This document shows positions 1 through 64,000 of a stretch of DNA of 64,000 bases, piece after piece. This stretch comes from Spirochaetota bacterium (GTDB lineage: Bacteria; Spirochaetota; GWB1-36-13; JAKPDD01). How positions within the stretch are numbered: the first letter of the stretch is position 1; every line of letters begins with the position of its first letter. The notes beneath the pieces were generated by a model. It ran no database searches and was not told the DNA's origin. It saw only the letters and a list, made by a program, of their open reading frames with translations. Position numbers and translations under genes: made by a program. The DNA is taken from contig JAKPDD010000043.1 in the NCBI GenBank assembly GCA_029552945.1, positions 70,516-134,515 on the forward strand, in the 5' to 3' direction.

Positions 1-1179
1 AATTTTATCAATATTTTGATAACTTTTTTCAATTTCTTGATTTATTTCTATACTATCTTCATCTATATAACCATCATATGAAATTATAGCAGCGTGAGAT
101 ATTATATTTTCTAATTCTCTTATGTTGCCAGGAAAGTCATATGATAATAATTTGTTAAGTGCTTTATCACTTATTCCTTTTACATTTATATTTTTTTCAA
201 TATTAAGTCTTTTTATAATAAATGTGATTATATCTTTGATATCTTCTTTTCTTTCTCTTAATGGTGGTATGTTTATTGGAAAAACATTTAAACGGTAGTA
301 TAGATCTTCTCTAAAATTACCTTTTTTTATCTCTTCCTTTAGATCTTTGTTTGTTGCTGCTATTATTCTTACATCTATTTTTATTGTTTTTTCTGAACCT
401 ACTGGTGTTATTTCAGATTCCTGAATTGCTCTTAATACTTTAACTTGTAAGTGTTGTGGCAACTCACCAACTTCATCAAGAAATAGAGTACCATTGTTTG
501 CAAGTAAAAACTTTCCTTTTTTATCTGAGTAAGCACCTGTAAAAGCACCTTTTGTATATCCAAATAGTTCACTTTCAAGAAGATTTTCAGGTATTGCCCC
601 ACAGTTTACTGCAACAAAAGGCATATTTTTTCTTCTACTGTAATAATGTATGGCTCTTGCAACTCTTTCTTTACCAACACCACTTTCCCCAGTTATTAGT
701 ACTGTTATATCCTTTTCTGCTATTTTTGCTATTTTTTTGTATACTTCCTGGATTTTTGCTGACTTACCTATTATAATATGTTTTTCTATAGCATCATTTT
801 TATTTATATTTTCAGTTTTCTGACTATCTATTTTTGAGTATATTACATTTTTTAATTCTTCAAAGTCAAATGGTTTTAATAAATATTCTGTTGCACCTTT
901 TTTTATTGCTTCTACTGCTGTTTCAAGGTCACCATGGGCTGTAATTATTATAATTGGGACATCTATTTTGTTTTTTCTTATCTCTTCAAGAAATTGGAGC
1001 CCACTTTTACCAGGCATTTTTATATCAAGTATTATTATAGATATATCTTCTTTGTTTTTATTTAAAATTTTCTCGGCTTCTTCTGGTGAATAACATGATA
1101 ATATATCTAGGTCTTTGAATACTCTTTTAAATGAATAATGGAAGTTCTTTTCATCATCTACTAATAAAATTTTTTTCAT
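1..1179 (-). CDS. NtrC-family sigma-54-dependent response regulator, C-terminus cut by window edge
   Basis: Two-component activator of sigma-54 RNA polymerase. The frame is open for 393 codons from ATG 1179 to base 1. Residues 1-120 form a receiver domain with the DD pair at 8-9, phospho-acceptor D52 (LDIKMPG) and the conserved lysine in LLKPF. The AAA+ domain that follows has Walker A GESGVGKE, the sigma-54 contact loop GAFTGA and Walker B LFLDEV, then FPGNIRELEN. The Fis-type DNA-binding helix must lie beyond the left edge. It starts 8 bp after the dnaJ stop, so it is probably the last gene of the grpE-dnaK-dnaJ transcript. No partner kinase is visible. Confidence 0.93.
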   Translation of the reverse strand, partial: MKKILLVDDEKNFHYSFKRVFKDLDILSCYSPEEAEKILNKNKEDISIIILDIKMPGKSGLQFLEEIRKNKIDVPIIIITAHGDLETAVEAIKKGATEYLLKPFDFEELKNVIYSKIDSQKTENINKNDAIEKHIIIGKSAKIQEVYKKIAKIAEKDITVLITGESGVGKERVARAIHYYSRRKNMPFVAVNCGAIPENLLESELFGYTKGAFTGAYSDKKGKFLLANNGTLFLDEVGELPQHLQVKVLRAIQESEITPVGSEKTIKIDVRIIAATNKDLKEEIKKGNFREDLYYRLNVFPINIPPLRERKEDIKDIITFIIKRLNIEKNINVKGISDKALNKLLSYDFPGNIRELENIISHAAIISYDGYIDEDSIEINQEIEKSYQNIDKI

Positions 1180-1187
1180 AAAATTTT

Positions 1188-2288
1188 CTATTTATAAAGT
1201 TCTTTTTCAAGTTCAATAAGTAATGATTCAGCTCTACTGCTTATTTTTGATGGGATGTCAGCATCTATCTTAACATATAGGTCTCCTCTTCTTGATGAAC
1301 CTACTATAGGCATTCCCATGTTTGGTATTTTAAGTAGTGTACCTATACTTGTTCCCTTAGGTACTTTTAATGATACTATACTACCATTTATATTTTTTAT
1401 CTTTATTTCACCACCAAGTATAAGTTTTGTTATAGGTACTTTTGTTTCAATAAAAAGGTCAGCTCCCTTTCTTTCAAAGATGTTATGTGGTTTTATATGT
1501 ATATGTATGTATAGATCACCAGGCCTACCCCCACCTTTACCGTGTTCACCCTCACCTGATATTTTAAGTCTTGTTCCGTCCTCAACTCCCTCTGGTATTT
1601 TTACTTTAACTTCACGGGTTACATTTACAAATCCTGTTCCTTTACAAGTCTTACATGGATTTTTTATTATTGTCCCTTCACCATTACACTGAGGGCATGT
1701 CTGTCTTATTGTAAATAGACCCTGTGATAGAATAGTCTCACCTCTTCCACCACACCTGGGGCATGTTATTATATCGCCATCTCTTTCTGTACCCCTTCCA
1801 TTACATGTACCACATGTCTCTTTTCTATTGAGTTTTATTATCTTATTTGTACCATTGTATGCTTCTTCAAGTGTTATTTCTATTTCAATAAGTATATCAC
1901 GACCATCATATGTTTTTTTGTTTGACTTTTTTCTTTGTCTTGTTCCAAATATATCGCCTAAGTCTTCAAAAATATCTTCAAAGTCTTCAAAAAAGCTTGA
2001 GAATCCTCCAAAGCCTGAACTACCAAAGTCAAAACCTCTTCTGAAACCACCTGTATTATATCCATTATTAAAAGCAGCATGCCCAAACTGGTCATAAGCC
2101 TTTCTCTTTTGAGGGTCTTTAAGTACTTCGTAAGCCTCATTTATCTCTTTAAACTTTTGTTCAGCTTCTTTATTACCAGGATTCCTGTCAGGGTGATATT
2201 GCATTGCAAGTTTTCTGTAAGCTTTTTTTATTTCATCTTCACTCGCATTTTTGGATACACCCAGGATTTCATAATAATCTTTTGGCAT
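1188..2288 (-). CDS. dnaJ: Chaperone DnaJ (Hsp40)
   Basis: Co-chaperone that delivers substrates to DnaK and stimulates its ATPase, in the cytoplasm. The 366 residues show the full type I layout: J domain 1-70 with the HPD tripeptide at 32-34, a Gly/Phe-rich linker at about 70-110, four zinc-binding CxxCxGxG repeats ([32 protein letters not shown]), then the substrate-binding domains. Length is normal. It lies 88 bp downstream of dnaK, separated by a strong hairpin, and is followed after 8 bp by a response-regulator gene. Confidence 0.98.
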
Positions 2289-2330
2289 GCTAACTCCTTA
2301 TGTCATTTAATAAAAAATAAATCCAGAATT

Positions 2331-2360
2331 ATGGGCAAAGTAGTGGTCTACCTTGCCCAT
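2331..2360 (-). promoter_or_regulatory. Intergenic RNA hairpin between dnaK and dnaJ
   Basis: Read on the minus strand, ATGGGCAAGGTAG (2360-2348) and CTACTTTGCCCAT (2343-2331) form a 13-bp stem around an ACCA loop, with one G-U pair. It is much more GC-rich than its surroundings. No immediate U-run follows; a T-rich patch begins about 8 nt further on. It could partially terminate, mark an mRNA processing point, or protect dnaK mRNA, giving DnaK in excess over DnaJ. The function is inferred. Confidence 0.6.
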
Positions 2361-2376
2361 TTTATACTTTTATAAA

Positions 2377-4275
2377 TTATTTTTTATCTTTATCATCCAT
2401 TACTTCGTAATCTGTTTCCATAACTTTTTCATCACTTTTTTGTTCCTGATTATAGTTTTGCTGCCCTGTATTGCCAACGTTTTGGTATATTAATTGAGAT
2501 AGTGCATGTGATTCTTTTGTAAGTTCGTTATAAGCATTCTCTATTCTTGTTTTGTCATCAGTTTCTATAGCATCCTTAACATTTTTTATAGCTGCCTCGA
2601 TTCTTGCTTTCAGTGAAGGATCAACTCTGTTTTCATTTTCTTTTAATATCTTTTCTGTTGTGTATGCAAGTGTATCAGCTTTATTCTTAAGTTCTACAAG
2701 TTCTTTTCTCTTTCTGTCTTCTTCAGCATGCATTTCTGCCTCTCTTATCATTTTCTGTATCTCATCTTCTGTTAATCCACTTGAAGCCTGTATTCTTATA
2801 CTTTGCTGTTTGCCTGTACCAAGGTCTTTTGCTGAAACATGAAGAATCCCGTTTGCATCTATATCAAAAGTTACTTCTATCTGTGGAATTCCTCTTGGTG
2901 CAGGTGGTATTCCAATAAGGTCAAAACTTCCTATCAATTTATTATGAGCAGCTATTTCTCTTTCTCCTTGGTATACTCTTATAGATACTGCACTCTGGTT
3001 ATCTTCAGCAGTTGTAAATATTTGACTCTTTTTAGTAGGTATTGTTGTATTTCTTTCTATTATTTTAGTAAATACCCCACCTAATGTCTCAATACCAAGA
3101 GATAATGGTGTTACGTCAAGCAATAGAATATCTTTAACTTCACCAGCAAGAACACCAGCTTGAATTGCTGCACCTACTGCAACAACTTCATCAGGGTTAA
3201 TTTTTTTTGATGGTTCTTTTCCAAATATTTCTTTTGCTATTTCTTGAACTTTTGGTATTCTTGTTGAACCACCTACTAATAGTACTTCATCTATATCTTT
3301 TGGTGATAAACCAGCATCTTTTAAAGCTTTATAGCATGGTTCTTTTAATCTCTCAAGTATGTTTGCAACTATTCTTTCAAACTGTGCTCTTGTTAAAGTT
3401 TTGTTTATCTGTAATGGCTTACCATCTTTTGAAGCTATGAATGGTAGATTTATCTGTGTTGATTGAAGGTTTGAAAGCTCTTTTTTTGCTCTCTCAGCAG
3501 CATCTTTTAATCTTTGCATAGCAACAGGGTCTGTTGAAAGGTCAATACCATTTTCTTTTTTAAACTCGTCAACAAGCCAATCCATTATTGCCTGGTCAAG
3601 GTCATCACCACCAAGGTGTGTGTCTCCATTTGTTGATTTTACTTCAAATACTCCGTCTCCGAGTTCAAGTATTGATATATCGAATGTACCACCACCAAAG
3701 TCAAATACTGCGACTTTTATATTCTGGTTTTTTTTGTCAAGTCCATAAGCAAGTGCAGCCGCAGTAGGTTCATTAAGGATTCTCATTACTTCAAGACCTG
3801 CAATTCTTCCTGCATCTTTTGTTGCCTGTCTTTGTGCATCATTAAAGTAAGCTGGCACTGTTATTACTGCTTTTTCTATTTTTTCACCTAAGAAGCTTTC
3901 AGCAGCCTCTTTTAATTTTTTCAATACCATTGCAGATATTTGTGGTGGTGCAAAGTCTCCTGCTCTTGTTTTTACTCTTACATCTCCATTAGGTCCCTGA
4001 ATTACATCGTATGGTACTGTTTTTATTTCTGATCCTACTTCAGCATATTTTCTTCCCATAAATCTTTTTATTGATCTTATTGTGTTTTTAGGGTTTGTTA
4101 TCATTTGGTTTTTAGCCTGTTGCCCTACAAGTATTTCACCATTTTCAGTAAAGGCAACTACAGAAGGTGTTAATCTATCACCTTCTTGATTTGGGATAAC
4201 CTCTGGTTCATTACCCATTATTACAGCAACAACAGAGTTTGTTGTACCAAGGTCAATTCCTATTATCTTTCCCAT
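2377..4275 (-). CDS. dnaK: Chaperone DnaK (Hsp70)
   Basis: ATP-dependent protein-folding chaperone. Its 632 residues begin with the nucleotide-binding signature [10 protein letters not shown] and include [10 protein letters not shown] and [14 protein letters not shown]. The substrate-binding domain follows from about residue 385 ([14 protein letters not shown]). The tail ends in acidic, charged residues (MDDKDKK), usual for bacterial DnaK. The start is set by GGAGAGG a few bases before ATG 4275. It is second in the grpE-dnaK-dnaJ operon. Confidence 0.99.
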
Positions 4276-4339
4276 TTTATCCTCTCCTATTATTTTTATT
4301 TATGTGAAAAAAGATTATTTACAACTCTTATTATTTAAC

Positions 4340-4999
4340 TTATTTTTTTTCTTCATTTTCTTTTTCTTCTACTTTTTTTTCTTTTGGTGTACCAACTCCA
4401 ACTTTACCTATTCTTATTACTTTTTCTCCCATTATGTATGGTTTTTCTATCTCCTCTACTACTATTATTTTATCATAGTCACCTTCTTTCTGATAAAGTG
4501 CATTGTGTATTTTTGGATCAAACTCTTTTCCAATTGAATCTATTGGTTTTACATTATAATTACTTGATAGTATACTTAAAAACATATCTTTTATTAGTGA
4601 TATTCCATTTAATAGTGCATCTATATCTTTTGTCTCTTTAGCAGCATTTATAGCCCTCTCAAGGTTATCTATTATTGGTAGAAAGTCTAATATTATTTTT
4701 TCGGAGAGTATCTGATTAAGTACCTTTTTTTCCTCGATTGTTCTCTTTCTTAAATTATCAAAGTCAGCTACTTTTCTTTTTATAAGTTCTTCATACTCTT
4801 TTAGTTTTGTTTCAAGTTCCTGAATCTTTGTTATAATTTCATCATTTTTATTTTCTTCTTTTTTATTATCTTTTTCATCAGTATTATTCTCATCTATACT
4901 ATTTTTTTCATCTAGTTTTTTTTCATTATTCAAATTATCCTCCATTAATACTTCGGAATTGTTTTTAGTATTATCTTTTTTTATACTCTCTTTATCCAT
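4340..4999 (-). CDS. grpE: Nucleotide exchange factor GrpE
   Basis: Releases ADP from DnaK. Of 219 residues, the first 60 are low-complexity, Asn/Glu/Lys-rich and probably disordered. A long helix follows (about 60-100, ELETKLKEYEELIKRKVADF), and the beta domain carries the family-like stretch GKEFDPKIHNALYQKEG and the terminal VRIGKVGVGTPK-type strand. The start ATG 4999 has a very strong GGGAGGGGG site. It is first in the hsp operon; a sigma-54-like element lies about 37 bp upstream, and I see no CIRCE (HrcA) operator. Confidence 0.96.
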   Translation of the reverse strand: MDKESIKKDNTKNNSEVLMEDNLNNEKKLDEKNSIDENNTDEKDNKKEENKNDEIITKIQELETKLKEYEELIKRKVADFDNLRKRTIEEKKVLNQILSEKIILDFLPIIDNLERAINAAKETKDIDALLNGISLIKDMFLSILSSNYNVKPIDSIGKEFDPKIHNALYQKEGDYDKIIVVEEIEKPYIMGEKVIRIGKVGVGTPKEKKVEEKENEEKK

Positions 5000-5035
5000 A
5001 ATCCCCCTCCCTGATGTTTTTTAATAAACTCTACA

Positions 5036-5051
5036 GCAAAAAAAATGCCAA
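5036..5051 (-). promoter_or_regulatory. Candidate sigma-54 (-24/-12) promoter of grpE-dnaK-dnaJ
   Basis: Minus-strand sequence TTGGCATTTTTTTTGCT, reading from 5051, has GG and GC separated by exactly 10 bases, as in the sigma-54 consensus TGGCAC-N5-TTGC. The GC dinucleotide (5037-5036) would place transcription start near 5024, about 25 bp before grpE. The same TTGGCA could instead be a sigma-70 -35 box with a weak TTTATT -10 box after 17 bp. rpoN and an NtrC-type activator are both in this window. Confidence 0.5.
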
Positions 5052-5120
5052 CTTTTGAGAAATAAAAAAGGCTTTAAAAACGATAAAGAAAATAAAATTT
5101 TAACTTTAAAATTTTAAAAG

Positions 5121-5161
5121 AGGTGTTATATGTTTAATTTTGACTACACCATATAACACCT
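5121..5161 (-). terminator. Rho-independent terminator after leuB-like gene
   Basis: AGGTGTTATATG (minus strand 5161-5150) pairs perfectly with CATATAACACCT (5132-5121) over 12 bp, with a 17-nt loop, followed by CTTTTAAAATTTT on the minus strand. It separates the serC-serA-leuB transcript from the heat-shock operon. Confidence 0.75.
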
Positions 5162-5178
5162 TGTATCAAAAGGAAACA

Positions 5179-6237
5179 TTATATGCTATCTGCTATCATG
5201 TCTCCGATTTCTGTTGTAGAATATCCCATTTTGCCGGCTGCCATTGACTTCATTTTTAATATTGTTTTTTGTACAGATTCTTCTATCTTTTTAGCCATTT
5301 CAACTTCACCTAAATGTTCCATCATCATTTTACCTGCAAGTATAGCAGCTATAGGGTTTATAACATTTTTACCAGTATATTTAGGAGCTGAACCACCTAT
5401 TGGTTCAAACATTGATACACCTTCTGGGTTAATATTTCCTCCTGCTGCAACACCAAGCCCTCCACCTACAACAGCACCAAGGTCGGTTATTATATCACCA
5501 AACATATTGTCGGTTACTATAACATCAAACCATTCAGGATTTTTTACCATCCACATTGTTATAGCATCAACATGGGCGTAATCTGTTTTTATGTCTGGAT
5601 AATTTTTAGCTATCTCGTTAAATACTCTTTCCCATAATCCAAACGCATAGGTTAAAACATTAGTTTTTCCACAGAGTGTAAGCTGTTTCTTTTTACTATT
5701 TCTTTTTTTTGTATATTCAAAAGCGTATTTTATACACCTTTCAACGCCAAACCTTGTGTTTATTGACTCTTGTATTGCAACCTCATATTGAGTACCTTCT
5801 CTTAATATTCCACCACCACCTGCGTATAAGCCCTCAGTGTTTTCTCTTATTACAACAAAGTCTATATCTTCAGGCCCTTTGTCTTTTATTGGCGTTTCAA
5901 CATTTTGATATAATTTTACAGGTCTTAAGTTTATATATTGATCAAGTGCAAATCTCATTTTTAGTAGTATCCCTCTTTCCAAGATACCTGGTTTTACATC
6001 AGGGCTTCCTATTGCACCAAGATATATTGCATCAAACTTTTTTAAGTCTTCTATTGCAGAATCAGGGAGCGTTTCTCCTGTTTTTAAATATCTTTTTGCA
6101 CCAAAATCAAACTCTGTAAACTCAATTTTTACACCAAATTTAGGAGCAGCAGCGTTAAGTACTTTTATACCTTCTCTTATTACCTCAGGTCCTGTACCAT
6201 CTCCGCCTATAACTGCTATTTTATAGTTTTTTGACAT
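5179..6237 (-). CDS. leuB: 3-isopropylmalate dehydrogenase-type beta-decarboxylating dehydrogenase
   Basis: NAD-dependent oxidative decarboxylase of the isocitrate/isopropylmalate family. The 352 residues fit IPMDH length. It has the N-terminal GGDGTGPEV, the substrate-binding stretch LLKMRFALDQYINLRP, RENTEGLYAG, and the metal/cofactor segment TDNMFGDIITDLGA. The LERGILLKMRF context resembles actinobacterial-type LeuB rather than isocitrate dehydrogenase. No leuA/leuC/leuD is nearby; instead it follows serA by 9 bp, so a related substrate such as malate or tartrate cannot be excluded. It is last in the serC-serA operon. Confidence 0.8.
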   Translation of the reverse strand: MSKNYKIAVIGGDGTGPEVIREGIKVLNAAAPKFGVKIEFTEFDFGAKRYLKTGETLPDSAIEDLKKFDAIYLGAIGSPDVKPGILERGILLKMRFALDQYINLRPVKLYQNVETPIKDKGPEDIDFVVIRENTEGLYAGGGGILREGTQYEVAIQESINTRFGVERCIKYAFEYTKKRNSKKKQLTLCGKTNVLTYAFGLWERVFNEIAKNYPDIKTDYAHVDAITMWMVKNPEWFDVIVTDNMFGDIITDLGAVVGGGLGVAAGGNINPEGVSMFEPIGGSAPKYTGKNVINPIAAILAGKMMMEHLGEVEMAKKIEESVQKTILKMKSMAAGKMGYSTTEIGDMIADSI

Positions 6238-6246
6238 AATAAACTC

Positions 6247-7419
6247 CTATTTTATAAATCTTAATTTTATTACTTCTTTTATTTGATCAAATTGATTCTC
6301 TATATTTTTATTTAAGCTACCTTTTTTTACATCTATAAGAGTATATGCAAATTCACCTTTACTCTTATTTATTAAGTCCTCTATATTTATACTGTTATCA
6401 CTTAGTATTTTACTAAACTGTCTTACCATATCTGGCACATTTTTGTGTAATATACATATTCTCTCTTCTGATTCATTAAAAGCCATAAATACATCAGGGT
6501 AGTTAACAGAGTTTTTAATATTACCTGTCTCAAGGTATTCTATAATCTGGTTAGCAGCCATTATTGCACAATTTTCTTCAGCCTCCGGCGTTGATGCACC
6601 CAAGTGTGGTATTGGGACAACATTTTTTTTACCTAAAACTTTTTCGTTAGGAAAATCTGTTACATAACATGCAACTTTACCTGCCTCCAATGCTTCAACA
6701 AGTTCTTCCTCTTTAACAATTGCTGCTCTTGAGAAGTTTAAGATTCTTACACCATCTTTCATTAAGGCTACTGTCTTTTTGTTTATCATGCCTTTTGTAG
6801 AATCAGTCGCAGGTACATGTAAAGATATATAATCAGAGTTTTTATATACTTCATCCAGTGTTAATGCTCTTTTTACTTGTCTTGATAAAGCCCAAGCAGC
6901 TTCAACAGAGATGTAAGGGTCATATCCTATAACATCCATTCCAAGCTCAACAGCAGCATTTGCAACTAAAACACCTATAGCACCTAATCCTATAACTCCT
7001 AATGTTTTACCCATTATTTCTGGGCCCTCAAACTTTGATTTATTTTTTTCAACAGCATCTTCTACATTTTCATTTTTTCCAAGTAATGACTTTGTCCATT
7101 CAATTCCTTCTACAACCTTTCTTGATGCAAGTAATAATCCTAATATTGCAAGTTCTTTTACTGCATTTGCGTTTGCCCCAGGTGTATTGAAGACAACAAT
7201 ACCTTTCTCAGCACATTTTTGTACAGGTATATTGTTTACTCCAGCACCAGCTCTTGCTATTGCAAGTAGTGATTCTGGAAACTCTGTATTATGTAAATCC
7301 TGGCTTCTTACTATTATAGCATCATAGTCAGATAATTTATCAGATACTGTATAACCTTTTTGTTTAAAAATCCCAAGACCTTTTTCAGATATTTTATTGA
7401 ATGTCTGTATCTTGAACAT
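6247..7419 (-). CDS. serA: D-3-phosphoglycerate dehydrogenase
   Basis: Oxidises 3-phosphoglycerate to 3-phosphohydroxypyruvate, the first step of serine synthesis. The 390 residues show the D-2-hydroxyacid dehydrogenase fold: RAGAGVNNIPV, Rossmann glycine motif LGVIGLGAIGVLVANAA, NFSRAAIV, and the catalytic histidine in PHLGASTPEAEEN. The last 80 residues resemble a short ACT-type regulatory domain. SerC is immediately upstream (11 bp), confirming the pathway. Start ATG 7419 is preceded by AAGGGGGA. Confidence 0.93.
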   Translation of the reverse strand: MFKIQTFNKISEKGLGIFKQKGYTVSDKLSDYDAIIVRSQDLHNTEFPESLLAIARAGAGVNNIPVQKCAEKGIVVFNTPGANANAVKELAILGLLLASRKVVEGIEWTKSLLGKNENVEDAVEKNKSKFEGPEIMGKTLGVIGLGAIGVLVANAAVELGMDVIGYDPYISVEAAWALSRQVKRALTLDEVYKNSDYISLHVPATDSTKGMINKKTVALMKDGVRILNFSRAAIVKEEELVEALEAGKVACYVTDFPNEKVLGKKNVVPIPHLGASTPEAEENCAIMAANQIIEYLETGNIKNSVNYPDVFMAFNESEERICILHKNVPDMVRQFSKILSDNSINIEDLINKSKGEFAYTLIDVKKGSLNKNIENQFDQIKEVIKLRFIK

Positions 7420-7430
7420 TTTAATCCCCC

Positions 7431-8516
7431 TTATTTATTTTTCTTTGCAAAGTCATTCATAAATTCAGCAAGTTTTTGGCAACCCTCAATTGGCATAGCA
7501 TTGTATATTGAAGCTCTCATTCCACCAACTGACCTATGTCCCTTTAATCCAACAAGTCCTATTGCTGTTGCTTCTTTATCAAATTTACCTTCTAAGTCTT
7601 TATTTGCAAGTGTGAACGTTATGTTCATAAGTGACCTACTATCTTTCTGTGCATGCCCTTTATAGAAACCATTTGAATTGTCAATAGCATCATATATAAT
7701 CTTTGCTTTTTCCTCATTTATCTCTTTTATCTTTTTTATACCACCAATATTTTTTAACCATTTTGCTACTAAGCCAACCATATATATAGCAAATACTGGT
7801 GGAGTATTATAAAGAGAGTCATTTTTTTCATGGGTTGTATATTTTAGCATTGTTGGTAATTCTTTTGGTACTCTTGCTAAAAGGTCTTCTCTTATTATTA
7901 CTAGGGTAACACCAGCAGGCCCTAAGTTTTTTTGAGCACCAGCGTATATTAATCCAATATTTTTAAAGTCTATTGGATAAGATAGAGCATCAGATGACAT
8001 ATCCATTACTAAAGGTATACCGTTTGTTTCAGGTAAGTAATGCCACTGTGTACCAAATATTGTATTGTTTGTAGTTATGTGAACATATGCAGCATCTTTT
8101 GAGAATTGAAGTTCTGATGGTTTAGGTACTCTATCGTAGTTTGTTTCTTTACTTGTGTATACAACATTTGTTTTCTTTTTTAAAATATTAGCCTCTTCAA
8201 GTGCTTTTTCTGACCATGTTCCTGTTATTACATAGTCTACTGTCTTTTCTCCTGCCAGATTCATTGGTACCATAAAAAACTGGCTACTTGCCCCACCTTG
8301 AAGGAATAATATCTTATAGTTGTCTGGTATTCCCCATAACTCTTTTATAGTATTTTTTGTTTCCTGGAGCATAGCCTCAGCTTCTTTTGACCTATGGCTT
8401 ATTTCTAATATTGACATTCCAGTATTTTTGTAATTTAAAAACTCAGCCTGTGCCTCTTTTAATGCCTCTAATGGCAGTACTGCAGGGCCAGGATTAAAAT
8501 TGAATACTCTTTCCAT
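7431..8516 (-). CDS. serC: Phosphoserine aminotransferase
   Basis: PLP enzyme converting 3-phosphohydroxypyruvate to phosphoserine. The 361 residues begin with the family opening FNFNPGPAVLP, continue with LLFLQGGASSQFFMVPMNL-type cofactor-loop residues, and contain the PLP lysine in YAGAQKNLGPAG. The tail has RSVGGMRASIYNAMP, typical of SerC. It is first in the serC-serA-leuB operon and divergent from uvrA; its ribosome site is AAGGAAGG. Confidence 0.96.
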   Translation of the reverse strand: MERVFNFNPGPAVLPLEALKEAQAEFLNYKNTGMSILEISHRSKEAEAMLQETKNTIKELWGIPDNYKILFLQGGASSQFFMVPMNLAGEKTVDYVITGTWSEKALEEANILKKKTNVVYTSKETNYDRVPKPSELQFSKDAAYVHITTNNTIFGTQWHYLPETNGIPLVMDMSSDALSYPIDFKNIGLIYAGAQKNLGPAGVTLVIIREDLLARVPKELPTMLKYTTHEKNDSLYNTPPVFAIYMVGLVAKWLKNIGGIKKIKEINEEKAKIIYDAIDNSNGFYKGHAQKDSRSLMNITFTLANKDLEGKFDKEATAIGLVGLKGHRSVGGMRASIYNAMPIEGCQKLAEFMNDFAKKNK

Positions 8517-8749
8517 TTTTTACCTTCCTTTTAATTTATTTTTTTCTATTTTTTTTCAAGGTTTAGTGTTTAAAATTTATTAAATCAATTAAATGAATTT
8601 TAATTAAAAATTTTATTTGACAAAAAAGATTTATGTATTTAGTGAAAATGAAAAATTAAAAGTTTTTTATTATTTTCAAACTATTATAATTAGATAGGAT
8701 TAGTAAATTTTAAAACTAAAAATCTCTTTTAATTCTTTGGAGAAAAATT
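8517..8749. promoter_or_regulatory. Divergent serC/uvrA promoter region
   Basis: This 233-bp AT-rich gap must hold both divergent promoters. On the plus strand a perfect TATAAT lies at 8685-8690, about 60 bp before uvrA, without a good -35 box; TTGACA is present upstream near 8617. I see no LexA-type palindrome or other operator. Assignments are tentative. Confidence 0.35.
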
Positions 8750-11563
8750 TTGGATAAAATAATAATAAAAGGTGCAAGGGTTCATAACCTTAAAAATATT
8801 TCACTTGAGATTCCAAAAAATAAACTTGTTGTTATAACTGGTTTGTCTGGTTCTGGCAAGTCATCACTTGCTTTTGATACTATATATGCAGAAGGGCAGA
8901 GAAGATATGTTGAGTCTTTATCTTCATATGCAAGACAGTTTCTAGGTATAATGGAAAAACCAGATGTTGAGTCTATAGAAGGCCTTTCACCAGCAATAGC
9001 AATAGACCAAAAAACTACAAGTAAAAACCCTCGTTCAACAGTGGGGACTGTCACAGAAATTTACGATTACCTTAGAGTTCTATATGCAAGAATAGGAGTC
9101 CCATATTGTCCCAACTGTAATATAGTAATAGAGGCAAATACAATAGACCAGATTACAGATGAGATTCTTTCTTATCCTGATGGTGAAAAAATTCAGATTT
9201 TATCACCTGTTGTAGTTGAAAGAAAAGGTGAATATAAAAAATTACTTGAAAGATTGTCTGAAAAAGGGTTTGTAAGGGTAAGGATTGATGGCCAGGTGTT
9301 TATGTTAGGGGAGGAGAATATTGAACTTGATAAAAATAAAAAACATACAATAGAGATAATAGTTGATAGAATAAAGTTAAGAAAAGATCAACGATCAAGA
9401 ATAAGTGAAGATATTGAAATAGCAGTTTCAAACTCAAACGGTATTATTAAAGTTATAAGAGAGAGTGGGGAAGAAAAAATATATTCGACACTTTATAGTT
9501 GTGTTTCGTGTGGTTTTAGTCTTCAGGAGATGCATCCAAGGTTGTTTTCTTTTAACTCTCCTATAGGAGCGTGTCCTGAGTGTCATGGTCTTGGGGTTAA
9601 ATATGTTATTGATCCATCTCGTGTTATTGATTATGATTTGTCTATAAATGATAATGCTATAAAAGTTATACTTGATATAGAGGGGAGTAAATGGTATAAG
9701 TCTATGTTTATTGCTTTAGCAAAGCATTACAATTTTAGTTTGGATAGGCCTTTAAGAGAACTTGGGGAAAATATAATTAACATGATACTTTATGGTAGTG
9801 ATGAAGAGATAGAGTTTGAAGTTAAAGGTCAGAACAGTAGTTTTAAGACAAGGAAAATGTTTGAAGGAATAATACCTATGATAGAAAGGAGGTATTCTGA
9901 GACTACAAGTGAAGCTGCTAAAGAGTATTATGAGTCTTTTATGAAGATGGAGATGTGCCCTGTATGTAAAGGGGATAGACTTAAGAAAGAGGCTTTATAT
10001 GTTAAATTAAGTGGACTTTCTATAATTGAGCTTTCTAAAAAGACAATAAAAGAGATATATGATTTTATATCAAATCTTAATCTTAATGAAAAGGGTAAGA
10101 TTATAGGTGGTTCTATAATAAATGAGATATTAAATAGATTAAAATTTCTACTTGATGTTGGACTTGACTATATAACATTACACAGACAATCTTCCACTTT
10201 ATCGGGTGGTGAATCTCAGAGGATAAGGCTTGCTACTCAGATAGGCACCAAACTTACTGGTGTTTTGTATGTACTTGATGAACCTACTATAGGGCTTCAT
10301 CAGAGAGATAATGAAAAACTGATTGCAGCTCTAAAAGAATTAAGAGATATAGGCAATACTCTTATAGTTGTTGAACACGATGAGGATACTATAAGAGAAT
10401 CAGATTATATAATTGATATGGGTCCTGGAGCTGGTGAAAATGGTGGCTATGTTGTTGCAGCAGGTAATATTGAGCAGTTAATGAAAAGTGAAGAGTCTCT
10501 TACCGGAAAATATTTATCAGGTAAAATTAAAATAGAAGTTCCTTCTAAACGCAGAGAAGGTAATGGTTCTTTTATAGAGATAAAAAATGTAAGAACAAAT
10601 AATTTAAAAAATATAAGTGTTAGAATACCATTAGGAATTTTTGTAGCTGTAACAGGAGTTTCTGGTTCTGGTAAGTCTTCTTTTGTTATAGATACACTGG
10701 TTCCAGCAATAAAATCTAAGATTAATACAGGAGATAGAATTTCAGGTGATCTATTTTTTGATGAGATAGAGATTGGCGATATAAATAAATTGATTGAAAT
10801 TGATCAGAGTCCAATAGGTAGGACTCCACGTTCAAACCCAGCTACATATACAAAGGTTTTTGATTTAATAAGAGATGTTTTTGCTAATACAAAAGAGGCT
10901 AAGATAAAAGGATATAAGCCTGGTAGGTTTTCATTTAATGTGAAAGGTGGTAGGTGTGAGGCATGTAAAGGGGATGGTGTAAAAAAAATTGAGATGCACT
11001 TTTTACCAGATGTTTATATAAAGTGTGATGTTTGTAATGGGAAAAGATTTAATAAAGAGACTTTAGATGTTATGTATAAAGGTAAAAATATTTATGAGGT
11101 CCTTGAAATGAGTGTTGATGAGGCAATAGAACACTTTGAGAACCACCCACAGATAGTATCTAAATTAAAAACACTACAGGAGGTAGGTTTAGGTTATATA
11201 AAACTGGGACAGAACTCAACAACATTATCTGGGGGTGAGGCACAGAGGATTAAACTTTCAAGAGAACTTTCAAAAAGGGATACTGGTAAAACACTATATA
11301 TACTTGATGAGCCTACTACGGGACTTCATTTTGCTGATGTATCTAAACTTATAAATGTACTGAATAAACTCGTTGATAAAGGTAATACTGTTTTGGTTAT
11401 AGAGCACAACCTTGATGTTATAAAGTCATGTGATTATATAATTGACCTTGGGCCAGAAGGTGGAGATAAAGGGGGATTTTTAGTAGCAGAGGGGACCCCG
11501 GAAGAGGTTGCTAAAAATAAAAATTCATATACGGGACAATTCCTTAAAAAGTTTCTCTTTTAA
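8750..11563 (+). CDS. uvrA: Excinuclease ABC subunit A
   Basis: DNA-damage recognition ATPase of nucleotide-excision repair. The 937 residues contain two ABC cassettes: Walker [10 protein letters not shown] near residue 32 and GVSGSGKSS near 640, two signatures beginning LSGGE, and Walker B segments [10 protein letters not shown] and [10 protein letters not shown]. The cysteine pairs CPNC, CVSC/CPEC and CEAC/CDVC are the zinc modules. The start is TTG at 8750, chosen because GGAG lies 7-8 bases before it and the next residues ([16 protein letters not shown]) match the family N-terminus. Confidence 0.98.
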
Positions 11564-11629
11564 TTTTTTTGATTTAAATTTTATTCTCTATTTTTCTTTG
11601 TTTTGTTAATTAAAAAATTGGAGGTAATA

Positions 11630-12190
11630 ATGGAAAAAAATTTTGCTAATCCAGCTCCTATTGGTCTTGCTGGATTTGGTATGACAACCATCTTGTTAAA
11701 TATTCATAATGCAGGTTTTATAGAACTTGATTCTATGATACTTGCTATGGGTATATTTATTGGTGGTATAGCACAGATAATTGCGGGAAAACTTGAGTTT
11801 CAAAAAGGTAATACTTTTGGAATGACTGCATTTACTCTTTATGGGTCTTTCTGGCTCTCACTCGTGGCTATTATTGTTATGCCTATTATAAATAATCCTG
11901 TAGTTAAACCAGCAACTTCAATATCTATGGGATTTTATCTTTTAATATGGGGCATATTCTCTATATTTATGACTTTAGCTGTATTTAAAAAAGGCAATTT
12001 TGCATTAAGGTTTATATTTGTAACCCTTGATGTTTTATTTTTATTGCTTGCTATTGCTAATTTTGCAAGATCATCACTTATCCATACAATTGCAGGATAT
12101 GAAGGTATTGTGTGTGGTGGAAGTGCTTTATATCTTTCAGTTGCAGAAGTCATAAATGAAAGTTATGGAAAAGAAGTTTTCCCTGTTTAA
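11630..12190 (+). CDS. GPR1/FUN34/YaaH-family acetate/succinate transporter
   Basis: Small inner-membrane carboxylate transporter or channel. 186 residues with the family hallmark NPAPIGLAGFGMTT at the N-terminus and about six hydrophobic helices, including GGIAQIIAGKLEFQKGNTFG, which is characteristic of SatP/YaaH. The frame is open upstream to a TTG at 11603, but ATG 11630 is preferred because TTGGAGG lies just before it and family members begin near this point. It is followed by a terminator at 12204. Confidence 0.92.
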   Translation: MEKNFANPAPIGLAGFGMTTILLNIHNAGFIELDSMILAMGIFIGGIAQIIAGKLEFQKGNTFGMTAFTLYGSFWLSLVAIIVMPIINNPVVKPATSISMGFYLLIWGIFSIFMTLAVFKKGNFALRFIFVTLDVLFLLLAIANFARSSLIHTIAGYEGIVCGGSALYLSVAEVINESYGKEVFPV

Positions 12191-12203
12191 TATTGATAAT
12201 TTT

Positions 12204-12227
12204 TGAGGCTTTTATTGCCTCACTTTT
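12204..12227 (+). terminator. Terminator after the YaaH-type transporter gene
   Basis: TGAGGC (12204-12209) and GCCTCA (12217-12222) form a stem with a 7-nt TTTTATT loop, followed by CTTTT. It lies 14 bp after the transporter stop. Confidence 0.7.
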
Positions 12228-12333
12228 AAAAATTTAAAAAATACTTGATTTTTATTCTAAAAATTTGGATTTTATAATAGATTATTATTTTAAGTATAAA
12301 ATTTTATCATAAAAAATTTTATGAGTACTTAAT

Positions 12334-13206
12334 ATGAGTATTTTAAAAAAAATAGGTCTTGGTATAGGAGCAAAAGGGTATAAAATACCAATATTTGTTA
12401 ACACATGGAATAATAGAATTATAGCAAGGGAAGGAGATTATTTTTCTAAGGATCTCCTTGAAAATGCAGTAATAGCTGGAAAAAAATTTGATGTTAAAAT
12501 TGTTGAAGTAAAAGACTCTTTTTTTATGAAAGACTTCCATAAATTAATGACAAAAGAGGTTGAAAAATATGGATTTGTAACTGAGAACTTGAAGTTCTTA
12601 AAAGACCTTGAAATATTAATAGCAAAAATTAAATTGCCAGAAAGAATTATTGAAGAGTTAGCCTGGATTAAGGATAATTATGATTATAATTATCATCATA
12701 TTACTGCAGTTGTGGGGCTTGCAGCAAGGATAGCAAAAGACTTTTTCATAAATGATGATGATGTTTTAAAGACAATAGAGGCTGGATTAACATATGATAT
12801 TGGTATAGGCAGGGTGTCTAAAAATATAATCAATAAATTAGGGTTTCTTAACAAAGAAGAAAGACATATAATGAATTATCATCCAATATATTCATCATTA
12901 CTTATTGCTCACTATTATAAAACTTATGAGAGTTATCTTATAGATGTTGCTTTAAATCACCATGAATCGTTAGATGGTACAGGTTATCCAAGGGGTATTA
13001 AAGTTAATGATATAATTACTCATATAATAAAATTGTCAGATCTTTTTGATGCTCTTATTTCAGCAAGGCCATTTAGAAAGTTTTATTCTGTTAAAGAGGC
13101 TTTTGAAATATGCGAAAAACTTATAAAAGATGGCAAAATAATACCTGAAATATTACCTATAATATATTCCTATTATCTTTTTGTTGATAAGTATCCTTAT
13201 ACTTGA
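12334..13206 (+). CDS. HD-GYP domain protein with degenerate metal site
   Basis: A relative of c-di-GMP phosphodiesterases. The first ~100 of 290 residues are unrecognised; the HD-GYP domain spans about 105-285. The GYP motif is intact (HHESLDGTGYPRG, His at 209-210) and ADxFDAL-like LSDLFDAL follows. The defining HD dyad is changed: the expected HDIGK reads YDIGI at 154-158, losing the metal-binding histidine and the lysine. Catalysis is therefore doubtful and it may only bind nucleotide or protein. ATG 12334 lacks a clear ribosome site, so the exact start is uncertain. No receiver domain is present. Confidence 0.82.
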   Translation: MSILKKIGLGIGAKGYKIPIFVNTWNNRIIAREGDYFSKDLLENAVIAGKKFDVKIVEVKDSFFMKDFHKLMTKEVEKYGFVTENLKFLKDLEILIAKIKLPERIIEELAWIKDNYDYNYHHITAVVGLAARIAKDFFINDDDVLKTIEAGLTYDIGIGRVSKNIINKLGFLNKEERHIMNYHPIYSSLLIAHYYKTYESYLIDVALNHHESLDGTGYPRGIKVNDIITHIIKLSDLFDALISARPFRKFYSVKEAFEICEKLIKDGKIIPEILPIIYSYYLFVDKYPYT

Positions 13207-13240
13207 TTTATAAAAAATAATTTTTTAATAAAAGGTTTTT

Positions 13241-13777
13241 ATGAAAATACTTGCTATTGGTGATTCAATTACCTGGGGATATCCTTTTGGACCTTCTGAT
13301 AGTTGGGTCAACATTCTGAATAAAGAGATTAAAAAGGATATTATCATAAACAGTGGGATTAATGGTCAAACTTTTTATGATATACTAAAGAGGATAGAAA
13401 GTGAGATAAATGAGTATAATCCTGAAATAATAATACTTACTGCTGGGATAAATGATGCTTTTTTAGATTATTCACTTGATGAAATAAACATGTATATAAA
13501 TAGGATAGTAGAGATTGTATCAAGTTATAAAATAAAAATAATATTTGGTATTCCATTTGAGGTAAACATACCTTATATTGATAGAAAGTTAAAAAATATT
13601 AATAATCTTATATTAAAAGTATGTGAGTTGAATGCTTATGATTATATAGACTTTAGAGATAAAAGGATAACATTTTTTGATGAATGTCATCCTGATAAGG
13701 AGGGGTATAAAGTTATGGCTGAGATTGTTAAAAATAAGATACTTAAATTATCTTATGTTAAGAAAATTATTTTCTAA
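13241..13777 (+). CDS. SGNH/GDSL-family hydrolase (esterase/lipase-like)
   Basis: Probable cytoplasmic esterase; no signal peptide is seen. The 178 residues show all SGNH blocks: Ser in GDSITWG (block I), the glycine block in INSGINGQT (II), Asn in TAGINDAFLD (III), and the catalytic Asp/His pair in FDECHPDKEGY (V). Length and motif order resemble TesA/arylesterase-type enzymes; the substrate cannot be told. Its 3' end overlaps the convergent TPR gene by 30 bp. Confidence 0.88.
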   Translation: MKILAIGDSITWGYPFGPSDSWVNILNKEIKKDIIINSGINGQTFYDILKRIESEINEYNPEIIILTAGINDAFLDYSLDEINMYINRIVEIVSSYKIKIIFGIPFEVNIPYIDRKLKNINNLILKVCELNAYDYIDFRDKRITFFDECHPDKEGYKVMAEIVKNKILKLSYVKKIIF

Positions 13778-14779
13778 AAACTCTATCATTTTTATAGCTT
13801 CATTATAGTATATTGAAATAGGGCCAAGGTCTTTTATTTTTTTATAATATTCATAAGAAAGATTGTACCCATTTAATCCGACAACTTTGTAATAGTGTCT
13901 TGCTAGAGTTATGTAAACAAACTCTTTTTCTTCAAACTCGTTAAACTTTCTTACAAGATTTTCAAATAAAGATATTGCTTTTTCAAGTTTTTTTTCTTTT
14001 AAATAAAAAAGCCCAAGCTGATAGTATACATCAGGTGAGTCTGGATAAAAGTTTTTAAGATAAACAAGTTCAGATTCAGCTTCTATATTTTTATCTGTTT
14101 TTGAATATGCCTTTGCCCTTGCAAGTCTTAAAAACAGTTCAAGGTCTTTAATGTTATTAAGATTATCCTCATTGCTTAATATTTCATCTATATAATTTAT
14201 AAGTCCATTATAGTCTTCCATCTTTTCGAAGATTGCAACTTTCTGTTTTATTATCCAGTCTTTTTCTATGTTATATTTTTCTTGATTTTCAAGGATTTTT
14301 TCAATTTCCTGTTTAGCTTTCTGTAATAAACCAGTTTCGATAAGTTCAGTAATATATTTTTTGATTGAGTAAGTAGTACCAATTTTAGTTTCATCTTTTT
14401 CCTTCTTCTCCGGTATTATTACTAGTGGTTTATCCTCTTTTGCTACAGGTATTTCATCATCTTTTCCCTTTATGTTAACAACATATGTTCTTATATCTAT
14501 TTTTTCATTTTCTTTTATGTAATTAAAAATTAAAATGCCTTTGAATTCTTTAGTTGCTTTAAAAACAAAATATGTATATAACTGACCTTTTCTGCTTGTT
14601 TCAAGGTTTAATCCGTCAGGTTTTGACTCTATTTGCCATTCTCCGTTATCATACTTATTTTGTAATGATATTACTATAGGTGTATTTATACTTGCATTTA
14701 TCATTATTGTGTTATCATTTTTTGAGTATAAACTGATAGTTGAGAATGTTATGAATATTAGCAATATTATTTTTTTCAA
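13748..14779 (-). CDS. Exported TPR-repeat protein
   Basis: 343 residues. An N-terminal Sec signal (KKIILLIFITFSTISLYS) indicates export to the periplasm. A beta-rich segment at about 25-110 is followed by a Glu/Lys-rich linker, and from about 145 by degenerate tetratricopeptide repeats, including SPDVYYQLGLFYLKEKKLEKA. No enzymatic motif is visible; a scaffold role in the envelope is likely. The start is TTG 14779, preceded by a GGGGGGATAGG ribosome site. It is divergent from the peptide-binding lipoprotein gene. Confidence 0.8.
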   Translation of the reverse strand: MKKIILLIFITFSTISLYSKNDNTIMINASINTPIVISLQNKYDNGEWQIESKPDGLNLETSRKGQLYTYFVFKATKEFKGILIFNYIKENEKIDIRTYVVNIKGKDDEIPVAKEDKPLVIIPEKKEKDETKIGTTYSIKKYITELIETGLLQKAKQEIEKILENQEKYNIEKDWIIKQKVAIFEKMEDYNGLINYIDEILSNEDNLNNIKDLELFLRLARAKAYSKTDKNIEAESELVYLKNFYPDSPDVYYQLGLFYLKEKKLEKAISLFENLVRKFNEFEEKEFVYITLARHYYKVVGLNGYNLSYEYYKKIKDLGPISIYYNEAIKMIEFLENNFLNIR

Positions 14780-14896
14780 CCTATCCCCCCCTGCTTGATA
14801 AGTTATAATTATAAAAATCGAATAGTTTGTAGTTTTTTTTAGTTAATTTATGTTAGTTTTTAAATTTTATTTTATAAAATTTTTTGAGGAACTAAA

Positions 14897-16885
14897 TTGA
14901 AAAAATATAAGTTTATAAATCTAGTGTTCTTGTTTATTTTCTCATGTACATTTTATAAAGGAACTGATTTAAAAGATAAAAGTATTGAGCTAAAGGTTAA
15001 AAAAGAGGAAAAAAATGTAGATACACTTGATAATATTATTAAAAAAGTTAAGGTAGATGAGTTTAATTATCCTAAAAATAGTAAGCCTAAAGAGGGCGGG
15101 AAGTTAAGGATAAGAACAAAAGCTGAGCCAAGAATGTTGTCACCGATACTTTCAAATGAATCACCTGCTGGTGCTATAATTGGGCTTGTATCTGATTCTC
15201 TTATAACTAGGGATCCTGAGACTTTTGAATGGCTTCCGTGGCTTGCATATGCATGGGAGAGAAAGGATAAGTTATGTATTGGAAACAGTTGTATTGAAGG
15301 CTATTATGATGGCAATAATTTTTATCAAGGTAGGGGTGTTATTACAACATTACCAGAATATGTTAAAATTATTGGTGCTGATTATTATATCTTTAATAAA
15401 AAGATTGGCTCTTCATTTAAAATAAAAAAGAATGGATATACAATTGATTTGATTCCTAATAATGGAGTATTAAAGTTATCAAAAAACTATAAATTATTAA
15501 AGAGTTCAGTATATATTTTTTATATTAGGGAAGGAATAACATGGCATGACTTTCATCCGTTTGATGGAAGGGATGTTGTTTTCAGTTATAATGTTATAAT
15601 GAACCCTTATGTTGATGCTGCTCATCTTAGAAATTACTATATTGATATAGAAAAGGTAACACTTATAGATAACTATACTGTAAGATTTGATTATAGAAAA
15701 CCATATTTTTTATCACTTTCGTTTTGTGGTGGAATACCTTTAGTACCACGACATAGATATAGAATTGAGTCTTTTAAGGGTGACCAGAGGTCTTTTGCTG
15801 AATTTTTCAATACTCACCCTGATAATTGGAAACCATTAGGTACAGGCCCTTATATATTTGATGTATGGGAAAAAGGAAAGTTTATAAAACTTGTTAAAAA
15901 CAAGAATTATTTTGCAAGAAAACTTAATTTGCCATACTTTGATCCTAGAAGACCTTACATAGATATTATAGAGTATAGGCTTATTACAAACGATAATGTA
16001 GCTTTAAAAGAGCTTGTTAGTGGGAATATTGAGGCTGACTTTGAAATAACACCTGAAGTCTGGTTTGATTCAAGGACTAATTCAGATTCTTTTAAACAAA
16101 ATATAGTCAGAGCAAAATATATTACACCTTTGTATGCATACATAGGATGGAACTTAAAAAGGTTATTTTTTCAGGATCCAAAGGTTAGGGTTGCTTTAAC
16201 ATATCTTGTACCAAGAAGAAAAATATTAGAAGAGATACATAAAGGGCTTGGAGATATTGTGACAGGTCCATTTTTTGTAGATAGTCCTATGTGTGATAGG
16301 AGTATTGAACCTTATGAATATAATCCTATTGAAGCAAGGAGACTTTTGAAAGAGGCTGGATGGGTTGACCATGATGGTGATGGGATCAGGGATAAAGATG
16401 GTGTGAAGTTTGAGTTTGAATATTTGGTTCATAATGGAAGGGATTATCATAAAAAGATAGCTGATATTATAAAAGAGAGTTTTGAGGAGGCTGGTATAAA
16501 AGTAAATATAAGAGTTATTGACTGGACAGTTTTTGCGAAGACTGTTTCAGAAGGTAATTTTGATGCTGTAAGGTTTGCATGGGGTACTGGAATAGATACT
16601 GATCCATATCAGGTCTGGCATTCTTCACAGATAAATGGTGGTTCAAACTTTATAGGGTTTTCTAATCCAGAAGTTGATAGAATACTAGAGGAGGCAAGAG
16701 AAGAATTTGATCAGATAAAAAGATGGCAGATGTATAGAAGATTACATAGAATACTCCATGAATTACAGCCATATACTTTTCTTTTTTCATTTCATAGCCT
16801 TGTTTTTTATAATAGGAAAATAAGAGGAGTCAAGTTTTATATTGGTGGCCCTAGTATTACAGAGTGGTATTTTGATGAGAATTAA
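14897..16885 (+). CDS. Family 5 (peptide/nickel-type) extracellular solute-binding lipoprotein
   Basis: Ligand-capturing subunit of a DppA/OppA-type ABC importer. The first 17 residues end in a lipobox (FIFSC), then a Lys-rich linker of about 60 residues. The SBP family 5 region runs from about 70 to 655: GGKLRIRTKAEPRMLSP, ISxPL-like segments, PLGTGPYIFDVWEKG, ARRLLKEAGWVDHDGDGIRDKDG and WHSSQINGGSNFIGFSNPEVD are typical. 662 residues is somewhat long because of the linker. The start is TTG 14897 with GAGGA upstream. No permease or ATPase genes are adjacent; it overlaps the next gene by 11 bp. Confidence 0.92.
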   Translation: MKKYKFINLVFLFIFSCTFYKGTDLKDKSIELKVKKEEKNVDTLDNIIKKVKVDEFNYPKNSKPKEGGKLRIRTKAEPRMLSPILSNESPAGAIIGLVSDSLITRDPETFEWLPWLAYAWERKDKLCIGNSCIEGYYDGNNFYQGRGVITTLPEYVKIIGADYYIFNKKIGSSFKIKKNGYTIDLIPNNGVLKLSKNYKLLKSSVYIFYIREGITWHDFHPFDGRDVVFSYNVIMNPYVDAAHLRNYYIDIEKVTLIDNYTVRFDYRKPYFLSLSFCGGIPLVPRHRYRIESFKGDQRSFAEFFNTHPDNWKPLGTGPYIFDVWEKGKFIKLVKNKNYFARKLNLPYFDPRRPYIDIIEYRLITNDNVALKELVSGNIEADFEITPEVWFDSRTNSDSFKQNIVRAKYITPLYAYIGWNLKRLFFQDPKVRVALTYLVPRRKILEEIHKGLGDIVTGPFFVDSPMCDRSIEPYEYNPIEARRLLKEAGWVDHDGDGIRDKDGVKFEFEYLVHNGRDYHKKIADIIKESFEEAGIKVNIRVIDWTVFAKTVSEGNFDAVRFAWGTGIDTDPYQVWHSSQINGGSNFIGFSNPEVDRILEEAREEFDQIKRWQMYRRLHRILHELQPYTFLFSFHSLVFYNRKIRGVKFYIGGPSITEWYFDEN

Positions 16886-17624
16886 TCTTATTGTTATTTA
16901 TCTTTTATTTTTTCTTTTTTCTATTTCTTGTTCAGATAATAGGAAATATTATATAAAAAATAATAGAGAGCTTAATAATAAGAGTAAAAATATAGAAAAA
17001 AGTAAAGAAAATTGCCAGAAAGATAATTTTCAGGGATCTTTTGAGAAATATGTTAGAGAAAAAATTGTTGAGTGGGTTTTAGAAAAGGAAAAAACACCAA
17101 AAATAAAAACTGTTTTGGTTAAAGACAAAAAGTTTAATGTAGATTGTAGCAATTTTGTTAGAGCTGCGTATTATAATGCCACAGATAATGATCTGTTTGA
17201 GGAGGCAACTAGACTTGGTATATATGAAAAAATAAAAAAAGATGATATGTTTTCAAGATCTAATTTTGGGGCACTTTTGCTGTATGTTTTATTTAAATTA
17301 AAATATAAGATTGTTGATAAACCATCTATTGGTGATATAATATTTTTTGATAGGACATATGATAAGAATAAAAACAATACATTAAAAGATGATGTTTTAA
17401 CTCATGTTGGTATAGTGGTCTCTATTGATGATGATGGAACTATTGAGTTTATACACGCAGGTACTAGTAAAGGGATAGAAAAGAGTTTTTTAAATTTGAA
17501 TTATAAAGATTCTTTTGTTGTTAATGGTAAGACTGTTAATTCTTACATTCAGAGAGTTTATTCATGGCATAGAAAGTCTGAAACTGCAGCATCACTTGTA
17601 AGAGGATTTGGGAGTATTTTCTAA
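16875..17624 (+). CDS. NlpC/P60-like cysteine hydrolase lipoprotein
   Basis: Probable cell-wall peptidase or amidase anchored in the envelope. 249 residues from ATG 16875, chosen because it directly precedes a signal sequence ending in the lipobox SISC. After a charged linker the catalytic cysteine appears in NVDCSNFVRAAYYNA (NlpC/P60 style DCSxFV), and the histidine in LTHVGIVVSIDDDG. The segment PSIGDIIFF between them matches the family's GDIVFF strand. The ATG overlaps the end of the peptide-binding lipoprotein gene, suggesting translational coupling and a shared role, perhaps in wall-peptide turnover. Confidence 0.78.
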   Translation: MRINLIVIYLLFFLFSISCSDNRKYYIKNNRELNNKSKNIEKSKENCQKDNFQGSFEKYVREKIVEWVLEKEKTPKIKTVLVKDKKFNVDCSNFVRAAYYNATDNDLFEEATRLGIYEKIKKDDMFSRSNFGALLLYVLFKLKYKIVDKPSIGDIIFFDRTYDKNKNNTLKDDVLTHVGIVVSIDDDGTIEFIHAGTSKGIEKSFLNLNYKDSFVVNGKTVNSYIQRVYSWHRKSETAASLVRGFGSIF

Positions 17625-17705
17625 AATTTTGACTTTTTAATTTATTACTGTTTAATTTTAATATCTTAAAATTATTTATTTTACATTTATATTGGAGGAT
17701 ATATA

Positions 17706-18842
17706 ATGAGTAGTTTTGTTAAAAAAGTATTACCTTTTCTTCTTGTTGTTGTTTTGATAAACTTCTGTAAGGGAGAAAATAATGATTGGGTTGCCAGAAT
17801 TGGAGATGATGTTATAACTCTTAGGGAGTTTAATACAAAGTTTGATATATTGCTTAAACTTAATTTTACAAGTGGGCAACTTGCTTTATTAAAAGAGAAT
17901 CCAGATGTAAAGAGACAGATATTAAACACAATTATATCTCAGAGAATGATATTAAAAGAGATGGGAAAATTATCGATAGGTTCAACAGAAATTAGGGTAC
18001 TTGAACTTCAGGCTTTGGCACAATACTTTATTTATAAAAATGTTATTCCTCAGGTTGATATACCATCAGATGACTTTCTTAAATCAAAGTATGAAGATAA
18101 AAATATTAAAAGTCTTCTAGAGAGTAAAGGTATAAAAAACTTTGAAGAGGCAAAAGAGATACTTGTTAGAGAATACCAGCAGGCAAGGTACTTAATGTTA
18201 CTTAGAAACTCACTTGAAAAATTAAAATATAAATATAAAGTTAAAGTAAATGATGAGTTTGATGAAAATGGTATTAATAATTATATCTCTGATAAGATAA
18301 AACAGGAGGATTATAGTAAAGTATGGCTTATAAATATAGAGGATAAGGTATACTACGCTAAAGATATAGAGGATATGATAAAGACAAATATACTTTTGAC
18401 TGGTTCTGAAGAAGCTTTAAAAGAATATGAAAAGTCGACTAATAAGGCTAATGTTAGAGGTAATATGCTTAACGAAATAATAGGAGTTTTACTTGTAAAG
18501 ACAGATGCTGAAAAAGAGGGTTGGATTAATGACCAGGAAACTAAAGACTTTATAAGTGTATTTATAGACAATGCAAAGACACAGATATATATTAATAATA
18601 AAATTGCGAAGAGTATACCAAAACCTGATGAGAAAGCTGCTTTGGAATATTTTAATAAAAATAAAGATAAGATAAAAAAGTCTTTTAATGAAGTTAAAGA
18701 TGCAATTATATATAATTTATGGATTGAAGATGTAAAATTAAAGGCAGCAAAATATATTGATAAACTTGTTTCTGAAGCTAAGATAGATATAAATGATAAA
18801 TATTTTAACAAAAAAGATGAGCCCAAGGATCAAAACAAATAG
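17706..18842 (+). CDS. SurA N-terminal-like periplasmic chaperone without a rotamase domain
   Basis: 378 residues, with a signal peptide (VLPFLLVVVLINFCKG) that could end in an atypical lipobox cysteine. Residues about 27-110 match the SurA/PrsA/trigger-factor-like opening: WVARIGDDVITLREFNTKFD, then NPDVKRQILNTIISQRMILKE. The remainder is helical and charged, with another helix pair near the C-terminus. I do not find the parvulin motifs (the GGDLGxF-type block), so prolyl isomerase activity is not supported. Likely an envelope-protein chaperone. The start has GGAGG 7 bp upstream. Confidence 0.72.
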   Translation: MSSFVKKVLPFLLVVVLINFCKGENNDWVARIGDDVITLREFNTKFDILLKLNFTSGQLALLKENPDVKRQILNTIISQRMILKEMGKLSIGSTEIRVLELQALAQYFIYKNVIPQVDIPSDDFLKSKYEDKNIKSLLESKGIKNFEEAKEILVREYQQARYLMLLRNSLEKLKYKYKVKVNDEFDENGINNYISDKIKQEDYSKVWLINIEDKVYYAKDIEDMIKTNILLTGSEEALKEYEKSTNKANVRGNMLNEIIGVLLVKTDAEKEGWINDQETKDFISVFIDNAKTQIYINNKIAKSIPKPDEKAALEYFNKNKDKIKKSFNEVKDAIIYNLWIEDVKLKAAKYIDKLVSEAKIDINDKYFNKKDEPKDQNK

Positions 18843-18855
18843 GATTTAGAACTAA

Positions 18856-18884
18856 AAAAGAGGGTAATCCCCCTCTTTTATCTT
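18856..18884. terminator. Bidirectional terminator between convergent genes
   Basis: AAAAGAGGG (18856-18864) and CCCTCTTTT (18871-18879) pair over 9 bp around TAATCC. T-runs follow on either strand, so it can serve the SurA-like gene (+) and the GAF-PP2C gene (-). Confidence 0.8.
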
Positions 18885-19013
18885 AAGTTTAATAGAAAAT
18901 TTTACTATAAGAAAATTTTAAAAATATAAATCCTTAATTATAAAATTTGTCTAATAAATTGTAGAATTTTTTAATATTATACCTTTAGATTATGTATACA
19001 TCTATTTGCCAAT

Positions 19014-20825
19014 TTAGAACTTGACGGTAAGAAGCGTAAAATCATCAAATAAGTCAATATTTTGAGGTACAAATGTTTCTTTAATAAGGGTTGCTATATC
19101 TTTTGCATCAAGGGCAGCCGAACATTTTATTGTTTCTCTTAATAAATCTTCTTCATCTTTACCCTCTTTTTCTATGAGTGCTTCTGTTACACCATCTGTA
19201 AATAATACTAATACATCATCTTTGTCATAACTTATCTCTTTTTCCTCAAAATCAACACCATACATAATTCCTATTGGTTTACCTTTAGTTTTTACGTCAA
19301 TTATTTTATTCCCCTCTTTTTTATAGAAAAACTGGGTATTGTGACCTGCAAATGAATATTTTATTTTTTTCTCTTTTGTATTTATTACAAAATATGCCAG
19401 TGTAATAAATACTCCTTCCTGTAATTCTTCAAATAGTGTATTGTTAAGTTCTTTTAAAACTTTTGCAGGTGTTTTATGAAATTTTATTTTTTCTTTCAAG
19501 AGTGAGTTGGTTATTGCCATAAAAAATGCTGCTGGTATACCTTTTCCTGAAACATCACCTATATATAAAGCTATATTATCTTCATCTATTATTTTTATTC
19601 CGTAAAAGTCGCCACTTACGTTTCTTGCTGGTATATTGATTGCGTAGATGTTTTTAAGTCCTATGTTAGTCGGTATTGATTGAGATAACATGTTTTTTTG
19701 TAGTCTTGCAGCTGTTGATATTTCTTGATATGTTATTTTTTGTTTTATCTCTTCTATGTTTGTGATATATTGTTTGTATATATTACCCAATGTTAAACTT
19801 ATGGAGTTTAAAAGTGAAAAGTCATATTCATCAAAACCGAATTTATTTTTAGGATTTGTTACATTTATAAAACCTATTATAGTTTCTGTATTATCTTTTG
19901 TTATGATTATTGGTAGTGATATAAAGTTAAAATTTTCTTTTATTACCTCTTTTTGTCTAAGGTGTTCTAATGAATAATTATACTTGTATTGGTTTAACCT
20001 GTATACAGGTTGTTTAAACTTTTTTGCTATCTTCATTATTCTTGTTTCATTTATGTTTAGTATCTCCCCCTCTTTAAGACTTGTAATACCTTTTAAGTAT
20101 ACCAACTCAAATAGATTTTCTTCCAGATCTACTTTAATAAATATACTTACTCTATCAGCTTCAAGTGTTGAACTTACTATATCACCTGTTATGTTAAATA
20201 TTTTTTTTATGTTTACTTTATCTATTAAAGTTGTTGACTGATTGAGTATCGTATAAAGAGCATCAAGTTCTTTTACTCTCTTGTTTGTCTGATTATGTGC
20301 AAACTCAAGTTGATCATATAATATTCTATTATATATAGCAATTCCTGATATTTCAGCTATGTATGATAACATTTTAAGGTCTATATCATCAAAACCTTCT
20401 CTTCCTACTGAGTTTACTACCTCAAGTACACCTATTACCTGATTCTGTACAATAAGAGGAAATGCAATTAAGTTTCTTGTCTTGAAACTTGAAAACTCGT
20501 CTATTTTTTTATAAAAATGTGGATTTGTTTCAACATTATTTACAATTATAGGTTCTTTTTTTCTTACAACAAGACCTGCTATACCTTCGGTAATTGGGAC
20601 CCTGTATTCTTTTATTATATCTTTTTTATCACCAACTACACTTACAAATATTAATTCTTGCTGATTATCATCAAGAAGGAGAACTGAGGCACCTTCTGCT
20701 TTCAGTATCTCTGATGTTGTTTCCATTATAGAGTCGAGGAGTTTTGGTAATGGTAAAACAGAGTTTATTTTTTTACTTATATAGATAACTTTGTCTATAA
20801 AAAGTGTTGAAATGTTGCTGTTCAT
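19014..20825 (-). CDS. GAF-GAF-PP2C (RsbU/SpoIIE-type) serine phosphatase
   Basis: Signal-controlled phosphatase that would dephosphorylate an anti-sigma antagonist. 603 residues: GAF domain 1 at about 15-165 (GASVLLLDDNQQELIFVSV, AFPLIVQNQVIGVLEVVN), GAF 2 at about 190-365, then the PP2C-like domain at about 375-603 with AIYIGDVSGKGIPAAFFMA-type metal residues (LYIGDVSGKGIPAA), FAGHNTQFFY and LFTDGVTEA. No membrane segment is seen, so it is cytosolic. It overlaps the upstream hydrolase stop by 4 bp (ATGA). RsbW-like kinases occur elsewhere in the window, but no STAS antagonist is seen. Confidence 0.93.
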   Translation of the reverse strand: MNSNISTLFIDKVIYISKKINSVLPLPKLLDSIMETTSEILKAEGASVLLLDDNQQELIFVSVVGDKKDIIKEYRVPITEGIAGLVVRKKEPIIVNNVETNPHFYKKIDEFSSFKTRNLIAFPLIVQNQVIGVLEVVNSVGREGFDDIDLKMLSYIAEISGIAIYNRILYDQLEFAHNQTNKRVKELDALYTILNQSTTLIDKVNIKKIFNITGDIVSSTLEADRVSIFIKVDLEENLFELVYLKGITSLKEGEILNINETRIMKIAKKFKQPVYRLNQYKYNYSLEHLRQKEVIKENFNFISLPIIITKDNTETIIGFINVTNPKNKFGFDEYDFSLLNSISLTLGNIYKQYITNIEEIKQKITYQEISTAARLQKNMLSQSIPTNIGLKNIYAINIPARNVSGDFYGIKIIDEDNIALYIGDVSGKGIPAAFFMAITNSLLKEKIKFHKTPAKVLKELNNTLFEELQEGVFITLAYFVINTKEKKIKYSFAGHNTQFFYKKEGNKIIDVKTKGKPIGIMYGVDFEEKEISYDKDDVLVLFTDGVTEALIEKEGKDEEDLLRETIKCSAALDAKDIATLIKETFVPQNIDLFDDFTLLTVKF

Positions 20826-21751
20826 AGTATTATCCTGAGTTGCTCTTCTGCGATTATTAAATTTAGTTCTTTATTTTTATCTTTTTTCAGATACTTTCCA
20901 ATCTCTTCTACAGTTTTTCTGATCTCTTTATCACTTTTGTTTGGATCATGATGAAAGAGTACAATCTTATTTGTGTTTGTTATATTTGATAATATTGTCT
21001 CGACAGGACCGTGACCCCATCCTTTTTTATTGTTATTATAATAATCATTTGATGTAAATTGTGAATCTATTACTGCGAGATTGCAGTTACTTATAAACCT
21101 TGATACTTCGTTATTTTTAGATTCTATTACTTTTTTATATCTTTCTATTGTTTTTGATGATACCTTAAGTTGTGAGATTATAAGAGGATTATCTTCCATT
21201 ATTATCGACCTGTATATTTCATGGTCATAACATGTTGCTATTGTTTTATCTTTATAATTTATTCGATATCCTAATGTTTTTATGGGATGGTTTAGTAATA
21301 TTGTATTAATACTATAATTCCCTATCTTGAAAAATTCCTGATTTATTTCTTTAAACTCTATATTTGCTCTAAGGTCAGAGAGTTTTATAGGGTAATATTC
21401 ATAATTCATCTGCCCACCTATAAGGTCTTTAAGTGATTTGTTTCTTCTTGTAGGGCCATATATATTTACACTAAAGTTTCTTAGGTATATTGGTGAAAAA
21501 AATGGGAAACCCTGAATATGGTCCCAGTGTGTATGAGTTATAAGTATTGAACACTCATTTATTTTGTATTTTGGGATATATTCTCTTATTATTGTATTAC
21601 CCAGTTCTCTTATTCCTGTACCCGCATCTATTATTAATAGCTCTTTATCATCGTTCATTATTTCTATACAGGAAGTATTTCCACCTATATTTACTGTATT
21701 TTCTCCAGGTGTTGGTATTGATCCTCTTACTCCCCAGAATGTTATATGCAC
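20822..21751 (-). CDS. Metallo-beta-lactamase-fold hydrolase (PhnP / RNase Z-like)
   Basis: Probable cytoplasmic metal-dependent phosphodiesterase. 309 residues open with WGVRGSIPTPG and NIGGNTSC, then the metal motif HTHWDHIQG; later metal ligands are plausible at NHPIKTLGYR, IDSQFT and HHDP. This layout is that of stand-alone MBL hydrolases often annotated as cyclic-phosphodiesterase-like. The start is GTG 21751 after AAAGGATA. Translational overlap with the GAF-PP2C gene suggests one signalling unit; a cyclic nucleotide substrate is possible but unproven. Confidence 0.87.
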   Translation of the reverse strand: MHITFWGVRGSIPTPGENTVNIGGNTSCIEIMNDDKELLIIDAGTGIRELGNTIIREYIPKYKINECSILITHTHWDHIQGFPFFSPIYLRNFSVNIYGPTRRNKSLKDLIGGQMNYEYYPIKLSDLRANIEFKEINQEFFKIGNYSINTILLNHPIKTLGYRINYKDKTIATCYDHEIYRSIIMEDNPLIISQLKVSSKTIERYKKVIESKNNEVSRFISNCNLAVIDSQFTSNDYYNNNKKGWGHGPVETILSNITNTNKIVLFHHDPNKSDKEIRKTVEEIGKYLKKDKNKELNLIIAEEQLRIIL

Positions 21752-21999
21752 TATTGTATCCTTTTAAAAAAATATTTAAGTATTTATGTTATTTAATTTA
21801 TCGAATGTTTTATTTTAAAAACTGAGATAAATAAAAAATAATAATTAGTTTTTTATCAATAATTTTTTATAATACAGATAGAAATTTAAGAATAATAATT
21901 AAAATAACCTATCAATCAATATTTATATGGAATATATAAAATTATCTTAGTTTTTTAAATGTTAAGTTAGCTTACTTCTTTTTTGAATTATAAAATTTT

Positions 22000-22200
22000 T
22001 TATTTGTTTTTATCCCATAGACTTATTTTTTCATTAATAAACTCTATTAAGCCAGTAGTGATAAATGGATTTATTTTACTTATATTTTCAAATAAGGCCT
22101 TATTGTATAAGGCAAAACCCCTGGCAAGGTTTACTGTTGCCTCTTTTATAGAGTTATTTATTATTTTTTCTAAATTTTGAAAATTATTATTTTGATCCAT
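22000..22200 (-). CDS. Small helical protein, unknown (phasin-like?)
   Basis: 66 residues, starting MDQNNNFQNLEKIINNS and apparently one or two amphipathic helices with no signal peptide. I do not recognise a family. Support for it being real: a GAGG ribosome site 9 bp before ATG 22200, compositional similarity to neighbours, and a non-overlapping position. Its helix-only, Ile/Asn-rich character recalls phasins, which coat PHA granules; a PHA operon lies 30 kb away. That link is a guess. Confidence 0.5.
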   Translation of the reverse strand: MDQNNNFQNLEKIINNSIKEATVNLARGFALYNKALFENISKINPFITTGLIEFINEKISLWDKNK

Positions 22201-22362
22201 CTTTTAAAACCTCAGATAAAATTATAACATTATTTTTTTGAATTTCAAGTTTATTTGATATTTTAAAAAAATTTTAATTAACTTATTTTAAAATTTAATT
22301 ATAAAATTTTAATTTTTAATATCTTTTTTTTACGAATTTTAATAAAAAACGGAGTTTAAAAA

Positions 22363-23451
22363 ATGTTTTATCTCATGTACAAATGGCTTTATCCTCTGGG
22401 TAAAGAGATAGAGTTTTTTAAAGTTTTCAATCTTTTTCAATATGTTACATTCAGGTCTCTAATGGCTGTTATTACAACATTTGTTATATCTATTTTAATA
22501 GGTCCCAGAATAATTAAATATCTTAAAATTAAAAAGATTGGTCAATATATAAGGGAGATTGGGCCTAAAACGCATTATGTAAAGTCTGGTACCCCTACTA
22601 TGGGTGGTATTATAATAGTTCTATCTGTTATAGTATCTGTATTTTTATGGAGTAGATTTGATAGTTTTTTTACCTGGTATTGTTTTTTAGCTCTTGTAGG
22701 TTTTGGATTAATTGGTTTTATTGATGATTATCTTAAGCTTATTAAAAAAAACACTAAAGGACTTCCTGGCAAAATAAAGATAGTAGGCCAATTTATTGTT
22801 GCATTAGTATTATCCGTACTTTTATATTTTAACGTTAATTCATATTTTTATATGCCTTTTTTTGTTGAACCTATTTTTAATTGGGGTTTTTTTTTCATAT
22901 TTTTTTCAATGTTAGTTATGATCAGTTCTTCAAATGCTGTTAATCTTACTGATGGCCTTGATGGGCTTGCTATTGGGCTCTCTCTACTTGTGATGGCTAC
23001 TTTTGCAGTTTTTTCGTATTTATCTGGCCATAAAATTATTGCTGATTATCTTAGAATACCTTTTGTAAGCGGGAGTAGTGAAATAACTGTTTTCCTTGCG
23101 AGTATGGGTGGAGCAGGTCTTGGATTTTTATGGTTTAACAGTCATCCTGCCGAGGTTTTTATGGGTGATACAGGTTCTTTAGGTATAGGTGGCCTTATTG
23201 GTAGTGTTGCTGTTGCTATAAAACAGGAGGTATTGCTGGTCCTGGTTGGTGGTATATTTGTTATGGAATCAATCTCTGTTATATTGCAGGTATTTTTTTA
23301 CAAGACTAAGAAAAAAAGAATATTTAGAATGGCACCTTTGCACCATCATTTTGAAGTTGGTGGTATGCCAGAATCAAAAATTATAATAAGATTCTGGATA
23401 ATAGGAATAATTTTATCGTTACTTGGATTTGTAACATTAAAGATAAGGTAA
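22363..23451 (+). CDS. mraY: Phospho-N-acetylmuramoyl-pentapeptide transferase
   Basis: Integral membrane enzyme that makes lipid I from UDP-MurNAc-pentapeptide and undecaprenyl phosphate. 362 residues, about ten membrane helices. Motifs: GTPTMGGI near 77-84, the catalytic GFIDDYLKL near 117-125, NAVNLTDGLDGLAIG, and the HHHFE histidines near 326-330 (APLHHHFEVGG). The gene stands apart from any mur/fts cluster, followed 4 bp later by thpR. GGAG lies ahead of ATG 22363. Confidence 0.98.
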   Translation: MFYLMYKWLYPLGKEIEFFKVFNLFQYVTFRSLMAVITTFVISILIGPRIIKYLKIKKIGQYIREIGPKTHYVKSGTPTMGGIIIVLSVIVSVFLWSRFDSFFTWYCFLALVGFGLIGFIDDYLKLIKKNTKGLPGKIKIVGQFIVALVLSVLLYFNVNSYFYMPFFVEPIFNWGFFFIFFSMLVMISSSNAVNLTDGLDGLAIGLSLLVMATFAVFSYLSGHKIIADYLRIPFVSGSSEITVFLASMGGAGLGFLWFNSHPAEVFMGDTGSLGIGGLIGSVAVAIKQEVLLVLVGGIFVMESISVILQVFFYKTKKKRIFRMAPLHHHFEVGGMPESKIIIRFWIIGIILSLLGFVTLKIR

Positions 23452-23455
23452 TTGT

Positions 23456-23995
23456 ATGTTAAGATGTTTTGTAGCAATACCTTTTCCTACTGAAATTAAA
23501 AAACATTTTAAAAGTATTTATAAATTTTTGAGTCAAAATAAAAACTTAAAAATAGTTTCATTAGAAAACTTACATATAACTTTAAAGTTTTTAGGTAATA
23601 TTCAAGAGAGCATGGTAAATAAAATAGATTCTATACTAAGTTCTATAAATTATACTAGTTTCAATATCTCTTTTAAAAATCCAGGAGTTTTTTTAAATAG
23701 AGGTAAACCAAAAGTTTTTTTTATTAATATTTTTTCTGATAGTTTAAAAAATATTACTTTACTTATTGATAATAAACTTGAAATGCTGGGATTCAAAAAA
23801 GATGACCGTGATTTTAGACCGCATCTTACTTTAGCAAGAGTAAAAGGTTTTATAGATAAAAGTTTTACACAAACTTTTTTAGATTATAAAATTGAGGAAA
23901 TATCATTTAAAGTAGTTAATTTTGTACTTTACAAAAGTGATTTAAGGCCAGAAGGGCCTATATATACTGAATTGAGAAGTTACAAGCTTTATTAA
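23456..23995 (+). CDS. thpR: RNA 2',3'-cyclic phosphodiesterase (2'-5' RNA ligase family)
   Basis: 179 residues of the 2H phosphoesterase family. Both HxTx signatures are present: HITLKFLG near residue 41 and HLTLARVKG near 122, each followed by the expected hydrophobic strand. The opening LRCFVAIPFP is typical of ThpR. Cytoplasmic; it acts on RNA with 2',3'-cyclic phosphate ends, biological role poorly defined. It starts 4 bp after mraY, so it is co-transcribed, and converges on the next gene with 5 bp between stops. Confidence 0.92.
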   Translation: MLRCFVAIPFPTEIKKHFKSIYKFLSQNKNLKIVSLENLHITLKFLGNIQESMVNKIDSILSSINYTSFNISFKNPGVFLNRGKPKVFFINIFSDSLKNITLLIDNKLEMLGFKKDDRDFRPHLTLARVKGFIDKSFTQTFLDYKIEEISFKVVNFVLYKSDLRPEGPIYTELRSYKLY

Positions 23996-24000
23996 ATTTT

Positions 24001-24171
24001 TTATTTAAATCTATAGAATTTCTGTAAGTTTTTCCAACTTCTATCATATGTTTTTTCACCTTCTGGGGTAAAAAAGCATGCAGGGAATTCTGCTTTTTCT
24101 CTATGATATTCAAGACATTCTTTACATTTTCCATGTCTTGTACAACCAGGGTATGTGCATCTACAGGTCAA
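24001..24171 (-). CDS. Cysteine-rich small protein, DUF6485-like
   Basis: 56 residues, with seven cysteines in CRCTYPGCTRHGKC, KECLEYHRE and FPACFF, a spacing I associate with the DUF6485 family of putative metal-binding proteins. The frame is open to TTG 24183, but TTG 24171 is preferred because GGAG lies 6 bases before it and little would precede the cysteine block otherwise. Function unknown; cytosolic metal binding is likely from the cysteines. Confidence 0.75.
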   Translation of the reverse strand: MTCRCTYPGCTRHGKCKECLEYHREKAEFPACFFTPEGEKTYDRSWKNLQKFYRFK

Positions 24172-24272
24172 AACTTTCTCCAATTTATTATTTTGTTATT
24201 TTAAAATAAAAATTTATTATCTTCTCTGATTAAATTTATAAAAAGTATTTTAAAAATTTAGAGGTTTATTTA

Positions 24273-25319
24273 ATGTCTGAAAGACCAATAAAAGTTTTAG
24301 CAATAGATGATGATAAACTTATTTTAAAACTTATAAAAACAATACTTGTAAATCATAATTTTGTTGTTGAAACTGTTTTTGATCCGTTGGATGCATATTC
24401 ATCAGCACTTGTTTTTGAGCCAGATATAATCACAATAGATCTTATGATGCCAGAATTATCTGGTTGGGAGTTATGTGATATTTTCAGGAGGGACCCAAAG
24501 TTTAAGAAAGTGCCGATAGTTATACTTACTGCTAAAGACGATAAGCAGGAGAGGGAAGTTGCTAGATATCTTTTTAAGGTTAATGATTATATAGTTAAAC
24601 CATTTGAAGCTGAAGAGCTTGTAAAAAGACTTAATTTTGCACTTATAAGAAGAGACAGTTTAGAAAAACAGGAAAAAGACTTTTTTGAGACTATTCAGGT
24701 TATAGGTTCACTTGCAGAAGAACTAAAAATAAAAAATGAGAGCCTTGAGAGACAGATAAGATTAAGAGAAGAGACAATAATAAATATTATGAAATCATTA
24801 ACAATAGCACTTGATGCAAAGGACCCATACACAAAAGGACATTCAGAGAGAGTTGCTGACTATTCAGAGCTTATTGGAAAAGAGATGGGACTTTCAAGTA
24901 ATGAATTACTTAAACTTAAGAGGGGGGCTATACTTCATGATATTGGTAAAATTATAATTGATATATCGTATATCTCGAAACCAGGACCTCTTACACCGGA
25001 AGAGTTTCAGATAATGATGAGCCATCCTTCAGTTGGTGCAAAAATACTTGAACCCCTTGATTTTCTTGATGAGGAGATTTTTATTGTTGAAAGGCATCAT
25101 GAATCATGGGATGGTTCTGGCTATCCTAAGGGCCTTAGAGAGGATGAGATAGGACTTTTGCCTTCTATAGTGTCGGTTGCAGATGTTTTTGATGCACTTA
25201 CATCTGATAGGAGTTACAGAAAAGCGTGGCCAAAAGAGGATGCAATAGAGGAGATAAAAAGACTTAGGGGTAAAAAGTTTAATCCAATTGTTGTTGATAT
25301 ATTTTTAAGAATATTTTAA
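24273..25319 (+). CDS. Response regulator with HD-GYP c-di-GMP phosphodiesterase domain
   Basis: RpfG-type protein of 348 residues. Receiver domain 1-125: acidic pair DDDK near 12-14, phospho-acceptor in TIDLMMPE near 57, lysine in IVKPFE. A coiled linker precedes a complete HD-GYP domain (about 170-348): GHSERVADYS, LHDIGKI, HHESWDGSGYPKG and ADVFDALTSDRSYR. All metal and GYP residues are intact, unlike the 12334 protein, so it should degrade c-di-GMP. GAGG precedes ATG 24273. It is followed 6 bp later by tlyA. Confidence 0.96.
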   Translation: MSERPIKVLAIDDDKLILKLIKTILVNHNFVVETVFDPLDAYSSALVFEPDIITIDLMMPELSGWELCDIFRRDPKFKKVPIVILTAKDDKQEREVARYLFKVNDYIVKPFEAEELVKRLNFALIRRDSLEKQEKDFFETIQVIGSLAEELKIKNESLERQIRLREETIINIMKSLTIALDAKDPYTKGHSERVADYSELIGKEMGLSSNELLKLKRGAILHDIGKIIIDISYISKPGPLTPEEFQIMMSHPSVGAKILEPLDFLDEEIFIVERHHESWDGSGYPKGLREDEIGLLPSIVSVADVFDALTSDRSYRKAWPKEDAIEEIKRLRGKKFNPIVVDIFLRIF

Positions 25320-25325
25320 TATCTT

Positions 25326-26054
25326 ATGGAAAAAGCAAGATTAGATGAAATTCTTGTTGATTTAAATCTTTGTGAATCAAAGTCAAAAGCAGCATCTTTA
25401 ATAATGTCGGGAAACGTTATTGTAAATGGTGTTGTATCAACAAAACCTGGTAAAAAATATAGTAAGAATGTTGAAATTAGAATAAAGGAGGTTTTCCCAT
25501 ATGTAAGCCGGGGTGCTTTGAAACTTAAAAAAGCTATAGAGTTTTTTAATATAAATGTAGAAAATAAGATATGTATAGATATAGGCTGTTCAACAGGTGG
25601 ATTTACTCAGGTTTTACTTGAAAATGGAGCAAAAAAGGTATATGCAGTTGATGTGGGGGTAACACTTGATTATAGGCTTAGAAATGATAAGAGAGTTGTT
25701 ACTATGGAAAAAATAAATGCAAGATATCTTGAACCTTCTATGTTTTTAGATCAGATTGAGTTTGCAACAGTTGATGTATCATTTATATCTTTAAGACACA
25801 TATTCCCAGTTTTAAAAAAGCTTGAAATTCCTTTTGTTGTTGTTCTTATAAAACCACAATTTGAAATTGGTGATAGAATAAAGGGTTTTGATGGTGTTGT
25901 AAAAGAGCAAAAGTATAGAGATGATGCAATAGACTCTGTTTTACAATATGCTGAATTTAGTTCATATGCCAAAATTGGTATAGTTGAAAGCCCTATAAAG
26001 GGCCCTAAAGGTAATATTGAATACTTGCTTTATTGTAAAAAAACTATAATTTAA
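25326..26054 (+). CDS. tlyA: TlyA-family rRNA 2'-O-methyltransferase
   Basis: 242 residues: an S4 RNA-binding domain at 1-60 (ARLDEILVDLNLCESKSKAA) and an FtsJ/RrmJ-type methyltransferase domain with the SAM loop DIGCSTGGFTQVLL and the VDVGV strand. Members 2'-O-methylate 16S and/or 23S rRNA and some were formerly called haemolysin A. It directly follows the HD-GYP gene and has no strong ribosome site of its own. Confidence 0.93.
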   Translation: MEKARLDEILVDLNLCESKSKAASLIMSGNVIVNGVVSTKPGKKYSKNVEIRIKEVFPYVSRGALKLKKAIEFFNINVENKICIDIGCSTGGFTQVLLENGAKKVYAVDVGVTLDYRLRNDKRVVTMEKINARYLEPSMFLDQIEFATVDVSFISLRHIFPVLKKLEIPFVVVLIKPQFEIGDRIKGFDGVVKEQKYRDDAIDSVLQYAEFSSYAKIGIVESPIKGPKGNIEYLLYCKKTII

Positions 26055-26318
26055 AATTTGCTCATTTTGAATAAAGATTTTTTGGAATATTTTTAAGTTA
26101 AAAGTATATACTTTTAAAACTAAAATAAAAATAGTATATCTTAATATTGACATTAATAAGTGTTAGTAAAAATAGATGAACTATATAATTATCATTACAG
26201 CTTAAGAAGTTTTTAGTAACGGTAGGGATAAGACTTTAAAATAATTTTTATTTTCTAGTTGGAGAAATTTTATTATTATTTTAATTTTATTAATTATGAT
26301 TAAAAGTGAGGTAATTTT

Positions 26319-27683
26319 ATGGAAAATATTGGTATTCTTTCACAATCTGAAATAATAAATAATAGGTATCAGATTATCTTACTAATTGGTAAAGGTGGTT
26401 TTGGTTATACATATCTTGCTCTTGATCAGGTGGATAAAAATGAAGTTGCAATAAAGGTTGTCCCTTTTTCTAATATCAAAGAGTGGAAAGAGCTTGACCT
26501 TTTTGAAAGAGAGATAAAGGTTTTAAAAAATATAAAACACCCAAATATACCAGCTTATATTGATGACTTTAGTTTTATAAAAAATAATGATCAGTATTTT
26601 GTATTAGTGCAGAAGTATATAAAGGGTAAGAGTTTAAAACAACTTATAGAAGATGGGAAAAGATTTTCTATACAGGAAGTAGAAAATATATTAAAATCTC
26701 TACTCGAAGTACTTGTTTATCTTCATAATCTTCAACCTCCAATAATTCATAGGGATATAAAACCAAATAATATAATAATTGGAGAGGATGGAAAGCCATA
26801 TCTTGTTGACTTTGGATCAGTTGGAAGCTTAGTTAAGGATACTGTAGCAGCATCAAACACTTTTGTAGGAACAATAGGTTATATGAGTCAGGAACAACTT
26901 TATGGGAAGGCTATACCAGCATCTGATATTTACTCACTTGGTATGACTATGGTTTATATATTAACAGGAAAAGATCCAGTAAGTTTTGATATGGATGGCG
27001 AGAAGGTCAAATATGATAGTTATGTTAATATACCAAACAGGTTAAAACTACTTATAGATAAGATGATAATGGTTGATTATACGAGAAGGATAGGTGATGC
27101 TAAAAAAGCTCTTGATTATCTTAATGGAAAAAGCCTTCAAGTAGGAGAGGAAAGATTAGCATCTAAAAAAGTAAAGGTTGAAGTTATATCAGATTCTGTT
27201 AAAATGATTAATTTTAAGATGACTGCAAATAGGTTTCTGGGTATATTTTTAATTTTTTTCTCTATTGCATGGGACTCTATGGTTTTTGGTGTTGCGTTAC
27301 CTTCTATAGTAGCTGAAAATCTTAATTTTGTTTTTTTCTTATTGCCTTTTATTATTGCAGGAATATTTTTGCCTCTATTTGCTTGTTATAACTTATTTGG
27401 TAACTATTCACTTTTTCTTAATAAAGATTATTTAAAACTTGAAAAATCTGTTTTAGGTTTTGTATTTTCGTCTAAGTCGTTAAATTATATTGATTATAAA
27501 GGAGTTAAAGTTTATAAAAAAGTTTCCAGAAGTAATAATAATTATAATGAATATTATGTTGTAAATGTTAGTGGTATCAAAAATACTATTGAAATTGGTG
27601 ATTTGATGGGATTTGATGAGGATGATGCCGAGTTTCTTGCTCAAGTAATAGATAAACATATAAAAGATAATTTTTTAACTTAA
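26319..27683 (+). CDS. Membrane-anchored eukaryotic-like Ser/Thr protein kinase
   Basis: 454 residues. The kinase domain (about 15-275) has the Gly loop GKGGFGYTYLA, the VAIK lysine (EVAIKVV), catalytic HRDIKPNNII and DFG in LVDFGSVGS, so it appears active. Two hydrophobic segments (about 300-375, including FLGIFLIFFSIAWDSMVFG) anchor it, and the last 80 residues form a small beta-rich region after the membrane. The sensor is thus C-terminal or absent; no PASTA repeats are seen. GAGG precedes ATG 26319. The 264 bp upstream hold a TTGACA at 26147 but no convincing -10 box. Confidence 0.93.
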   Translation: MENIGILSQSEIINNRYQIILLIGKGGFGYTYLALDQVDKNEVAIKVVPFSNIKEWKELDLFEREIKVLKNIKHPNIPAYIDDFSFIKNNDQYFVLVQKYIKGKSLKQLIEDGKRFSIQEVENILKSLLEVLVYLHNLQPPIIHRDIKPNNIIIGEDGKPYLVDFGSVGSLVKDTVAASNTFVGTIGYMSQEQLYGKAIPASDIYSLGMTMVYILTGKDPVSFDMDGEKVKYDSYVNIPNRLKLLIDKMIMVDYTRRIGDAKKALDYLNGKSLQVGEERLASKKVKVEVISDSVKMINFKMTANRFLGIFLIFFSIAWDSMVFGVALPSIVAENLNFVFFLLPFIIAGIFLPLFACYNLFGNYSLFLNKDYLKLEKSVLGFVFSSKSLNYIDYKGVKVYKKVSRSNNNYNEYYVVNVSGIKNTIEIGDLMGFDEDDAEFLAQVIDKHIKDNFLT

Positions 27684-28269
27684 AGATATTTTTATTTTTT
27701 TAAAATTTAATTTTTAATACTATAAACTAAAACTTGCATTTTAACCAATATATATCTTATCAATTATTTATATCCCAGAGTTTAATGGTTTTATCTAAAA
27801 TTCAACATACTAATCTTACTATAAACAGGAATAATTATTACATAAGTGCTAGGTTTTATTTTTTTATCTTTTTCTTATTGGTATGGGTGGGCAATAAGAG
27901 TGATAGAAGTGGTATAGTTTAAAACTTTCACCAGAAGGTTAAGGATGATGGATCTTTTTAATAAATAAATACAATTATTATATGAAACACATCTTTAAAA
28001 AAATAAAGTATTAATAAAAAAGGTTAAGTTCTTAATGGGGCTCTATAATGACATTTATTGTTATGCAAGTGAGGAATTAGTCTTTTTTTTAAGAAAAATG
28101 TATGATAATAAGCCACACAAATACTGAAAATATTCAATATGAAATAGTCTATTATTTAAATAATTTCAGTTAGAATTAAAATATTTTTTTAAAGTTTTTT
28201 AAGTACTTTTTAATTTTTTTATTTATTTGTTATTATTTTAATTATTTATAGTTATAATAAGGAGTAATT
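27684..28269. other. 586-bp gap without a supported gene
   Basis: AT-rich DNA between the kinase and Cache-GGDEF genes. A 62-codon plus-strand frame at 27734-27922 has no ribosome site and an unconvincing composition. A 30-codon frame at 28035-28127 (MGLYNDIYCYASEEL...) reads plausibly but also lacks a good site. A less AT-rich stretch at 27880-27960 stands out slightly. I see no tRNA, riboswitch or terminator. It may hold promoters, a small RNA or decayed gene remnants. Confidence 0.4.
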
Positions 28270-29886
28270 GTGGCTAATAGTGGTTTAAGGAATAAAATTT
28301 TCAGAAACATTTTTATAATATTAGCAATTTTAATTATAATATTTACAGTATTGGTTTCTATTTTAACTTACAGGGCAGGATTAGATAATACTTTTGCTAT
28401 AATCAGGCAGAGAAATCTTGCAATGAAAAATTATATCCTATGGTATTTTATACCTCTTAGAAATACTGTTGGTGTATTATCAGAAAATCCAAAATTAAAG
28501 AAAGGGATAAACATAACATTGTTAGAGAGAGAAGAGATACTTGAGTTGTATAGAGTTATTAAAATGATAATTCCAAATATAAATTATGTCTATTCAGGGT
28601 ATAAAGAAAATAAGAGTCTTTTAATAAACGATTATATTCCACCATCTGGATTTGATCCTACTGTAAGACCATGGTATACTAAAGCTCTTGAATCTCATCC
28701 CTATCTTTCAGATGGTATTCCGTATCAGGAGATAAAGGATAAGAGTTGGCTTGTGTCTATTAGTAAAACAATAACAGATCGTAATGGTAAGATTATAGGG
28801 GTGATTTCTGTTGATGCATCTTTACAGAATATAGTTGACAAGATTACTGTTGGTGATTCTAGCTTGAAAACTTCATATAGTTATATTACAAATAGGAATA
28901 ATGTGATTATAGTCCATCGTGATGGTAGATTCTTAAATCGTATGTTAAAGGATGTTATAAATCCAGTACCTGATTTCAAACAGGAGGAGGGAGAATTTAG
29001 TTATGTTACTATTGATGGTGAAGACAAAATAGCTTATTATAATAAAATAGATGAACTTGGATGGACTTTAATAACTGTAGTGAATAAAAATGAGGTTGTT
29101 TTACCATTAATTTTTAAAATAGTTTTAATTTTTATTGGCATTATTTCGGTAGCTATAATATTAGGGATTTTAATAAATAATTTTTTAGTAAAGGACTTAT
29201 CATCTTCTATTGTAAGCAAAGATCACTCGTTAGACTATTCTTTAAATAAAGAAAAACAGACTCAATATATAAATACTGAAATGAAGATAATTACTAATAA
29301 AATTCAGGATGTCCTTAACGAAGAATTATACAGTAAAAATCAGCAACTTATCGACATGAATGATAAACTGGAACTTGCTTCTATTACAGATAATCTTACG
29401 GGTTTATATGACAGGAAAAAAATTATGAAGGAAATTGAAAGAGAAAGGCTTATCTTAGAAAAGAGAGATAATTATGATGTTTCAATACTTATGCTTGATA
29501 TAGATGATTTTAAAGATATAAACGATAAATATGGTTTTCTGGAAGGTGATTTGGTTCTAAAAAAACTTGCAAATTTTGTTAGGTCTTTAATAAGACCGAC
29601 AGATATTTTTGGAAGATGGGAAGGAGGAAAGTTTGTTCTTATCTTGCCCGAAACTGATTTGACTTATGCTTCTATTATTGCTGAAAATTTAAGAATTTTT
29701 TTAGGTAAACATTTAATAGTAAATGATAAAAACCTAACTATAAGTATTGGTGCTGTACAGTTAAAAAGTGATAAAAGTTTTGATAATATTATAAAAGACG
29801 TAGAGAGTATGCTTTATAAAGCTAAAAAGGCTGGTAAAAACAGAGTGGAATATCTAAAAGATGATGGGAATAATTCTAAATTTTAA
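28270..29886 (+). CDS. Cache-domain membrane protein with degenerate GGDEF domain
   Basis: 538 residues: N-terminal helix (about 12-35), a periplasmic double-Cache sensor (about 40-275) with the ligand-pocket stretch VRPWYTKALE, a second helix (about 278-305), a linker, and a GGDEF domain from about 380. LDIDDFKDINDKYG and the allosteric RxxD I-site (RPTD, 442-445) are conserved, but the active-site loop reads EGGKF at 451-455 instead of GG(D/E)EF. Diguanylate cyclase activity is doubtful; c-di-GMP binding at the I-site is plausible. The start is GTG 28270 with AAGGAG upstream. Confidence 0.9.
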   Translation: MANSGLRNKIFRNIFIILAILIIIFTVLVSILTYRAGLDNTFAIIRQRNLAMKNYILWYFIPLRNTVGVLSENPKLKKGINITLLEREEILELYRVIKMIIPNINYVYSGYKENKSLLINDYIPPSGFDPTVRPWYTKALESHPYLSDGIPYQEIKDKSWLVSISKTITDRNGKIIGVISVDASLQNIVDKITVGDSSLKTSYSYITNRNNVIIVHRDGRFLNRMLKDVINPVPDFKQEEGEFSYVTIDGEDKIAYYNKIDELGWTLITVVNKNEVVLPLIFKIVLIFIGIISVAIILGILINNFLVKDLSSSIVSKDHSLDYSLNKEKQTQYINTEMKIITNKIQDVLNEELYSKNQQLIDMNDKLELASITDNLTGLYDRKKIMKEIERERLILEKRDNYDVSILMLDIDDFKDINDKYGFLEGDLVLKKLANFVRSLIRPTDIFGRWEGGKFVLILPETDLTYASIIAENLRIFLGKHLIVNDKNLTISIGAVQLKSDKSFDNIIKDVESMLYKAKKAGKNRVEYLKDDGNNSKF

Positions 29887-29897
29887 GTATTAATATT

Positions 29898-29919
29898 TAA
29901 TAGGGAGCCTGTTATTTTT
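29898..29919 (+). terminator. Probable terminator after the Cache-GGDEF gene
   Basis: TAATAGG (29898-29904) pairs with CCTGTTA (29908-29914) including one wobble, with a 3-nt loop, followed by TTTTT. The stem is short, so confidence is moderate. Confidence 0.45.
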
Positions 29920-30275
29920 ATACTTTTTATAACTTGATAATTGTGATTTATTTTAGAATTATTTGTCTTAGTTGATATAAATATTGTTTAGAACTTAAAA
30001 ATATTTTTTTGATTAATTTTGTTACTATTCAATTTTTTTAGAAAATTTTATTTATAAAAAATTTTAATATTAACAAGTTTTTTAATTTTTGCTTTATTAT
30101 TAGTAATTAATTTTATGTGACTGTTTAATAATTTACGTATTCTAGTGTCTTTTTTATGAATGTTATAAAATCATAAAGTTTATGGAAATAAAAAACTATT
30201 GACATTAAAGTAAAAATGGTTATATATATTTTTATATAGAGTAGAAACTAAACTATAAAATTAAGGTGGTTAAAA
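29920..30275 (+). promoter_or_regulatory. rpoN upstream region with sigma-70 promoter
   Basis: This very AT-rich 356-bp gap carries no gene I can support. Near its end TTGACA (30199-30204) and TATATA (30221-30226) are separated by 16 bp, a good sigma-70 promoter about 40 bp before the rpoN ribosome site AAGGTGG (30263-30269). Confidence 0.6.
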
Positions 30276-31760
30276 GTGAGAAATGGTACATTTATAAAAC
30301 AGACTCAAAGACAGATATTAGCACCGTTAATTCAACAAAATATTCAGATATTACTAATGAATACAACTGACCTTATACAGGAAATAAATAGAAAAATTGA
30401 AGAAAATCCATTTCTTGAGATAGAAAATGATATAAATGATAATAAAGTAAGAGATAAGGTTAATAAGGCAAAAGAGATTATAAAGAATAGGGATGAATAT
30501 TTAGAAAACCTTGTTATAAAAGATATATATGAGGATACTAATGATTTTTATTTTGATAAGAGGTCTTATGAAGATTCAACCAGCGATACAAAACAATTTT
30601 TTCTAACTAATGCAATATACAATAAAGAGACTCTCTATGATGATCTTAAAAAACAGATAAGCCTTCTTGATCTTGATAATGAGGAGAAGAAGATAGCAGA
30701 TATTATAATATCATCACTTAATAATCATGGACTTCTTGTTACAAGTGTTGAAGAGATAGCAAAATATTTGGAGACAAGTGTTGCTAAGGTTGAAAATGTT
30801 CTTAAGAAGATTCAGAATCTTGACCCACCGGGGATAGGTTCAAGGTCAATTAGTGAATATGTTCTTACGCAATTAGAAAAAAAGTTTTCAAAAGAATCTG
30901 AGCTTTATAAAATAGCTTACGAATATTTCAGAGTCTTTCAAGAGATAGAAAACTCATTTTCAAAAAAAAGTGATAGTGATGAAAATATTGCTGATATTAT
31001 AAAGAAAAAGACAGTAGATGAGATTTCGGTAAGGTTAGGTTATCCAAAAAATTATATAATATCATGTCTAAAAAAAATAGAGAAAGAGGTTGATTCTTTA
31101 CCAGAAATAAGTAATGAAGGAAATGCTGTTTATATAATACCTGATATAATAGTAAGTATAAATAAAAAAGATATGAGTCTTGAACTTAAAGTATTTGATG
31201 AGTATTTACCAAGAATAAAACTTAATTCAGATTATAAACAGGCTATAAAAAAGAAGAGGGGGGAAGATGTAAATGATGAAATAAAAGAGTTAAAAGAAAA
31301 ATATCAGGAAGCAAAAATTTTTATAAACTCTTTACAGAGAAGAACGTCAACACTTTATGAACTTGCATCAAAACTTGCTGAAATACAGAAAGAGTTTTTC
31401 TTTTATGGCCCTTCACATATAAAACCACTTACTGTAAAAGAGATGGCTGAAATTTTAAGGGTAAACGATTCAACAGTGAGCAGGATAATAAATAATAAAT
31501 ATATATTAACTCCATTTGGTATATATCCTCTGAAATACCTTTTTTCTCATAAAGTTGATTCATCTTACGGGGAAGTATCAGCAAAAAAAGTTTATGAAAT
31601 GATAAAAAAGATTATAGAAAATGAGGGCAATAATTCAAAATTGAGTGATGTAAAGATCCAGCAGATATTAAATAGTCAGGGGATAAAAATATCAAGGAGA
31701 ACTGTTGCTAAGTATAGACAAAAATTAAATATAAAGTCTTCTTTTCAAAGAAAATCTTAA
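30276..31760 (+). CDS. rpoN: RNA polymerase sigma-54 factor
   Basis: 494 residues. Region I is Gln/Leu-rich (FIKQTQRQILAPLIQQNIQI), the activator-responsive segment. The core-binding domain includes the NLDPPGIGSRSISEYVLTQL stretch in two parts. The C-terminus carries a helix-turn-helix (TVKEMAEILRVNDSTVSRIINNKYI) that recognises -12, and the RpoN box SRRTVAKYRQKL that recognises -24. The start is GTG 30276. hpf follows 11 bp later, the order seen in many bacteria. Confidence 0.97.
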   Translation: MRNGTFIKQTQRQILAPLIQQNIQILLMNTTDLIQEINRKIEENPFLEIENDINDNKVRDKVNKAKEIIKNRDEYLENLVIKDIYEDTNDFYFDKRSYEDSTSDTKQFFLTNAIYNKETLYDDLKKQISLLDLDNEEKKIADIIISSLNNHGLLVTSVEEIAKYLETSVAKVENVLKKIQNLDPPGIGSRSISEYVLTQLEKKFSKESELYKIAYEYFRVFQEIENSFSKKSDSDENIADIIKKKTVDEISVRLGYPKNYIISCLKKIEKEVDSLPEISNEGNAVYIIPDIIVSINKKDMSLELKVFDEYLPRIKLNSDYKQAIKKKRGEDVNDEIKELKEKYQEAKIFINSLQRRTSTLYELASKLAEIQKEFFFYGPSHIKPLTVKEMAEILRVNDSTVSRIINNKYILTPFGIYPLKYLFSHKVDSSYGEVSAKKVYEMIKKIIENEGNNSKLSDVKIQQILNSQGIKISRRTVAKYRQKLNIKSSFQRKS

Positions 31761-31771
31761 GGGGGTTTAAA

Positions 31772-32557
31772 ATGCAACTACAAATTAGTGGAAAAAATAT
31801 TAAAGTGACTGATGCTTTAAGGTCGTATGTGGAAAAAAAGATGGAGAGAATAAAGTTTTATTTTCCACATTTAATTGATGTACATGTTGTTATGGAAGTG
31901 GAAAAAATAATACATAAGGTAGAAATAACAGTAAAGTCTGATGGAAAAATATTTCATTCAGAATATAAAGACCAGGATATGTACAGTGCTATAGATAATT
32001 TGATTGATAGACTTGAAAAACAGGTTGTAAGATATAAGAATAAACTTCAGGACTTTGAATCAAAAAGAGTAACTCAATTAGAAGAAAAACAGAAGGAAAA
32101 ACAGATTAAATTTACAAAAGTAAGAGAGGTTTTTTTAAAACCAATGTCAGATGATGAGGCTATATTACAATTGGCAAGTTCAGACTTTAGGTTTGCAATA
32201 TATAAAAGTACACCACCTTTAACAGAGGATCAATATAACAATATAGATACTTTAAAAATAGATTATTTAAACTCTATAGTTGTTAAAGATGAGAATAGTC
32301 CTAATAGTTTTTCAATAATAAAAGGTAATAATGGTAAATGGGAAAAAATATCAGTAGTTTTAAACAAAAATAATATAAAAAAAGGTGATAAAAAAGATAA
32401 GGTTGTTATAAAAGAGGAAGATCTAACAGATGCTGTTAATGAACTTATTAACTCTGATAAGAATTATCATATATTCTATGAATCAGAGTCAAAGTCTTTA
32501 AATATTATTTATAAAAGAAAGGATGGTAACCTCGGTATAATAACGGGAAAAGTTTAA
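31772..32557 (+). CDS. hpf: Long ribosome hibernation promotion factor with an apparently duplicated C-terminal domain
   Basis: Binds 70S ribosomes and dimerises them in stationary phase. Residues 1-100 are the S30AE domain (MQLQISGKNIKVTDALRSYV). In ordinary long HPF (about 175-190 residues) a linker leads to one dimerisation domain. Here 261 residues contain a first copy-like start at about 126-195 (SDDEAILQLASSDFRFAIYKS) and a second at 217-261 (LTDAVNELINSD, then SLNIIYKRKDGNLGII, the classical ending). GGGGG precedes ATG 31772. It overlaps the convergent permease gene by 4 bp. Confidence 0.9.
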   Translation: MQLQISGKNIKVTDALRSYVEKKMERIKFYFPHLIDVHVVMEVEKIIHKVEITVKSDGKIFHSEYKDQDMYSAIDNLIDRLEKQVVRYKNKLQDFESKRVTQLEEKQKEKQIKFTKVREVFLKPMSDDEAILQLASSDFRFAIYKSTPPLTEDQYNNIDTLKIDYLNSIVVKDENSPNSFSIIKGNNGKWEKISVVLNKNNIKKGDKKDKVVIKEEDLTDAVNELINSDKNYHIFYESESKSLNIIYKRKDGNLGIITGKV

Positions 32558-33450
32558 TAGAAAGACTTTTTTATACTGACTAATACAAGTGGTAGGCATA
32601 CTATTCCTGTTAGTATGCCTATTGGCAGTTCTTCAAAAATAAGGAGGTTTTTGCTAATAAAATCCAGAAGAACGAGAACTGATCCGCTTGCAATAAGCGA
32701 AAAAAAAGTATAAATCATATTTGATTTAAATATTATTCTTATAATATTTGATACTACAAGTCCAAAAAATGGTACAGGGCCTACAAATGTTGATAAGAAA
32801 CTTATAAAAATTCCAATTATAAAGACCATAAAAGTAATCTGAGTTTTAAAATTTTTTCCTAATATTTCTTCATACACTGGTGAAATGCTTATAAGTATAA
32901 TTTTTGGTAAATAAAAGTAAAAACTTATTATTAAAAATATATACATTATTATTAATGTGATTATTTCACACCATGAATAGAATGAAAAACTGCCAAAGAT
33001 CCATCTTGATAGTACTTGTGATGACTTAAAAGAGGTGATATAATTTATAAAAGATATACCACTCCCAAAAAATATACTCAGGGAAATGCCAATTAAAACA
33101 AAAGAGTTAGAGCCCAATCTTTTTCTAATAAATATGACAAGTAAGGTAGTGATTGATATTCCGCCTATTATACTAAAAAAGAGCGGATTTAAGTCAAGAA
33201 TATATGCAATAGATGCAAAAAAAGCTACTCCTGAACTTATTCCAAGTGTATATTCTGATGCAAGGGGTGTTCTTGTTAAAGATTGTAATATAAATGATAT
33301 TATAGATATACCAGAACCAACCAGGAATACAAATATAACTCGTGTAAGTCTTAGTTTATATATTAATAAACTTGATGCTGGATATAAAATATATATCAAA
33401 AACAGTATTAGACTAATAAAAAAAAGTAATAGTAAGTTAAATCTTCTCAA
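32554..33450 (-). CDS. FecCD/BtuC-type ABC transporter permease
   Basis: Inner-membrane permease of a siderophore, haem or cobalamin importer. 298 residues, about nine helices. FecCD hallmarks: RLTRVIFVFLVGSGISI, QSLTRTPLASEYTLGISSG, GPVPFFGLVVSNIIR and ELPIGILTGIVCLPLVLV. Slightly short for the family (about 320-340). The start is TTG 33450, which overlaps the argF stop as TTGA with no ribosome site, so translation depends on argF. No ATPase or binding protein is adjacent. Confidence 0.88.
   Translation of the reverse strand: MRRFNLLLLFFISLILFLIYILYPASSLLIYKLRLTRVIFVFLVGSGISIISFILQSLTRTPLASEYTLGISSGVAFFASIAYILDLNPLFFSIIGGISITTLLVIFIRKRLGSNSFVLIGISLSIFFGSGISFINYITSFKSSQVLSRWIFGSFSFYSWCEIITLIIMYIFLIISFYFYLPKIILISISPVYEEILGKNFKTQITFMVFIIGIFISFLSTFVGPVPFFGLVVSNIIRIIFKSNMIYTFFSLIASGSVLVLLDFISKNLLIFEELPIGILTGIVCLPLVLVSIKKSFY
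32593..32621 (+). promoter_or_regulatory. Perfect 11-bp inverted repeat at the hpf/permease convergent end
   Basis: TAGGCATACTA (32593-32603) and TAGTATGCCTA (32611-32621) flank a 7-nt loop. It lies 36 bp past the hpf stop but inside the last part of the permease coding sequence, so it must satisfy both. It could form the 3' end of hpf mRNA; no T-run follows directly. Confidence 0.6.
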
Positions 33451-34382
33451 GATAGGAGTTTTATCATTATTGCTTTTTGTACATGTAGTCTGTTTTCAGC
33501 TTCGTCAAAAACTCTTGAATGAGGGCCATCCATAACCTCATCTGTTATCTCCATGCCTCTATTTGCAGGCAAGCAGTGTAATACTATAACATCAGTCTTT
33601 GCAACTTTTATGACATCTCTGTCTATCCTATAATTTTTAAATACTTTTATTCTTTCTTCTGATTCAGATTCCTGTCCCATACTTACCCATACGTCGGTGT
33701 ATAATACATCAGCATCTTTTGCAAGTTCAATATGGTCATTTCCCATTATTATTTTTGCACCACTCTTTTTTGCATTTTCTTCTGCTATTTCTATTATCTG
33801 TTTTGGTATTTCATATCCTTTTGGTGTAGCAATCCTTATTTCGTTACCCATCATTGATGATAGTAAAAGGAGAGAAGATGCTACATTATTACCATCTCCA
33901 ATAAATGTTAATTTAAGATTTGATGGATTATTTACAAACTGGGGCTTATTTTCAAATATAGTAAAAAAGTCTGCTAAAGCCTGACATGGGTGTAATAAAT
34001 CAGTAAGCCCGTTTATTACTGGCACATCTGCTGAGTTTGCAAGTTCAACAACTTCTTCGTGTTTATATGTTCTTATAACTATACCATTAACGTACCTTGA
34101 TAATACTTTAGCTGTATCATATATTGTTTCACCTTTATTAAGTTGTATATCATTTTTATTAAGATAGATAGCTGATCCACCTAATTGTCTTATACCAACT
34201 TCAAAAGATACTCTTGTTCTTGTTGATGTTTTGGAAAATATCATAGCTATTATTTTGTTCTTAAGATATTTTTTATATATACCTTTCCTTATTTGTTTTT
34301 TTAGTTTATGTGTAAATTCAAATAATTTCCATATCTCATCTATAGAAAAGTCTGTAACAGACAAAAAGTCTCTTTTTTTCAT
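33447..34382 (-). CDS. argF: Ornithine carbamoyltransferase
   Basis: Makes citrulline from ornithine and carbamoyl phosphate (arginine synthesis, or the reverse in the deiminase pathway). 311 residues with the carbamoyl-phosphate loop SKTSTRTRVSFEVG near 54, HPCQALADFF near 135, the TDVWVSMGQE ornithine loop near 232 and HCLPANRG near 274. These separate it from aspartate carbamoyltransferase. AGGAG precedes ATG 34382. It overlaps the permease gene by 4 bp. Confidence 0.96.
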   Translation of the reverse strand: MKKRDFLSVTDFSIDEIWKLFEFTHKLKKQIRKGIYKKYLKNKIIAMIFSKTSTRTRVSFEVGIRQLGGSAIYLNKNDIQLNKGETIYDTAKVLSRYVNGIVIRTYKHEEVVELANSADVPVINGLTDLLHPCQALADFFTIFENKPQFVNNPSNLKLTFIGDGNNVASSLLLLSSMMGNEIRIATPKGYEIPKQIIEIAEENAKKSGAKIIMGNDHIELAKDADVLYTDVWVSMGQESESEERIKVFKNYRIDRDVIKVAKTDVIVLHCLPANRGMEITDEVMDGPHSRVFDEAENRLHVQKAIMIKLLS

Positions 34383-34495
34383 AATTTTCTCCTGAAAAGT
34401 GAAATAAAGATTATAAAATTAATAATTCAATTTTAAAATTAAAAATTATTTAATTTTTAATAAAAAAAGTATAAAAAATATTCTATAAAATCTTT

Positions 34496-35026
34496 TTACT
34501 CACCTCCAAGGTCTTTATAGAGTTTTTTAACTTTTTCTATAAAATCGACTTCGTATAACTGAATTTCTCTTGATGTTAATATAGACTTTAGTATAAATCT
34601 TGCTTGATTTTTAGCGTTTATATTATCAGTTAAGGAATAAATATAACTTAAAAAATAACCTGCTTCATAATCCTTTGGTTTTATTTTTAAAAGTTCTTTT
34701 AATGCTTTTATAGCTTCAACATCGTCCTTAAGATAGTAAAAACTAAGAGCAAGATTATAGTAATAGTCTGGATCTTTTTTGATACTTAGGGATTTTTGAA
34801 AATAGATTATGGCATTTTTGTAATCCTTATTGTCAAAATATATACAACCAAGGTTGTAGTATGCAATATCATTTTTAGGATTTGTCTCTATTGCTTTAAG
34901 ATATAAAGCTATCTCTTCTTTTGAGTTGTTATTTAAAGATATTGCTTTATTTATCATATCTTTATCATTGGCATTTATATTGATAATTATTGAAACTAAA
35001 AAAAGTTTAAAAATTAATTTTTTCAT
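34496..35026 (-). CDS. Exported TPR protein
   Basis: 176 residues. A Sec signal peptide (KLIFKLFLVSIIININA) is followed by about three TPR units: NDIAYYNLGCIYFDNKDYKNAIIYFQKSL in two parts, then PDYYYNLALSFYYLKDDVEA and DYEAGYFLSYIYSL. Probably periplasmic, for protein-protein contacts; no catalytic motif. AAGG lies 5-6 bp before ATG 35026. Confidence 0.8.
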   Translation of the reverse strand: MKKLIFKLFLVSIIININANDKDMINKAISLNNNSKEEIALYLKAIETNPKNDIAYYNLGCIYFDNKDYKNAIIYFQKSLSIKKDPDYYYNLALSFYYLKDDVEAIKALKELLKIKPKDYEAGYFLSYIYSLTDNINAKNQARFILKSILTSREIQLYEVDFIEKVKKLYKDLGGE

Positions 35027-35117
35027 TGTAATGCCTTAGATTTTTGTTACTATTTTTTATGTTTTATTAAATTTAATTTAATTTTCCTGGATTTATATCT
35101 TTTATAGGGAGGTTAAT

Positions 35118-35639
35118 GTGAAAAAGTATTTTTTTATATTTATTCTATTTATATTTGTTTTTTCATGTTCTAAAAATCAAGATAAAAAAGAGGCTAATGA
35201 AAAAACACATGAAAAAAAGGTTGATTCTAATGAGATTGTTTATACACCAAAAATAAAAATAGAAAAAATAAATAAGTTGAACGTTGAAAACTTTGTTAAA
35301 ATATATATTTCAAGAATGGAACAGGAAATATTGTGGATATTGAAAATGAGGGAAAAGTCTAAGGGAAAGGATCTTATTGAATCTGATCAGGAATCGGGTG
35401 ATAATGAAATGTTTATGAAACAGAAAAAAGAGTTTGAAGATAATTTCTTTAAGAGTTGGGGTATAACTCAAACTGAGTTTGAGAGTTTTGCTAACTCTAA
35501 CGATGAAAAAATAAGTGAATATATAAATAAAAATCATGATCTTCAGGTGATAATTGATGAGATACAGAAAATAAATGAAAAACTTTATAATCCTGAAGAT
35601 ATGGATGATGAATTAATGACCAATGAAAATAATGAATAA
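35118..35639 (+). CDS. Predicted lipoprotein, unknown
   Basis: 173 residues. A hydrophobic signal ends in the lipobox VFSC at about 17-20, followed by a Lys/Glu-rich linker and a helical, acidic domain with no recognised motif. The start is GTG 35118, set by GGGAGG 5-6 bases upstream; a nearby ATG is closed at once by a stop. The next gene also encodes a lipoprotein, 9 bp on. Confidence 0.72.
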   Translation: MKKYFFIFILFIFVFSCSKNQDKKEANEKTHEKKVDSNEIVYTPKIKIEKINKLNVENFVKIYISRMEQEILWILKMREKSKGKDLIESDQESGDNEMFMKQKKEFEDNFFKSWGITQTEFESFANSNDEKISEYINKNHDLQVIIDEIQKINEKLYNPEDMDDELMTNENNE

Positions 35640-35648
35640 ATTTTTATA

Positions 35649-36299
35649 ATGAAATTTTATCATTTTTTTTTAAATATTTTTTTTACTTTAATTTTAGTTT
35701 CCTGTTTTTCTGATAGGTTAGTAAAGACAGATGAAAGTTATAATTTTTACATTATAAATGGTTATGTTTCATCAAGGAAAGATTCAGTTTCTCTTGATAT
35801 ATTTATAGAAGTTGATAGGATAGCTAAAGTTTACAAGATAGAATGCTATGATACTCTACTTGGTAAAAAAAGATTTATAATTATTATACAGAATGATATT
35901 TGGGAAGTTATTGATGAAAAAGGTCATAAATATAGAATAGATCTGAATGATCCTATATTTGATATTTTACCTGATCCCTCTATTTTTAATTATATATCTT
36001 TTTTTTATGGGAAAACACCCTATTTAATAAATCCTGATAAGGTTGAAGAAAAGAATAATGAGAAAATATATTATAGAGGTGATTATATTCAAAAATTATA
36101 TTTTTCAGATAAAAAACTTGAATATTTTGAGATATATAGAGGTGAAAAAAAGTTTTTTAAGTTTGAATATAAGGGATATATAGAGATAATAAATGATAAA
36201 GAGAGTATGATTTTCCCAAAATTACTATATATTTATGATTATAAGAACTTTAAGAAAATAGAATGGTGGTTTGATAGTGTAAAATTTGGTTCTAAATAA
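35649..36299 (+). CDS. Predicted lipoprotein, unknown (beta-rich)
   Basis: 216 residues. A signal peptide ends in LVSC (about 16-19). The rest alternates hydrophobic and charged residues (FYIINGYVSSRKDSVSLDI, WWFDSVKFGS) and suggests a beta sandwich or half-barrel, loosely like LolA/LolB-type lipid-binding proteins; that resemblance is weak. There is no clear ribosome site, so it may be coupled to the upstream lipoprotein gene. Confidence 0.68.
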   Translation: MKFYHFFLNIFFTLILVSCFSDRLVKTDESYNFYIINGYVSSRKDSVSLDIFIEVDRIAKVYKIECYDTLLGKKRFIIIIQNDIWEVIDEKGHKYRIDLNDPIFDILPDPSIFNYISFFYGKTPYLINPDKVEEKNNEKIYYRGDYIQKLYFSDKKLEYFEIYRGEKKFFKFEYKGYIEIINDKESMIFPKLLYIYDYKNFKKIEWWFDSVKFGSK

Positions 36300-36344
36300 G
36301 TTTTTTTTTATAAATTTTCAAAAAAAAATTTAAGGAGAAATAAA

Positions 36345-37214
36345 ATGGAAGCTATAATGAATATAGAACTTCCTTTAAAACTTTTACATAAAGGTAAAGT
36401 AAGGAATATGTATGAAATTGATTCTGAAACTCTATTATTGGTTGCAACAGATAGAGTGTCAGCTTTTGACAGGGTTTTTCCTAATGGTATACCGGGTAAA
36501 GGTAAAATACTTACTCAAATATCGAATAAATGGTTTAAAATAATAAATTATCCTAATCATATTATAGAAACTGATATTGAAAACTTTCCTGAGCCACTTA
36601 ATAAGTATTTTGAACTTGAGGATAGGACTGTTATTGTAAAGAAAGCTAAGAGAATAGATATAGAATGTGTTGTAAGAGGATTTATAATAGGTAGTGGCTG
36701 GAAAGAATATAAAGAGAGTGGGAGTGTTTGTGGAATTAAACTTCCTAAGGGTCTTAAAATGGCATCAAAGCTTTCTGAACCTATATTTACACCAGCATTT
36801 AAAAATGATAAAGGGCACGATGAAAATATAACTTTTGAAAGAATGGTTGATATAACAGGCTATGAAATTGCTAATAAGTTAAAAGATATATCTATTGATA
36901 TATACACTAAAGCGTATAATATACTTTATGATAAAGGGATAATCCTTGCTGATACAAAGTTTGAGTTTGGAATATATAATGGTGAAATAATATTAATAGA
37001 TGAGATACTAACACCGGATTCATCAAGGTTCTGGGTAAAAGAGTTTTATAAGGAGGGAGAATCTCCTGTAAGTTATGATAAGCAGTTTATAAGAGATTAT
37101 TGTATATCTATCGGGTGGGAGGGAGATACTGATGCACCGTCACTCCCGGATGAGATAGTAAAAAAAACACTTGAAAAGTATAACGAGATATACTCAATAA
37201 TAAGTTCTATATAA
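36345..37214 (+). CDS. purC: Phosphoribosylaminoimidazole-succinocarboxamide synthase (SAICAR synthetase)
   Basis: ATP-dependent step of purine synthesis joining aspartate to CAIR. 289 residues, the longer eukaryote-like form. Motifs: HKGKVRNMYEID near 15-26, TDRVSAFDRVFPNGIPGKG, IECVVRGFIIGSGWKEY, and LIDEILTPDSSRFW near 228-241. AAGGAG lies 8 bp before ATG 36345. No other pur genes are adjacent. Confidence 0.96.
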   Translation: MEAIMNIELPLKLLHKGKVRNMYEIDSETLLLVATDRVSAFDRVFPNGIPGKGKILTQISNKWFKIINYPNHIIETDIENFPEPLNKYFELEDRTVIVKKAKRIDIECVVRGFIIGSGWKEYKESGSVCGIKLPKGLKMASKLSEPIFTPAFKNDKGHDENITFERMVDITGYEIANKLKDISIDIYTKAYNILYDKGIILADTKFEFGIYNGEIILIDEILTPDSSRFWVKEFYKEGESPVSYDKQFIRDYCISIGWEGDTDAPSLPDEIVKKTLEKYNEIYSIISSI

Positions 37215-37247
37215 TTATTTATTTAAAAATTAAAATGGAGGGGGACC

Positions 37248-37349
37248 ATGTTCAGTTTATGGATAAGATTTTTGAAAAACTTTTACCTTATTTTTGAAAA
37301 TAACTATAAAAACTTTAAAGTCGATAAAAATAAGATAAAATATTTATAA
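37248..37349 (+). CDS. Candidate 33-residue small protein or leader peptide
   Basis: A 33-codon frame (MFSLWIRFLKNFYLIFENN...) begins ATG 37248 directly after GGAGGGGG (37237-37244), one of the strongest ribosome sites in the window, and stops 5 bp before a terminator hairpin. The first half is hydrophobic/aromatic and the second basic, as for a small membrane-binding peptide. It lies 33 bp after purC and 230 bp before trpS; it has one Trp codon and many Phe/Tyr codons. No homologue is recognised. Confidence 0.55.
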   Translation: MFSLWIRFLKNFYLIFENNYKNFKVDKNKIKYL

Positions 37350-37353
37350 TCTT

Positions 37354-37380
37354 AAAGCTGGGGGGATACCCGGCTTTCTT
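37354..37380 (+). terminator. Terminator after the small ORF
   Basis: AAAGCTGGG (37354-37362) pairs with CCCGGCTTT (37369-37377), one T-G wobble, loop GGGATA, followed by CTT. It ends the purC / small-ORF transcript. The next 190 bp to trpS are AT-rich with no further gene seen. Confidence 0.75.
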
Positions 37381-37577
37381 AAAATGTTTGATTATTAAAA
37401 TTTATTATTCTTTTTTAATGCTTTCTATTTAAAATAAAAATATTAAGAGTATTTTTCTAATTTAAGACAAATACTGTTTTAAGTATTATATAGTTAATTA
37501 AAACTATTTTATTTAAAATTTTATTAATTAAATAAATTTTATAATCTTTTATTGATATAAAAAATAAGGAGATGAAT

Positions 37578-38555
37578 GTGAGAGTATTTTCAGGTATTCA
37601 GCCAAGTGGGATAATACATATAGGAAACTATGTTGGTGCAATAAAAAACTGGGTAAAGATCCAGGATAATTATGACTCTATCTTTTGTATAGTAGATTAT
37701 CATGCTATAACAGTCTCTTATGACTTTAAGAAAATGCCTGAAACAATATTTAATACTGCGGCTATACTACTTGCCTGTGGGATAGACCCTGATAAAGCAA
37801 AACTTTTCATACAGTCTGATGTTAAAGAACATACTGAACTTGCATGGATACTTGGGACATACACTGCATATGGGGACCTTACCAGAATGACACAGTTTAA
37901 AGATAAGTCTAAACAACACTCTGATAATATAAACTCAGGCCTCTTTTTTTATCCAGTACTTATGGCTGCTGATATACTTTTATATAAAGCAGATATTGTT
38001 CCTGTTGGTATAGACCAGGTTCAACACCTTGAACTTACAAGAGAAATAGCAAGAAAGTTTAATAGTATTGTGGGACAGACGTTCCCTGAACCTAAAGAAA
38101 TGTTATCAGAAGTCCCAAAAATACTTGGTCTTGATGGTGAAGCAAAGATGAGTAAGAGTATGAATAACTATATATCATTACTTGAGAGTGATAAAGACTT
38201 ATGGGATAAGTTAAGGGGTGCTAAAACTGATGAACAGAGAATAAAGAGGACTGACCCTGGTGACCCTGATAAGTGTAATATATTTAATATACATAAGGTT
38301 TTTTCGAAAAAAGATGAAATAGATATGATAAATATTGAATGTAGGAGGGCTGGGATAGGTTGTGTCGATTGTAAAAAAATACTTTATGAAAATCTTCTTA
38401 ATTTTATTACTCCAATACGAGAAAAAGTTGAATACTATAAAAATAAAAAAGATAATGTTTTTGATATACTTAAAATTGGGGCACAGTCCTGTAGGAAGAT
38501 AGCATCATTGACTATTGAAGAGGTAAAATCAAAAATGGGGCTTTTACTACGTTGA
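37578..38555 (+). CDS. trpS: Tryptophanyl-tRNA synthetase
   Basis: Charges tRNA-Trp. 325 residues of the class I fold: VFSGIQPSGIIHIGNYVGAI contains the HIGH-like element HIGN, KMSKS appears as AKMSKSMNN near 195-203, and DQVQHLELTREIA binds adenylate and tRNA. An in-frame ATG at 37572 directly abuts AAGGAG, too close to use; GTG 37578 has correct spacing and matches the usual N-terminus. Overlaps the following DUF115 gene by 4 bp. Confidence 0.95.
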   Translation: MRVFSGIQPSGIIHIGNYVGAIKNWVKIQDNYDSIFCIVDYHAITVSYDFKKMPETIFNTAAILLACGIDPDKAKLFIQSDVKEHTELAWILGTYTAYGDLTRMTQFKDKSKQHSDNINSGLFFYPVLMAADILLYKADIVPVGIDQVQHLELTREIARKFNSIVGQTFPEPKEMLSEVPKILGLDGEAKMSKSMNNYISLLESDKDLWDKLRGAKTDEQRIKRTDPGDPDKCNIFNIHKVFSKKDEIDMINIECRRAGIGCVDCKKILYENLLNFITPIREKVEYYKNKKDNVFDILKIGAQSCRKIASLTIEEVKSKMGLLLR

Positions 38556-40378
38556 TAGAAAAAAATATAAACTTTATAAAAAATAATAGTTTAATTCTCT
38601 TTGAAAAGATAAGCCAATTAAAAGAAAATAGTTCTTACAATTTTTTTAATACAGGAAATGGTTATTCGCTTACAGTAAATGGAAAACCTATAACAAGTAA
38701 AGTAAATCCTATTAAGGAGGCTCAAAAAAAGGTTGAAGCTTATAAACTTGATGGATTTGATGCTGTAGTATTTCTTGGGCTTGGGCTTGGATATGAACTT
38801 GTTGAACTGTTAAAAAAAGATATAAAAATACCAATAATAGTTATAGAGAAAGATGTAAATATATTCTACTATTTTCTTAAGATTTTTGATCTTGAAGATA
38901 TTATAAAAAAAAATCTAATTGAGATAATATTTCCAGAAGATCCAAGTACTATAACAGAAACCCTTAAACTATACAATATAGAAAAACCATTTATAGTTGT
39001 GAATAGACAATTATTCGAAATATATAAAGATTATTATCAATCTGCTTTAGATTCTATAAATAAGTATGTTGAGACAAGAATAATAAATAAAGCAACTTTG
39101 ATAAGGTTTGAGAAACTCTGGCTTAAGAATGTACTTGTTAATATGGGTTATTATCTATACTTTAAAGGTGTAAATTCTCTTTACGATAAGTTTAAAGATA
39201 CACCTGCTCTCATAATAGGTGGGGGGCCTTCTCTTAACAGGTGTATTGATAAAATAAAGAAGGTTAAAGATAATGTATTTATTATAAGTGTTAATACTTC
39301 ACTTGCTTACCTCCTTGATAACGGTATAGTCCCAGACTTTGTTGTTACTGTTGATCCTCAAGATAAGATATATAAATATTTTATACCGGTTCTAAATAAA
39401 AAAGAACTTCCAATACTTATTGCAGAACCTACTATTACTCCCAAAATAGTAAGAAAGTATCCAAGAATTCTCTTTTCTCAGATAGAGTTTGCTAAAGACT
39501 TTGTATTGTCTTTTTCTAAGGATAGAGGAGTTCTTGAGACAGGTGGTTCTGTTGTTACAACAGCCTTTTCATTTGCAAGAAAAATTGGTGCTAATCCCAT
39601 AATGTTTATTGGAGTTGATATGTCATATACAACTGATACTCTACATTTTAAGGGTTCTGAGCTTGAAAAGGACTGGATTTTTAATTCAAATAAGAATAAA
39701 ACAATAGAATCTTTAAATTATTTTTTTATGAGAAAGTTTAAACTTATTGAAAAAGAGGGTTTTCATGGGAGTGTTAAAACTGATATAAAGTTTATGACTT
39801 ATGCTAACTGGTTGGAAGAAAACTTCAAATTGTATAAAGATAAAATAAGGATAATAAACTTTTCTGAGGGCCTCTTATTTAAATACATAGAAAACAGAGC
39901 TATTGATGATATTAGTGATATATGTGCTGAGTATACAAAAGATAAACATTATTTAATAGATACAGTAAACTCAGAATATAATAAAGAAGCTAATTTGTTC
40001 ATAGGAAAGATAAATTATTATGAAAATGAGATCAATTATATTAAAAAAATTCTTGAGAATGGTATAATAATAGCTGAAAGGCTTTACAATAAAATAAAAA
40101 ATGGGAAAAGAGACCTTAATGAACTTAAGGAACTTGATAAAATTGACAAAAAAATAATGGAGAGTGAATCGAAAACAATACTTGGCCTTAGTATTCAAAA
40201 AGCAATATATGAGATAGAAGAGGAGAAAGTAGTTTTAACAAATGAAGAGAGAGAAAACAAAGAACTGGGAGTTATAAAAAAGTCTTTATATCTTTATAGA
40301 TCAATATTAGAGAGTTGCGAATATACTCTTAATCAGATAAAAAAATCACTTTCTATTATAAATAGAATAAACACTTGA
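38552..40378 (+). CDS. DUF115 / Maf-type (MptE-like) motility-associated glycosyltransferase family protein
   Basis: 608 residues. The N-terminal part holds VVFLGLGLGYELVELL; the core DUF115 domain (about 210-390) has LIIGGGPSLNRCIDKIKK, NTSLAYLLDNGIVPDFVVTV and DPQDKIYKYF. Family members include Maf proteins that glycosylate flagellins with sialic-acid-like sugars, and the fold relates to MptE. The C-terminal 170 residues are helical. The start is TTG 38552, overlapping the trpS stop. No flagellin or sugar genes are near, so the acceptor is unknown. Confidence 0.85.
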   Translation: MIEKNINFIKNNSLILFEKISQLKENSSYNFFNTGNGYSLTVNGKPITSKVNPIKEAQKKVEAYKLDGFDAVVFLGLGLGYELVELLKKDIKIPIIVIEKDVNIFYYFLKIFDLEDIIKKNLIEIIFPEDPSTITETLKLYNIEKPFIVVNRQLFEIYKDYYQSALDSINKYVETRIINKATLIRFEKLWLKNVLVNMGYYLYFKGVNSLYDKFKDTPALIIGGGPSLNRCIDKIKKVKDNVFIISVNTSLAYLLDNGIVPDFVVTVDPQDKIYKYFIPVLNKKELPILIAEPTITPKIVRKYPRILFSQIEFAKDFVLSFSKDRGVLETGGSVVTTAFSFARKIGANPIMFIGVDMSYTTDTLHFKGSELEKDWIFNSNKNKTIESLNYFFMRKFKLIEKEGFHGSVKTDIKFMTYANWLEENFKLYKDKIRIINFSEGLLFKYIENRAIDDISDICAEYTKDKHYLIDTVNSEYNKEANLFIGKINYYENEINYIKKILENGIIIAERLYNKIKNGKRDLNELKELDKIDKKIMESESKTILGLSIQKAIYEIEEEKVVLTNEERENKELGVIKKSLYLYRSILESCEYTLNQIKKSLSIINRINT

Positions 40379-40443
40379 CTTTTATTTTTAAAGATATTTT
40401 AATAATAAATAAGATAAAATTTTATATTTAAGAATTTTTTACT

Positions 40444-40764
40444 ATGGAAGATATAAAAGAATTATTATTCAGTCTATTTGTTGTTAAAAATTATATAGAG
40501 ATTAAGTTAGAGAATAATGTTGATAATACTTTAAATTCTATATATAAAAATGTTATGAGTTCTATAACTGAGATAGAAAATAAGATTAAGTATTATTTAA
40601 AGAATAATAATATAGTACTTGATAATAATATAATACTTGATGAACAGATTAAAAAAATAAGATTTGAAAAAAGCATTGAAAATATTAAGTTAGAAAATAT
40701 ATTTACTAGAATTGAACTTGAAGAAGAACTTAATAAATTAAAAGAAAAATACAATGGAAGATAG
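40444..40764 (+). CDS. Helical protein of unknown function upstream of an RsbW-like kinase
   Basis: 106 residues, no signal peptide, strongly helical and Ile/Asn/Glu/Lys-rich, ending IFTRIELEEELNKLKEKYNGR in effect as a coiled coil. I do not recognise a family. The last 11 bp overlap the start of the RsbW-like gene, which supports a shared transcript and perhaps partnership. ATG 40444 has no clear ribosome site. Confidence 0.6.
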   Translation: MEDIKELLFSLFVVKNYIEIKLENNVDNTLNSIYKNVMSSITEIENKIKYYLKNNNIVLDNNIILDEQIKKIRFEKSIENIKLENIFTRIELEEELNKLKEKYNGR

Positions 40765-41203
40765 CAAAAACTTAAATAATAATTTATACACAATTAATCC
40801 TAAAGAGGTTGTTAGGTTAAAAATACCAAGTGATCCTCTTTTTATTAAAAAGTCTAGAAATGTAATTGATGAGATATGCCAAAGGGCTGGGTTTGATATG
40901 AAAAAAACATATCAACTTAAAGTTGCTGTTAGTGAAGCTCTCTCTAATGTTATAGAGCATGCTTATAAAAAAGATAAGACAAAATTGATTTATATCTATT
41001 TCTTGATAACAGATGAGAGGATAGAGGTTATAATAAGAGACTTTGGTCAAAAGCCAAACTTTGATACATTTAAGTCAAGGGACTTAAATGATGTAAAAGA
41101 CAGGGGTTTAGGACTTTACTTAATAAGTAAGTATACAGATGTTTTTGAATATTATTTCTCAGATGAAAAAGAAAACCAAGTTAAATTTATAAAATACAAA
41201 TAA
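40754..41203 (+). CDS. RsbW/SpoIIAB-type anti-sigma serine kinase
   Basis: 149 residues with a GHKL ATPase fold: N box AVSEALSNVIEHAYKKD near 56-72, G1 box IIRDFGQKPNF near 95, and G2 DRGLGLYLISKYTD near 116-129. Such proteins bind a sigma factor or phosphorylate a STAS antagonist. No sigma factor or STAS gene is adjacent; the GAF-PP2C phosphatase at 19014 could be the opposing enzyme. It overlaps the upstream 106-residue ORF. Confidence 0.9.
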   Translation: MEDSKNLNNNLYTINPKEVVRLKIPSDPLFIKKSRNVIDEICQRAGFDMKKTYQLKVAVSEALSNVIEHAYKKDKTKLIYIYFLITDERIEVIIRDFGQKPNFDTFKSRDLNDVKDRGLGLYLISKYTDVFEYYFSDEKENQVKFIKYK

Positions 41204-41240
41204 GATTTTTAAATAAAACTTATTAATTCCCTTTAATTGG

Positions 41241-41537
41241 TTACTCTTTTTTATTAGATTTATCAGAGTTAATCATTTTTTCAAGTGCCCATATCATTCT
41301 TGCATATATTTCATCTATTTTTTTTTGATAGTGTGCTTTTTTGTAATATAAAAGTGCCTGAAAAGGCTTTTTTTCGTCATACATAAGATAGTCACCAACT
41401 CTTATTAGACCATCACTATAATCGGTTAACCAGAATATTTTTGCAGCTTCCTCTATTTTACCTTCGTTAAATAGTTGATTGCCTTTCCTTATTAATTTTA
41501 CTCTTTCCTCAGATGTAAGTTTTCTCTTTTCCTCCAT
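41241..41537 (-). CDS. Small TPR-like protein, spirochaete-type conserved hypothetical
   Basis: 98 residues. The sequence (LIRKGNQLFNEGKIEEAAKIF, then DGLIRVGDYLMYDEKKPFQA and LLYYKKAHYQKKIDEI) reads as two to three short helical repeats of TPR type. I recall similar small proteins in Spirochaetota genomes, unverified. Function unknown, probably cytosolic scaffold. GGAG sits before ATG 41537. It follows the transglutaminase-fold gene by 2 bp. Confidence 0.75.
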   Translation of the reverse strand: MEEKRKLTSEERVKLIRKGNQLFNEGKIEEAAKIFWLTDYSDGLIRVGDYLMYDEKKPFQALLYYKKAHYQKKIDEIYARMIWALEKMINSDKSNKKE

Positions 41538-41539
41538 TA

Positions 41540-43015
41540 TTACTCCATTTTTAAGCAGAAATCGATATATATAACTCTTCCGTCACTGGAAATTGTATCA
41601 TCTTTAGTTCCTATAATGTCCCCAATTATTGCATACCAAAAAACAGCAGATATATCGGAGATTCTTAGTATAACACTTACATTGCCTTCAAGTTCTATTG
41701 GATTGTTAAAAGTAAAAGTATATTCAAAATATTCATTTTTAAGATCTTTGTAAGGTGTCTGCATTATATTTGTTCTATATGTTTTTCCTTTATTAACAAC
41801 TTCTATCCATACTTTACCACTTTTTGTTAGTTCAAGAAAATATAAAGGTAAAACTACTTTACTTATTTTTGTTTTTGTTTCAAAAAATAGTTCCTGAGAA
41901 TAATACTGATTTTTTGTTATTTCCATATCAACCTTTAAGTTATTTTCAAAAAGTCCAAGTTCTTCTGGCATAAAGAACTTTTTACTATTTATATTTTTTT
42001 TTGTTTTACTGGATTTTTTTATCTGTATTGGTGCTGATATTATAAAATAAGGTTTATCCTCAATATTTTGTCCATTTATAATTTCTTCACTGTACTCGTC
42101 TTCTGAAAAAATAGTCTCTTTTTCGTAAAATACACCATCTTTTTTGGGGTATATAAAATTCATATCCAGATTATCTGAAAAATAATTACCATGTGACTTT
42201 CTTATTATGTTATTTGGTATAAAAAATAGTATGTTTAAAAATGGGTCAATTGGTAACCAGCCTATATTTGGTATAAATATTTCTATCCAGTGGTAAGCCC
42301 CTCTGGGATAGATTATTACAACTTCTTTACCATTGTATCTTATTCTGTATTTTGCAGGTATTGAATATCCGTGTACAATTCTTGATTGTATTCCCTGGAT
42401 TCTATAACCCTCAACAAGACTATTTAAAAATAGTGCTAAGCTACCTTTGGTTGATTTAAATGAATATGAATCAATCGGTGTTGTTCTCTTTAAAAAAATA
42501 AGTGTTTCTATTATTCTATTTATAAAACTGTTTTCTGTTATTATGTTATTATTTATAAAATCTATTTGATTTTTATTTAAAAATTTTATTTTCTTTAAAT
42601 TTGATTGGAACTGTCTCAAATCAACATTATCTTCACTAAATGTAAAATTGTTCAGGTTAAGTAATGAGTTTATTGTGTATGACTTGTTTATAAAAAGTGA
42701 GTTTTTAGCCATAGTTGTTAATATTCTTATAAGTTTATAATTTTCATTTGTTATATTGTTAATTTGATAATCACCTTTTATTATAAAATTATTTTCTTTT
42801 ACTTCTTGAGAGTTATAAAAATTTGAGTATGTTATAGGGTCATAATAATCTAAAAGTATGTATAGATTTTTTGATGTTTTTATTTCGTATATTACTTCTA
42901 TATTCCATTTTTTTAGTGTTTTTGTGCTTTGATCTACAACTATGAAATCAGCATTTGATGTATTATACAAAAGAAATAAAATTTTTATAATTATAATAGT
43001 AAATTTTCTCTTCAT
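41540..43015 (-). CDS. Exported transglutaminase-fold protein lacking the catalytic cysteine
   Basis: 491 residues with an N-terminal signal (about 1-22). The transglutaminase-like core at about 165-260 keeps the architecture GIQSRIVHGYSIP, AYHWIEIFIPNIGWLPIDP with His242 and Asp257, but the expected G-x-Cys block reads KGSLALF (190-196): no cysteine. The C-terminal half is beta-rich, without a recognised domain. Probably a periplasmic binding or structural protein rather than an enzyme. Divergent from the 43146 gene; co-transcribed with the 98-residue protein. Confidence 0.8.
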   Translation of the reverse strand: MKRKFTIIIIKILFLLYNTSNADFIVVDQSTKTLKKWNIEVIYEIKTSKNLYILLDYYDPITYSNFYNSQEVKENNFIIKGDYQINNITNENYKLIRILTTMAKNSLFINKSYTINSLLNLNNFTFSEDNVDLRQFQSNLKKIKFLNKNQIDFINNNIITENSFINRIIETLIFLKRTTPIDSYSFKSTKGSLALFLNSLVEGYRIQGIQSRIVHGYSIPAKYRIRYNGKEVVIIYPRGAYHWIEIFIPNIGWLPIDPFLNILFFIPNNIIRKSHGNYFSDNLDMNFIYPKKDGVFYEKETIFSEDEYSEEIINGQNIEDKPYFIISAPIQIKKSSKTKKNINSKKFFMPEELGLFENNLKVDMEITKNQYYSQELFFETKTKISKVVLPLYFLELTKSGKVWIEVVNKGKTYRTNIMQTPYKDLKNEYFEYTFTFNNPIELEGNVSVILRISDISAVFWYAIIGDIIGTKDDTISSDGRVIYIDFCLKME

Positions 43016-43145
43016 TTTTTCTCTTAAATAATAATTTTAATATTATTAATAATAAAAATTATGAAATATTATAATTTTTTTTAAAAAAATTCTTTTTTTT
43101 ATTTAAATTTTGTTTTTTAAACAATTTTAAAAAAGGAGGGACCTG

Positions 43146-44666
43146 ATGAAAAGAAAAGTTATTATTTTTATTTTATTTTTTCTCTTTTTTACATTAAATA
43201 CTGTTTATTCAGATGATGGTTCTTGGAACTCAATACATAGTGAATTAAAAGGGAACTTATATTCTAATAACAATCAGATAATTATGGAGAAAGAAGTATT
43301 AATTTTTGATGGTTTTGAAAAGTCTAATGTTACAGCTATTTTTCAGTTTAAAAACTCTTCAGATAAACCCTTGAACGTAGAGGCTGGATTTCCTGTTAAG
43401 TTTAGAATTATGCTTGAACCTATAAAAGATGGGAAGATTGTAAAATATCATTTTCCTGTAAGTAAGTATGGTCCTAATAGACACTTTGAAATTATAAAAC
43501 TGTTAATAGGTGATAAATTAAAGTCTGAAGATGTTGAGGATATTGAAACAAGTAATGAATATTTTCTTGATAAAGATATTGCTCCAAGGAGAAAAGTTTT
43601 AGCAAAAGACTTTAAAAATATTTATAATCTAAAAATATTACAGAACAATAAAAATATTGATTATGATTTTGTTGTGATTGATATTGCTATCAAAGATAAT
43701 TATTTTGAAGCTGTTTTTCATTATCACCATAACCTCTATTTTAACCCGAATGAAACATCGATTGTAAGTGTTAGTTATACTGATTATTGTGAAGAGAGTG
43801 GGGAACAACTTATGGTGCCGGTTTTACATTATAAATGGAACTATATAATTGGTACAGGAGGTACATGGAAAGATAATATAAAAAAACTTTATTTTTTGTT
43901 TCCTGAAGGAATAGATTTAGAATATTTACCAAAAGAGTTATCTTTTAACGGTATTGTTAGATTAGGTGAAAATAGTTATAATCTTTATGTAGGAGAAAAT
44001 TATAAGCCTAAGATAAATGATATGTTTACTCTTAAGATGGTTTCTTATAAATCCAATGACTTGTCAAGCTTTTATAATTATATATGGTTTACTGATCCCA
44101 GAAAAATTAATATACCATCTAAATCTTATTATAATGTTAAATATATAACAACATCATCATTTATTAAGCAAAAAACTAATTTGTATACTGATAGGGGGGT
44201 AATTGAAGGTATAGACTTTTCAGGTTTAAGGCTTTTTGATGGTGTAAAAGAGAGTGTATGGTGTGAGGGTAAGTGAGATGATGGTATAGGTGAGTTTGTT
44301 GAGTTTGAAATAATTGAAAATATAAGAGGTATTGCTGTCCAAAATGGTTTTAATAAGTCTTTTGTAAAGATAGAAGGAAAAGATATTGATACTGTTTATC
44401 AAAAGAACAATAGGATAAAGGATATGGAGTTTGTTTCATTGGATGGGAATATTAAAAAGATGATAAACCTTAATGACACTAAAGATATGCAGTTTTTTGA
44501 TATAGATCTTCCTAAGGGGAAATATAGGGTTTATATAAGGAGTATTTATAAAGGTACAAATTGGTCTGATACTTGTCTTGGAGAAATAAGGTTTTATAAA
44601 GATATAAGAAAAGTTATTGAAGAAGATGATTTTTTAAAAATTGTTTTCTCTACAATAATTAAATAG
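43146..44666 (+). pseudogene. Exported protein with NADase-type glycan-binding domain, split by one in-frame TGA
   Basis: A signal peptide (about 1-22) is followed by a beta-rich region. From about residue 330 comes a galactose-binding-like domain of the kind called NADase-type glycan-binding: LRLFDGVKESVWCEGK, [TGA at 44274-44276], DDGIGEFVEFEI, NGFNKS, NNRIKDMEF, GTNWSDTCLGEIRF. The reading frame is unchanged across the TGA, and the domain continues to a TAA at 44666, giving 506 codons. TGA is an ordinary stop elsewhere here. Explanations: recent nonsense mutation, sequencing error, readthrough or selenocysteine (I see no clear SECIS hairpin). GGAGG precedes ATG 43146. Confidence 0.75.
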
Positions 44667-44687
44667 TTTTTTTTATTAAAATAAAAC

Positions 44688-44726
44688 TTCTTAGGGAGTA
44701 TTAAGACTTCCTAAGAACCTTTTTTT
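44688..44726 (+). terminator. Strong terminator after the TGA-interrupted gene
   Basis: TTCTTAGGGAG (44688-44698) pairs with CTTCCTAAGAA (44707-44717), one wobble, 8-nt loop, followed by CC and seven T residues. It may also act against gpsA transcription from the other strand. Confidence 0.85.
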
Positions 44727-44817
44727 AAATATTATATTTTATAAAATGTTTTAGTTCATATTAAAATAGATTGATTAGTAAGATATATAAAATTTTATTT
44801 TTTAAAATTTCCCTAAT

Positions 44818-45825
44818 TTATATAATTTTTTCCTCTTTTAGACTTCTTGTCATAAGATCTTTAACAGCTTCCTTTGGATTTTTTCTTTCAAATAGTACTT
44901 TATATATCTGTTCTGTTATTGGCATATCTATTTTATTTTTTAATGCAATAGGATATACAACCTGTGTTGTTTTTACCCCTTCACATACCATTTTCATTTC
45001 CGCTAATGCTTCTTCCAGAGTTTTACCCTGTCCTATTTTATATCCCAATGTCCAGTTTCTACTTAAACTACTTGTTGCAGTAACTATAAGATCACCTATT
45101 CCACTTAGACCAAGAAATGTTTCTTTTTTTGCTTTCATTGATATGCCAAACCTTACTATTTCGACCAGTCCTCTTGTTATAAGTGCTGCTTGAGAGTTTA
45201 CACCAAGACCAAGACCAGAGTTTATACCAGCTGCTATTGCAATAATGTTTTTTAATACTCCACCAAGTTCAACCCCTATAACATCTTTTGATGAATATAC
45301 TCTTAACACTTTTGATGAAAACTCTTTCTGTATTTTCAGAGCATATTTATTTGACCTGGAGGCTGCAACAACACTTGTGGGTATTCCTGCTGCAAGTTCT
45401 TCAGCATGAGAGGGACCGGATATAACAACTACAGGATTTGGTAGAATACTGTTTAATACTTGGCTCATTCTATATCCTGTTGTTTCTTCAAGACCTTTTG
45501 CTGCACTTACAACTATTGCTTTTTTGTTTATAAATGGTTTTGCTTTTGTTGCAACTTCTCTTGTAGCAGACGAAGGTACAGCAAAAACAATTGTATCGCA
45601 GTTTCTTATATTCTCTATATTTAAAGTTGCAAATACGTTTTCTGGGAATCTTGCATCTTCAAGATAAAAATTATTTGTTTTTTTTGTATTTATTTCGTTT
45701 ATTATTTCAGGATTTATTCCCCAAAGTATTACATCAAATTTTTCTGCAAGTACTATTGAAAGAGCACTCCCAAAACTTCCTGAGCCTAATATTGCTATTT
45801 TATCTTTGTTTTTTTTAAAAAACAT
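44818..45825 (-). CDS. gpsA: NAD(P)-dependent glycerol-3-phosphate dehydrogenase
   Basis: Reduces dihydroxyacetone phosphate to sn-glycerol-3-phosphate for phospholipids. 335 residues: Rossmann IAILGSGSFGSALSIVLA near 8-25, the VISGPSHAEELAAG block near 130, the catalytic lysine in GGVLKNIIAIAAGI near 185, and GLSGIGDLIVTATSSLSRNW near 244. AAAGG precedes ATG 45825. It follows glyA by 12 bp. Confidence 0.97.
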   Translation of the reverse strand: MFFKKNKDKIAILGSGSFGSALSIVLAEKFDVILWGINPEIINEINTKKTNNFYLEDARFPENVFATLNIENIRNCDTIVFAVPSSATREVATKAKPFINKKAIVVSAAKGLEETTGYRMSQVLNSILPNPVVVISGPSHAEELAAGIPTSVVAASRSNKYALKIQKEFSSKVLRVYSSKDVIGVELGGVLKNIIAIAAGINSGLGLGVNSQAALITRGLVEIVRFGISMKAKKETFLGLSGIGDLIVTATSSLSRNWTLGYKIGQGKTLEEALAEMKMVCEGVKTTQVVYPIALKNKIDMPITEQIYKVLFERKNPKEAVKDLMTRSLKEEKII

Positions 45826-45837
45826 GTTTATGCCTTT

Positions 45838-47064
45838 TTAATATAGTGGGAAGTCTTTACATAATTTTAATACTTTTTCTCTTATATCTTTTATTTTTGT
45901 TTCATTATTTTTATTTTCTATAACATCAGCAATAAAGTTTGCTATTATTTCAGCCTCTTTTTCTTTCATTCCTCTTGTTGTTATTGTTGGTGCTCCTATT
46001 CTTATACCACTTGTTATAAATGGAGATCTTTTTTCTCCTGGAACAGTATTTTTATTTACTGTTATGTTAGCTTTTTCAAGTAGTTCTTCAGCTTCTTTTC
46101 CTGTTATATCTTTGTTTGTAAGATCAACCAGAAATAGGTGTGAATCTGTACCACCTGATACTACTTTAAATCCTCTTGCTATAAGAGTATTAGCCATCAT
46201 TCTAGCATTATTTAAAGTTTGCTTCATATCTTGTTTAAATTTTTCTGTCATAGCTTCTTTAAATGCAACAGCTTTTCCTGCTATTATATGTTCTAATGGT
46301 CCTCCCTGAATCCCTGGGAAAACTGTTTTATCAATTGCTTTTGCAAACTCTTCTTTGCACATTATCATTCCACCCCTAGGTCCTCTAAGTGTTTTATGAG
46401 TTGTTGTAGTCACAAACTCAGAATATATTATTGGGCTTGGATAGAAACCGGCTGCAATAAGACCTGCATAATGTGCAATATCACACATAAGATAAGCTCC
46501 AACACTATCTGCTATCTCTCTTAATCTTTTAAAGTCTATTATTCTTGAGTATGCACTTGCTCCTGCTACAATCATTTTTGGTTTTTCCTGTTTTGCTATT
46601 TTCTCCAGGTTATCATAATCGATCCATCCATCTTCGTTTACACCATATGTAACCGAATTGAAAATTTTACCACTAAAGTTTACTTTTGCACCGTGAGTGA
46701 GGTGTCCGCCTGCTGAAAGATCCATACCAAGTATTTTATCACCAGGTTCAAGCACACTTAAATATACTGCCATATTAGCTTGGGAACCAGAATGTGGTTG
46801 AACATTTACATGTTCAGCTTTAAAGAGTTCTTTTGCCCTGTCTATTGCTATCTGTTCTATATTATCAACAAACTCACAGCCACCATAATATCTTTTTTTC
46901 GGATATCCTTCAGCGTATTTGTTTGTTAATATGCTACCAACAGCTTCCATAACATTGTATGAAACTGCGTTTTCACTTGCAATAAGTTCAAGAGTATTAT
47001 TTTGCCTCTCTTTTTCTTTTTCTATATATTCAAATATTTGTGGGTCAAATGATTTTAAAGACAT
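45838..47064 (-). CDS. glyA: Serine hydroxymethyltransferase
   Basis: PLP enzyme interconverting serine and glycine with tetrahydrofolate. 408 residues with [43 protein letters not shown], and the PLP lysine in [15 protein letters not shown] near 228. A TTG codon directly upstream is in frame, but ATG 47064 is correctly spaced from AGGAG and is preferred. First gene of glyA-gpsA; cheW is 22 bp upstream on the same strand. Confidence 0.98.
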
Positions 47065-47086
47065 CAAAATCTCCTAATGATTATTT

Positions 47087-47545
47087 TTATAAAGACTTTG
47101 TAATATTTGTTATATTTTTTATCTCTTCTTCAAAAAACATTTTTTCTATATCAATTAAAATTATTAACTGGTCATTTTCAATCTTTGTAATACCTTTTAT
47201 ATATTCTTCTTCTATATCAGCGAGTATTGATGGTGGTGGTGTAACGTCTATTTCACTTACTTGGATTACTCTAAATACTTTTGTTACTATTATACCTATT
47301 TTTGTATTTTTTGATTTTATTATTATAATCTCTTTTTTTTCTTCTGGGTTTGCTATATGAAACTTTTTTTCAAGATTTATTACTGGGATAATATCACCCC
47401 TTAGATTTATGATGCCTTCAACATAATCCAATGAGTTAGGTATTGGAGTTATTTCAGGAACTCTTATTATTTCTTGAGTATTGTGTATGTCTATACCGTA
47501 TATCTCAGAACCCATGAAAAATGTGACAAACTGTTTTAATGCCAT
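47087..47545 (-). CDS. cheW: Chemotaxis coupling protein CheW
   Basis: Links chemoreceptors to the CheA kinase. 152 residues of the SH3-like CheW fold: QFVTFFMGSEIYGIDIHNTQEIIR, IPNSLDYVEGIINLRGDIIPVINL and VFRVIQVSEIDVTPPPS. ATG 47545 is chosen over an upstream TTG because GGGGG lies 5-9 bases ahead. It begins one base after the PilZ gene's stop (TAATATG), so the two are probably translated together. No cheA or cheY is in the window. Confidence 0.95.
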   Translation of the reverse strand: MALKQFVTFFMGSEIYGIDIHNTQEIIRVPEITPIPNSLDYVEGIINLRGDIIPVINLEKKFHIANPEEKKEIIIIKSKNTKIGIIVTKVFRVIQVSEIDVTPPPSILADIEEEYIKGITKIENDQLIILIDIEKMFFEEEIKNITNITKSL

Positions 47546-47546
47546 A

Positions 47547-48266
47547 TTAGCCCCCAATACTGGTTTTTTCTTTCATTAATTTTAATATATAATTCTTTAT
47601 TCTTCCTATATCAAGTGGATTTATCTCCTTAAAAGATAATCCAATTATTTTATCTTTGATAATACTTTTAACTGTTCCAGTAAAGCTAAAACTAATATCA
47701 TCAATTTCAATATTTACTTTTACATTTTTTCCCTGAAATATGAGGTATTTGTTTATATTGTCCTTTACTATTATTCCTATTCCCCCAAGACTTATATCTT
47801 TAACTTTTCCTATATATTTTTTATTTGCTTCTTTTATATCTATTATTGCTATATTATGATTTGATTTTATGTCGAATCTTGGATGTTTTCTCAAATATTT
47901 TGATGGTTGTTTTAGTATCCTTTCTATATAATAGATTATCATATTTAACATTTCTGGTAATGAACATGGCTTTGGTATTATAGCATAAATCCTGTTTTCT
48001 TTAATAATTTTAGTTATATTAAAGTTTGATGACAGTGTATTAATTATTATTTCTACCTTTTCTGATAACATTCTTATTCTGTTTAAAACCTCTTCTGTAT
48101 TTTTGAAATGTTCGTAATCTATAATAAGTACATCGGCTGTATTTTCTTCAAAGAAACTTATTAATTTTTTTTCTTCTGTAATTCCTATTACCTCATGTTG
48201 TTCGTTAGTTAATGCAAAATAAAAAAAATCAATAATATTATTAGGAAAGCTTAATAGTATTTTCAT
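47547..48266 (-). CDS. PilZ-domain c-di-GMP receptor with N-terminal receiver-like domain
   Basis: 239 residues. The first ~115 fold like a response-regulator receiver (VLIIDYEHF strand with Asp, IIPKPCSLPEM with the lysine), but the N-terminal acidic pair is missing, so phosphorylation is doubtful. The PilZ domain from about 128 has both c-di-GMP motifs, RKHPR (RxxxR) and DISLGG (DxSxxG). Its stop is one base from cheW, suggesting c-di-GMP input into chemotaxis or motility. Confidence 0.9.
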   Translation of the reverse strand: MKILLSFPNNIIDFFYFALTNEQHEVIGITEEKKLISFFEENTADVLIIDYEHFKNTEEVLNRIRMLSEKVEIIINTLSSNFNITKIIKENRIYAIIPKPCSLPEMLNMIIYYIERILKQPSKYLRKHPRFDIKSNHNIAIIDIKEANKKYIGKVKDISLGGIGIIVKDNINKYLIFQGKNVKVNIEIDDISFSFTGTVKSIIKDKIIGLSFKEINPLDIGRIKNYILKLMKEKTSIGG

Positions 48267-48295
48267 AAAAAAATTTATAAGAAAGCTTAAATATT

Positions 48296-48820
48296 TTAAA
48301 ACTTTCTTATTGCAACAACCTTATTTCTTGTTGACTTATTAAAACCATAGCATATATTCCAATATTCTACAGCAGCACATAGTGCATTACCACCATCCTC
48401 TTCATCGCTCTGCTCTGTTTTAAAAGCGACATATTTCATCATTTCCTCAAAATCACCACTTAATAAAGCTTCCTGTCTTTTTCTGAAAAAATCATTCCAT
48501 TCCTCTAGTTTTTTGAACCCTTGTCCCTCATCCTGTACTATCATTTTTATCTCTTTTTCTTTTTCATCAAACTTATACCATACCTTGATTTTTTTACTTG
48601 GAACACATTTATTACCATGTTTAATAGCATTTTTTATTATTTCGCTTACCTGTTGTTCCAACAAGTTTATCTCTTTAAATTGTTCTGGTGCTTTTTGTAC
48701 TATAAATACAGCAAATGATCTAATCTGATTATATAAACTCGGAAACTCTTTATAGTACATACCTTCTGTCTTGAAGTATTCATGGTTATCGTCTAAAAGT
48801 TGTATCTGTAAAACTTCCAA
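48296..48820 (-). CDS. RsbW-like GHKL ATPase-fold regulator
   Basis: 174 residues. The N box VSEIIKNAIKHGNKC near 80-94, G1-type VQDEGQGFKKL near 117, and a distal DGGNALCAAVEYWN block in place of the usual G2 box. I recall this last block from spirochaete ATP-binding proteins. Likely an anti-sigma or switch kinase; partner unknown. The start is TTG 48820 with a perfect GGAGGG site. Confidence 0.83.
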   Translation of the reverse strand: MEVLQIQLLDDNHEYFKTEGMYYKEFPSLYNQIRSFAVFIVQKAPEQFKEINLLEQQVSEIIKNAIKHGNKCVPSKKIKVWYKFDEKEKEIKMIVQDEGQGFKKLEEWNDFFRKRQEALLSGDFEEMMKYVAFKTEQSDEEDGGNALCAAVEYWNICYGFNKSTRNKVVAIRKF

Positions 48821-49122
48821 TTTAACCCTCCAAAATATTTATTTTGAACTCGAAAGTTCAATGAGTTCTAAAGTAATTCAAAAAAATTTATTTTTTAAAA
48901 TTTAACTATAATTAAATACAAAAATATTTTTATTATAATAAGTCAATATAAAAATCGGTCTTAAATAATTAAATAGTTAAAATATTTTTTTATTTTTATT
49001 TATCTAGATTATTAAATTGAAGAATTATTATTTAATAAATATAGAAAATAAGAACAATTTTAATATAAAACTTAAGTTTTATAAATTTAATTAAATCTAA
49101 TCTTTAAAAGTAGGGGGACAGA
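48821..49122. promoter_or_regulatory. Divergent intergenic region with a 7-bp hairpin
   Basis: 302 AT-rich bases between the RsbW-like and PHA-synthase-like genes. TTGAACT (48844-48850) and AGTTCAA (48855-48861) flank CGAA; on the minus strand this is a stem with a TTCG loop about 25 nt upstream of the TTG start of the 48820 gene. It may be an operator or an RNA element. No gene is seen. Confidence 0.4.
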
Positions 49123-50559
49123 ATGAAAAATCTTTTAGACTTAAGTTATTCTGAGAGAATAACCCAGAATATAAACGATCTTAGCATAAGTTTTATAGAA
49201 AAGTCTTTTGAAAACTATTCTAAGGGACTGGAAGACATAATGAATACATTTGGTCTTAGCAGGTATTTTCTTTCAAGGATATTTGATGGTGGTATAGTTC
49301 CTACTGTAACTTCTTTACTTGAAATTGAAAGAGATATTACAGATGGTTGGTTACAGGTTCTTTATGGTCAAAGAGAGTTTACTGATTACTATAATGAAAT
49401 TAGTAACAGAGTTATGGCAGGTTCTAAATATGAAAAACTTATGAATACTTATGGAAAAGAATTGTTTGGTTCTGCAAAGTTTGATGGTGAAAAGGTACTT
49501 GCTCAGAATAATCATCTTATTTTGTATTATATACCTCCTAAGAATGGTGTTACTCCTAATGGTATAGCTATTTTTCATGCAGGTGGTATATTGCCTTATA
49601 GTGATAAGATATTCAGATTTTTACCAGAGGCAAACTTTTTTGAAAGATTTACTGAAAAAGGTTTTGCTATATATTCAGTTGAACTTAATGGTGATAAAGA
49701 TACTATTAAAAACTATGGTGAACTTACACTTGAAAAATATGTTGATTATTTAGATGAGTTCAGTAAAATAGCTTTTGAACATAATGGAAAGCAAAAAATG
49801 ATAATAGAAGGATATTGTGGCCTTGGTATGCAAGCTTATGCGTTTTTAATGGCAAAGCCTGAAGTTGCAGAAGAAAGATTTAAAGCAGCAATGACTTTTG
49901 TTGCACCAATTGATGGAAGAAAATGTGAAATATTAGCTGAAATAATGATTAAAATGCCTCAAAATCTTCTTTTAACTCACTTTACTATAGCAAACTTATT
50001 AGGTGGTGGTGTTGTTTCAGGTGATAGTTTAAGAAGGACTCAGGATATAGCGTTAAGAGGTTTCTTCCCTAAGACAAAGTTTGGAAGGTTTATTACAGGA
50101 TGGAAAGCAAAAGACTATGCAAATGTTAATTCAATAGAAGATCTTACTCCTGCTCAGAGGAAAGACCTTGCTGGTGCTTACTGGATATCTGCAGAAAACT
50201 GTAATAGGTATCCTGTACCAGTTGATCTTGCAAGATATTCGGCAAGATTATTTAGGATTGGTATTGCTGATAATGGTGATCTTCCTTATACTTACAAAGG
50301 AAAGAAACTCTCTTTTGCCGATCTTTACAAAAAAACAGGTTTAAAACTAATTGGTTTTTATGGGGCTAAAGATAGACTAGTCCCCCACCAAACAGCTGAA
50401 ATACTTAATAAGATATTTAAAGATAGATATATTCATATTGTTCATGAAAATGCAGGACATATATCTTATGTACTTTCACCAGAGGTTTGGGATAAGAACA
50501 ACAAAAAAGCTTTAGTTCCTAATCCTATTGAAGAAATTGTAAGAGTTTATAATTCTTAG
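49123..50559 (+). CDS. PHA-synthase-like alpha/beta hydrolase (divergent PhaC)
   Basis: 478 residues resembling class I/III polyhydroxyalkanoate synthases. The nucleophile elbow is EGYCGLGMQAY with Cys232 (PhaC style GxCxxG), the aspartate is in FYGAKDRLVPHQT and the histidine in ENAGHISYVLSP. The N-terminal 120 residues are helical. It may be a genuine second synthase, or a depolymerase or acyltransferase relative. GGGGG lies ahead of ATG 49123. Monocistronic, ended by a terminator at 50570. Confidence 0.78.
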   Translation: MKNLLDLSYSERITQNINDLSISFIEKSFENYSKGLEDIMNTFGLSRYFLSRIFDGGIVPTVTSLLEIERDITDGWLQVLYGQREFTDYYNEISNRVMAGSKYEKLMNTYGKELFGSAKFDGEKVLAQNNHLILYYIPPKNGVTPNGIAIFHAGGILPYSDKIFRFLPEANFFERFTEKGFAIYSVELNGDKDTIKNYGELTLEKYVDYLDEFSKIAFEHNGKQKMIIEGYCGLGMQAYAFLMAKPEVAEERFKAAMTFVAPIDGRKCEILAEIMIKMPQNLLLTHFTIANLLGGGVVSGDSLRRTQDIALRGFFPKTKFGRFITGWKAKDYANVNSIEDLTPAQRKDLAGAYWISAENCNRYPVPVDLARYSARLFRIGIADNGDLPYTYKGKKLSFADLYKKTGLKLIGFYGAKDRLVPHQTAEILNKIFKDRYIHIVHENAGHISYVLSPEVWDKNNKKALVPNPIEEIVRVYNS

Positions 50560-50569
50560 ATAAGATAAA

Positions 50570-50596
50570 GGAGGGTTTATTCCCTCCATCTTTTTT
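50570..50596 (+). terminator. Terminator after the PHA-synthase-like gene
   Basis: GGAGGG (50570-50575) and CCCTCC (50582-50587) form a stem around TTTATT, followed by ATCTTTTTT. Confidence 0.85.
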
Positions 50597-50731
50597 ATAT
50601 GCAGTATTGATAATCTAAAAAAATCTATAATATATACCTATTCTAGATTATTTATATAATTTTTTTGTTTTTTTAATTTTTTGTTACTTTGATATATATC
50701 AAGAGAAATAAAATATAAAGGAGAAGAGCTT

Positions 50732-51298
50732 ATGAAAAAATTAATTGTACTCTTTTTATTAATTTTTTCTGTGTCATTATTTGCACAGGAAGAAGGTAAT
50801 AGTAAAAGTGACTGGTATATAGGATTTGGTATAGGTGGTGGTGATGCAAAGTTTGATGATGGTAGTAAATTTAGTAATGTAACAACACCAATATCCATAT
50901 GGTTTGGTGTTGGAGCCATAATTAATGACTCTATTCATTTTGGTCTTGATATTTCTGCTGTTGCTGCTATTAACGAAGAAAATGATCCTATTTTTGGGAA
51001 AATTAAAGAGCATTATCAACTTAACAGATATTATGCTGCTTTAACATATTTTCCTTTTTATGAAGGTCTATTTTTTAGAGCAGGAGCTGGTCTAAGTGTG
51101 TATTTGGCGAAATTGGAAGTTTCAGGTATTGAGTTTTCAGATTCTACAAATGGATTTGGTGGATTGATTGGTATAGGATATTGTTTTAATATTAGTGATT
51201 CTTTTAATATAGGTATAAACTTTGATTTTGATTATAGTTCATTTTCTGAAGGTGATATAAAATCTTATCAAATTTATATATCATTTAATTGGTTTTAA
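50732..51298 (+). CDS. Small outer-membrane beta-barrel protein
   Basis: 188 residues. A clear signal peptide cut after LFAQ (about residue 19) precedes alternating amphipathic strands (WYIGFGIGGGDAKF, TTPISIWFGVGAIIN, FFRAGAGLSVYLA, YQIYISFNWF). It ends in phenylalanine, as outer-membrane barrels do. Eight strands fit the length, like OmpA/OmpX-type barrels. AAAGGAG lies 8 bp before ATG 50732. Function unknown. Confidence 0.8.
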   Translation: MKKLIVLFLLIFSVSLFAQEEGNSKSDWYIGFGIGGGDAKFDDGSKFSNVTTPISIWFGVGAIINDSIHFGLDISAVAAINEENDPIFGKIKEHYQLNRYYAALTYFPFYEGLFFRAGAGLSVYLAKLEVSGIEFSDSTNGFGGLIGIGYCFNISDSFNIGINFDFDYSSFSEGDIKSYQIYISFNWF

Positions 51299-51452
51299 TT
51301 TTTAAAGTTATATTATAAATTTTATAACCTGAATTTTTAACTTTATTATCTTTTAATAATCTAAGATGATTTAATAAAAATACGAGTAATAACTTTTTAA
51401 ACTTAATTTTTAAGTTATTCTTTTAAGATTGCTACTATGCTTGAATCTTAAG

Positions 51453-51644
51453 TTATATAACCTTTTCTACTTTTTCAGCTTTCAAACACTTTGTACAAAC
51501 TTTAACAGTTTTAATTGCACCATTAATTAATGCTTTTATTTTATGAGTATTTGGTTTCCACTCTCTTCTTGTTTTCCTGTTAGAGTGAGATACATTATTA
51601 CCAAAAGTAGTGCTTTTACCACATATATCACACTTTCTTGACAT
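51453..51644 (-). CDS. rpmB: 50S ribosomal protein L28
   Basis: 63 residues. Zinc-ribbon type with two Cys pairs: SRKCDICGKSTTFGNNVSHS and KVCTKCLKAE. The block SNRKTRREWKPNT is diagnostic for L28. ATG 51644 is used because GGGGGAT precedes it; an ATG-less extension upstream adds four non-conserved residues. A TTAAGATT/AATCTTAA inverted repeat (51423-51451) lies just past its stop but without a T-run. Confidence 0.95.
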   Translation of the reverse strand: MSRKCDICGKSTTFGNNVSHSNRKTRREWKPNTHKIKALINGAIKTVKVCTKCLKAEKVEKVI

Positions 51645-51808
51645 ATAATCCCCCAATATATAGTTAATTAGTTATTATGCTAATATCATAAATCAATTTT
51701 TATGACAATAAAAATTAATAAAATAATTAAAATTTTTGAAATAATAGTTTAAAATATCTATCTTTTAATATGGTATAATAAAGAATTTTAATAAAAAGGA
51801 GATTTTTA

Positions 51809-53299
51809 ATGATTAATGTAGTTGAGTGGGTAAAAAATAGAATAATAGATGATGAAATTGAAAGGTATACTGATAATGGAAGAGACTTTATTAATGATGA
51901 TTATATTGAGTCCCTTATTAATAACGCTAACAATAAAAAACCAGATCCTAAGAAGATAAGGGATATATTAAATAAATCTCTTGCTATACAGACACTTAGT
52001 TTAGAGGATGTAGCAGAACTTATAAAAGTTAGTGACCCTGACCTTATAGAGGAGATGAAAGAGGTAGCCCATAAAATAAAGTTAAAAGTTTATGATAACA
52101 GGATTGTTACTTTTGCACCCCTTTACATGGGTAATTTATGTGTGAATAATTGTCTTTACTGTGGTTTTAGAGATGATAATTCTATTATAAAAAGAAGAGT
52201 TCTTAACATAAAAGAGATAGAAGATGAGGTTAAAGTCCTTGCAGGTGAGATAGGACATAAAAGGCTTATTGTTGTTTATGGTGAACATCCTTCAACAGAT
52301 GTCAACTATATTGCAAAGTCTCTTGAGACTATATATAATGTAAAGGTTAAAGTAAGGAATGGTTGGGGGCAGATAAGAAGGGTTAATGTAAATGCAGCAC
52401 CAATGCAAATAAAAGAACTTGAGGTTTTAAGAGATATTGGTATAGGAACTTTTCAAGTTTTTCAGGAAACATATCATAAAAAAACATATTCATATGTTCA
52501 TCCGTCAAATACAATAAAAGGTAATTATCTATGGAGACTCTATTCTATGCATAGGGCTCTTGAGGCTGGTATAGATGATGTTGGCATAGGAGCTTTATTT
52601 GGACTTTATGACTGGAGGTTTGAAGTAATAAGCCTTGTTGCACATGCTATTGAGCTTGAAAAAAAGTTTGGAATAGGGCCCCATACAGTATCTTTCCCAA
52701 GACTTGAACCTGCTGCAAATACACCTTTTATACAGGAGACTAGGTATAGGGTAAGTGATGACGATTTTAAAAAGATAATACTTATACTTAGACTTGCAAT
52801 ACCTTATACTGGTATGATTCTTACTGCACGGGAACCTAAAGAGCTTAGGAACGAGTTGGTAGACTATGGTATAACACAGATGGATGCCTCAACAAAGATT
52901 GGTATAGGTGCCTACTCTGATAGATTGACATATCAAGAACTTGAAAAGCAGCAATTTGAAATAGGAGATACAAGAACATTGGATGAACTTATAAGAGACC
53001 TTGCTAAAAAAGGTTATATTACATCATTCTGTACAGCTGGGTACAGATGTGGTAGAACCGGCTCGAGTATAATGGACCTTTTAAGGAGTGGTAAAGAGGG
53101 TGTATTTTGTAAATTGAATGCAGTAATTACATTTAGAGAATGGCTACTTGACTTTGCAAGTAAAGAGACTGAGGAAATAGGACTTGAAATAATAAATAAA
53201 GAGTTAAGAGAGATAGAGAAAAGAATGCCAGATATATATCCAAAAGTAATTGAATACTATAAAAGGATAGAAAATGGGGAGAGGGATTTGTATTTCTGA
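51809..53299 (+). CDS. HydG/ThiH-family radical SAM tyrosine lyase, variant C-terminal cluster site
   Basis: 496 residues, HydG length (ThiH is about 370-380). The radical SAM cluster motif CVNNCLYC (Cys 111, 115, 118) is intact. HydG cleaves tyrosine to p-cresol and dehydroglycine, then uses a C-terminal CX2CX22C iron-sulfur site to make CO and cyanide for [FeFe]-hydrogenase. Here that site reads CTAGYRCGRTG: Cys408 and Cys434 are in place, but the second cysteine is Gly411, with a new Cys414 three residues later. No hydE, hydF or hydrogenase is visible. It could be a HydG variant or serve as ThiH for the thiG/thiS genes at 61-63 kb. AAGGAG precedes ATG 51809. Confidence 0.85.
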   Translation: MINVVEWVKNRIIDDEIERYTDNGRDFINDDYIESLINNANNKKPDPKKIRDILNKSLAIQTLSLEDVAELIKVSDPDLIEEMKEVAHKIKLKVYDNRIVTFAPLYMGNLCVNNCLYCGFRDDNSIIKRRVLNIKEIEDEVKVLAGEIGHKRLIVVYGEHPSTDVNYIAKSLETIYNVKVKVRNGWGQIRRVNVNAAPMQIKELEVLRDIGIGTFQVFQETYHKKTYSYVHPSNTIKGNYLWRLYSMHRALEAGIDDVGIGALFGLYDWRFEVISLVAHAIELEKKFGIGPHTVSFPRLEPAANTPFIQETRYRVSDDDFKKIILILRLAIPYTGMILTAREPKELRNELVDYGITQMDASTKIGIGAYSDRLTYQELEKQQFEIGDTRTLDELIRDLAKKGYITSFCTAGYRCGRTGSSIMDLLRSGKEGVFCKLNAVITFREWLLDFASKETEEIGLEIINKELREIEKRMPDIYPKVIEYYKRIENGERDLYF

Positions 53300-53540
53300 T
53301 CTTGAACAATATCTTAAAGAGTTAAGTAAAACTTATAATTGTGGTGGTATTTGGATATGTAAAAAATTTGGGAAAAGATTATCATTTATTGCAGGTGTAA
53401 GACCTGTTAAACTTATTCCACCTATATCTATGGAGGTAAATAAAGACTATGTACTTTTCATTGAAGATGATAGTAATATTGATGAGAATGAAAGAAGAAA
53501 TATACTAAATAAAATTCATTCATATTTATTATTTTCTTAA
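53274..53540 (+). CDS. Small protein overlapping the hydG-like gene, unknown
   Basis: 88 residues. Starts inside the last 26 bp of the hydG-like gene at ATG 53274 with AGGA 7-8 bp ahead. The sequence has a compact alpha/beta look: CGGIWICKKFGKRLSFIAGV, then PPISMEVNKDYVLFIED. Two cysteines (near 22 and 28) are present. It does not resemble the TM1266-type hydrogenase regulator. Tight coupling suggests it works with the radical SAM enzyme; no family recognised. Confidence 0.68.
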   Translation: MGRGICISDLEQYLKELSKTYNCGGIWICKKFGKRLSFIAGVRPVKLIPPISMEVNKDYVLFIEDDSNIDENERRNILNKIHSYLLFS

Positions 53541-53590
53541 TATTATTTTGAAAATAATAGAATTAATAGATAAAAAATTTAAATAAAACA

Positions 53591-53632
53591 AATTTAGATA
53601 TTTCTTGACATTTTATCTAAATTCTTTATTAT
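53591..53632 (+). promoter_or_regulatory. Promoter and overlapping operator of the PHA operon
   Basis: TTGACA (53605-53610) and TATTAT (53627-53632), 16 bp apart, form a sigma-70 promoter. A perfect 10-bp inverted repeat AATTTAGATA (53591-53600) / TATCTAAATT (53614-53623) surrounds the -35 box with a 13-bp spacer, a layout typical of a repressor operator. The first gene starts at 53667. Confidence 0.6.
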
Positions 53633-53666
53633 TTAAATATGGAAAAAAATAAATGGAGGCATTATA

Positions 53667-54143
53667 ATGAAGGTAAAAGATATAATGACAAATAAGGTAC
53701 TTACAGTAAATAAAAATATGACTGTTAAAGAGTTTGTAAGGATTATGGAAGAGAACAAGATAACAGGAGCTCCAGTTGTTGATGATAATGGTAATCTTAT
53801 TGGCATAATATCAGTTGCTGATGTTATAAAAAGGAGTAATTATATTAATAAAGAGCTTGCTCATTGTGAAGATTGTGTAGAACTTGATCCAACTACTGGC
53901 ATGATTGAGATCCATAAGTATTATACTGATGAACTTTTTGAAAAGAATATAGGATGTCTTATGACACCGAAAGAAAAAATTATAAGTGTATCACCGGATG
54001 ATGATGTTGAAACTGTGGCAGAAAGGTTTGTTGAGACTCCTGTACATAGACTTCTTGTTATGAAAGATAATAAAATAGTTGGGATAGTAAGTACTAAAGA
54101 TGTAATGAAAGGCCTTTTGAAAAAAATGGGCAAATTAGGTTAA
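53667..54143 (+). CDS. Tandem CBS-domain protein
   Basis: 158 residues made of two CBS motifs: VKDIMTNKVLTVNKNMTVKE with GAPVVDDNGNLIGIISVADV, and CLMTPKEKIISVSPDDDVE with RLLVMKDNKIVGIVSTKDV. CBS pairs bind adenine nucleotides. Between them a 40-residue insert includes HCEDCVELD. First gene of the PHA operon, 10 bp before the PhaE-like gene; it may sense energy state for storage polymer control. GGAGG precedes the ATG. Confidence 0.9.
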   Translation: MKVKDIMTNKVLTVNKNMTVKEFVRIMEENKITGAPVVDDNGNLIGIISVADVIKRSNYINKELAHCEDCVELDPTTGMIEIHKYYTDELFEKNIGCLMTPKEKIISVSPDDDVETVAERFVETPVHRLLVMKDNKIVGIVSTKDVMKGLLKKMGKLG

Positions 54144-54153
54144 GGGGGAAATT

Positions 54154-54465
54154 ATGCTTGAAGAAATGACTAAGCTTTACCAAAAAATGATGAATGAATG
54201 GGCAAAGGATGCTACGCCAAAATGGTTTGAGTTTTTGAAAAGTGAGCCTTTTCTTAATTGGATGAAAATACTTCATATTTATATGTTTGAGGGAAGGGAA
54301 AAACTTGATAAGTTTATGGAAAATATAAATGATGTACTAAGACTTGCCTCGAAAGATGATATAAAAGACCTTGTTGATGCTCAGAGACTTGTTATTGACC
54401 TCCTTGAAGAGATAACAGATAGACTTGATAAAATAGAAAGTAAATTAAACAAAGGGGGTAAATAG
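54154..54465 (+). CDS. Short PhaE-like / phasin-like PHA synthase partner
   Basis: 103 residues, all helical and acidic: YQKMMNEWAKDATPKWFEFL, then KDDIKDLVDAQRLVIDLLEE and ITDRLDKIESKL. The C-terminal helix resembles the end of PhaE, the second subunit of class III PHA synthases, but PhaE is normally about 350 residues, so this would be a minimal version. It lies directly before phaC, with no base between stop and start, which supports the assignment. A phasin is the alternative. Confidence 0.72.
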   Translation: MLEEMTKLYQKMMNEWAKDATPKWFEFLKSEPFLNWMKILHIYMFEGREKLDKFMENINDVLRLASKDDIKDLVDAQRLVIDLLEEITDRLDKIESKLNKGGK

Positions 54466-55659
54466 ATGGAAGAGAAAAAAAAGGTTGATAGGGTTACTGA
54501 AACATTAGAGGATGTTAAACCAAAAGTAGAAAATGTTGATAATGATAACCCTTTTATAAAAGATGCTAAGTTTTTTCTTAATGAGTTTGTTATTAAAAAT
54601 ATAAACCGTATGAAAAATATGTATGATATACTTACAGGAAAATATTCTAATAAAAAAGGAGTTACCCCTTATGAAGTTATATATAGGAAAAATAGATTTA
54701 GAATATTAAGATATATTTCTAATCATCCTAAAAGATTTAAAGTTCCTATTGTATTTGTTTATGCTTTAATAAATAGGTACTATGTTCTTGATATTGCTGA
54801 AGGTAGGAGTCTTGTAGCATATTTACTTGAAAAAGGTTTTGATGTTTATATGGTTGATTGGGGTATACCTTCAAAGGTTGAGGGTAAAAATACTATTGCT
54901 GACTATATAGAAAAATACCTTGATAGGGGTGTAAATAAAATTAGAGAGATTACAGGTCAGGATAAAGTTACTATATTTGGCTATTGTCTTGGTGCTATAA
55001 TGAGTCTTATTTATTCAGCAAGGTATCCTGAAAAGGTTAAAAATCTTGCTCTTCTTACACCGCCTGTAGACTTTGGTGGTGATGATGGTGTTTTAACTGT
55101 TATGACAAATGAAAAATACCTTGACCTTGACAGAATAACTGAATATTATCAGCACTTAATTCCTGCTGATTTTTTACAGGCTGGATTTGACTTTAAAAAC
55201 CTTATTGGTACTATTCTTATGCCATCTGGTTTTTGGGAAGTTCTAGCAAATGATAAGGCACTTGAATCATTTTTCCCTATGCACCATTGGGTTCATGATA
55301 ATACTCCTATTGCTGCAACTTACTGGAAAGAATATATACAAAAGTTTTACAGAGAAAATGCTTTTATGAAAAACAGTTTAACGCTAAACGGTAGAAAGCT
55401 TAACTTTAAAGATATTAAGTGCCCTTTACTGGCAATTGCTGCCGCTTATGATGATATAGTTACACTAAAGTGTGCTGAGGGTGCGTTAAAGATAGTTGGG
55501 TCTGAAGATAAAAGTATGATAGTCAAAAAAGCAGGACATGTTGGTGTTGTAACTGGTGCAATGGCAAGTAAAGAGGTATGGCCTGACATATATTCATGGC
55601 TTGCTGCAAGGAGTGAAAGAATCAAGGTAGAGAAAGATAACATTGAGATCATAGAATAA
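54466..55659 (+). CDS. phaC: Class III polyhydroxyalkanoate synthase catalytic subunit
   Basis: Polymerises (R)-3-hydroxyacyl-CoA into storage polyester granules. 397 residues, near the class III length (about 355-360) with a charged N-terminal extension. Catalytic Cys174 is in the elbow TIFGYCLGAIMSL, Asp329 in AAAYDDIVT, His358 in KKAGHVGVVTG. Supporting blocks: TPYEVIYRKNRFRILRY, VYMVDWGIPS and the tryptophan after the elbow region in FWEVLAND. GGGGG lies before ATG 54466; the stop overlaps the next start by one base (TAATG). Confidence 0.93.
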   Translation: MEEKKKVDRVTETLEDVKPKVENVDNDNPFIKDAKFFLNEFVIKNINRMKNMYDILTGKYSNKKGVTPYEVIYRKNRFRILRYISNHPKRFKVPIVFVYALINRYYVLDIAEGRSLVAYLLEKGFDVYMVDWGIPSKVEGKNTIADYIEKYLDRGVNKIREITGQDKVTIFGYCLGAIMSLIYSARYPEKVKNLALLTPPVDFGGDDGVLTVMTNEKYLDLDRITEYYQHLIPADFLQAGFDFKNLIGTILMPSGFWEVLANDKALESFFPMHHWVHDNTPIAATYWKEYIQKFYRENAFMKNSLTLNGRKLNFKDIKCPLLAIAAAYDDIVTLKCAEGALKIVGSEDKSMIVKKAGHVGVVTGAMASKEVWPDIYSWLAARSERIKVEKDNIEIIE

Positions 55660-57548
55660 TGAAGAAAAAAATTTTACTAATAGAATTTTTAATTTTAATT
55701 GGTGTAACATTATTTTCAATTGAAATAAGAGAGTTTAAACCAAAGACTTTTAATCTAAAAATAGACTCAAAAGAGGAATTGATTTTTAAAAACGAACTAC
55801 CTCTACTTGATAGTGCTTTAGTTATATCTGGAGTTCCTATAGGACTTTTGCCAGACTATAAGGCAAAATTAGAGTCTATTTTTAATTCAATAATAAAAGA
55901 GACTGAAGGACTTGAAAGCTACAAGAAATTAGATAAAGTTTTACAGTTGCTTCATGAAAAACTCTTTAAAAATTACAAAGAGAATGTTACAAGTTTAAAG
56001 GAGACAGTTGATAAAGGTCTTTTTAATTGTGTAAGTTCAAGCTTTATATATAACCTTGTTGCAGAAAAACTTGGGTTCCAAACAAGGGGAATACTCTTAA
56101 AAGACCACATATTTACTCAAATAAATATAAATAATGAATGGATTGATGTTGAGACAACTGTAAAATTTGGATTTGACCCTGGTAAAAGGAAAGAAACTCA
56201 GGATGAGTTCACAAAACTTACAAGATTTGTTTATGTGCCACCATCCAAAAGAAGCGGTAAAGAAGAGATTGTAACGAATTGGGAGTATCTTTCCGTTTTA
56301 TATGCTAATATTGGGGTTGAGTTTCTCAATAGGAGAGAGTTTGATAATGCTCTATCATATTTTTTTAAAGCTGTTTTAATAAGAGATAATCTTAATGAGG
56401 CTGTCCATAATCTTAAGGCTGGATATATAACATATTCTATTTATAGGGCCGAAATAAAAGACTTTGAAAAGGCCGAAAATATTTTAAAAGAAATACTTAT
56501 AATATATCCTGATTTTAAAATTGCTAAGGATAATCTTAAGTCTATATATATTAATTGGGCTAATTATCTTTTTGATATTAAAAAATATGATGAGGGAATT
56601 GAGATAGTTGAGAAAAATAAAGATTATTTAACTTCTGAAGAGATAAAAAACTTTTATCTTGTATGGGCTCAAAACTTATATTTGGCAAAAAAATATTCTG
56701 AGGCTATAGGTGTTGTAAAAAAGTACTATAACAAGTATTCGGATAGTTCAGTATTGAAGTATATAAATGATCTTAAAGTTAATTATGTTGAAGAACTTAT
56801 AAAAAAAGGAGAAGATCCAACACCTGTTGTAGAGTCTATTGAAATTAATAGTGTTGATGAACTTGAGATAAGGTGTTATCTTTTTAACAAGGCAAAGAAG
56901 TCTAATTTATGTTTTAATGATATTAAGTCTTTTTTAAAAAAGGATTTTAATAATTCTGTTATAAAAATATTTACAAACGCATCATATAATTCTATTGACT
57001 CTGGTAAAATTGATTATGTTATTGATTTTATAAAATATCTTAATACAAATCATAAAAGTAGATCTGAATTAAAAGAATATTATGAAAAGGTTATAGAATA
57101 TTTAGGATTCTATTATTTTAAAAATGATCCTGAAAATGGTATTAATGTTTTAAAAAATCTTGGTAAAAATATACCTGAAGTTTTAACTTATGTCATAAAT
57201 TCTGCTTCAAAAATTCTTTATCAATCTAAATTATATCCTCTTTTGAATAAAAAAGAATATGATAAGGCTTATATATTGATTAAAAATAACTATCCAGAAT
57301 TGCCATCAGATTTTTTGAAAGATATTTACAAAAAACTTATAAGCGTTTATGCATCAGAACTTTATAAGTCTAAAAAATATGAAGAGTCTTATGAAGTTCT
57401 TCTTAATGGTATAAAAATATTTCCTGGTGATTCTTATATAAAGAAAAATTATAAAACTGTTGCTGAGACAATGCTTCAATTATATAAAAATGATAATATT
57501 AAGAGAAAAAATATAGAGGATGATATTAAAAAATATTATAAAGAATAA
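55659..57548 (+). CDS. Exported transglutaminase-like protein with TPR repeats
   Basis: 629 residues. A signal peptide (about 1-20) is followed by a transglutaminase-like domain whose triad is present: Cys124 in LFNCVSSSFIYNLV, His150 in LLKDHIFTQI, Asp163 in WIDVETT. From about 220 come TPR-like repeats (YANIGVEFLNRREFDNALSYF, YLVWAQNLYLAKKYSEAI and more) to the end. It may process or bind peptides in the periplasm. It is translationally coupled to phaC, an unexpected partner for a cytosolic polymer synthase. Confidence 0.83.
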   Translation: MKKKILLIEFLILIGVTLFSIEIREFKPKTFNLKIDSKEELIFKNELPLLDSALVISGVPIGLLPDYKAKLESIFNSIIKETEGLESYKKLDKVLQLLHEKLFKNYKENVTSLKETVDKGLFNCVSSSFIYNLVAEKLGFQTRGILLKDHIFTQININNEWIDVETTVKFGFDPGKRKETQDEFTKLTRFVYVPPSKRSGKEEIVTNWEYLSVLYANIGVEFLNRREFDNALSYFFKAVLIRDNLNEAVHNLKAGYITYSIYRAEIKDFEKAENILKEILIIYPDFKIAKDNLKSIYINWANYLFDIKKYDEGIEIVEKNKDYLTSEEIKNFYLVWAQNLYLAKKYSEAIGVVKKYYNKYSDSSVLKYINDLKVNYVEELIKKGEDPTPVVESIEINSVDELEIRCYLFNKAKKSNLCFNDIKSFLKKDFNNSVIKIFTNASYNSIDSGKIDYVIDFIKYLNTNHKSRSELKEYYEKVIEYLGFYYFKNDPENGINVLKNLGKNIPEVLTYVINSASKILYQSKLYPLLNKKEYDKAYILIKNNYPELPSDFLKDIYKKLISVYASELYKSKKYEESYEVLLNGIKIFPGDSYIKKNYKTVAETMLQLYKNDNIKRKNIEDDIKKYYKE

Positions 57549-57575
57549 TTTTTTTGTTTAATATAGGGTTAAAAA

Positions 57576-58319
57576 ATGAGAAAATATTTTCTTTTACTTT
57601 TAATTGCTATTTCTTTATTTATAAATAGAATCACTTATTCTTTTACATGGGCTGAAATTGAGGGTGGTATTGTCTATACCGGGTATAATGATGTTAGGAT
57701 ACCATCTGATAGTGGTACTATGTTTTCTCTTAAAGATGATATAAAATCAGATAACACTTTATTTTATAGGATTAGATTGGGTTATAATTTTGGAGCTAGT
57801 GAGTTTATTTTATTATTTGCACCTCTTAAGGTAGAAGGGGATGGAATAATAAATAAAAATATTTATTTTAATGGTAAAACTTTTTATTCATTTTCTTACT
57901 TGAAGTCTTTATTTAAGTTTAATTCATACAGATTTACATACAGATATGAGATCTATTCTGATAGTTCTATAATTTTAAAATTAGGTTTAACAGCTAAAAT
58001 AAGAGATGCTAAGATAAGACTTGAGGATAATACAGGAAATTCAGCAGAAAGATCAAATCTTGGTTTTGTTCCTTTAGTAAATCTCTTTTTTCAATTTTTT
58101 TTATTTAATAATTCTGGGGTAATTCTTGAGGGTGATGCTCTTGTAGCACCTCAAGGAAGAGCTGAAGACTTTTTTGTTGGTTTATTTTATAATATAAGTA
58201 AAGACTTTTCTTTTAAATTGGGATACAGGATGCTTGAAGGTGGCTCAGACGGTGGGGGTAATGTTTATACATTCAGTATGTTTAATTATTTAAGTTTATG
58301 TTTTACTTATAATTTTTAA
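57576..58319 (+). CDS. Predicted outer-membrane beta-barrel protein
   Basis: 247 residues. A signal peptide (about 1-22, ending TYSF) is followed by many amphipathic strands: WAEIEGGIVYTGYND, LFYRIRLGYNFGASEFILLFA, YRFTYRYEIYSDSS, FSFKLGYRMLEGGSDGGG. It ends LCFTYNF, with a terminal phenylalanine like other barrels. The GGSDGGG turn precedes the last strands. No family recognised. It lies 27 bp after the TPR gene and so is probably last in the PHA transcript. Confidence 0.75.
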   Translation: MRKYFLLLLIAISLFINRITYSFTWAEIEGGIVYTGYNDVRIPSDSGTMFSLKDDIKSDNTLFYRIRLGYNFGASEFILLFAPLKVEGDGIINKNIYFNGKTFYSFSYLKSLFKFNSYRFTYRYEIYSDSSIILKLGLTAKIRDAKIRLEDNTGNSAERSNLGFVPLVNLFFQFFLFNNSGVILEGDALVAPQGRAEDFFVGLFYNISKDFSFKLGYRMLEGGSDGGGNVYTFSMFNYLSLCFTYNF

Positions 58320-58476
58320 ATATTAGTTATTCATCTTTAAGTGGATAAAAAATTTTTATTTTAAATTTTGTATTTTCTGTTCTTTATTTAAAATTGTATT
58401 TAACTTTATAATAATTTTATACAACTAGAAGTCAGGTTATTAAATTTATTCTTAATAAAAACTTGTGGGGGATCTT

Positions 58477-59487
58477 ATGGCAAAAATAAAAATATTAGGT
58501 GTAGGTATGTATGCTCCAGGTGAGCCAATAGATAATATAGAACTGAAAAAAATAGCAGGTATAGAGTTTGATGATAAAAAAACTGAGGAAAAATTAGGGA
58601 TAAAAAAAAGACACATAGCAAAATTAAGGGGGATTGACGAGACCACAGCAGACTTTGCAACAAAAGCTGCTATTAATGCTATAAAAGATGCTGATATTGA
58701 CCCTATGGAGGTAGGTCTTTTTATAGTTGGTACCGATACACCTGAGTTTATATCACCTGCAACAAGCCTTATTGTTCAGGGAAGGATTCAGGGTGGTGAA
58801 AAGAGTAGTATGTCTTTTGATTGTTCTGCGTCATGTGCAAGTTTTGCTGTAGGTTTTGATGCAGCATCGAGAATACTTATGAGTAATAAAAACATAAAAT
58901 ATGCTGTTGTTATTGGTGTTTATAACATGCCATCTTTTGTAAGGGAGAAGGATGTTTTTGGCCTTTCAATATTTGCTGATGGGGCTGGTGCTTTTGTTTT
59001 GGGTAGGGCTGCTGATAATGAACCTTCAACTTATATTGATGGTGAGTTTTTAACTGATGGTACTCAATGGAACTTTATTGGGGTTTATGCTGGTGGAACA
59101 AGAAAGCCAATAACCCATGATATACTTGATAAAGGAGAATACGGACTCCAATTAATACAACCATTGCCTGGTGATAGGAACATAAAATTGTGGCCCCCTA
59201 TTGCTCAGAGACTTGTGAATAAATCTGGATTTGATATAAAAGAGATAGATCATTTTATATTTACTCAAATAAATAAATCAGTAATTGTAGAGGTTATGAA
59301 TGTTCTTGGAGTAGATATTTCAAAAACAACATTTGTAATGGATAGATATGGATATACAGGTTCTGGCTGTGTTCCGATGGCTTTTTATCATGCTGTTAAA
59401 GAGGGAAAGGTAAAAAGAGGAGATAAGGTTGTTTTTGTTGCATCAGGAGCAGGACTTGAAGTAGGATCGAATCTTTTTATCTATTAA
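58477..59487 (+). CDS. FabH-like (KAS III) thiolase-fold enzyme with altered His/Asn
   Basis: 336 residues with the KAS III fold. The active-site cysteine is Cys120 (FDCSASCASFAVGFD), but the histidine of the usual HQAN motif is Thr263 (FIFTQINKS) and the asparagine of GNTS is Tyr293 (RYGYTGSGC). With only Cys left, decarboxylative condensation is unlikely; acyl transfer or non-decarboxylative chemistry is possible. I recall other FabH relatives with a TQIN...GYTGS pattern, so this may be a defined subfamily. ATG 58477 follows GGGGG, preferred over an upstream GTG. It sits after the PHA genes. Confidence 0.85.
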   Translation: MAKIKILGVGMYAPGEPIDNIELKKIAGIEFDDKKTEEKLGIKKRHIAKLRGIDETTADFATKAAINAIKDADIDPMEVGLFIVGTDTPEFISPATSLIVQGRIQGGEKSSMSFDCSASCASFAVGFDAASRILMSNKNIKYAVVIGVYNMPSFVREKDVFGLSIFADGAGAFVLGRAADNEPSTYIDGEFLTDGTQWNFIGVYAGGTRKPITHDILDKGEYGLQLIQPLPGDRNIKLWPPIAQRLVNKSGFDIKEIDHFIFTQINKSVIVEVMNVLGVDISKTTFVMDRYGYTGSGCVPMAFYHAVKEGKVKRGDKVVFVASGAGLEVGSNLFIY

Positions 59488-59498
59488 AAAAGTAAAGT

Positions 59499-59524
59499 AG
59501 AAAAGGAGATAACCTCCTTTTCTT
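59499..59524. terminator. Bidirectional terminator between FabH-like and chemoreceptor genes
   Basis: AGAAAAGGAG (59499-59508) pairs perfectly with CTCCTTTTCT (59514-59523) around ATAAC. T- and A-rich flanks allow use on both strands by the convergent genes. Confidence 0.85.
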
Positions 59525-59555
59525 ATAATTTTTTTATTATTTATTTTTGAACAAT

Positions 59556-61310
59556 CTATTTATTACTTGCCACATAACCTGCTCTAAAACAACCCCAGTG
59601 TTTTCCAAATATATATATTGGTACTGAAATATCAGCGTTTTGTATTCCTGTATCTCTCATATATACCTGAAATAAAACCTCATCTGTGTTTTTTGCTGCT
59701 TTTAAACTCACAGGGTCATTGTATATTCTTTTATGTCTTGATACTGCAAGATCTTTCTGGTAATCACCAGTTTCTGGCTGACTTAGACTTTTTAAGTGAG
59801 TAGGTGTATAACCATTAGTGTCGGTTATAGCACATGCTAAAAATTGCTTTTTATATTTTATTGCTTCTCTTGTTAATATCTCTTTTGTCTCTTCCAGTAT
59901 TTCCTGAAGTTCGTTTTCTATTATAGTATCATATTTAGTATGGTATTTTTGAGGATTTGTATTTGGTATTATTATGTAGTTATTATCGAATATATCTTCT
60001 TTTTTTAATATTCCTTTATTAACCTTTGATTCAAATAATTGTATTATTTTACTTCTTTGTTTTTCTAGTGTATTTCTTACCAGGCTCTGGTAATTATCAA
60101 GTTCAAAGTTGTTAACATTTTTAACTATTTTTTCACCAGCATGTGTGATATCTTCGGCTGCTTTTGATAAAAATTCAAAGTCCTGCTTAAATTCAGATAT
60201 TGTCCTTTTTATGTCCTCTATTTTATTATTTACTTCAGTAATATCAGATACTTCTTTTGAGGCAATATTGTGTATTGCCTCAGTTGATTCTATTGAGTTC
60301 ATTATATATGTTGAAAGTGTATCAAAGTATTTTTTAAATATTTTTGTATTTTCTGTTACATTTGTAATTATTGTATTACTCTCTTCAAAAAGCTTCAAAC
60401 TTTGAGACATTTTTTCATTTAGTTCTTTTATATTCTTATGTATCCTCTGGCTTGCTTCTGCTGTTGTTGTTGAGAAAGACCTTATTTCTTGGGCAACAAT
60501 TTTAAAGCCTTTTCCTGCCTCTCCTGCTCTTGCTGCCTCTATTGATGCATTAATTGACAATACATTTGTTTTATTTGCCATTTCAGATATTGTAATAAGA
60601 ACTTTACCTGTTTCTGTTATGAATTTTTTCAGATCATCAAGATATGCATTGAAGGATTTTATAAAAAGGTCAAGTCTATTCACATTATTTAATGTATCCT
60701 GCATTATATGATTTCCTTGAATATATATATCTTTTGCTTTATCAGTCATTTCAAAAGCAGCTTTACTATTCTCTACTATCTCTTTAAATGATAGAAGGAG
60801 TTTCTGAATTATCTGAATTACATTGAGAGCATATTCTATCTGTTTTTCAGACTTATCTTTTGCTCTATTACTATAAAAGGTTATTTGTGCAGAGTATATT
60901 GATAGACTTTCAGTATTGTTTACTATCCATGATATTATTTCCTGCAGTGAGTCCAATATAAAATTAATATAATCTTCAATTGAAATTAGAAGCTCGTTTT
61001 TTTCATCTTTTTCTATTCTTTCTTTAAGATTAAACCTATTTTGTTTTATTATACTTTTTATAAAGTTTGTAATTCTATCTTCTTTTTCTTTTAGTTTATT
61101 TTTGTCTATTAAATTAGTTTCAAATATTCCACTATTTTTATTTATGTTTTTATCTTCAATCACTTTATCTTTTGATATAGAATAAAATATAAATAATCCT
61201 ATTATTAATAGATAGGATATTATGTAAAAGATAACTGAGTTTAATAAAGTTGATAGGATTGCAATTATTATAATTATAGAAAAAATAATATACCTATTAT
61301 TAAAAATCAT
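59556..61310 (-). CDS. Methyl-accepting chemotaxis protein with C-terminal cytosolic sensor domain
   Basis: 584 residues. Two adjacent N-terminal helices (about 5-45) have almost no periplasmic loop. The signalling domain at about 150-400 includes the receptor hairpin tip ANKTNVLSINASIEAARAGE in part (NVLSINASIEAARAGEAGKG). After it, the C-terminal ~130 residues form a domain I know from other receptors: DTNGYTPTH, SQPETGDYQKDL, HKRIYND, YMRDTG, SVPIYIFGKHWGCFRAGY. Sensing is therefore likely intracellular. The partner CheW is at 47087. Confidence 0.9.
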   Translation of the reverse strand: MIFNNRYIIFSIIIIIAILSTLLNSVIFYIISYLLIIGLFIFYSISKDKVIEDKNINKNSGIFETNLIDKNKLKEKEDRITNFIKSIIKQNRFNLKERIEKDEKNELLISIEDYINFILDSLQEIISWIVNNTESLSIYSAQITFYSNRAKDKSEKQIEYALNVIQIIQKLLLSFKEIVENSKAAFEMTDKAKDIYIQGNHIMQDTLNNVNRLDLFIKSFNAYLDDLKKFITETGKVLITISEMANKTNVLSINASIEAARAGEAGKGFKIVAQEIRSFSTTTAEASQRIHKNIKELNEKMSQSLKLFEESNTIITNVTENTKIFKKYFDTLSTYIMNSIESTEAIHNIASKEVSDITEVNNKIEDIKRTISEFKQDFEFLSKAAEDITHAGEKIVKNVNNFELDNYQSLVRNTLEKQRSKIIQLFESKVNKGILKKEDIFDNNYIIIPNTNPQKYHTKYDTIIENELQEILEETKEILTREAIKYKKQFLACAITDTNGYTPTHLKSLSQPETGDYQKDLAVSRHKRIYNDPVSLKAAKNTDEVLFQVYMRDTGIQNADISVPIYIFGKHWGCFRAGYVASNK

Positions 61311-61493
61311 TTTGATATATCCATTTTTTTATTGTTTAAATTTAAGTAATTATAATAATCGGAATAAGTTGTAGAATATTACAAAGTTTATTTCTTTTTA
61401 CTTCTCAAATCATATAAAAATTTTTTGAATACGGCCTAGTTTTAGTTAGAATTTTATATAATTAAATTATAAATTTAAGTAAAAAGGATAACA

Positions 61494-62267
61494 ATGAATA
61501 ATGATAATTTTATAATAAATAATAAAGTTTTTAATTCAAGGCTCTTAATTGGAACTGGTAAGTTTTCAAGTCCTAATATAATGAGGGATGCAATAGAGGC
61601 AAGTGGTTCTCAGATAGTTACTGTTGCATTAAGAAGGGTTGATCTTGAACATCCTGAAGATAATCTTTTAAATTATATTGACCCTATTAAATATCAATTA
61701 CTACCTAACACATCGGGTGCGAGAAACTCAATTGAAGCAGTAAGGCTTGCAAGACTTGGCAGAGCTGTTTCGGGTACAAACTGGATTAAATTAGAGGTTA
61801 TTCCCGACTTTAAAAATCTTCTTCCCGATCCATTTGAAACTTTTGAGGCTGCGAAAATACTTGTAAAAGAGGGCTTTGTTGTTTTACCTTATATTCAGGC
61901 TGATCCTATACTTGCAAAGAAGCTTGAAGAGATAGGCTGTGCTACAGTTATGCCTTTAGGTTCACCAATAGGTTCAAATAAGGGGATAAAAACCAGGGAA
62001 ATGATAGAGATAATAATAGAAGAATCTAATGTCCCAGTAATAGTTGATGCAGGAATAGGGACAGCATCAGATGCTGCAATAGCTATGGAACTTGGGGCTG
62101 ATGGTGTACTTGTTAATACTGCTATTGCAACCAGTAAAGACCCTGTTAAAATGGCTTTAGCTATGAGTCTTGCTGTAAGAGCTGGGCGTCTTGCATATCT
62201 TGCAGGTCGTCCACCATATAAAAAAGCTGAGGCTTCAAGCCCATTATTAGGGTTTTTGGAGGAGTAA
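61494..62267 (+). CDS. thiG: Thiazole synthase
   Basis: Forms the thiazole phosphate of thiamine from deoxyxylulose phosphate, ThiS-thiocarboxylate and dehydroglycine. 257 residues of TIM-barrel type: [12 protein letters not shown], the Schiff-base lysine in TNWIKLEVI near 102, [13 protein letters not shown] and [26 protein letters not shown] precedes ATG 61494. I see no TPP riboswitch upstream. First gene of thiG-Memo-thiS-birA. Confidence 0.97.
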
Positions 62268-63089
62268 ATGTATAAAATGAGGCTTACTTCTGGGTGGTAT
62301 CCTAAAGAAAAGAGAAAGTGTGAAGAAGAGATAAAAGAATTTTCTTCTTATTATCAGAATGTCCAGGGATATAAAAGGGGTGGGCTTGTTCCTCATGCAG
62401 GTTGGTTTTTCTGCGGGAAACTCATATGCGGTGTTATACAGATTTTAAAAAACAATAATCCGGATCCTGATCTAATATGTGTTATAGGTGGGCATCTTAC
62501 CTCAAACTCACCTGTCTTATATTTAGGATATAGTGAAGCTGAGACACCACTTGGTAACATAAAAATAGACAAAGTTGCAACTGAATGGATAACAGAGAGG
62601 CTTGAATTTAAGTGCCTTGAACCAAATAATGGTGATAATACTGTTGAAATAGTTCTACCTTTTGTTAAGTATTTTTTTCCAGATGTACCAATTATTGGTT
62701 TTAGAGCTCCTTCTTCTAAACTCTCTATTAAGCTTGGAAATATTATAAGAGATTATGCTGATAAAAATAACCTTAATCTTATAACCATAGGGGCAGCAGA
62801 TCTTACACATTATGGTCCTAACTATGATTTTATGCCTGCTGGTTTTGGAAAAAGTGGGATTGAATGGGCCAGAAATAATGATAAAAAACTTATTGACAGA
62901 ATATTATCTCTTGATGCAGAGTCTGTTCTTTCTCTTGCAAATAGTGAGTATTCATCATGTAGTCCTGGCCCTATAGCATCTCTAATTGAGTTTTCAAAAG
63001 AGAGTAAGCCTTTTTTACTTGACTACTATACAAGTTATGATATATATCCATCAGATAGTTTTGTTGGTTATGTAGGGATTCTATTTTAA
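62268..63089 (+). CDS. Memo-family protein (AmmeMemoRadiSam system protein B-like)
   Basis: 273 residues. Memo proteins have a fold like non-haem iron ring-cleaving dioxygenases. Conserved putative metal/active-site residues are seen: His in GLVPHAGWFFCG, His in VIGGHLTSNSP, LTHYGPNYDF and Cys in SSCSPGPIASL. The function is unsettled; in many prokaryotes the gene sits with an AMMECR1 and a radical SAM gene, absent here. Instead it begins at the base after the thiG stop and precedes thiS by 16 bp, so a link to thiazole synthesis should be considered. Confidence 0.9.
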   Translation: MYKMRLTSGWYPKEKRKCEEEIKEFSSYYQNVQGYKRGGLVPHAGWFFCGKLICGVIQILKNNNPDPDLICVIGGHLTSNSPVLYLGYSEAETPLGNIKIDKVATEWITERLEFKCLEPNNGDNTVEIVLPFVKYFFPDVPIIGFRAPSSKLSIKLGNIIRDYADKNNLNLITIGAADLTHYGPNYDFMPAGFGKSGIEWARNNDKKLIDRILSLDAESVLSLANSEYSSCSPGPIASLIEFSKESKPFLLDYYTSYDIYPSDSFVGYVGILF

Positions 63090-63105
63090 ATTAAAAGGGG
63101 CATTA

Positions 63106-63297
63106 ATGAATATTATTGTTAATGGGAAGAGATTTGAATTTGAAAAAGAGATAAATTTATCAGATTTGTTAATTTTTTTAAATATAGATGAAAAAAAGTG
63201 TGTAATTGAGTTAAACAAAGAGATAATAAAAGATTATAATATAAAACTTTCTAATGGTGATAAAATAGAGATCATCAGAATGGTAGGTGGGGGATGA
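63106..63297 (+). CDS. thiS: Sulfur carrier protein ThiS
   Basis: 63 residues of the ubiquitin-like sulfur carrier family: MNIIVNGKRFEF opening, NLSDLLIFLNI helix, VIELNKEII strand and the C-terminal RMVGGG tail whose last glycine becomes the thiocarboxylate. The AAAGGGG site precedes ATG 63106. The stop overlaps birA by 4 bp (ATGA). Confidence 0.95.
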   Translation: MNIIVNGKRFEFEKEINLSDLLIFLNIDEKKCVIELNKEIIKDYNIKLSNGDKIEIIRMVGGG

Positions 63298-64000
63298 GGA
63301 CAATATTTATTGATAGTGTTGATTCTACTAACGATTATCTTAAAAGAATTGTAGAAAAATATACTTATATATCTGATCTTTTAAGTGTTGTAGCCTATGA
63401 GCAAAAAAGTGGAAGGGGAAGGTTTGATAGAAAATGGATATCATCAATAGATTCTTTAACATTTTCTATTTTATTATCTTCTCTTGAAAATATGTATCAA
63501 GTTTCACTTGTTACGGCTAATTCACTTGTTATTACCTTAAAAAATTATGGGCTTAACAATGTTTATATAAAATGGCCTAATGATGTTTATTTGAATGATA
63601 AAAAGGTTTCAGGAATATTATTAGAAAATATTGGAAAATATGTTATTGTTGGAATAGGAATTAACGTTAATCAGTTGTCTTTTCCTGACGAGATTAAAAA
63701 CTCTATATCTATAAGGATTGCTAAGGGTGATGTTATTGATAAAGATATTTTTTATCATGACCTTGTGAAAAACTTTTTAAAGTGTTATAAAGAGTGGATA
63801 ATAAACCCTGCTGCCGCTATGTCTAAAATTAAAGAAAATATTGGATGGATTGGTAAAAAGGTTAAATTAGTTGGTATTGATAATAGTATAGAAGGTGTTA
63901 TTGAGGGAATTGATATAAATGGTTTTTTATTACTAAAAAAAGATGATGGGAATATTGCTAAGATAACTTCAGGAGAGATAAGTATTTGTTTGCAGGCATA
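63294..64000 (+). CDS. birA: Biotin--[acetyl-CoA-carboxylase] ligase, reaches the right edge
   Basis: 235 complete codons, and the window then ends in TA, so a stop may fall at the boundary. Ligase motifs are present: DSTNDYLKRI near 10-19, the ATP/biotin loop KSGRGRFDRKW near 39-49, KWPNDVYLNDKKVSGILLE in parts near 98-116, and the small C-terminal SH3-like domain (GWIGKKVKLVG). There is no N-terminal DNA-binding domain, so it is a group I enzyme that does not repress transcription. Its ATG overlaps the thiS stop. Confidence 0.93.
   Translation, partial: MRTIFIDSVDSTNDYLKRIVEKYTYISDLLSVVAYEQKSGRGRFDRKWISSIDSLTFSILLSSLENMYQVSLVTANSLVITLKNYGLNNVYIKWPNDVYLNDKKVSGILLENIGKYVIVGIGINVNQLSFPDEIKNSISIRIAKGDVIDKDIFYHDLVKNFLKCYKEWIINPAAAMSKIKENIGWIGKKVKLVGIDNSIEGVIEGIDINGFLLLKKDDGNIAKITSGEISICLQA

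Follow-up and report, generated by a model that had tools for sequence, protein, structure and literature searches.

Bacterial heat-shock control is commonly described in terms of sigma-32 or HrcA, and in many bacteria the HrcA/CIRCE system controls grpE-dnaK-dnaJ by repression. The pattern GG-N10-GC is the -24/-12 consensus of sigma-54 promoters. In Flavobacterium psychrophilum, sigma-54 elements with mapped starts precede groES-groEL, lon, dnaK, grpE-dnaJ, htpG and clpB, according to the passages of that study drawn on here (PMC9723704). The relevant part of a comparative study predicts sigma-54 promoters before a cluster of GrpE, DnaK, DnaJ and IbpA that is enriched in Bacteroidota and Planctomycetota, and names a different protease cluster for Spirochaetia (PMC12316311). 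Passages on Myxococcus xanthus HsfBA describe a kinase and the NtrC-like HsfA, which directly control lonD (PMC9109919), while those on Escherichia coli ibpB describe a sigma-54-dependent promoter in an operon mainly under sigma-32 (PMC4316790). For spirochetes, an average of one or two sigma-54 activators is given in the portion of PMC3162934 cited here, and the matching passages on Desulfovibrio contain no chaperone target (PMC4641369).

The preliminary description of the present locus had called sigma-54 control of grpE-dnaK-dnaJ uncommon, which is fair, though such control is known in Bacteroidota and the principle is thus already established. Among the best matches of our literature search, mostly freely accessible work, we recognised none on sigma-54 heat-shock control in spirochaetes. 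Use of this control in the phylum, its link with a missing HrcA and an activator gene ending the dnaK operon were not found in the literature searched.

The window, that is, the whole stretch of 64,000 nucleotides analysed here, contains the following features.

1..1179, minus strand: 5′ part of a gene for an NtrC-type sigma-54 activator (ATG at 1179), continuing beyond the window start
1188..2288, minus strand: dnaJ, above the DnaJ cut-offs
2377..4275, minus strand: dnaK, above the DnaK cut-offs
4340..4999, minus strand: grpE
5035..5050, minus strand: putative -24/-12 sigma-54 promoter element TGGCATTTTTTTTGCT, with GG-N10-GC, upstream of grpE
5121..5161, minus strand: perfect inverted repeat of 12 bp enclosing a loop of 17 nt, 71-111 bp 5′ of the element
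5179..6237, minus strand: gene of the isocitrate/isopropylmalate dehydrogenase family, upstream of grpE
30276..31760, plus strand: rpoN, with the activator-interacting, core-binding and DNA-binding domains

The activator start codon lies 8 nt past the dnaJ stop, and the spacing suggests that grpE, dnaK, dnaJ and the activator gene are co-transcribed. A sigma-70-family gene of 300 residues lies just outside the window start (L009:153-1055 (+); G000 C12:69441-70343), convergent with the activator gene and overlapping its 3′ end by 8 nt. As a candidate heat-shock sigma factor it was set aside, having passed the superfamily cut-off alone (best 25 of 43 families).

The locus shares with F. psychrophilum the presence of -24/-12 elements at several chaperone operons, here those of grpE, clpB and hsp20; however, that bacterium belongs to another phylum, and the passages considered name no activator gene in its chaperone operons, whereas the operon described here adjoins one (PMC9723704). 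The genes are the same set as in the predicted cluster, whose reported enrichment concerns Bacteroidota and Planctomycetota (PMC12316311). NtrC-like control of a heat-shock gene would be common to this locus and HsfBA, which in the part cited acts on the single gene lonD and not on a dnaK operon (PMC9109919), and a sigma-54 promoter before a small heat-shock gene is a likeness between ibpB, as described in the cited portion, and hsp20 here (PMC4316790).

The GG-N10-GC element that had first drawn attention to this region was confirmed at 5035-5050, where it matches TGGCAY-N5-TTGCW perfectly. On the minus strand, its GG occupies 5049-5048 and its GC 5037-5036, and 35 nt separate the 3′ end of the 16-mer from the grpE ATG (4999). 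The minus-strand sequence upstream of grpE that contains the element is AAAAGTTGGCATTTTTTTTGCTGTAGAG, and GGGAGGGGG stands directly 5′ of the ATG. The grpE transcript would be expected to start near 5024, about 12 nt past the GC. Perfect matches occur nine times on both strands of the 1.87-Mb genome, the grpE element being one of them, which corresponds to a chance of about 3 in 10,000 for a 150-bp upstream stretch on the correct strand. Six of the nine are located just upstream of an apparent start codon and three within coding sequence. A control with the reversed pattern (9 versus 136 at up to one mismatch) is an unfair null, as its base order differs. When the upstream regions of the 54 window genes with an ATG start and at least 100 aa were scanned with a -24/-12 matrix, hand-made from the consensus, grpE alone reached a score of at least 8 (15.9), and the runner-up scored 6.7.

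The same bases had also been read as a sigma-70 -35 box, in which case the GG/GC spacing would be a coincidence. This reading stands insofar as TTGGCA matches five of the six positions of TTGACA; it is weakened by the best -10 hexamer at a distance of 16-18 nt, TTTATT, which matches four of six, and by a general scan that found no sigma-70-like site on the minus strand of 5000-5178. At grpE of G010, TATGAT lies 16 nt beyond the equivalent of TTGGCA, and for 9 of the 23 promoters compared, the best-matching hexamer at 16-18 nt carries both A2 and T6. On the other hand, GG is present in 23/23 and GC in 18/23 of the promoters, which were selected with a matrix favouring GG and GC, and elements also occur at clpB and hsp20, with none at groEL. 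A sigma-70 promoter at this site is highly improbable.

Further upstream, the stretch at 5121-5161 folds better than 200/200 shuffles (z -3.35). The inverted repeat may be the terminator of the 5179-6237 gene or an activator binding site.

No match to HrcA was detected in this genome, and HrcA is present in 12 of the 60 genomes searched; GrpE is present in 58 of the 60. The absence of a CIRCE operator, claimed in the preliminary description, was borne out across the 64,000-nt window at up to three mismatches, and the 800 bp upstream of groEL in this genome likewise contained none at up to four substitutions. On these grounds, HrcA/CIRCE control of the dnaK operon was rejected; where that system acts by repression, the present case would be one of activation. 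RpoH above the curated cut-off was found in 0/11 genomes, the best score in the present genome being 164.3 as against 323.1 bits. A sigma-32 regulon was also rejected by this cut-off, with the proviso that the model is proteobacterial and a divergent RpoH could escape it.

To compare grpE promoters, the region 5′ of grpE, to a maximum of 400 bp, was scanned in 49 genomes plus the present one, and a score of at least 11 was counted as an element. Nine of the 49 other genomes have an element before grpE, the next best score being 9.7: all six genomes of family f11 (17.5-18.8), G052 (17.5) and two f28 genomes (11.8 and 12.1). None of the seven HrcA-bearing genomes scanned has one (scores up to 5.5); the other five of the 12 with HrcA (G017, G028, G039, G049 and G054) fell outside the scan, which did not take in L072, L095, L099, L100, L107, L110 and L111 (no tblastn match), L076 (no start found) and a partial match in G053. 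Among the 42 HrcA-less genomes scanned, 33, including G001, showed no grpE element within 400 bp, indicating that loss of HrcA alone does not imply sigma-54 control. Four distant GrpE loci found by a contig search had best upstream scores of 7.7-10.1, which adds no information either way.

An element precedes clpB in six of the eight genomes with a full-length match (G033 and G010 being without) and hsp20 in seven of nine genomes tested, a count that leaves out the hsp20 pieces of G052 and in which both f28 genomes lack the element; within f11, five of six genomes have one at clpB or hsp20. No groEL element was detected in ten genomes (the present one, G001, six f11 and two f28; best score 6.1), whereas groESL is included in F. 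psychrophilum, as the cited passages have it (PMC9723704). Upstream of groEL in 20 other genomes, the best score was 11.5 (G043). Scores of at least 11 were obtained for 2/77 genes in the present genome, 3/29 in G001, 14/100 in f11 and 4/50 in f28, in background stretches that came for the most part from the surroundings of chaperone or activator genes. Of these 23 elements, 21 belong to grpE, clpB or the first hsp20 gene. The two exceptions lie upstream of an activator gene in G001 (score 18.1) and of dnaJ in G057, where the match is weak (11.4). In five of the 23, the -12 position reads GA or GT (hsp20 of the present genome and of G001, and L130, L131 and L221 of f28), which may weaken the promoter or reflect a different RpoN preference. 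L130 also contains a flagellin-like open reading frame.

G001 is the sole relative of the same order, and belongs to a different family. Its genes are arranged in the row hsp20-hsp20-hsp20-grpE-dnaK-dnaJ-activator, with the activator gene overlapping dnaJ by 4 nt. No good element was found within 400 bp directly before its grpE, and TGGCACGCTTTTTGAT starts 53 nt before the first hsp20 ATG. In the present genome, the three hsp20 genes form a separate locus, and TGGCACGCTTATTGAT starts 58 nt before the first of them. Both hsp20 sequences have GA in place of the standard GC, a GG-N10-GA variant. The clpB gene is preceded by TGGCACATTTTTTGCT in both genomes, which is a perfect element in the present one. 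Conservation of GG-N10-GC before grpE, which the preliminary description had proposed to check in relatives, hence largely holds: an element is seen in all six f11 genomes, in G052 and, more weakly, in two f28 genomes, but not in G001, where the GA variant heads the hsp20-grpE row. The comparison across genomes likewise supports its reading of the heat-shock operon promoter as one for sigma-54. From these sequence comparisons, we are confident that 5035-5050 is a working sigma-54 promoter for grpE-dnaK-dnaJ, very likely for the activator gene too, within a small chaperone regulon.

This regulon would comprise the grpE operon, clpB and, via the GG-N10-GA variant, the hsp20 cluster. Besides those of grpE and clpB, perfect elements in the present genome precede two other genes, one phasin-like although below the Pfam cut-off and one encoding a 116-residue protein without known family; two more, identical in sequence, stand before a start codon at contig ends. 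The non-chaperone perfect elements are at L020, L017, L023 and L025. The elements at the phasin-like gene and the gene of no known function indicate that the regulon here is wider than chaperones, and they speak for a sigma-54 promoter that answers to a general stress or nutrient signal instead of heat, with the chaperones part of a broader regulon. Against this, 13 of the 14 f11 genes scoring at least 11 are grpE, clpB or hsp20, in stretches fetched around such genes, and the remaining one is a weaker match before dnaJ. A general signal is a possibility to be taken seriously, yet one we hold to be doubtful. For the chaperone regulon proposed above, we infer that the element is in use and responds to heat or misfolding.

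The machinery for such a promoter is present. The genome encodes a complete RpoN with all three sigma-54 domains and seven strong sigma-54 activators. The activator behind dnaJ is an NtrC-type response regulator of 452 aa, consisting of a receiver domain, an AAA+ domain with the GAFTGA motif and a Fis-type HTH. It is 58.5% identical to its G001 counterpart, and the two are paired with 100/100 support in a tree of 32 activators; the layout with the activator behind dnaJ is shared by two families of the order. RNA polymerase carrying RpoN would sit at the element as a closed complex; an NtrC-type AAA+ activator, probably activated through phosphorylation of the receiver domain, would then open this complex.

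Which activator does this is a separate matter. In the 32-row tree, the six f11 activators cluster with another activator of the present genome, L010 (support 99/96), and the f11 activator was therefore rejected as an orthologue of the one behind dnaJ. L010 or yet another activator could work the grpE promoter, the one behind dnaJ being a passenger or serving other genes. In favour of this arrangement, the f11 activator to which L010 is orthologous is the sole one found in f11, and one 9/10 match to the f11 dyad described below lies before grpE of the present genome, a match also reached by 26/200 shuffles; the layout kept in two families of the order argues against it, and we regard the arrangement as conceivable without expecting it. 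Our guess leans slightly towards the activator behind dnaJ, and not L010 or another of the seven, as the one that acts at the grpE promoter. If so, a self-amplifying loop would result.

Some other activator genes also have elements nearby. In G001 (L165), the near-perfect element TGGCACACAAATTGCA starts 128 nt 5′ of another activator gene, which is perhaps a case of autoregulation. The distant relatives that best match the activator behind dnaJ belong to families f5 and f23 (L267, L268, L270, L272, L273 and L275) and are followed by a sigma-70-family gene; a sigma-54-like element (12.7-17.5) is located some 1.2-1.3 kb 5′ of their activator gene. The arrangement resembles an activator-to-sigma-factor cascade.

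In f11, the circuit is simpler to describe. Each of the six genomes has exactly one sigma-54 activator (E 1e-30), with a histidine kinase gene adjoining it in 6/6, and rpoN is present in one copy in each of the three genomes searched. The perfect pattern TGGCAY-N5-TTGCW occurs at 42 places in the six genomes, of which 30 were examined. Eighteen of these are within open reading frames of at least 120 codons, and nine of the 12 outside long reading frames precede grpE, clpB or hsp20. Three perfect elements (L216, L196 and L209) have no open reading frame of at least 60 codons starting within 200 nt; small-RNA or distant targets are possible for them. In three f11 genomes (L124, L126 and L127), several genes for putative ankyrin-repeat proteins lie between dnaK and dnaJ.

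The upstream regions of f11 also share a dyad, TGTAT-N7-ATACA, which was spotted by eye in the same sequences prior to testing. At a match of at least 9/10, 27 occurrences were counted, spread over 12 of the 13 heat-shock upstream regions, against 0.94 on average and at most 6 in 200 shuffles; with spacers of 5, 6, 8 and 9, the occurrences are 4, 0, 1 and 3. When all 5-base dyads were enumerated, this one ranked first, with AT-only shuffle dyads near it in the number of regions. The dyad would look like an enhancer pair for the sole f11 activator. When the present genome and G001 were searched for an enhancer dyad common to both, nothing rose above shuffles, and the single spacer-7 match before grpE of the present genome has to be set against shuffles of the regions of both genomes. 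A spacer-8 form of the f11 dyad was found in 2/5 of these regions, both from G001, and in 0/200 shuffles, yet it was discarded as one of 20 tests (group-and-spacer combinations).

Taken over the phylum, we tentatively suggest that a dedicated sigma-54 heat-shock circuit replaces HrcA in part of it, with details for the present order and for f11; this extension may well prove too broad. The sigma-54 mode of chaperone control has so far been reported in Bacteroidota and predicted in Planctomycetota, in the portions of the literature examined. In the present genome and several other HrcA-less ones, chaperone genes seem to be transcribed by an ATP-driven, activator-dependent polymerase. If the circuit is true for the present order, the activator gene, standing last in the chaperone operon, would make the response self-amplifying, and shut-off by rising free chaperone would be possible. 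In f11, heat shock would be the main task of the sole activator, together with its neighbouring kinase and a TGTAT-N7-ATACA enhancer pair, and with a single activator per genome the circuit could be addressed by one or two gene removals.
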